Of a DNA stretch of 21,977 bases, positions 1 through 21,977 are shown one piece after another. The translations under genes and the position numbers were made by a program. Position 1 is the stretch's first letter, and each line of letters starts with the position of its first letter. Source of the DNA: a virus; the IMG/VR virus record IMGVR_UViG_3300030061_004585, positions 14,496 through 36,472 of that record. One strand, given 5' to 3'. Below the pieces are notes generated by a model. That model worked only from the letters and a program-made list of their open reading frames with translations, did no database searches and was not told the origin of the DNA.

Positions 1-1250
1 AACCCGCCTGTGTCGCCCGGCGTGGCACCGGAGGTCGACGTATTCAGCGCGCGGGTCAGGACGTCGACGGGGACTGTGATCCCTTCGGAGCTGCGCCCCA
101 TCGTTTCCTGCGCGGCCGCCGATGCTTCGAATTCGAATGCAGCTGCGGCTTGTGCTGACCGGTCGCTTGGATTGAGCAAGGCCCGAGCTGCGCGAAGAAA
201 GCTAAACCGACCCACCTCGGAGTCCGTCATGCCAACGACGCCTGCGTTGTCATCCAATGCGCGGTTGCCAGTATCATCGGAACGGCCGCTGTTGCCGTTG
301 CCATTCCCGCGTCCACCACCCACGTGATCGAGCAGAGTGCGGGTGAATTCATCGACGGACGTGCTGCCGCGGATCGCATCAGCTGCCAGCTGCTGCGCCG
401 AATACTGCTCGCCCATTTCCAGCAATGCCGCAACGCGGGTCTGCTCGGCTTCTTGGCCGCGCGTCACCAGCGCCTGTGTTTCGGATGCCCGCTCAAGCAC
501 CTCGATCTCTTCCACGATGTTGCCGTTGTCGTCCACCTTGGCACGGACCAGGTGACCGGCTGCGTTGCGGAGAATGCGAATGTTCATATCGCCTGATCCT
601 TCTGTTTCAGTTTGCGCTGTGCGCGTTTGAGAATGGTTTGGAGTATTGAAGCCATCGCCGGTCGGTTCCTCTGGCGGTTCCCCCGCCGATCGACCGACCC
701 CCACGGATGCATCCGCAGGAACGCTCACCATCGAGATTTCAAACGGCTCCCAATTGGTGATCGTGACCTTGTCGCGCTCACCTTCGACCTCTTCGGTTTT
801 GATTGCGCGCACGAAGTAACCGACCGACACGTGACGGATTACACCGTCCACAATATCGGCCCAGATTTCGGCAGCCTTGGCGGAACGGCCGAACCGCAAA
901 ACGGCACGGCCGCGGCGATCGCCGTCGACAGACGACGTCTCGACCACACCGATCTGGATGTCTGGGTTGTGGTTCCAGAGCACGGCCGCGCCGTTGCGCA
1001 GGCGCGCGTCCGACATTGCCCCCGGCGAGTGGTCGAGAATTTCATCGCCGAACCAACGTGCGACTGGCTCCTCAGAGCTGAACGCCACCTCAACGGTGCG
1101 CGCCTCTTCATCGATCGTGCGCACAGCCGCCTGCCGGCGCAAAGGTGCCCCGCCGCGGTTGGCGTTGACCTGCTCCACGGTCACGGACCGGGTCAGAGCT
1201 GCACCGATCAACGCAGCGGCCAAGCCGCTATTCGTCGTCAGGAGTTTCAT
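1..1250 (-). CDS. Prohead protease / major capsid protein fusion (partial, runs off left edge)
   Basis: An open frame starting at ATG 1250-1248 reads leftward without a stop to the window edge (416 codons seen). Residues about 1-195 resemble HK97-type prohead protease (peptidase S78): the segments VLWNHNPD and IRHVSVGYFVRA carry the expected catalytic His and Ser, and WEPFEISMVSVPAD is the usual end of this domain. A low-complexity linker (AGEPPEEPTGDG, then a Thr/Gln/Glu-rich stretch) follows. From Met222 (ATG 587-585) begins a charged scaffold-like region (IRILRNAAGHLVRAKVDDNG) that in such fusions leads into the capsid protein; the capsid fold itself is outside the window. The start overlaps the portal gene end by 23 nt. 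The linker contains one of three identical 21-bp repeats. An AGGA sequence precedes Met222, so a separate internal start is possible. The protease matures the prohead by cleaving capsid N-termini. Confidence 0.85.
   Translation of the reverse strand, partial: MKLLTTNSGLAAALIGAALTRSVTVEQVNANRGGAPLRRQAAVRTIDEEARTVEVAFSSEEPVARWFGDEILDHSPGAMSDARLRNGAAVLWNHNPDIQIGVVETSSVDGDRRGRAVLRFGRSAKAAEIWADIVDGVIRHVSVGYFVRAIKTEEVEGERDKVTITNWEPFEISMVSVPADASVGVGRSAGEPPEEPTGDGFNTPNHSQTRTAQTETEGSGDMNIRILRNAAGHLVRAKVDDNGNIVEEIEVLERASETQALVTRGQEAEQTRVAALLEMGEQYSAQQLAADAIRGSTSVDEFTRTLLDHVGGGRGNGNGNSGRSDDTGNRALDDNAGVVGMTDSEVGRFSFLRAARALLNPSDRSAQAAAAFEFEASAAAQETMGRSSEGITVPVDVLTRALNTSTSGATPGDTGG
666..686. repeat. 21-bp dispersed repeat, copy 1
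   Basis: Identical over 21 bp to copies at 3486-3506 and 13040-13060. Its core GCGG-TTCCC-CCGC can form a mini-hairpin (5-bp stem here). On the minus strand it is read in frame as AGEPPEE in the linker between protease and capsid parts. Confidence 0.9.
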
Positions 1251-2856
1251 TTTTGTCATCGGACTCGTCCTCTTCTTGATTTGCGTCGCCATCTGGCGGC
1301 CGAACAGCGCCAGGCACCACGCCCAGAACCGAGGCCATGATGAAGTCATCGGGAATACCGGCCTTGCGCATGGCTTGGATATCGTCGGCGTAGGTGCGCC
1401 AGGTGGTGTCAGGATCATCACCGCGACGTCGGATGATTTCAGACGGCGATGTGAGCATGTTGTTCTTGGCATCGATTTCCGCTTTCACGTCCTTGGTCGG
1501 ATCGACCCATGCCCACCGACGGCCTTGCCAATAGACATCGCGGAACTTCTCGATGCGCTCCGGACGCAGCCGGATCGAGTTATTCACGACCAGCCCCATC
1601 AACAGCGCCGGCTCGAGCGCCGACTGATAGCAGCGATCGATCAACGTCTCGATCAGCCACTCTTGCAGATCCATCCAATGGTCGCGCTCATCCAGGACGC
1701 CCTGGCGGATCGAGCTGAAGTTGACACCTTCAAGATCGTTGGCGAAACTGACGTAGGCCACGCCCATGCCGGCACCGGCACCGCGCAGCATCGACTTATG
1801 GAACGGGGCGAACTCGCCGGAGGGATACTGCTGGGTGAATGCCTTGGATTTCAGACCCGTCGGCAGCTCTTGGAACACACCACCCGCGCTTTCGATGTAG
1901 AGCTCTTCGTCCTCTTGCATCTCTTCATCGGGTTCCGGCCCGTAGCCTTCCTCCCACTCGAGGAAACCACCGACCGACGCGCCGGTCCGCGCGCTGGTCA
2001 GCGCCGCATTTTCCAACCCGCCCAGCATGTGCAGACGCCACAGCGACGTGGCAGCCCAGGGAATGCCCCGGCGCTGGCCCGCAATATCTTCCAAGAACCC
2101 ATGAATGATCTCATCGGCCGGCACCCGATCGAGGCTGGTCCCGTTGAACGTGTAGCCGGAACCGGCCGGATCGCCCGTCATGAAGTAGAATGCCAGCGGC
2201 CGGCCTTCCCGGCTGAACTCAATCCCCTGGCGCACGAAGCGACCATTGGCGAGACGATCGACGTTGTAGTCTACCGGGCACCGCTGCGGATCCAGAACCT
2301 GCAGCGCATAGCGCATGGGCCCCGCGTTACGGCCGCGGATTTCGCGGATCATGAACTCGCCGTCTTTTGCAGCGGTTTTGACCGCCCCCTTGCAGATCAT
2401 CCGGAAGCTGCGCTTGCCCGTGATATCGCAGTTCGACGCGCGCTGCCATTTGCGCCACCACGCCTCGAGCGCTTCGTTTGCCCCCCGATCGAGCGCACCG
2501 TTATTGTCACGCGCCTGCGCCTGAAGCGCAAAGCCGCGGTGCCCGACAATATTCTGATCGCACAGACGCAGGAACGATTTCAGATAGTCGTTCTTCTGTG
2601 CCTCCTCGCGCGAGCGCGCGACCAGTACACGCTGATTGCGGTCGATGACCTGGTCAGCTGTCAGCGGAGTGGTTGACCAATTAGACGTGAGCCTGTCCGA
2701 GATCGCAGCATCGAACCCGCGCTTACCCACCGCGGGGCGCATCGGCTTATTGCGCCGGCTCACCTTCGGGATCGAGCTCTCGACCATGACCACGGGCGCG
2801 CTCGGCTCCTGGCGATTGCCCTCGCCGGAATCGCGCGCTTTATCAAAACCAAACAT
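1228..2856 (-). CDS. Phage portal protein, lambda gpB family
   Basis: 542 aa, the usual length for lambda-type portals. It forms the dodecameric ring at the capsid vertex through which DNA is packaged and ejected. Family hallmarks visible are AGQRRGIPWAA (about residue 260), the DLEGVNFSSIRQG segment with DERDHW, and WQGRRWAWVDPTKDVKAE near the C-terminus, followed by an acidic tail. The ATG at 2856 overlaps the stop of the connector gene as TGATG, implying translational coupling. It sits between the gpW-like connector and the protease/capsid fusion, the normal lambda-like head gene order. No truncation is seen. Confidence 0.95.
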   Translation of the reverse strand: MFGFDKARDSGEGNRQEPSAPVVMVESSIPKVSRRNKPMRPAVGKRGFDAAISDRLTSNWSTTPLTADQVIDRNQRVLVARSREEAQKNDYLKSFLRLCDQNIVGHRGFALQAQARDNNGALDRGANEALEAWWRKWQRASNCDITGKRSFRMICKGAVKTAAKDGEFMIREIRGRNAGPMRYALQVLDPQRCPVDYNVDRLANGRFVRQGIEFSREGRPLAFYFMTGDPAGSGYTFNGTSLDRVPADEIIHGFLEDIAGQRRGIPWAATSLWRLHMLGGLENAALTSARTGASVGGFLEWEEGYGPEPDEEMQEDEELYIESAGGVFQELPTGLKSKAFTQQYPSGEFAPFHKSMLRGAGAGMGVAYVSFANDLEGVNFSSIRQGVLDERDHWMDLQEWLIETLIDRCYQSALEPALLMGLVVNNSIRLRPERIEKFRDVYWQGRRWAWVDPTKDVKAEIDAKNNMLTSPSEIIRRRGDDPDTTWRTYADDIQAMRKAGIPDDFIMASVLGVVPGAVRPPDGDANQEEDESDDKNETPDDE

Positions 2857-3395
2857 CAGCGACCAAACCTCACTTTAACCTGCCGGCCGGTCAGACGTCG
2901 GCGTTTTCCATTGGGGCTCTCTCGCGCGATCTCGCGCTTGTACCGATCGCGCAGCAACATCAGGTCAGCGATCGATGTACGGACCAGCGACCGGCCGTTG
3001 ATCGCGTAGCTTTCCTGATCCTTCGTCGCGCGCCCCTCGATGACCGCCTCGATCGAGGCAAGCACTCGCTGCGCGTGACCACGTGCCTCAAACCCGGCAT
3101 GGACCGACACCAGATCCGCAGCGATGGTCAGCTGGCCGGCTTCGACCTCATGCACATCCTCCCCAGAGACGGCACGGACCGACACCGCATAGGTGCCAGC
3201 GTCCCAACCCGAGGTCACGGCCGCGGTTTCGGCGAACAAATGCCCAGACCCGAGCGGTGCCGCTTCCAGATCGATCGAAGACGGACCACGGATGATCGCC
3301 GTCAACGTCCACTCCGGTGCCGGATATGCATCGACATGCACCTCGGCCTTGATGCTTAAGCCGGCCGTGACTGAGCTGGGAAACTGATGGAGCAA
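2856..3395 (-). CDS. gpW-like head-tail connector with extra N-terminal domain
   Basis: 179 aa. The last 75 residues (ASIEAVIEGRATKDQESYA... DLMLLRDRYKREIARE) resemble the gpW-type head-tail joining helix pair, which binds below the portal before tail attachment. The first 95 residues look like a beta-rich, Ig-like module (AEVHVDAYPAPEWTLTAIIRG, AGTYAVSVRAVSG) that lambda gpW (68 aa) lacks; such longer forms are common in lambdoid-like phages of alphaproteobacteria. The start is TTG at 3395, 6 nt after the terminase stop. An AGGT lies upstream of it; no in-frame ATG lies close by. The stop overlaps the portal ATG. The gpW assignment rests on position and short pattern similarity, the N-terminal fold on inspection only. 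Confidence 0.75.
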   Translation of the reverse strand: MLHQFPSSVTAGLSIKAEVHVDAYPAPEWTLTAIIRGPSSIDLEAAPLGSGHLFAETAAVTSGWDAGTYAVSVRAVSGEDVHEVEAGQLTIAADLVSVHAGFEARGHAQRVLASIEAVIEGRATKDQESYAINGRSLVRTSIADLMLLRDRYKREIARESPNGKRRRLTGRQVKVRFGR

Positions 3396-3401
3396 ACCTG
3401 A

Positions 3402-5321
3402 CTACCTATTGCTGATCCGCCCTGATCCACGAGGTCGTGTGCGGCGCGTTTTACCTCGCCTAGTCTTGCGAGCCTTTGGCTTCGCTTCCTCTGGCGGTTC
3501 CCCCGCGACCGTTTCACCCTCCGCAACATGATCGTCGTCGGGTTTGAGCCGGCGCAGCCGCACCAAAATATTCGGGTTCAAGATCTTCAGCGCGGCATAG
3601 GCATAGACCCGACAATCGAGCGCCTCGTTTCGGTCGCGGGTTTTCTTCCACTCGCGGATTGGGAAGCCCCGCACGAACCGGGTCACCAACCGCTCGGCCG
3701 TCAGCTGGTGAAACCACTCCGGATCCCGATCGACAGGCCAGTGGCAATAGCCCTGGCCGGGCGTGTCCTGCTTCGCCCGACGCATCACAATCAGCTTGGC
3801 GTCATTGACCCCGATCGAGAACAAGGTCACCGGCCGCGCGCGCTTACCCGACTTGGACTTCTTCGGCGCAGACGCGATCGGATTGTCCCACCCCTTGCCC
3901 CCCTTAATGGCAAAGATGTTGCGCCGCTGCTTCCCGCGCAGCTGCTCATAAGCCGCTTGGGTCAGGCCACCAGAACCACCGGTGTCGACACACGCAGAGG
4001 CAATCCGCATCTGCGCCCCGGATTCGTGCTCGAAAGTTTGGTCGAGATAGTCAAAAAGCTGGTTCCAGACTTCAGGCTTAAGCGGGTCTCCCCAGAAGAC
4101 TTGATGATCGAGGCTCCAACTTTCCTCGCCCAACCCCCAGCCGACGCGCTCGAGCTCGAGGCGATCCTCCTGCATGTCGACACCGCAGGTCTGGACGCCG
4201 ACTTCCATCGGAACCTTCGATGGGAACGGCTCGGCCCGCGCGATCAGCTGCTCGACCTCGAGCGTCTCGGCCTCTTCCTCCCAGGCTTCCGCAAGCGTGA
4301 CGTTGACGAAGGTCTGCAGATCCCCGGCCGCTTTCTTGTCCAGGAACGACTGCACGATCATCTTCAGCTTCACAAAGCAGGAATAGAGCCCATTGAGATG
4401 ATAGGACGCATGCCCCCGGAACGGCTTCTTTGCCTTCCACCCATGCCCCAGCCGCTCAGCGTTTCGGATGGCAAAGTAACGATCGGTGTCCGACCAAACG
4501 CAGCCATTCGCCCGGCACTCATAGTAGGCGCTCTCGGGCATGTGCTCGCCCTCGGCGTTCTTGTCCCATTTGACGTTTGACCACTCGATCGTCTGGACAG
4601 TATCGCAATGCGGACAGGCCACATGGAACTGACGCTGATCCCCCTGCTCGTAGGCGTGATCGATCCACGAAATCCCGCGGATTGTTGGCGTCGAAATCTC
4701 TACCAGCTTGCGCTGATCATCAAAGGTGTTGGCACGCTCCCACAGCAGACCGACGGGATGGCCCTCGGCCGTGCGATCGTAGCCGTCGGTTTCATCGCAG
4801 ACGATGAACGGTGCAGACCGGCCGCGCTGCGTCTTGGGCGATCCGGACCAGGCGAACATGATGAAGCCGCCCGGATAGGACTTCATCCGCGTGTTATTCA
4901 CCCCCTTGCGCGCCCGAGGCGTAGCGATCCGCGTCTCAAGGTCGGGGTTGGCTTCGACCAACGGGTTAAACTTCGTCGTCAGCCATGTCTGCAAGTCGCC
5001 TTCAGACGGCTGCATCATCAGCTGCGACACCGGGTCATGCACGATCTTGAAACCCTGAGCACAGAGAGCCAGCTGCGTCTTGCCAACCTGCGCGCCCCAT
5101 TTGAGCGTGATCCGGTGACACGATGGGTCGGCCGTCATGTCCAACGGCTCACGCTGATACGGCGCGTTGTCGAAACTGATCAGACCGGGGATCGCGTTGC
5201 CGACGGGGATTTGAACTGACTGCTCCGCCCACTCGGACGGCTTCAAATCAGGGGGCGGTGCCAAGCCTGCAAGAAACGAGGTGGCCACCATCAATGCGGC
5301 GCTACCAAATGGCCAGGACAT
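3402..5321 (-). CDS. Terminase large subunit, GpA family
   Basis: 639 aa DNA-packaging motor and headful/cos nuclease. The Walker A-like GAQVGKT lies at residues 76-82 and the Walker B FIVCDE at 172-177, as in lambda gpA relatives. A four-cysteine zinc-binding cluster (CPHCD at 236-240, then C269 and C274) and the nuclease-domain start GVDMQ (Asp382), with a second acidic motif ACVDTGGSGG, complete the family pattern. The C-terminus is a basic linker containing AGEPPEE (encoded by a 21-bp repeat) and an Arg/Lys-rich tail. The ATG at 5321 overlaps the small-subunit stop as TGATG. GpA-type enzymes usually package by recognition of cos-like sites. Confidence 0.96.
   Translation of the reverse strand: MSWPFGSAALMVATSFLAGLAPPPDLKPSEWAEQSVQIPVGNAIPGLISFDNAPYQREPLDMTADPSCHRITLKWGAQVGKTQLALCAQGFKIVHDPVSQLMMQPSEGDLQTWLTTKFNPLVEANPDLETRIATPRARKGVNNTRMKSYPGGFIMFAWSGSPKTQRGRSAPFIVCDETDGYDRTAEGHPVGLLWERANTFDDQRKLVEISTPTIRGISWIDHAYEQGDQRQFHVACPHCDTVQTIEWSNVKWDKNAEGEHMPESAYYECRANGCVWSDTDRYFAIRNAERLGHGWKAKKPFRGHASYHLNGLYSCFVKLKMIVQSFLDKKAAGDLQTFVNVTLAEAWEEEAETLEVEQLIARAEPFPSKVPMEVGVQTCGVDMQEDRLELERVGWGLGEESWSLDHQVFWGDPLKPEVWNQLFDYLDQTFEHESGAQMRIASACVDTGGSGGLTQAAYEQLRGKQRRNIFAIKGGKGWDNPIASAPKKSKSGKRARPVTLFSIGVNDAKLIVMRRAKQDTPGQGYCHWPVDRDPEWFHQLTAERLVTRFVRGFPIREWKKTRDRNEALDCRVYAYAALKILNPNILVRLRRLKPDDDHVAEGETVAGEPPEEAKPKARKTRRGKTRRTRPRGSGRISNR
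3486..3506. repeat. 21-bp dispersed repeat, copy 2
   Basis: Same 21 bp as copy 1. On the minus strand it encodes AGEPPEE in the same frame, in the disordered C-terminal tail of the terminase large subunit. Only the inner 4-bp stem is kept beyond the repeat edge. Confidence 0.9.
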
Positions 5322-5827
5322 CAGTCAGCTCCCACCAGCGAAGTCGGATCAGTGGTCGACAGCTTGCGCAGAGCCGCACCGATCTCTTCCTTTGCGATGA
5401 GCTTGATCGAAGCCTCTTTCTTTTCCGACTTCGCGCGCGCCGCGATGCGAGTGGGTGCGTTGTTCAGTAGATTGGCGCGGACCTCGGCGACCACCAGATC
5501 CAGGGCCTCCTTCATCTGCTCGGCATCCACCAGGGCACCGCGCATCTTCGCCGCTTCCATTTCCGCCATGTCGGCCTGCGACTTGGTCAGCCGCGCCTTT
5601 TCGGTATGGTAGTCGGCCTTTTCCGGATCACCGTCGGCACCACGCGGCGCGATCCGTTCCTGCAGGTAACCGACATAGCCTTGCACCGCGGCCGCAAGCT
5701 CATAGCGGCCGTGTTCGGCCTTCGGGATCACGCCCTCCTTCGACAGCTGCTGGACCCGGCGCTCGGTCAGCTTCAGCAGCTTCGCTATCACACTGACCGG
5801 ATATGTTGGGTTGCCCGAGCTGCTCAT
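5321..5827 (-). CDS. Terminase small subunit, Nu1-like
   Basis: 168 aa. The N-terminus (PVSVIAKLLKLTERRVQQLSKEGVIPKAEHGRYEL, about residues 10-45) is a winged helix-turn-helix of the MerR/Nu1 kind that recognises the packaging site. A central coiled-coil region (EKARLTKSQADMAEMEAAKMRG) follows. It hands DNA to the large subunit encoded directly downstream, to which it is coupled by a TGATG overlap. The start ATG lies 46 nt after the methyltransferase stop and has only a weak Shine-Dalgarno sequence. Confidence 0.9.
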   Translation of the reverse strand: MSSSGNPTYPVSVIAKLLKLTERRVQQLSKEGVIPKAEHGRYELAAAVQGYVGYLQERIAPRGADGDPEKADYHTEKARLTKSQADMAEMEAAKMRGALVDAEQMKEALDLVVAEVRANLLNNAPTRIAARAKSEKKEASIKLIAKEEIGAALRKLSTTDPTSLVGAD

Positions 5828-5873
5828 TCAACATCCGAGCAATCCAGTGCGGGCAGCCAACCTACGCGCCTTG

Positions 5874-7253
5874 TCACTTGCCAGCCTCCCCTCGTTTGCC
5901 GCGCAGATCGTCAAAGCGATCGGACGTGCCCTCCAAGACAGCCTGCCCCCCGGTGAAATCCTGCCAGCGTTTCACGATCACGTCCGCGAACCGTGGATCC
6001 AGCTCCATCAGCCGCGCGACACGGCCGATCTTCTGCGCCGCAATCATCGTGCTCCCCGAACCGCCGAAAGGATCCAGGACCAGATCACCGCGCCGGCTAC
6101 TGTTCTTCAGGTACTGCATCACCAACCCGACCGGCTTCATGGTCGGGTGCTCGGTGTTGCGGCTCGGCTTTTCGTGGCGCAGCACCGACGACACCAGCTC
6201 CTCGACCTGAAGGTCAGAACCTGAAACGCGCAGATGGCCGGATCCCGTGTCGATCAACAGCGACCCGTCCTCTTTGACGACGAACGGCAGATCCTCCGCA
6301 TCGATGACGGTTGTCTGCTTACGCCCGCCAAACCACAGGTGCGGTGCGCCAGGCTTCCAGCCGTAAAGGATCGGCTCGTGCCGCCACTGATAATCCGACC
6401 GGCCCAGGACAAGGCTCGGCTTCACCCAGACCAGGCAGCCAGACAGTTTGAAGCCCGCGGAGCTGAAGGCTGTGCGAAACGGCAGCCCCTCGGTGTCAGC
6501 ATGGGCGACATAGAGCGCCCCGCCTGGCTTGACGGCCGAGAACACAGAAACAAAAGCATCGGTCAGAAAGGCAAGGAACGCATCCGCGGCCATGTTGTCG
6601 TTCTCAATCTTGCCGGCCGTGCCCTCGTAATTCACGTTGTAGGGGGGATCGGTCCAGCACATATCGACCAGCTCATCACCGATCAGCCGCTCGATATCGG
6701 ACATGACCGTGGAGTCCCCACACATGATGCGGTGATCACCGCAGACCCACACATCGCCACGCCGAGAAACGAAGTCCCCCCCGATCGGCGGCACCTCGTC
6801 GTCTTCGGTTTTTCCTTCCTCTTCCAGGCCGTCAAGATCGACAAAAAGCTCGTCTAATTCGGATTGATCAAAGCCCACAACTCCGAGATCAAATCCCAGA
6901 TCGCGCAGCTCACCGAGCTCTAGCTTCAGCAGCTCATCATCCCATCCGGCGTTCAGCGCCAGCTTGTTGTCGGCGATGATATAGGCGCGCCTCTGCTCGT
7001 CTGAAAGGCCGGTAATTCTGAGGCACGGAACCTGCGACATCCCTATTTCTAAGGCTGCAAGCACACGGCCGTGGCCGGCGATGATGGTACTGTCCTCACC
7101 GACCAACACCGGGTTGGTGAACCCGAACTCGCGGATCGATGCCGCGATCTGGCTGACCTGCCCAGAGCTGTGGGTCCGCGAGTTTCGGTCGTAGGGCGTC
7201 AGGTCACCAGGCGGCAACATCTCGACGTCGGTGTAAGAAATCAGATCAGACAA
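5874..7253 (-). CDS. ParB-N domain / beta-class DNA methyltransferase fusion
   Basis: 459 aa. Residues 1-140 are a ParB/Srx-like N-terminal domain (PVLVGEDSTIIAGHGRVLAALEIG). From about residue 165 there is an adenine-N6 or cytosine-N4 methyltransferase: TDPPY at 201-205 precedes the AdoMet-binding DPFGGSGST at 394-402, which is the beta-class motif order. The start is TTG at 7253, chosen because AGGAG lies a few bases upstream and no suitable ATG exists. It is an orphan enzyme with no restriction partner; phages often use such enzymes to evade host restriction or to mark their own DNA. It lies between the lysis and packaging genes. Confidence 0.93.
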   Translation of the reverse strand: MSDLISYTDVEMLPPGDLTPYDRNSRTHSSGQVSQIAASIREFGFTNPVLVGEDSTIIAGHGRVLAALEIGMSQVPCLRITGLSDEQRRAYIIADNKLALNAGWDDELLKLELGELRDLGFDLGVVGFDQSELDELFVDLDGLEEEGKTEDDEVPPIGGDFVSRRGDVWVCGDHRIMCGDSTVMSDIERLIGDELVDMCWTDPPYNVNYEGTAGKIENDNMAADAFLAFLTDAFVSVFSAVKPGGALYVAHADTEGLPFRTAFSSAGFKLSGCLVWVKPSLVLGRSDYQWRHEPILYGWKPGAPHLWFGGRKQTTVIDAEDLPFVVKEDGSLLIDTGSGHLRVSGSDLQVEELVSSVLRHEKPSRNTEHPTMKPVGLVMQYLKNSSRRGDLVLDPFGGSGSTMIAAQKIGRVARLMELDPRFADVIVKRWQDFTGGQAVLEGTSDRFDDLRGKRGEAGK

Positions 7254-7372
7254 GCGCTGCTCCTAAAACGAAACGAAATGGAAAAAATGGCGCTCCCACA
7301 AATTGTTTTTTGCGACCATGCGCACCCACTGGCCCTCCCGGCCGAGGAAGGACCCTTTTTTATATGACGATT
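7254..7372. other. 119-bp gap in the leftward operon
   Basis: Between the o-spanin stop and the methyltransferase TTG there is no convincing gene. The stretch is rich in A/T runs and contains a short GGCC-based stem near 7332-7345 beside a T6 tract on the plus strand. It could hold a transcription signal, but I cannot assign a promoter or terminator with confidence. Confidence 0.3.
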
Positions 7373-7591
7373 TCACTGCGCCCTGCCTGCGCGCAGCTGC
7401 TCACGCAGCACGGCATAGTCGCCGATCAGCACTGGCAGCACCGAACCCTCGGGCAGCGCCTCAAGCTCATCAGCGGCCTGCGCTTGGACCGCGTTCGGGT
7501 AGTCCTTCACGATCGGCAGCACGCTAGAAGTTTCCCTTCCGCAAGCGTGTAACGACAGACCGGCGATCAGTAGCAACGGCAGCGCCTGCAT
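7373..7591 (-). CDS. o-spanin (Rz1-like outer-membrane lipoprotein)
   Basis: 72 aa with a short hydrophobic signal (MQALPLLLIAGLSLHAC) ending in an LHAC lipobox, so Cys17 is the predicted lipidated residue. The mature part is small, as in Rz1-type outer-membrane spanin subunits that fuse inner and outer membranes at the last step of lysis. A perfect AGGAGG lies about 7 nt before the ATG at 7591. The start lies inside the 3' part of the i-spanin frame, and the gene continues beyond it, which is the overlapping Rz/Rz1 arrangement. The endolysin lies just upstream. The family is inferred from lipobox, size and context. Confidence 0.78.
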   Translation of the reverse strand: MQALPLLLIAGLSLHACGRETSSVLPIVKDYPNAVQAQAADELEALPEGSVLPVLIGDYAVLREQLRAGRAQ

Positions 7592-7755
7592 CCTGCATCC
7601 TCCTCATAGTTTTGATGTTTTCCAGCGATTGACGCTCTTTAGCGTCAACTCTGCCCTCGCGCTCTCTGAGCTCGCCCAGCCAAGATGGCAAGCCCGAGCA
7701 TGAGGTAGCGTCCCCATGCCGAGCGCATAAACCGATGTGCAAGCAAACCGATCAT
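7524..7755 (-). pseudogene. i-spanin (Rz-like) gene, apparently frame-disrupted
   Basis: An ATG at 7755 overlaps the endolysin stop as ATGA and encodes 36 aa with a membrane segment (WGRYLMLGLAILAG) that ends at TGA in frame one. The +1 frame directly after it continues as an alpha-helical, charged sequence (LREREGRVDAKERQS, then a stretch ending RRSVVTRLRKGNF) down to TAG at 7524. A membrane anchor followed by such a helix is the layout of inner-membrane spanins, but here the halves are in different frames, joined somewhere near 7665-7690. The o-spanin starts within the second half. Either a natural frameshift, a sequencing error or recoding could explain it. The two halves together would give about 76 aa. 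Confidence 0.6.
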
Positions 7756-8807
7756 CGCGCCAGGCTCCGGTTTTCACGCGCATCCAACAGCCGGCGACGA
7801 CGGGTAGAATACCCAAGCGCGCGCAACGCAAACCATGCCGTCACGCATAGCCCGCACAGCAGCAGCGCAGGCCAGTGATCAGTAATCATTGCGCTCACCT
7901 GCCCCATCACGCCAGATGCGGCTTGCGCCGCCTCACCTGCCTGCTTTGCTTGGGTCGCGATGCCAGCAATACCGCCAATTCCGACCAGATCACCGACGCG
8001 GGCCGTCATCTGGGCATCCTGCGCAGTGCCACTTTCACGATCGATCTCTTCCTGCGTGACGAAACGCTCAGGCCGTGATGTCGCCTTTGCCATTTGCAGC
8101 CAGTCATCAGCGTTTACGACACCATCGGAAGGCAGATCGTTATCTGCTTGGAAAGCGAGGGTTGCAGCACGGGTGAGCCGGCCGAAATCCTTATCCGCGC
8201 GACCCAGGTGATAGCCACGATCGGAAAGCTCCACCTGCCAAACGCCCACATCCACGCCCTTGTCGCCGAACCGCAGGATCGGCCGGTTGGACTGCAGCAC
8301 TTCGACGCCCCCCAGCATCAAGGTGATACGCTGGCGCATGAAGTCACCGACTGATCGAGCCCCGCGGAGATCATCCCGCCAGGGCAGCCGCGCAACGTCC
8401 CATTTACCCCGCTGCTGCACCCCAAGCGTTGTCTGGACCTCTGCATGCGTGAGGACCGTCTGGGGTGTGACGGGGATGCCGTACTCGACGCAAAGATCAG
8501 CGACCAGTTTGCAAAAGGCGTTGAACTGCGCCTCATTGAGCGGCGAGGGTCCGGCATCAAAGGGATGCTCCACAGCGCCACGCATGCCGCACATAGCAAC
8601 GCCAATCGATCCTGTGTTCAGCCGCAGAGTATGGGCCGCATAGTCGCCATCAGACGTGACGATGTTGTCCTCGACAGCCTCTGCCCCAGCAACGACTGTG
8701 CCATCGTACTCCACCAGCCTGTGGTAGTGCGCCTTGTCTTCAGCAGAGGCGCGCCCTGCCCCGGCAGTCCAGTGCGCGATGACGCGCTTCATTCGTCCGC
8801 CACTCAC
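7752..8807 (-). CDS. Endolysin: N-acetylmuramoyl-L-alanine amidase with peptidoglycan-binding domain and C-terminal membrane anchor
   Basis: 351 aa from GTG 8807 (346 aa from ATG 8792). Residues 7-150 are an Amidase_2 zinc amidase: His12 (AHWTAG), His121 (LTHAEVQ) and Asp137 (KWDVARLPW) match the metal-ligand positions. Residues about 178-240 form a PG_binding_1-like repeat (GVWQVELSDRGYHLG... FQADNDLPSDGVV). A single hydrophobic segment at 312-333 (WPALLLCGLCVTAWFALRAL) followed by a basic tail indicates a membrane anchor. It cleaves the amide between muramic acid and the peptide stem. GTG is preferred because AAAGGGA lies 7 nt upstream. A GTGA overlap links it to a tiny upstream ORF, and its stop is coupled to the i-spanin. 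No separate holin is seen. Confidence 0.9.
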   Translation of the reverse strand: MSGGRMKRVIAHWTAGAGRASAEDKAHYHRLVEYDGTVVAGAEAVEDNIVTSDGDYAAHTLRLNTGSIGVAMCGMRGAVEHPFDAGPSPLNEAQFNAFCKLVADLCVEYGIPVTPQTVLTHAEVQTTLGVQQRGKWDVARLPWRDDLRGARSVGDFMRQRITLMLGGVEVLQSNRPILRFGDKGVDVGVWQVELSDRGYHLGRADKDFGRLTRAATLAFQADNDLPSDGVVNADDWLQMAKATSRPERFVTQEEIDRESGTAQDAQMTARVGDLVGIGGIAGIATQAKQAGEAAQAASGVMGQVSAMITDHWPALLLCGLCVTAWFALRALGYSTRRRRLLDARENRSLAR

Positions 8808-8848
8808 GGTACGTCCCTTTCATTGGGTTGGATAGCAGGTCGCATCAT
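8804..8848 (-). CDS. 14-codon mini-ORF bridging Mor-like gene and endolysin
   Basis: This minicistron (MMRPAIQPNERDVP) starts at ATG 8848, overlapping the Mor-like gene's stop, and ends in a TGA that overlaps the GTG of the endolysin. It fills the gap exactly, so ribosomes terminating upstream could re-initiate through it into the endolysin. A functional peptide is not implied. The double overlap could be chance. Confidence 0.3.
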   Translation of the reverse strand: MMRPAIQPNERDVP

Positions 8849-9234
8849 GCTGACCCTTCCTGCAGCGCTACGATCTCTCGAACCCGATAGGTTGAAAGCT
8901 CGACGCGATCTGCGATTTCGTTGATTGCCATTCCTTCATTCAACATCCGCATGATCTCGCGATCGCGATGCTTGCGGTGGATAAAGCGGCAGTTACTAGG
9001 CTGCAGGATCATACCTGAGAAGGCGTAGACCATCTTGCAGGCATCCTGCCATCCGAGCAGCTCGACCAGCTTGTGATCGAGTGAAATGCGCTTAGGGATG
9101 TAGACACACACGCGCCAAGACCGTGATCCGGACACCGGCAGCTTGCCAATGAACTCGAGCGCCTTGTCACGCCCAATCACTTCCGCAATTTCTTGCACGG
9201 ACTCTGGCAGCCGTGCGACCAACTCCCGTCCCAT
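8845..9234 (-). CDS. Mor-like transcription activator
   Basis: 129 aa. The pattern VCVYIPKRISLDHKLVELLGWQDACKMVYAF followed by RDREIMRMLNEGMAINEIADRVELSTYRVREIV resembles the Mor/C activator family of Mu-like phages: a dimerisation region, then a C-terminal helix-turn-helix (about residues 95-125). These proteins switch on middle or late genes. Its position directly upstream of the lysis, methylase and head genes fits a late-gene activator. The ATG overlaps the DUF1064 stop as TGATG. Confidence 0.75.
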   Translation of the reverse strand: MGRELVARLPESVQEIAEVIGRDKALEFIGKLPVSGSRSWRVCVYIPKRISLDHKLVELLGWQDACKMVYAFSGMILQPSNCRFIHRKHRDREIMRMLNEGMAINEIADRVELSTYRVREIVALQEGSA

Positions 9235-9617
9235 CAGACCTCCACCACCTCGATGCCTTGGGCACCGGCGACAGCCCGACGGACCTCGTAGTCACGAGTG
9301 GGCATGCCTTTTGCGTCCTCGTAGACCTGCAGCCCGGTCTTCAGATCGACATAGCCAAAATCAACCGTGATCCGCATCTGCCGCCCTTTCCGAGACAGCA
9401 ACGGTCCGTCTCGTCCAACGAGCGGAACGACCACCTGGCGCTTTAGGTCAGATATCTTCCTAGCGCGCTGGAGAAGGCAAAGCTGTGCCCAGCGCGCGGC
9501 CTCTTTCTTGGAATCGAAGGTTACGCCATCCACCACGGTGCGCTGGGCCCCGTACTTCTGGTTCTTTGGTTGGGATTGCGTCGCTCGCAGATCGGCGGCA
9601 GTCATACGTTCAACCAC
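9234..9617 (-). CDS. DUF1064 protein, putative phage PD-(D/E)XK nuclease
   Basis: 127 aa. The sequence KYGAQRTVVDGVTFDSKKEAARWAQL, then VDFGYVDLKTGLQVYEDAKGMPTRDYEVRR, is typical of DUF1064. The acidic residues and the E-D-x-K pattern suggest a PD-(D/E)XK nuclease, perhaps Holliday-junction resolving; activity is inferred from the family. The start is GTG at 9617, supported by AAGGGGG 6 nt upstream; an in-frame ATG at 9605 lacks a ribosome site. It overlaps the preceding gene by 8 nt and the following one by 1 nt. Confidence 0.82.
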   Translation of the reverse strand: MVERMTAADLRATQSQPKNQKYGAQRTVVDGVTFDSKKEAARWAQLCLLQRARKISDLKRQVVVPLVGRDGPLLSRKGRQMRITVDFGYVDLKTGLQVYEDAKGMPTRDYEVRRAVAGAQGIEVVEV

Positions 9618-9897
9618 GCTTGTCCCCCTTCCGCTGAGCCATCAACTGGGTCGCCGCGAATTTCAGTGCCCGCGCAACATTGGCCGCCACAGGATCGGTA
9701 ACTCCGAGCCCGAACTGGACCTGGTAGGCTCCTTGAATCTCATCGATGGAATTAAAACGTTTCCGGTATGGGATACCCCTACACGGCCCAGGACGCTGCG
9801 AGTGGATGACGCAATCCCCCGCGATCAAATCGGCGGTCACAGTGACGCCATCGAATGTGGTGCCATTGCTTGACGGATCGTTGTGGATGGAGCTCAT
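9610..9897 (-). CDS. Hypothetical phage protein, 95 aa
   Basis: I do not recognise the family. The start at 9897 is chosen because it forms an ATGA overlap with the stop of the replication gene; a longer frame from 9921 would overlap that gene further. The protein has a beta-rich middle (GVTVTADLIAGDCVIHSQRPG) and an Ala-rich, likely helical C-terminus (VAANVARALKFAATQLMAQRKG). It lies between replication and nuclease genes, so a role in phage DNA metabolism is possible but unproven. Confidence 0.7.
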   Translation of the reverse strand: MSSIHNDPSSNGTTFDGVTVTADLIAGDCVIHSQRPGPCRGIPYRKRFNSIDEIQGAYQVQFGLGVTDPVAANVARALKFAATQLMAQRKGDKRG

Positions 9898-10751
9898 ACG
9901 TCGATCCCCACTGCGTGGCATTCTTCGGAGGTGACCAATCCCTCAGCACAGAGCTGGCGGGCCATAGTGGCAGAGCAGTGCCGAGCATTCTCAGCCTTCG
10001 TCCGAATCCAGCGCGCCCAACGCTTTTTGACGGCATCGGCGTTGGCCGTGTTTTTCGCTGCCGACATGGCAAGGAACTGAACCCATCCCTGGCGGGTAAG
10101 CCAATTCTGCGAATACGACACGTAGCGAAGCTCGTTGCCCTTCTGCTCCAGGGCGTAGGCTTTGGCACCGGAGAGGATGGCAGCGGGATCGGCACCGGCG
10201 GCAATCGCCTTCTTCAGCGCAGCCTCGGTTTCGACGGGGTCACCGGGACGCGGGTGCGCCTCGAAAAACTCTTCCAAGAAATCCGAAGAAATTCCATTTG
10301 CTTGCGGGTCGGCTTCCGACGCGCAAGGTTCCATTACAGGTTCTCTTACTGGTTCTTCTATATACGACTCCACCCCAGTGGAGACGGACCCCTCTAAAAG
10401 TGGAGACGGAACTGCTTCAAAAGTGGAGACGGCTCCGGCTCCACTGAGTGGAGTCGGCTCAGGGTCATCTGACAGCTCGAAGCCGAGCACATATCGGGTG
10501 GGTTTTTGCCGGTTTGTGCGCGGATCACGTTCCTGCTTTCTACAGATCAGCCCCTTACGCTCGAGCTCGCCCAGCGCCTTGTTCAAACCACCATTGGAAA
10601 GGCCTGTGTGGTCGCGCAAATAGGTCTGCTTCGGAAAACACCCCATGCTGGCATTGTGGCAATCGCACAGGTGAAACAGCACCCTGAATTCGCCATGCGT
10701 CATGTCGTTGGGCGGCACCGTTGCCAACCAGTGGGTAGCAGCGTGGCTCAT
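9894..10751 (-). CDS. Replication-initiator-like protein with N-terminal winged helix
   Basis: 285 aa. Residues about 15-90 form a winged helix-turn-helix (MTHGEFRVLFHLCDCH, FPKQTYLRDHTGLSNGGLNKALGELERKGLICRK), as in lambda O-like and plasmid-type initiators. A Pro/Ser/Glu-rich linker (about 92-150) follows, then a helical domain with YVSYSQNWLTRQGWVQ, a motif I associate with the C-terminal part of phage replication proteins that contact helicase loaders. The linker-coding DNA contains four phased GTGGAGACGG-type repeats, so the origin may lie inside the gene as in lambda. The start at ATG 10751 overlaps the upstream small ORF as ATGA. It may alternatively act only as a regulator. Confidence 0.72.
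   Translation of the reverse strand: MSHAATHWLATVPPNDMTHGEFRVLFHLCDCHNASMGCFPKQTYLRDHTGLSNGGLNKALGELERKGLICRKQERDPRTNRQKPTRYVLGFELSDDPEPTPLSGAGAVSTFEAVPSPLLEGSVSTGVESYIEEPVREPVMEPCASEADPQANGISSDFLEEFFEAHPRPGDPVETEAALKKAIAAGADPAAILSGAKAYALEQKGNELRYVSYSQNWLTRQGWVQFLAMSAAKNTANADAVKKRWARWIRTKAENARHCSATMARQLCAEGLVTSEECHAVGIDV
10365..10457. repeat. Iteron-like direct repeats inside the replication gene (candidate origin)
   Basis: The 11-mer AGTGGAGACGG occurs at 10377-10387, 10399-10409 and 10422-10432, with a fourth copy carrying one change (GTCGG) at 10447-10457. An inverted partial copy (CGACTCCAC) lies at 10365-10373. Start-to-start distances are 22, 23 and 25 bp, about two helical turns and not multiples of three, so the repetition is at DNA level rather than a protein repeat. 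AT-richer sequence adjoins at about 10261-10364. This resembles lambda-type origins. Confidence 0.65.
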
Positions 10752-10969
10752 AGCATTTCCTCACACCAGCGCGCCCAGGGCAGGCTAACGCCCAGCGCAC
10801 CCATGCAAACGACCCGGCAAGCAGACCGAATGCATTGAATTGAAAGTGATAATTGATTTACTGCGGCACGCACGTATCTGCTGCAGTGCAGCATGTTGGG
10901 CAGTAACCGTCCCGCCATAAGTCCGGCGATAAGTCCGATACTGGGCAAAAAAATATGCGGAGTGCCCAT
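10748..10969 (-). CDS. Hypothetical small phage protein, 73 aa
   Basis: Unrecognised. The ATG at 10969 follows GGAGG by about 9 nt, just past the stop of the upstream gene, and the stop forms ATGA with the replication gene start. These two signals make it likely to be translated. The protein has hydrophobic stretches (IFLPSIGLIAGLMAG near the N-terminus; VVCMGALGVSL near the C-terminus) and several Cys and Arg, so it could associate with the membrane. The frame extends further upstream as an open frame, but the start chosen is the only one with a ribosome site and no gene overlap. Confidence 0.6.
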   Translation of the reverse strand: MGTPHIFLPSIGLIAGLMAGRLLPNMLHCSRYVRAAVNQLSLSIQCIRSACRVVCMGALGVSLPWARWCEEML

Positions 10970-10970
10970 G

Positions 10971-11315
10971 TCAGCTAGCCTCCGCAAATAGCATCTGAAA
11001 CGCAATCTGGCCGTGCTCTCGCATTGCCACGGCAACGTGGCCACCATTGGCCCCAAATTGACCTTTCCACCAGTTTCTGGCGGTTCTTTCGGACACTCCG
11101 AACACATTCGTGACATGGCCGATGTTTCGATAGTTGGCGACGATGTATGCCTGCCAGCGCGCTGGGAAGTCACGGTGTACTTGATACGCATCGTACCCCG
11201 CTCGGGAACCGGAGGAAGGTCCGCTCGTCTGTGAACCCTCTACCGTGACAGTGTCACCGTATGGAGAGCCATTCACATAAATCACGATCGGGGAACCCGC
11301 CGGCAACGCATTCAT
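10971..11315 (-). CDS. HTH-like phage early protein
   Basis: 114 aa. The segment ARWQAYIVANYRNIGHVTNVFGVSERTARNWWKG (about residues 53-86) looks like a helix-turn-helix in which NVFGVSERTARNWW is the turn and recognition helix. The first 45 residues are Gly/Ser-rich and may be disordered. It is the first gene of the long leftward run after the switch region, suggesting an early regulator. A GGGAG lies upstream of the ATG. The family is not identified. Confidence 0.7.
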   Translation of the reverse strand: MNALPAGSPIVIYVNGSPYGDTVTVEGSQTSGPSSGSRAGYDAYQVHRDFPARWQAYIVANYRNIGHVTNVFGVSERTARNWWKGQFGANGGHVAVAMREHGQIAFQMLFAEAS

Positions 11316-11371
11316 GTCGCGAAACTCCCTTTGGAGGTAACATTCGGAAACGAATCAACTTGGGGAAGACT

Positions 11372-11863
11372 GTGGATATCGAATTCCAATCCATCAGAGA
11401 CGCGATTGAACTCGCGGAAGACACTGGCACGTCTGCGAAGCGGGCAACTGAAACCCTCGTCGAAATCAAACAGCTGTCGAAAACGGTGGCAGAGATCCCA
11501 GCTCCGGAAATCAAACTCGCCGCTAGCGAATTGCTGGCACAGGTGGCCAGCATCCAGGTCGCGAACGCGACGCTGATACAACGGTTGTCGGTGCTTGCCG
11601 CTTCGCTTGCGGCATCGAAGACAAAGCAGTCTGACTTCGACCGCTATGAACTTTGGAATACTCCTGCCGGCAGCCTCATGTATCGGCTGAAAGAAGGCCA
11701 TGACATGGGAGAACCAGAGCATTTCATTTGTCCGAACTGCATGGCCAACAAGAGAAAGTCGTTTCTGCAGGGGAACAACACTAAGATCTGCAGTGGCTGC
11801 GAGACAGTTTTCACCATTGAGCCTCTCAAACACCCCTCTGCGATAAACCGGGTGGTAAACTGA
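11372..11863 (+). CDS. Coiled-coil / zinc-ribbon phage protein
   Basis: 163 aa from GTG 11372, preceded by GGGGAAG. The N-terminal 85 residues are helical (SIRDAIELAEDTGTSAKRATETL, LAASELLAQVASIQVANATLIQRLSVLAASLAAS) and may form a coiled coil. RYELWNTPAGSLMYRLKE leads into a zinc ribbon with CPNC at 120-123 and CSGC at 140-143. Similar proteins occur beside phage repressors, with no known function. An upstream open extension to 11261 would overlap the divergent HTH gene. It is on the opposite strand to the leftward operon and converges with the cro-like gene 11 bp away, so leftward transcription from the switch would cross it in antisense. Confidence 0.78.
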   Translation: MDIEFQSIRDAIELAEDTGTSAKRATETLVEIKQLSKTVAEIPAPEIKLAASELLAQVASIQVANATLIQRLSVLAASLAASKTKQSDFDRYELWNTPAGSLMYRLKEGHDMGEPEHFICPNCMANKRKSFLQGNNTKICSGCETVFTIEPLKHPSAINRVVN

Positions 11864-11874
11864 AGGTGACCAGA

Positions 11875-12096
11875 TCATGCCGCGTCCTCCTCAATCTGCA
11901 GAAAGGAGAACATCGAGCGTGGCGGTTCTTCCAAAGACGCATCGATCGCCATTCGACAAAGCGCGTCATACCAAGAGGCAGGAAAAGTACCTCTTTGCAT
12001 GGCGGTATGAACCGTAGTCGACCTCTTATGCAGAGATCGGGCAACAGCTTGATAGCCACCCAAGGCCAAAATGAACGCTCGCGTCGGTGTATCCAT
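11875..12096 (-). CDS. Cro/YdaS-like DNA-binding protein
   Basis: 73 aa. Residues 10-50 (ALGGYQAVARSLHKRSTTVHTAMQRGTFPASWYDALCRMA) form a lambda-repressor-like helix-turn-helix of the Cro/YdaS type. It is divergent from the CI-like gene, as expected for the partner in a lysis-lysogeny switch. No Shine-Dalgarno precedes the ATG at 12096, and palindromes start at the start codon itself, so the transcript may be leaderless or nearly so. It would lead the leftward early transcript. Confidence 0.75.
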   Translation of the reverse strand: MDTPTRAFILALGGYQAVARSLHKRSTTVHTAMQRGTFPASWYDALCRMAIDASLEEPPRSMFSFLQIEEDAA

Positions 12097-12125
12097 ACAC
12101 TACGCGTAGTACGAGTTTTTCGTAC
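12087..12125. promoter_or_regulatory. Switch operator cluster: three abutting palindromes
   Basis: Three inverted repeats abut or overlap. GTGTAT-cc-ATACAC (12087-12100) covers the cro-like start codon, ACTACGCGTAGT (12099-12110) is a perfect 12-mer, and GTACGA-N5-TCGTAC (12109-12125) has 6-bp arms. TACAAT at 12123-12128 could be a -10 for rightward transcription. The region lies between the divergent repressor genes. Confidence 0.7.
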
Positions 12126-12149
12126 AATCAACCGTTCAATCGATGGAAA

Positions 12150-12166
12150 GTGCAATTTTTTCGTAT
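12150..12166. promoter_or_regulatory. Operator copy B (degenerate)
   Basis: GTGCAA-N5-TCGTAT matches the 12109-12125 site with one arm change on each side and the same T-rich spacer. It lies 18 bp before the preferred start of the CI-like gene, and 25 bp downstream of operator copy A. Confidence 0.5.
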
Positions 12167-12184
12167 CAGGGCGTAATCAGACCT

Positions 12185-12481
12185 ATGGATTACATTGAAC
12201 AAGAAAAACTCACCCGCGCTGGCGATACATCGCCTGAAGCGATCCATCACCGTCTGGTCGCAACTAGAAAGATGACGGGTATGACCAGCAAGCAGCTGGC
12301 AGCCAGCGCTGGCATTAAATACACGACATTCATCTCCCAGGAGAAAGCAGGATCTCCTTCTGTGAAGCTCATGACCTTTTACCTCAAAGCCTTCATGGTC
12401 GACTACAATTTCATTCTCGGCGGTGATCCAGCGAGACTTCCAGCCGACGTGCGTGAAGCGATTTTGGCTGAGCTCGACTAA
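12185..12481 (+). CDS. CI-like repressor, short form without peptidase domain
   Basis: 98 aa from ATG 12185; an in-frame ATG at 12143 would add 14 residues and cover operator B, and neither start has a good ribosome site. Residues 20-70 are an HTH_3-type fold (HHRLVATRKMTGMTSKQLAASAGIKYTTFISQEKAGSPSVKLMTFYLKAF), with TSKQLAASAGIKYTTFISQE as the DNA-reading turn. The tail (GGDPARLPADVREAILAELD) is short. There is no S24/LexA-like autoprotease, so classical RecA-stimulated self-cleavage cannot be the inducing step in this protein. It is divergent from the cro-like gene. Confidence 0.78.
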   Translation: MDYIEQEKLTRAGDTSPEAIHHRLVATRKMTGMTSKQLAASAGIKYTTFISQEKAGSPSVKLMTFYLKAFMVDYNFILGGDPARLPADVREAILAELD

Positions 12482-12669
12482 CTATAGCCCACGTTATCGG
12501 CGCAAATATCCAGTTTAGATTGATACCCAACGCCAACCCAACCCTAGCGACTACCCGCACAAGCAACCTGATTCCCCCAAATGTTCACGTTTTATTCTCA
12601 TCGCCAAGCGCCACGGTGTATAGGTGAATTTTCAAATAATACGATTTTTTTGAATTATTGATTTGATCT

Positions 12670-12686
12670 GTACAAGTTTTTCGTAC
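12670..12686 (+). promoter_or_regulatory. Operator copy C in front of the rightward gene set
   Basis: GTACAA-N5-TCGTAC repeats the switch operator 12109-12125 with one arm change, and the flank ATCAA is also shared. It is followed by TACTAT (12683-12688), a possible -10, and by a strong GGAGGAA site before ATG 12718. The 12482-12717 interval otherwise contains only AT-rich sequence, including ATACGATTTTTTTGAAT near 12641, which keeps only one half-site. Confidence 0.6.
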
Positions 12687-12717
12687 TATCAAACCTCCAG
12701 TGATATTGGAGGAAGAC

Positions 12718-13221
12718 ATGCGAACCTACACCGGACCCACCCCATCAGCCCAAGGCCTAGCCAAGCCGGCAGATTGCGTAAGCAGCCAGCAGGCACAGTC
12801 CCATGACTATCAAGCATACTGCCAAAAAGATGGTGAGACCGGGGTTGTCGTACATGATGGTCAGCATTCGCCGAACCTCCTTAAATTTTTTCCACGCTCC
12901 AGCGAGCTTGAGTTCACAGCTGAGTTTCATCCCGTATTTCCTTTGTTTTTGCGGGATGGATTGGATGTCGGTGTTGGTAGCGCCGGCATCCTGCCCGCGG
13001 ACAAGTCATGCAAACAGACTTGCCCGCGGGTAATCCAATTTCCTCTGGCGGTTCCCCCGCCTGCCCAGCTAGCCGATGCGATGTCGGTCGCGGCTCACCC
13101 TGAGGGAGTCCACGACCGCCCCCTTCTGCGCCGCCTTGCATGGTCGACGCTGATGGCGGCTCGCGGCCACAGGGTGAACCAGACACGCTTAGCGCAGCTG
13201 CAAAGGGGCAAGGCACTATGA
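12718..13221 (+). CDS. Possible phage ORF, 167 aa (3' end better supported than the rest)
   Basis: The ATG at 12718 follows GGAGGAA and lies below operator C, and the TGA at 13219-13221 overlaps the next gene's ATG as ATGA. The first two thirds look poorly protein-like, and overlap an antisense ORF with its own strong ribosome site. The last 46 residues from in-frame ATG 13081 (MSVAAHPEGVHDRPLLRRLAW... RLAQLQRGKAL) look more like a real small phage protein. Either the whole frame or only that end may be expressed. No family is recognised. Confidence 0.4.
   Translation: MRTYTGPTPSAQGLAKPADCVSSQQAQSHDYQAYCQKDGETGVVVHDGQHSPNLLKFFPRSSELEFTAEFHPVFPLFLRDGLDVGVGSAGILPADKSCKQTCPRVIQFPLAVPPPAQLADAMSVAAHPEGVHDRPLLRRLAWSTLMAARGHRVNQTRLAQLQRGKAL
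12757..12930 (-). CDS. Small membrane protein, antisense to the rightward gene set
   Basis: 57 aa from ATG 12930, or 36 aa from in-frame ATG 12867. The internal start is preceded by AAGGAGGT, a near-perfect Shine-Dalgarno at about 7 nt spacing; AGGAAA also precedes the longer start. The C-terminal half is one clear membrane span (LTIFLAVCLIVMGLCLLAAYAICRLG) after a basic region (AWKKFKEVRRM). Size and form recall phage-encoded single-span proteins (holin, toxin or superinfection-exclusion type), but no family is recognised. It is transcribed against the predicted direction of the neighbouring genes. Confidence 0.5.
   Translation of the reverse strand: MKLSCELKLAGAWKKFKEVRRMLTIMYDNPGLTIFLAVCLIVMGLCLLAAYAICRLG
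12994..13030. repeat. 13-bp inverted repeat (hairpin)
   Basis: CCCGCGGACAAGT at 12994-13006 pairs with ACTTGCCCGCGGG at 13018-13030 across an 11-nt loop, with a single mismatch. No T-tract follows on either strand, so it is not a simple terminator. The third copy of the 21-bp repeat begins 10 bp later. Confidence 0.55.
13040..13060. repeat. 21-bp dispersed repeat, copy 3
   Basis: Same 21 bp, more than 9 kb from copy 2 and outside any well-supported gene, 10 bp after the 13-bp hairpin. The minus-strand frame here also reads AGEPPEE within an unsupported open frame; on the plus strand it lies in the doubtful 12718-13221 ORF. Confidence 0.9.
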
Positions 13222-13496
13222 GCACCCGGAAACTGACAGAGCAGCAACTGGCGGCGCTGATAGATGCCCACCGATCACTGAACCACGGCGGGCTTATCGA
13301 AATGCCCTCGCGCAACCCACTGGACATCGTTTGGACTGCTATGAACCCAACCTACAAGAAGCGCCACGCCGACAGCACAGTGCAGCTGCTGGTGCGGGCT
13401 GGTTTGCTTCAGGTCTCTGGTGAGAAGCCCGATCGCAGAGCACATCTCACTGAAAATGGGCTCATGGAACTGGATATCGAGGGCGTCTGCGAATAA
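13218..13496 (+). CDS. Hypothetical phage protein, winged-helix-like
   Basis: 92 aa from ATG 13218, which follows AAGGGG and AAGG sequences and overlaps the preceding stop as ATGA. An upstream in-frame ATG at 13140 lacks a ribosome site. The pattern TEQQLAALIDAHRSLNHGGLIE, then TVQLLVRAGLLQVSGEKPDRRAHLTENGLMEL resembles a small winged-helix fold ending in a beta-hairpin and a phage-type 'LTENG' end. It could be a DNA-binding accessory protein. No specific family is recognised. Confidence 0.6.
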   Translation: MSTRKLTEQQLAALIDAHRSLNHGGLIEMPSRNPLDIVWTAMNPTYKKRHADSTVQLLVRAGLLQVSGEKPDRRAHLTENGLMELDIEGVCE

Positions 13497-13875
13497 CGCC
13501 ACTGCTGCAAGGAATGTTGACATGCCATTAGGATCTGCCACACTCATCAGTGGAATTGCACTCCGCAACAGTGTCGCAATTTCCCATCGGCCCTCGAGCA
13601 TTAACTCCCGCTCGGGGGCACCCCTTCCCTGTGAAGCACTAGGTCAATCCGGATTGCGCAACTCAATCCGGCTTGGCTCTTTTCCCAAGGCTACCGCCTT
13701 TACGTTCGAAAAAGTTGACAAATTCGCAGTTTTTTCCAAACTTATAGGCAGGCTTGCAACTAGCGTGGCCCATGCCGCACCTTGGTTGCACCTAAGGTCT
13801 CAGCGCAGCTTAGGGGCAACCAAGCCATTCGGTTGGCGAGATATCCTCCATCACTCGAAGAGCGGTCATATCAGA
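13497..13875. other. 379-bp stretch without a supported gene, several inverted repeats
   Basis: An open frame crosses it but its composition is not protein-like. It holds a stem GCCCTCGAG/CTCGGGGGC (13590-13619, one G-T pair), the palindrome CAATCCGGATTG (13645-13656) with a second CAATCCGG at 13664-13671, a TTGACA (13715-13720) that may be a -35 element with no good -10, and an 11-bp stem (13786-13819). It precedes the integrase operon, so it may hold its promoter and integrase or accessory-protein binding sites. Confidence 0.4.
13786..13819. repeat. 11-bp inverted repeat before the integrase operon
   Basis: TTGCACCTAAG (13786-13796) pairs with CTTAGGGGCAA (13809-13819) with one mismatch and a 12-nt loop. 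It lies about 57 bp before the first coupled gene of the integrase operon. Confidence 0.5.
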
Positions 13876-14154
13876 ATGGACACATCGAAACCCAAGCCCT
13901 CTGCCCGCCCTGAGCAAACGGTTGAAGCGGCACCGAATGTCGATGTGTGGACGAGCGCCTCCGTGAACTCTCGCTTCCCGTTTCACTTCCCCGAAGTAGG
14001 TGACGAGGTAATCTTTACCAGATCCCCCTCCCACGAGCGGGAAACCGGATACGTTATGTCCCGCGAATACGGTACAAGATGCATCGAGATAGTCGACGTT
14101 AATGCGAAGCCTCTGCGACTGCGACCCGGCCAGTACCGGAGTGCAGCACGATGA
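13876..14154 (+). CDS. Hypothetical protein, first of the integrase operon
   Basis: 92 aa from ATG 13876. The N-terminal 35 residues are Pro/Ala/Lys-rich. The rest (FPFHFPEVGDEVIFTRSPSHERETGYVMSREYGTRCIEIVDVNAKPLRLRPGQYR) looks like a small beta-barrel. The TGA overlaps the next gene's ATG as ATGA. The open frame extends back to 13420, but that part is not protein-like, and the start has only a weak ribosome site. It could be an excisionase-type or regulatory protein by position; no sequence support for that. Confidence 0.55.
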   Translation: MDTSKPKPSARPEQTVEAAPNVDVWTSASVNSRFPFHFPEVGDEVIFTRSPSHERETGYVMSREYGTRCIEIVDVNAKPLRLRPGQYRSAAR

Positions 14155-14351
14155 ACGCACACATCAAACCGACTTCGGGCACTACCATCTTGTCTCCTGC
14201 CCGCGTCGCTCTCTATGTGTCGACGTTGGAACAGAAGCTCGGCCGCCAAATCGGCAAGGCAACGATTTTGCCAGGCGGCGGGATTGAGGTGGAGATAGCA
14301 GGCCATGACAAATCTTCTAACCCAGCTGACCTTGTGGACATGACTGAATGA
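14151..14351 (+). CDS. Hypothetical 66-aa protein coupled to integrase
   Basis: 66 aa (ILSPARVALYVSTLEQKLGRQIGKATILPGGGIEVEIAG) with a predicted helix followed by a beta-hairpin. It is tied by ATGA overlaps to both neighbours. A small gene directly before an integrase is often an excisionase or directionality factor, but I see no clear winged-helix signature, so this is inference from context. It is acidic at the C-terminus. Confidence 0.6.
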   Translation: MNAHIKPTSGTTILSPARVALYVSTLEQKLGRQIGKATILPGGGIEVEIAGHDKSSNPADLVDMTE

Positions 14352-15382
14352 AGGGACGCGACCTTCCCTCCTACATCCATCGGCGCAAACGGGACGGTAA
14401 GCTGTTCTTCCGGAAGCGCTACGGCGCGAAGATCGTGGAGATCCCGCTCCAGACCCAGTTTCCCGCGGGCGACCCTGTCCCCTTTGCCCTGCACCAGGAA
14501 CGTGAGCGCATGCTGAACGCCCCCATGCCGGTGGCTGAGGGTAAGACAGTCACTCACGTGATCGAGCGCTACGAGCGGTCTGACGATTTTGCGAACCTCG
14601 CGCTGCGAACGAAGGCTGACTACCGGCAGCACCTAGACTTTCTTCAGGACAAGATCGGACACTTGCAGCCCAAGGCGATCGAACGTCACCACGTCATCAA
14701 GTGGCGGGATACATGGGCAAAGAAAAGCCCGCACAAAGCCAACTATCGCCTGCGCATTCTGAAGATTGTCATGGAGCGCGCGATCGACTTCGGCCTGCTG
14801 CCCACGGGCGGCAACCGGGCTAAGGGCGTGCCCGAGGTGAAGTACGAAAAGAAAGAGCGGATGCCGTGGCCGGCCGAGATGATCGACGCCGCGCGGGAAA
14901 ACGCAGAGCCCCGTACCCGGCTGCTGTTCGAACTTCTGCTCGGCACCGGCCAACGCATCGGCGATGTGCTCAAGATGAAGTGGTCAGACTTCGACGGAGA
15001 GGCGATCAGTGTCCGCCAGGGCAAGACTAAGGCCAATTTATGGATCCCAGCGCCACAGATGCTCCTGCAGGCCCTAGGGAGCGCCCAGCGCAGCTCGGTA
15101 TTCATTCTGACGAACCAGGCGCAGACAGGCCCCTGGTCCTATCGAGGCGCGGCCGATGGTATGATGAAGCTACGCCGTCAAATCGGTGCTGAAGCTTACG
15201 ATATCCACTCTCTGCGCTATACGGCGACAGCTGAGCTGGCACGCGTTGGCTTAGACGATGATCTGATTATGGCCATCACGGGCCACAAGACGCACCGTAT
15301 GGTGCAGCTGTACGCCGGGGCAGAGAGGCAAAAGCTACGCGCAAAGGCAGCCAACGTGGCGAGGCAACGCGGTTCCTTCTGA
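14348..15382 (+). CDS. int: Tyrosine-recombinase phage integrase
   Basis: 344 aa, complete. The N-terminal part (about 10-60) is an arm-binding-type region rich in basic residues and 65-150 is the SAM-like core-binding domain. The catalytic domain carries Arg203 (TGQRIGDVLKM), a beta-hairpin Lys at about 226-228 (RQGKTKANLWI), His287 and Arg290 (HSLRYTA), His313 (GHKTHRM) and the nucleophile Tyr322 (VQLYAG). It catalyses site-specific integration and excision. It is the last gene of an ATGA-coupled set. A decayed copy of its C-terminal half lies at 16991-17298. No tRNA or att repeat is found near its 3' end. Confidence 0.96.
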   Translation: MKGRDLPSYIHRRKRDGKLFFRKRYGAKIVEIPLQTQFPAGDPVPFALHQERERMLNAPMPVAEGKTVTHVIERYERSDDFANLALRTKADYRQHLDFLQDKIGHLQPKAIERHHVIKWRDTWAKKSPHKANYRLRILKIVMERAIDFGLLPTGGNRAKGVPEVKYEKKERMPWPAEMIDAARENAEPRTRLLFELLLGTGQRIGDVLKMKWSDFDGEAISVRQGKTKANLWIPAPQMLLQALGSAQRSSVFILTNQAQTGPWSYRGAADGMMKLRRQIGAEAYDIHSLRYTATAELARVGLDDDLIMAITGHKTHRMVQLYAGAERQKLRAKAANVARQRGSF

Positions 15383-15591
15383 ACGCTGCTCCAAATCCAA
15401 GCCGCGCAGCCCGTCAAACACAAGAAGCTCCTCTCATGCGCATTCGCTTGAGTTGCATTCATTCTACCCAGAGAAGAATCGTTGACGATCTGGCTTGAGC
15501 GGCGGACGCTGCACGAGCGGACCAGCCATAAACTGAATTCAGCGCCTCGGCAGGTTCGGCTTTTCGGCTGAGGTGAAAAACGGATAGTAAT

Positions 15592-15870
15592 ATGAAATTT
15601 CGCACCTTAGCTTTAGCCGTGATGCTCGCAGGCCTAAGCAGCACTTCAATAGCGGAAACAAATTTAGCCAAGACGACACCCGTTCAGTCTACCGTGGACA
15701 GCACCACGCCGGTAGAACTTTGGTCCCAAATTCTGAACGCTCGCGACGGCGCAGTCGTATATTCGGCAGCCTGCTGCAAAGTATGCCGTAAAGGGAAAGC
15801 CTGTGGAGACAGCTGCATAAGCCGGTCCTACACTTGCCGCAAGGGCGTCGGATGCGCCTGTGACGGCTGA
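15592..15870 (+). CDS. Small secreted cysteine-rich protein
   Basis: 92 aa. A signal peptide (KFRTLALAVMLAGLSSTSIA, cleavage likely after Ala21) precedes a 38-residue spacer and a compact C-terminal Cys cluster with eight cysteines (positions 61, 62, 65, 71, 75, 82, 88, 90) in the pattern CC-x2-C-x5-C-x3-C-x6-C-x5-C-x-C. The core KGKACGDSCISRSYTC is a motif I associate with small exported proteins of unknown function in many proteobacteria. Metal binding or disulfides are possible. The start has a weak ribosome site; a GAGG-containing stem lies about 20-45 nt upstream. It could be a lysogenic-conversion gene of the prophage or older cargo. Confidence 0.72.
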   Translation: MKFRTLALAVMLAGLSSTSIAETNLAKTTPVQSTVDSTTPVELWSQILNARDGAVVYSAACCKVCRKGKACGDSCISRSYTCRKGVGCACDG

Positions 15871-15921
15871 GTGATATCAATTTTTCAATCGGGAATGCCG
15901 GGCTGACCAAAGAAAAAAACG

Positions 15922-15958
15922 CACTTAAATGAGCACTACTAGGTGGCTCGCTTAAGTG
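15922..15958. promoter_or_regulatory. Interrupted inverted repeat upstream of the DUF3883 gene
   Basis: CACTTAA-at-GAGC (15922-15934) pairs with GCTC-gc-TTAAGTG (15946-15958) over an 11-nt loop. It ends about 50 nt before ATG 16010 and has no T-tract, so an operator or leader structure is more likely than a terminator. CACTTAAG recurs once after the integrase fossil (near 17327). Confidence 0.4.
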
Positions 15959-16009
15959 GTTAGAGGGTGTCTTTGGCCTGCGCTCAAAAAACTTAAAGGT
16001 AGATGCACC

Positions 16010-16924
16010 ATGCCGCTTATATTGACCCAAAACGAAGTTAATGTGAGCGACGCTCACAACTGGCAAGACGACGAAGGTGTACAATACCACTACCCCACGA
16101 AATACCGAAACAAGGTCTTAGAAGGCGAGCGGTTTGTTTACTACCGCGGGGTAAATCGATTGAACGGCAAGCGAGGCGATGCCCACTACTTCGGCACCGG
16201 CCGGATAGGATCGATTACACAGGATCCCGACCCTGAAAGACAAACGGGCGTCAAGAAAGCTTGGTTTTGTCAAATCGAGAATTATGAGCGTTTTCCAACT
16301 GACGTTCCTGCCAAAGTCGATGGAATACTGAGGGAACAGGGCCCGAGCAATCAATTCCGCGATGGCGTTCGCGTAGTTGACGACGAAACATTTGAGAGCA
16401 TCTTAGAGGCGTCCGGCTTAGCACAGGGCTATGCAGCACCAGGTAACGCCTTCCCTCAGCCCGAAAACGTTTTCGCCAAACCTGCCGGCAACTTGCTGGT
16501 ACCGTCTAAAGACAATGCTGGCGGCGGGAACTCGTCACCCCGCCACTCACGTCATGCGAAAGTTATAGGAGATTGGGCCGAAGAACTCGCTCTTCATATT
16601 ATACAAAATATTGAAGGCTCAACCAATCACATTCACCGCGCTGCTATTGGAGAGACGCCTGGATGGGATCTGGACTATCTAGATGCCGATGGGCAACTTC
16701 AGCGAGTGGAGGTAAAAGGAACACAAGCAGCGGCGTTCCGAAACATAGAGATCACAGCAAACGAATTGGCTGCTGCAAAACGTTATGAAAGTGATTTTTC
16801 GTTGTTTCTCGTAGCCAAGTGCATGTCAAACTCACCCAGCTATCAGATAATTAGTGACCCTGCCCATTTACTAGAACACCACGGGTGGAACATTCAGCCA
16901 ACTGTTTTCAGAATTAGCTTTTGA
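16010..16924 (+). CDS. DUF3883 PD-(D/E)XK nuclease with EVE/PUA-like N-terminal domain (Type IV restriction candidate)
   Basis: 304 aa from ATG 16010 (AAAGG upstream); the frame is open further 5' but without a ribosome site. Residues 1-105 (AHNWQDDEGVQYHYPTKYRN, GERFVYYRGVN, HYFGTGRIGSIT, WFCQIENYERFP) resemble an EVE/PUA-like DNA-base-reading module found at the N-terminus of restriction enzymes. A Gly/Ser linker (150-180) joins it to a DUF3883 domain: GDWAEELA at 187-194, GWDLDY at 218-223 (Asp220) and VEVKG at 233-237 (Glu234, Lys236) form the PD-(D/E)XK core. Predicted role: cleavage of DNA carrying modified bases. It lies between the prophage integrase and an integrase remnant. Nuclease activity and base specificity are inferred. 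Confidence 0.78.
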   Translation: MPLILTQNEVNVSDAHNWQDDEGVQYHYPTKYRNKVLEGERFVYYRGVNRLNGKRGDAHYFGTGRIGSITQDPDPERQTGVKKAWFCQIENYERFPTDVPAKVDGILREQGPSNQFRDGVRVVDDETFESILEASGLAQGYAAPGNAFPQPENVFAKPAGNLLVPSKDNAGGGNSSPRHSRHAKVIGDWAEELALHIIQNIEGSTNHIHRAAIGETPGWDLDYLDADGQLQRVEVKGTQAAAFRNIEITANELAAAKRYESDFSLFLVAKCMSNSPSYQIISDPAHLLEHHGWNIQPTVFRISF

Positions 16925-16990
16925 AATAGGCGGGATCATGGCGCTAAATGAAGCACAGTTCGCCATGACTTTTATCCTGAACATTGATAG

Positions 16991-17298
16991 CGGAACTCGT
17001 TGTCCACTCTTATGAATCGGGCGCAGACACGCCCCTGGTTCTATCGAGGGGCTGCCGATGGCAAGATGAAGCTGCGCCGCCAAATCGGTGCTGAGGCATA
17101 TGACATTCATTCGCTTCGCTATACAACGACGGCCGAGCTGGCTTAGAAGACTACTTGATTATGGCTATTACCAGCCGAAAGACCCACCGTATGGTCCAGC
17201 ATTGCGCCGCCGCGGCGGGGGCAGATGCTTCGGGCGCGAGCTGCTACAGTCGCGCGCGAGAGAAAGCTTTAAGCGCCAAAACAACTGTCATTATTTAG
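16991..17298 (+). pseudogene. Decayed 3' fragment of a second integrase of the same family
   Basis: From 16991 the sequence can be aligned, with gaps, to the 3' part of the intact integrase (about 15095-15370). Close stretches include PWFYRGAADGKMKLRRQIGAEAYDIHSLRYT against PWSYRGAADGMMKLRRQIGAEAYDIHSLRYT. A deletion of about 10 bp after ELA shifts frame (TAG at 17144-17146); the downstream frame resumes as DYLIMAITSRKTHRMVQHC and ends at TAG 17298. The catalytic His of GHKTH became Arg and the Tyr nucleophile region reads HC, so it cannot be active. The 5' half is absent. Confidence 0.9.
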
Positions 17299-17303
17299 AT
17301 ACA

Positions 17304-17323
17304 CCTACCGGCACTGCGGTAGG
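17304..17323. repeat. 7-bp perfect hairpin after the integrase fossil
   Basis: CCTACCG (17304-17310) pairs with CGGTAGG (17317-17323) around a 6-nt loop, directly after the fossil's stop. No T-run follows, so a terminator is uncertain; it might be part of an old attachment or recombinase site. Confidence 0.4.
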
Positions 17324-17491
17324 CAGCACTTAAGACGCTACCCACCGCATTTGACGTTAGATAAAACTACCAAAAAGTAAAACGCGAGAATAATACATAA
17401 CCGCTTCTGTCACGCAAACTCACGCTATAGGTGAGAGAGTGCTTTACCAGGATCCAATGGGAGCGTAAAATCCACGCTGGAGGCGCAGAGA

Positions 17492-18352
17492 TTGACCAAG
17501 CCCATCAGGATCACGGTTAGCGGAACGGATCACCGTGGGGGCGACGCCCCCACTGTTGAAGACTTGCTCGCCCAGATCCAAGACTTTGTTTTCGTTCTAC
17601 GCGAAGTAGAAGATGCCGTGTCTGGAGGAGGTCCAGATGAAATTGTTTGGCGCGTTACCAACGCTACAAGAAATTCGCCGCTCACCTTTGAAGTGACGCC
17701 AACCCCGAAGCGCCACGCGATGAATATCGACATGCGAGCGACAAAGGTTATTCAGACGACTGCGCGAGGCTTAGCGCAGCTTGCGCGGACAGGTGAGCGC
17801 CCAGCGTACTTCACGGATCAAGTGGTGGACCGCGCCACCAAAGTCTATGCCAGAGTGACCAATGGATTGGCTGCTACTACGGTGGATTTTAGCGACTACG
17901 AAGGTGCGCCGAATCTGAACGCGACACCTGATAGCGCGAGGGATGTTGCTAGAAAGTTGAATGCGGTAAAACGACCAGCACCGACCGCTCACAGGGAATT
18001 GGGATCTCTAGAGGGGTTCATATCCAAAGTCGAGCTGGATGGCTTCGGGAGGCCTTTGGTCTGGTTGAAATCCCGTTTAGACGGTCAACTTGTAAAGTGT
18101 GTAGCACAGGATAAAGGGCTAGACCGGATTGGACATTTCGAAGTGTCCGAAATCTTGAGGGGCATGCGTGTGCGCGTTCACGGCCTAATCACCTATAAAG
18201 ACGTTGAGGTGATCGCGTCTATAGACGTCGAAGGCGTCCATGTGTTTGAAGCTGATAATAATTTGCCAGATCACCACAAGATCGTGTCATCAAATTTTAC
18301 GCGAGGTGTCGAAGCTAGCGAATACTTAGAGAGGCTGCATAGCGATGGCTAG
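17492..18352 (+). CDS. Unknown 286-aa partner of a PIN-domain protein (putative antitoxin or defence component)
   Basis: The TTG at 17492 is chosen because GGAGG lies 8 nt upstream (17479-17483) and no ATG fits. I do not recognise the family. The N-terminus (IRITVSGTDHRGGDAPTVEDLLAQIQDFVFVLREVEDAV) begins with a beta-strand and helix, the middle (VVDRATKVYARVTNGLAATT) is mixed, and residues about 170-260 (GSLEGFISKVELDGFGRPLVWL... MRVRVHGLITYKDVEVIASIDVEGVHVFE) look like a small beta-barrel. It shares 8 nt with the downstream PIN gene, so they form one unit. The 193-bp upstream interval holds a CTCAC/GTGAG inverted repeat (17419-17435) that may be an operator. It is far longer than usual VapB-type antitoxins. 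Confidence 0.7.
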   Translation: MTKPIRITVSGTDHRGGDAPTVEDLLAQIQDFVFVLREVEDAVSGGGPDEIVWRVTNATRNSPLTFEVTPTPKRHAMNIDMRATKVIQTTARGLAQLARTGERPAYFTDQVVDRATKVYARVTNGLAATTVDFSDYEGAPNLNATPDSARDVARKLNAVKRPAPTAHRELGSLEGFISKVELDGFGRPLVWLKSRLDGQLVKCVAQDKGLDRIGHFEVSEILRGMRVRVHGLITYKDVEVIASIDVEGVHVFEADNNLPDHHKIVSSNFTRGVEASEYLERLHSDG

Positions 18353-18869
18353 ATTGCCTTGGGTTTACTGGGATGCATGCACTTGGATCGCGTACATAAA
18401 TCAGGAAAAAGAAATCGCGCTGAAAGACAGCGTTTTTGAAAATCGCTTCGCGATGTGCCTTGAAATCCTAGACCGTGCAAACGGCAAAAAGCTTGAGATC
18501 GTAACCTCTGCCTTCACTTTGGCGGAGGTGTGCAAAAATCCGGAAGTGCGAGAGAGCCCCCTGGATAATCTACCCGGTTTCTTTGAACGTTCGTATATAG
18601 TGACTGTACCAGTCGACATGTCTATTGGCCGTAGAGCTCAACACATGCAGGCGAGCGGTTTAGTAAGCCTGAAACCCGCCGACTCGATTCATTTAGCGTC
18701 GGCGATCAGAGCGAAGGTATCCGAATTTCATACATTTGATCGCGGAATTTTAAAGCTTGATGGCCTCATACATGGTGCTGATGGAAAGCCTATTAAAATC
18801 TGCAAGCCGTCTGAAGGCCCACCCTTGGGCCCGCTATTTGACGGAACTAACGATCACGACGCGCAATAA
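18345..18869 (+). CDS. PIN-domain ribonuclease (VapC-like)
   Basis: 174 aa. The four acidic positions of PIN nucleases are visible: Asp10 (VYWDACTWIAY), Glu61 (FTLAEVCK), Asp113 (LKPADSIHLASA) and Asp132 (FHTFDRGIL). Such enzymes cleave RNA, often tRNA or rRNA, and act as toxins in VapBC systems. The gene overlaps its partner by 8 nt. The C-terminal 40 residues (DGKPIKICKPSEGPPLGPLF) extend beyond the domain. The combination suggests a toxin-antitoxin or abortive-infection module; the target is unknown. A likely terminator follows. Confidence 0.85.
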   Translation: MARLPWVYWDACTWIAYINQEKEIALKDSVFENRFAMCLEILDRANGKKLEIVTSAFTLAEVCKNPEVRESPLDNLPGFFERSYIVTVPVDMSIGRRAQHMQASGLVSLKPADSIHLASAIRAKVSEFHTFDRGILKLDGLIHGADGKPIKICKPSEGPPLGPLFDGTNDHDAQ

Positions 18870-18890
18870 GTATCGACCTACACGCATCAG

Positions 18891-18960
18891 AAAAGCCACC
18901 CGCAACCTGCACTGGAAAGGGTGAAATGCTGCCATCTCGCAACCGTGGGTAGGCTTTTTT
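18891..18960 (+). terminator. Possible rho-independent terminator after the PIN gene
   Basis: AAAGCC-ACCC near 18892-18901 can pair with GGGTA-GGCTTT at 18948-18956 (one bulge), followed by a T-rich run to 18961. The loop is long, about 45 nt, so the call is tentative. Confidence 0.4.
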
Positions 18961-19512
18961 TACACTTGCGCGACGCGCCTTGCCATCTTCGTTTATTGGT
19001 TAGGTTCCGGATGCACCGCCATCACTATTTTCAGTCATTGTCTCTTTACGTTGGGGGGATGCCAATAGAGCCAATGCGTGCATGCAAAAGAACGAACTAC
19101 TATTCTCTGATCCGGGTGCGGCACTTAACGTACGATTTCCACTAGTTCCCCACTGCGACATCTTCTAGCGGTGCGCCCCTTTTCCGTTGCTATAGAGGTG
19201 TAGCAGGGTGCCTACCCCAGCCATTTTGACAATCTTAACGACCATCCATACTCCCGCTGAAAATCCAAAAGGAAACAGGAAGCCACACCGAAGATGAATT
19301 TCTGGTATGCTAGACATAGTCATTTTTTAGATTGGGCTGACCGCAGAGCAAGAAGTCAGAGTTACTTCGACGAGACCGTCGGGTATTCTAACGAACTATC
19401 TTTTATAAGTTCGACGACTACCCACCATCTATCTATGTAAATATTAATAAATGGTATCGCGTCCAGTCCAAAGAAACACAGATTTTTTGCAAACAAACCA
19501 CGCTTGAACTTT
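18961..19512. other. 552-bp AT-rich stretch without a supported gene
   Basis: Between the convergent PIN and DUF4435 genes. A plus frame 18921-19145 has no ribosome site and an unconvincing composition. A 48-codon frame (MNFWYARHSHFLDWADRRAR..., 19294-19440) has an AGGAAG about 10 nt upstream and might be translated. Near 19493-19520 a 5-bp stem CACGC/GCGTG read leftward precedes TTTGTTT and may end the DUF4435 transcript. No tRNA is seen. Confidence 0.35.
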
Positions 19513-20430
19513 CTAGGCGTGATCACCGTCAAGCATATCGCTTAAAAATTCATCCAATCCAGCGGGCATCAAACTGACGCCAGCCCACTCAGAAAAATTT
19601 ATTGCTGAGTACTTAAATGACGCTTCCGGCTTATTAATAGGAAACAACTCCCTATCGACGGCCTTTCGTTCTGATTGAAGCGCTTGAAGGAAATGCTGCA
19701 TAAATGCCCTGTGAAACTTTCCGCGAGCTCGCTCAAGAAACGGTAATCTTTCAAATTCTTCACACAAAGCGTCCAAATCATCTTCAGGTATATCGACAGG
19801 CTTATCTATTGGCAGCTCGCTCGCATCCAAAGCTCGATATTCATATCTCCCTGTTATCTCTACCAATTCATTCAACTTCTTAGGAAGAGACACTCCCGTA
19901 TCAATTCGGGCGCGCCTGATACAGAACACGCGCTTTTGAATTTCTTCCGATGCTATTCTGTACTGCTCGAATAGTTCGCAAAATTTATCACGAGCTGCCC
20001 TTTTTTCCGAAATCAGCCCTGCGCACGAAAAGCTTGTATTCAGAATATGATCCAGAACGTTGTGACATATGAAATAATTCTCGATGGCGTATCTATCTGT
20101 CATAAATACGTCTTTTGATGGCGTAAAACCTGCCCAATCATCGTAATCCCGATCTACAATGTAGATCGTCGGTTTATCTTTAATGCGCCTGTTTCTAGAC
20201 ACAATTTGCTTCAACTTAAATACCTTCTCCTTTCCTCCACATGGAAGAAGCTCGATGTGATCGCTAAATCCATTTCTAATGAACCAAACCTTCCAAACCC
20301 CGACGTCTTCACGTCCTTCGATTGCTGCAACAGGGACGTCAGGCTGTTCCGAGCGAATGTCCAACAATCTAGCAAAGGCAACCGGTGCCGCGTCCCTTTT
20401 GCTTCGAGCAAAGCTGACTAAATCACTCAT
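19513..20430 (-). CDS. DUF4435 / TOPRIM-like effector of a PARIS-like system (AriB-like)
   Basis: 305 aa. The TOPRIM-like core shows Glu38 in VAAIEGREDVGVW, the acidic pair Asp93/Asp95 in IYIVDRDYDDW and IENYF at 116-120, the DUF4435 pattern seen in PARIS AriB. In PARIS (AriA/AriB), AriB is a nuclease reported to cut tRNA once released by AriA in response to a phage anti-restriction protein such as Ocr. Here the ATG at 20430 overlaps the ATPase stop by 1 nt (TAATG), giving the AriA-AriB order. Length fits. The helical C-terminal half (FHRAFMQHFLQALQSERKAVD) has no recognised motif. The same architecture could also belong to another AAA/DUF4435 pair not yet tested. Confidence 0.8.
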   Translation of the reverse strand: MSDLVSFARSKRDAAPVAFARLLDIRSEQPDVPVAAIEGREDVGVWKVWFIRNGFSDHIELLPCGGKEKVFKLKQIVSRNRRIKDKPTIYIVDRDYDDWAGFTPSKDVFMTDRYAIENYFICHNVLDHILNTSFSCAGLISEKRAARDKFCELFEQYRIASEEIQKRVFCIRRARIDTGVSLPKKLNELVEITGRYEYRALDASELPIDKPVDIPEDDLDALCEEFERLPFLERARGKFHRAFMQHFLQALQSERKAVDRELFPINKPEASFKYSAINFSEWAGVSLMPAGLDEFLSDMLDGDHA

Positions 20431-21977
20431 TAGAACAATGTACCTTCACCGCCGTCGACTTCATCGCTGAACAAATCATCTATATCTGGCAAAAATTCAT
20501 TGAACTCAGATTCGGGACTTACGTAGTCGCGAGATATAACATCAAGATTACCTGCAAACTGGTCCATTTCGTTGTCAAAGATGAACGGCGAATGCGTAAT
20601 AGCAATCATCTGGGCAAAATCCGGAGACCGGCAAAGGTCTGGTATCAACTTTGTTTGCCACCCAATTGAAAGCGACAACTCAGGCTCATCGAAAAGAATA
20701 ATCTTCTTCTTCTCGTATAAGAAAAGGCGCGCAAATAGTGATACGACCTGTTTTTCTCCTGATGAGAGTGCATCGATTCGTATAGGAGCTCCTTGTTGCC
20801 CACTTGTGAAAAACGGCCTGAAATTCGCCCTATTTATCTCGATCTTCTTATTCTCTGGCGAAGATATGCTAAGCCCACCCTCCTTGAATGCCGTGCTATC
20901 CGCATCCATAAGGTAGTTATTACATGCTACTAGGAATCCATTCACTCGATCTTCGAGTGGCTTTGTAGACTTAATAGCTTCATTTAGGTTACTCAGAAAA
21001 TATAGCAGAAAAGGCTTCACGCCTTCATCAAAGTCACCACTATAAATCTTCTCAATATCCGGGAGAGCAATCTGTGCCACATTCCTCGATCGCGAGGCTC
21101 GGATTCGATCGAAGAACAGCTCGAGCTCCTCCTTATCAGGACGCCCATCTTCGGAACTGGTTTCCGCAAAACTTCCATCTAAAAGTTCATTAATAATGTT
21201 GGCGCTAATCTTCTGATAGGTGGTGTTCGACTTGCGTTGTATCTCTAAAAATATTTCTTGGAGCCGCTCAGATATGTCTGATAATCCAAACTTTATTTCG
21301 CTCGGCAACAGGTTTCCGCCTGATCTTTGGCTTTCCCCCCAATGGTTGACCCGTCGGGATTCAGTTTGAAGTCTAGGAAGAGACATTTCAATCCTACGAT
21401 ATGTCGGCAAGTACACAATGTCGTAATCGCCAATAACAGACTTCACATTATCCATAGCAATAGAAATATTTGGCACCCGTGTGTACATATATTTGATGCT
21501 TTGCATCAAGGCTTCATATATCGCCTTGTGGCCCAAACTAGGGTGCCTATCGTACAATTCACGCATTCCTGGATGAAATTGATAACGGCTAAAGCTTGCA
21601 CCTTCACCGATCGATTGTGCGACCTCTAATACATATTGGACGGAAAGGTTACAGTCGGAAGCAATCTTAGATATCTGGGATTCCGAAACGCCAAGCTTTA
21701 GTTCAACCATGTCCGAGTCAGTGATTGTAACTTGTTCACTATCTCGAAGTTTAAAGACGATGCTCTCAAACGTGAAATCAGTTAATTTATAAAAATTCGA
21801 CGTCAAAACCGCGTTTATCGCAGCTAACAATGTCGTTTTGCCAGATCCGTTTCTTGCCATAAGAATGGACGCAGAATCTTCTGTCGTAAAACTGATGTCC
21901 TTCCTACCATGAAGGCCAAGTATTCTAAATTCTTCTAAAAGCGGGCGAACTTCCAATCGATTAACAGCTGACGTCAT
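20430..21977 (-). CDS. ABC-type AAA ATPase sensor of a PARIS-like system (AriA-like)
   Basis: 515 aa starting at the window's right edge (ATG 21977; an upstream start cannot be excluded). The P-loop ARNGSGKTT is at 41-49, with Ala in the first Gly position of the usual GxxxxGK pattern. The ABC signature LSSGE is at 404-408, Walker B IILFDEPE at 427-433 and the H-loop ITHSP at 460-464. The roughly 350 residues between A and signature are the insertion typical of AAA_15/AAA_21 SMC-like ATPases. The acidic tail (EFLPDIDDLFSDEVDGGEG) is notable. In PARIS this ATPase senses phage trigger proteins and holds the nuclease partner encoded by the downstream gene. The coding region is AT-richer than the phage genes, consistent with separate acquisition. 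Confidence 0.85.
   Translation of the reverse strand: MTSAVNRLEVRPLLEEFRILGLHGRKDISFTTEDSASILMARNGSGKTTLLAAINAVLTSNFYKLTDFTFESIVFKLRDSEQVTITDSDMVELKLGVSESQISKIASDCNLSVQYVLEVAQSIGEGASFSRYQFHPGMRELYDRHPSLGHKAIYEALMQSIKYMYTRVPNISIAMDNVKSVIGDYDIVYLPTYRRIEMSLPRLQTESRRVNHWGESQRSGGNLLPSEIKFGLSDISERLQEIFLEIQRKSNTTYQKISANIINELLDGSFAETSSEDGRPDKEELELFFDRIRASRSRNVAQIALPDIEKIYSGDFDEGVKPFLLYFLSNLNEAIKSTKPLEDRVNGFLVACNNYLMDADSTAFKEGGLSISSPENKKIEINRANFRPFFTSGQQGAPIRIDALSSGEKQVVSLFARLFLYEKKKIILFDEPELSLSIGWQTKLIPDLCRSPDFAQMIAITHSPFIFDNEMDQFAGNLDVISRDYVSPESEFNEFLPDIDDLFSDEVDGGEGTLF

Follow-up and report, generated by a model that had tools for sequence, protein, structure and literature searches.

The window, by which we mean the whole stretch of DNA analysed (21,977 nucleotides, spanning 14496-36472 in a virus record of 36,472 bases), carries two overlapping genes, one for a 286-aa protein, hereafter the partner, and one for a PIN-domain ribonuclease (Table 1). 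The left part of the window is a prophage, with an integrase gene and with capsid-, portal- and terminase-like ORFs identified by reading. The preliminary description had given the partner 286 aa, a TTG start with a good ribosome-binding site and an 8-nt overlap with the PIN gene, and all these features were confirmed. A promoter scan gave no signal exceeding that of shuffled sequences, and the terminator-like sites (6 vs. a shuffled mean of 2.1) were not counted as evidence.

Table 1. Features of the window and of the related loci discussed in the text (window rows use window positions).
Feature	Locus	Position	Strand	Basis and remarks
Prophage integrase	Window	14348-15382		ORF listing
ORF of 92 aa	Window	15592-15870	+	Start signal-like, end cysteine-rich (CCKVCRKGKACGDSCISRSYTCRKGVGCACDG)
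322-aa protein, NOV_C domain	Window	15956-16924	+	PF13020, E 1.4e-12
Decayed partial copy of the integrase gene	Window	16989-17209		76% identity across 231 nt
IS1595-family transposase remnant, last 13 codons and stop	Window	17427-17468	+	IGERVLYQDPMGA, then stop; intact relative VGKRVLYRDSLGA, then stop
Ribosome-binding site GGAGG	Window	17479-17483	+	By-eye reading; 8 nt upstream of TTG
Partner (putative antitoxin), 286 aa, TTG start	Window	17492-18352	+	ORF listing
Overlap of partner stop and PIN start, 8 nt	Window	18345-18352	+	ORF listing
PIN-domain ribonuclease (putative toxin), 174 aa, ATG start	Window	18345-18869	+	PF01850; D10, E61, D113, D132
DUF4435 protein	Window	19513-20430	-	PF14491; PADLOC AriB, E 9.5e-20
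AAA ATPase	Window	20430-21977	-	PADLOC AriA, E 2.5e-33; extends past window end
Element with pair	L003 (Lentibacter sp.)			Pair 23 nt behind transposase; inverted repeats 22/24; 8-bp duplication TAATTTAA, 8/8
Element with pair	L005 (Methylobacterium oryzae plasmid pMOC1)			Duplication AATCGGAA, 8/8
Element with pair	L016			Duplication AAATCTCA/AAATCTTA, 7/8; ends alike at 21/24
Element with pair	L017			Duplication AAATATTT, 8/8
Element with pair	L031			Duplication CAAAACTG, 8/8
Element with pair	L033			Duplication CAAAAATA, 8/8
Element with pair	L074 (Roseomonas marmotae plasmid)			Duplication TATCTTTA, 8/8
Small ORF, motif variant	L005	3122-3310		By eye
Element with DUF433/PIN_10 pair	L067 (G237:C11)	Oriented ends 2170 and 5338		Duplication AAACGAAA, 8/8
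DUF433 and PIN_10 ORFs	L067 (G237:C11)	Oriented 3158-3853 and 3835-4245		Overlap 19 nt
DUF433-like ORF entering partner C-terminal fragment	L032 (G862:C40)	~6493-5719	-	By reading; other frame

The NOV_C protein lies behind the prophage integrase; its PADLOC matches, to C-termini of TmtA (best 1.8e-11) and to PDC-S36 (3.4e-7), are partial. The window also holds a decayed partial copy of the integrase gene, and therefore more than one element has inserted at this site. On the other side, 643 nt from the PIN/partner pair, the AAA ATPase and the DUF4435 protein are a predicted PARIS-like anti-phage pair.

Relatives of the partner were found at three loci in genome contigs, in one plasmid, in 6/289 alphaproteobacterial genomes, in 5/398 genomes of the phylum and in 5/390 genomes of the order of Lentibacter sp. 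(L003), with four genomes recurring among these searches. They yield 17 distinct pair loci (the window, L002-L005, L013-L017, L031-L036 and L074); 16 of them are the window itself or finds of the partner searches, and L074 was reached via its transposase. L002 belongs to Kiloniella laminariae and L004 to Marivita geojedonensis, whose contig stops within the partner. No relatives were found in three scans of viral contigs, nor in phage records; among plasmids, the L017 partner gave no match and the L005 partner recovered itself alone.

The PIN ORF matches Pfam family PF01850 (E 3e-8, 34.8 bits vs. a cut-off of 23.6). Its residues D10, E61, D113 and D132, which we take to be the catalytic acidic residues of the PIN family, are invariant in 13/13 aligned PIN proteins, and identity to the window protein drops to between about one quarter and one third among the relatives. 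The PIN gene has no match in PADLOC, NCBIfam or PHROGs, the PIN profile matched no solved structure by sequence (E≤0.01), and the structure model had a mean pLDDT of 33.9.

Antitoxins are usually about one third the size of the partner. The window protein matches no Pfam, PADLOC or NCBIfam family at E≤10 and no PHROGs family at E≤0.1; RHH, AbrB, Phd and HTH domains were likewise absent (Pfam, E≤10), and 12 relatives gave scattered single-member matches only (best E 0.005). The partners range from 246 to 288 aa and align from residue 1 through to the end, the residue encoded by the TTG start of the window being ATG in L002 and L003 and TTG in L004. An N-terminal alpha/beta part (residues ~1-160) is followed by a beta-rich C-terminal part (~170-252). 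The N-terminal part is variable and the conserved positions are mostly C-terminal: G171, E174, G175, C203, R226, G231 and Y235, to which W53 and A149 are added, with the conserved core G-x-x-E-G ... C ... R ... G in the C-terminal part. An AlphaFold2 model built from four sequences had a mean pLDDT of 61.8 (~75 in the N-terminal alpha/beta part) and placed six strands at residues 176-252. The barrel-like C-terminal region proposed in the preliminary description thus finds its strands in the model, but their pLDDT of just ~47-58 leaves the barrel itself weakly supported. Foldseek returned no match to the partner model at E≤0.001 (best E 0.035, probability 0.21), and the partner profile had 0 matches among solved structures searched by sequence (E≤10). 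The best VIA fold match (Z 7.0 over 100 residues at 3.6 Å, with rows mainly covering residues 1-143) was set aside because Z 7.0 falls within the tool's own background of 7-8. The beta-rich C-terminal domain is probably the part that binds PIN or nucleic acid.

A partner frequently found without PIN, which the preliminary description had named as an argument against its reading, was not what we observed. PIN follows the partner in 15/16 loci whose contig runs on, being open in 13 and frameshifted in 2, and the sole locus without it is L032, a partner fragment. In the 13 complete pairs the overlap values of the two genes span -2 to 17 nt, 12 of them above zero (that of L031 being 8, 14 or 17 nt depending on the start codon). 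At the sequence level this is the gene layout of VapBC-type loci, with the antitoxin position first and the genes overlapping or coupled. Divergence of the partner is correlated with that of PIN (Mantel rho 0.60, p 0.0005, n=13) and with that of the transposase described below (rho 0.59, p 0.028, n=7), and the correlation between transposase and PIN distances is weak (rho 0.38, p 0.065, n=7). Judged by their substitutions, the partner and PIN are real genes under purifying selection: for the window vs. L002 and L003, pN is 0.11-0.16 and pS 0.73-0.88 in both genes, and no dN/dS-type ratio is given because dS was saturated in most pairs. The two frameshifts lie around PIN codon 70-80, with the partner open (L034, ~6883-6899; L015, ~7612-7627). 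They would suit a toxin lost ahead of its antitoxin, but were not counted as evidence because the L034 shift falls in a stretch of seven T, where an assembly error is possible.

TIRs and an 8-bp target duplication are the defining feature of IS1595-family transposons. Seven pair loci (L003, L005, L016, L017, L031, L033 and L074) are complete elements with the order transposase, partner, PIN inside TIRs, and each shows the 8-bp target duplication, with 8/8 matches in six and 7/8 in L016 (Table 1). The right end of L016 lies 1.9 kb past PIN and was located by a one-ended scan, since the paired scan over 1.5 kb gave none. PF12762 and PF12760 were present in all six transposases scanned from the seven complete elements. 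Because L074 was found with the transposase, it is omitted from the frequency of the pair in elements, which is then 6 complete elements in 16 loci.

Transposase or its remains lie upstream of the pair at 12/17 loci, window included, and in five of these (the window, L002, L004, L013 and L035) the gene is a remnant or interrupted. Window positions 17426-17491 share 46, 46 and 45 of 66 ungapped positions with L002, L003 and L004, respectively, vs. a best score of 33 at any other window position on either strand (43,723 positions per relative). No TIRs with an 8-bp duplication were found around the window pair: the TIR search gave at best 13-14/24, with no end above the shuffled background (mean 13.9, maximum 17), and no homology to the element was found downstream of PIN. 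The right transposon end is retained in L002 (21/24) and L013 (20/24) against the same background, and L035 has both TIRs (22/24) with the duplication absent (3/8). At L014, L015, L034 and L036 no transposase was detected by tblastn, the L036 contig giving just 441 nt upstream. The pair remains open despite the broken transposase in L002, L013, L035 and the window. The window copy is a transposon remnant, and the pair is a passenger of an IS1595-type transposon, because relatives hold it behind the transposase within TIRs and others keep transposase remnants.

The pair is present at 2/30 related transposase loci (the best locus per genome in 30 genomes, from 49 matches in 289 genomes); this is a lower bound, because the flanks were 1.5 kb, some shortened by contig ends, and some copies are broken. 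A complete related element, L067, carries a DUF433/PIN_10 pair, so that one slot is filled by two distinct PIN-type pairs in related IS1595 elements. PMC2701414 counts DUF433-PIN among the predicted toxin-antitoxin types. The complete elements L068 and L070 (8/8 each) carry uncharacterised proteins instead of the pair, and L071 (7/8) has a small ORF alone as cargo; L069 and L072 gave no TIR pair, and that of L073 is at chance level only. At L032, a DUF433-like ORF runs into a C-terminal partner fragment, and this locus is a possible recombinant of the two cargo types; the fragment adjoins a restriction enzyme gene.

In L003, L016, L017, L031, L033 and L074, PIN is followed by a small ORF whose motif resembles F-K-E-A-A-R-E-L-x-x-D-D-D-E, and L005 has a variant of it. 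Scanning for this motif gave no match in the window, L002, L013, L014, L015, L034, L035 or L036. The ORF seems to belong to part of the transposon lineage rather than to the pair, because the same ORF stands beside related transposases without the pair (L068, L071 and L072) and has no match in L067 and L070.

We consider that the pair is probably the surviving cargo of an IS1595-family transposon, working as a type II-like toxin-antitoxin module with a large antitoxin and kept by addiction. From the gene order, the conservation, the behaviour of PIN/VapC proteins and the other toxin-antitoxin cargo type we infer putative toxicity, neutralisation and addiction. In the window, the transposase would have been deleted save its last 13 codons, with the pair left behind as cargo. 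The 286-aa partner would be made first, coupled to PIN by the gene overlap, and would bind and block PIN, which when free would act as a metal-dependent ribonuclease, cutting cellular RNA and halting growth. Were the element lost, stable PIN would persist without fresh partner; PIN would be freed, and the element is therefore proposed to be retained even once its transposase decays. The related L067 transposon, with DUF433 and PIN_10 in the same slot, speaks for this reading. Against it stand (i) a partner without any known antitoxin domain in the libraries searched and of about three times the common antitoxin size, with neither gene matched in PADLOC, NCBIfam or PHROGs; (ii) four of 17 loci at which the transposase was undetected; and (iii) the 2/30 transposase loci with the pair, the distant right end and 7/8 duplication of L016, the absent duplication of L035, the weak correlation of transposase and PIN distances, and a window copy without TIRs or element homology downstream of PIN.

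An anti-phage role in abortive infection, in which the partner would sense infection via its C-terminal barrel and then free or activate the PIN nuclease, is unlikely. The window copy does lie between the prophage integrase with its NOV_C protein and the PARIS-like AriA/AriB pair, the partner is bigger than an antitoxin need be, and the L032 fragment is next to a restriction enzyme. Elsewhere, however, the pair sits in a transposon or behind its remains, as it does at 12/17 loci when the window is counted, and neither protein matches any PADLOC-DB 2.0.0 model (E≤10). The neighbours tested are mostly non-defence genes: by reading of translations, the flanks hold secB- and dnaQ-like (L002), pntB-like (L014) and rho-like (L034) genes. 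Co-occurrence with defence genes was checked with 10 flanking proteins from 7 loci, of which 3 match PADLOC; two of these matches, to proteins whose translations read as a DnaQ-like exonuclease and as Rho-like, were judged generic, and by our judgement the restriction enzyme beside L032 is the one real defence neighbour. The preliminary description had suggested an undescribed toxin or defence pair. Its toxin half is supported at the level of sequence, with no match of the partner in the family libraries searched, two genes kept as a unit and invariant acidic residues; its defence half is not supported, and a passenger that preserves itself is a better reading of the pair than a system dedicated to fighting viruses.

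Still less probable is that PIN and the partner serve transposition control, limiting transposase mRNA or picking targets, rather than acting as toxin and antitoxin. The fixed position behind the transposase in the seven complete elements and the joint divergence of transposase and partner would fit such a role, but the pair is found at few of the related transposase loci and persists after transposase loss. Moreover, L067, L068, L070 and L071 are complete related elements with different cargo or no cargo, and the pair is therefore dispensable for transposition. It is very improbable that the locus is a standard VapBC operon whose antitoxin is fused or has had its start over-called: in the NCBI annotation the PIN gene on the Methylobacterium plasmid is a VapC family toxin, but the partner aligns with its relatives over the whole length and has none of the RHH, AbrB, Phd or HTH domains.

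With the transposon cargo reading preferred, we tentatively propose a broader model, for which the odds are somewhat against. The IS1595 lineage would consist of a backbone transposase, often with the small acidic-motif protein, and a slot exchanging unrelated toxin-antitoxin pairs. The partner would be a new family of PIN antitoxins; its N-terminal part, which is variable, and its conserved C-terminal barrel may enable it both to block the nuclease and to sense when the element is lost or mobilised, and the addiction modules would spread and outlive the transposon. PIN ribonucleases gain an unclassified, recurring partner family, spread by hitchhiking on a very small transposon. With two PIN-type pairs sharing one slot, it becomes testable whether toxin-antitoxin pairs pay their way by holding transposons in place. 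Genome scans should allow for the possibility that what looks like a defence-island PIN pair is a passenger stranded by its transposon.

IS1595-type elements with passenger genes (PMC11891212) and Tn3 transposons with toxin-antitoxin pairs (PMC7157771) are already known. The literature search, which covered sources other than ISfinder and the paper defining the IS1595 family (Siguier et al. 2009), turned up no description of PIN pairs carried by IS1595 elements. According to a review (PMC11891212), transporter IS (tIS) carry passenger genes, one example being the transcription regulator of ISNha5, a member of the IS1595 family. The elements described here are like tIS in their PF12762 and PF12760 transposase, TIRs starting with GG, 8-bp duplication and cargo behind the transposase. 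They are unlike the tIS described there in that the cargo is a pair of PIN and a large partner, and the window retains the transposase tail alone.

The swapping of PIN-type pairs in the IS1595 slot resembles what is reported for the Tn3 family, whose transposons carry PIN toxin-antitoxin pairs. In both, PIN toxins are passengers, the antitoxin is mostly upstream and one position of the element can hold pairs of different types (PMC7157771). The Tn3 family, in contrast, is a different one and has a resolvase, and the antitoxins given there for its PIN toxins are RHH_6, Phd/YefM or AbrB/MazE, unlike the 246-288-aa protein without a Pfam domain found here. With VapBC and other PIN pairs, DUF433-PIN included, the present pair shares the conserved acidic PIN nuclease and the overlapping upstream partner, but it differs from them in partner size and domain content. 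The PIN partners tabulated in the portion of PMC2701414 covered here are RHH, AbrB, PHD, COG2442, COG2886, COG2856, COG2880, COG1753 and MerR, and among these tabulated partners none resembles the 286-aa protein.
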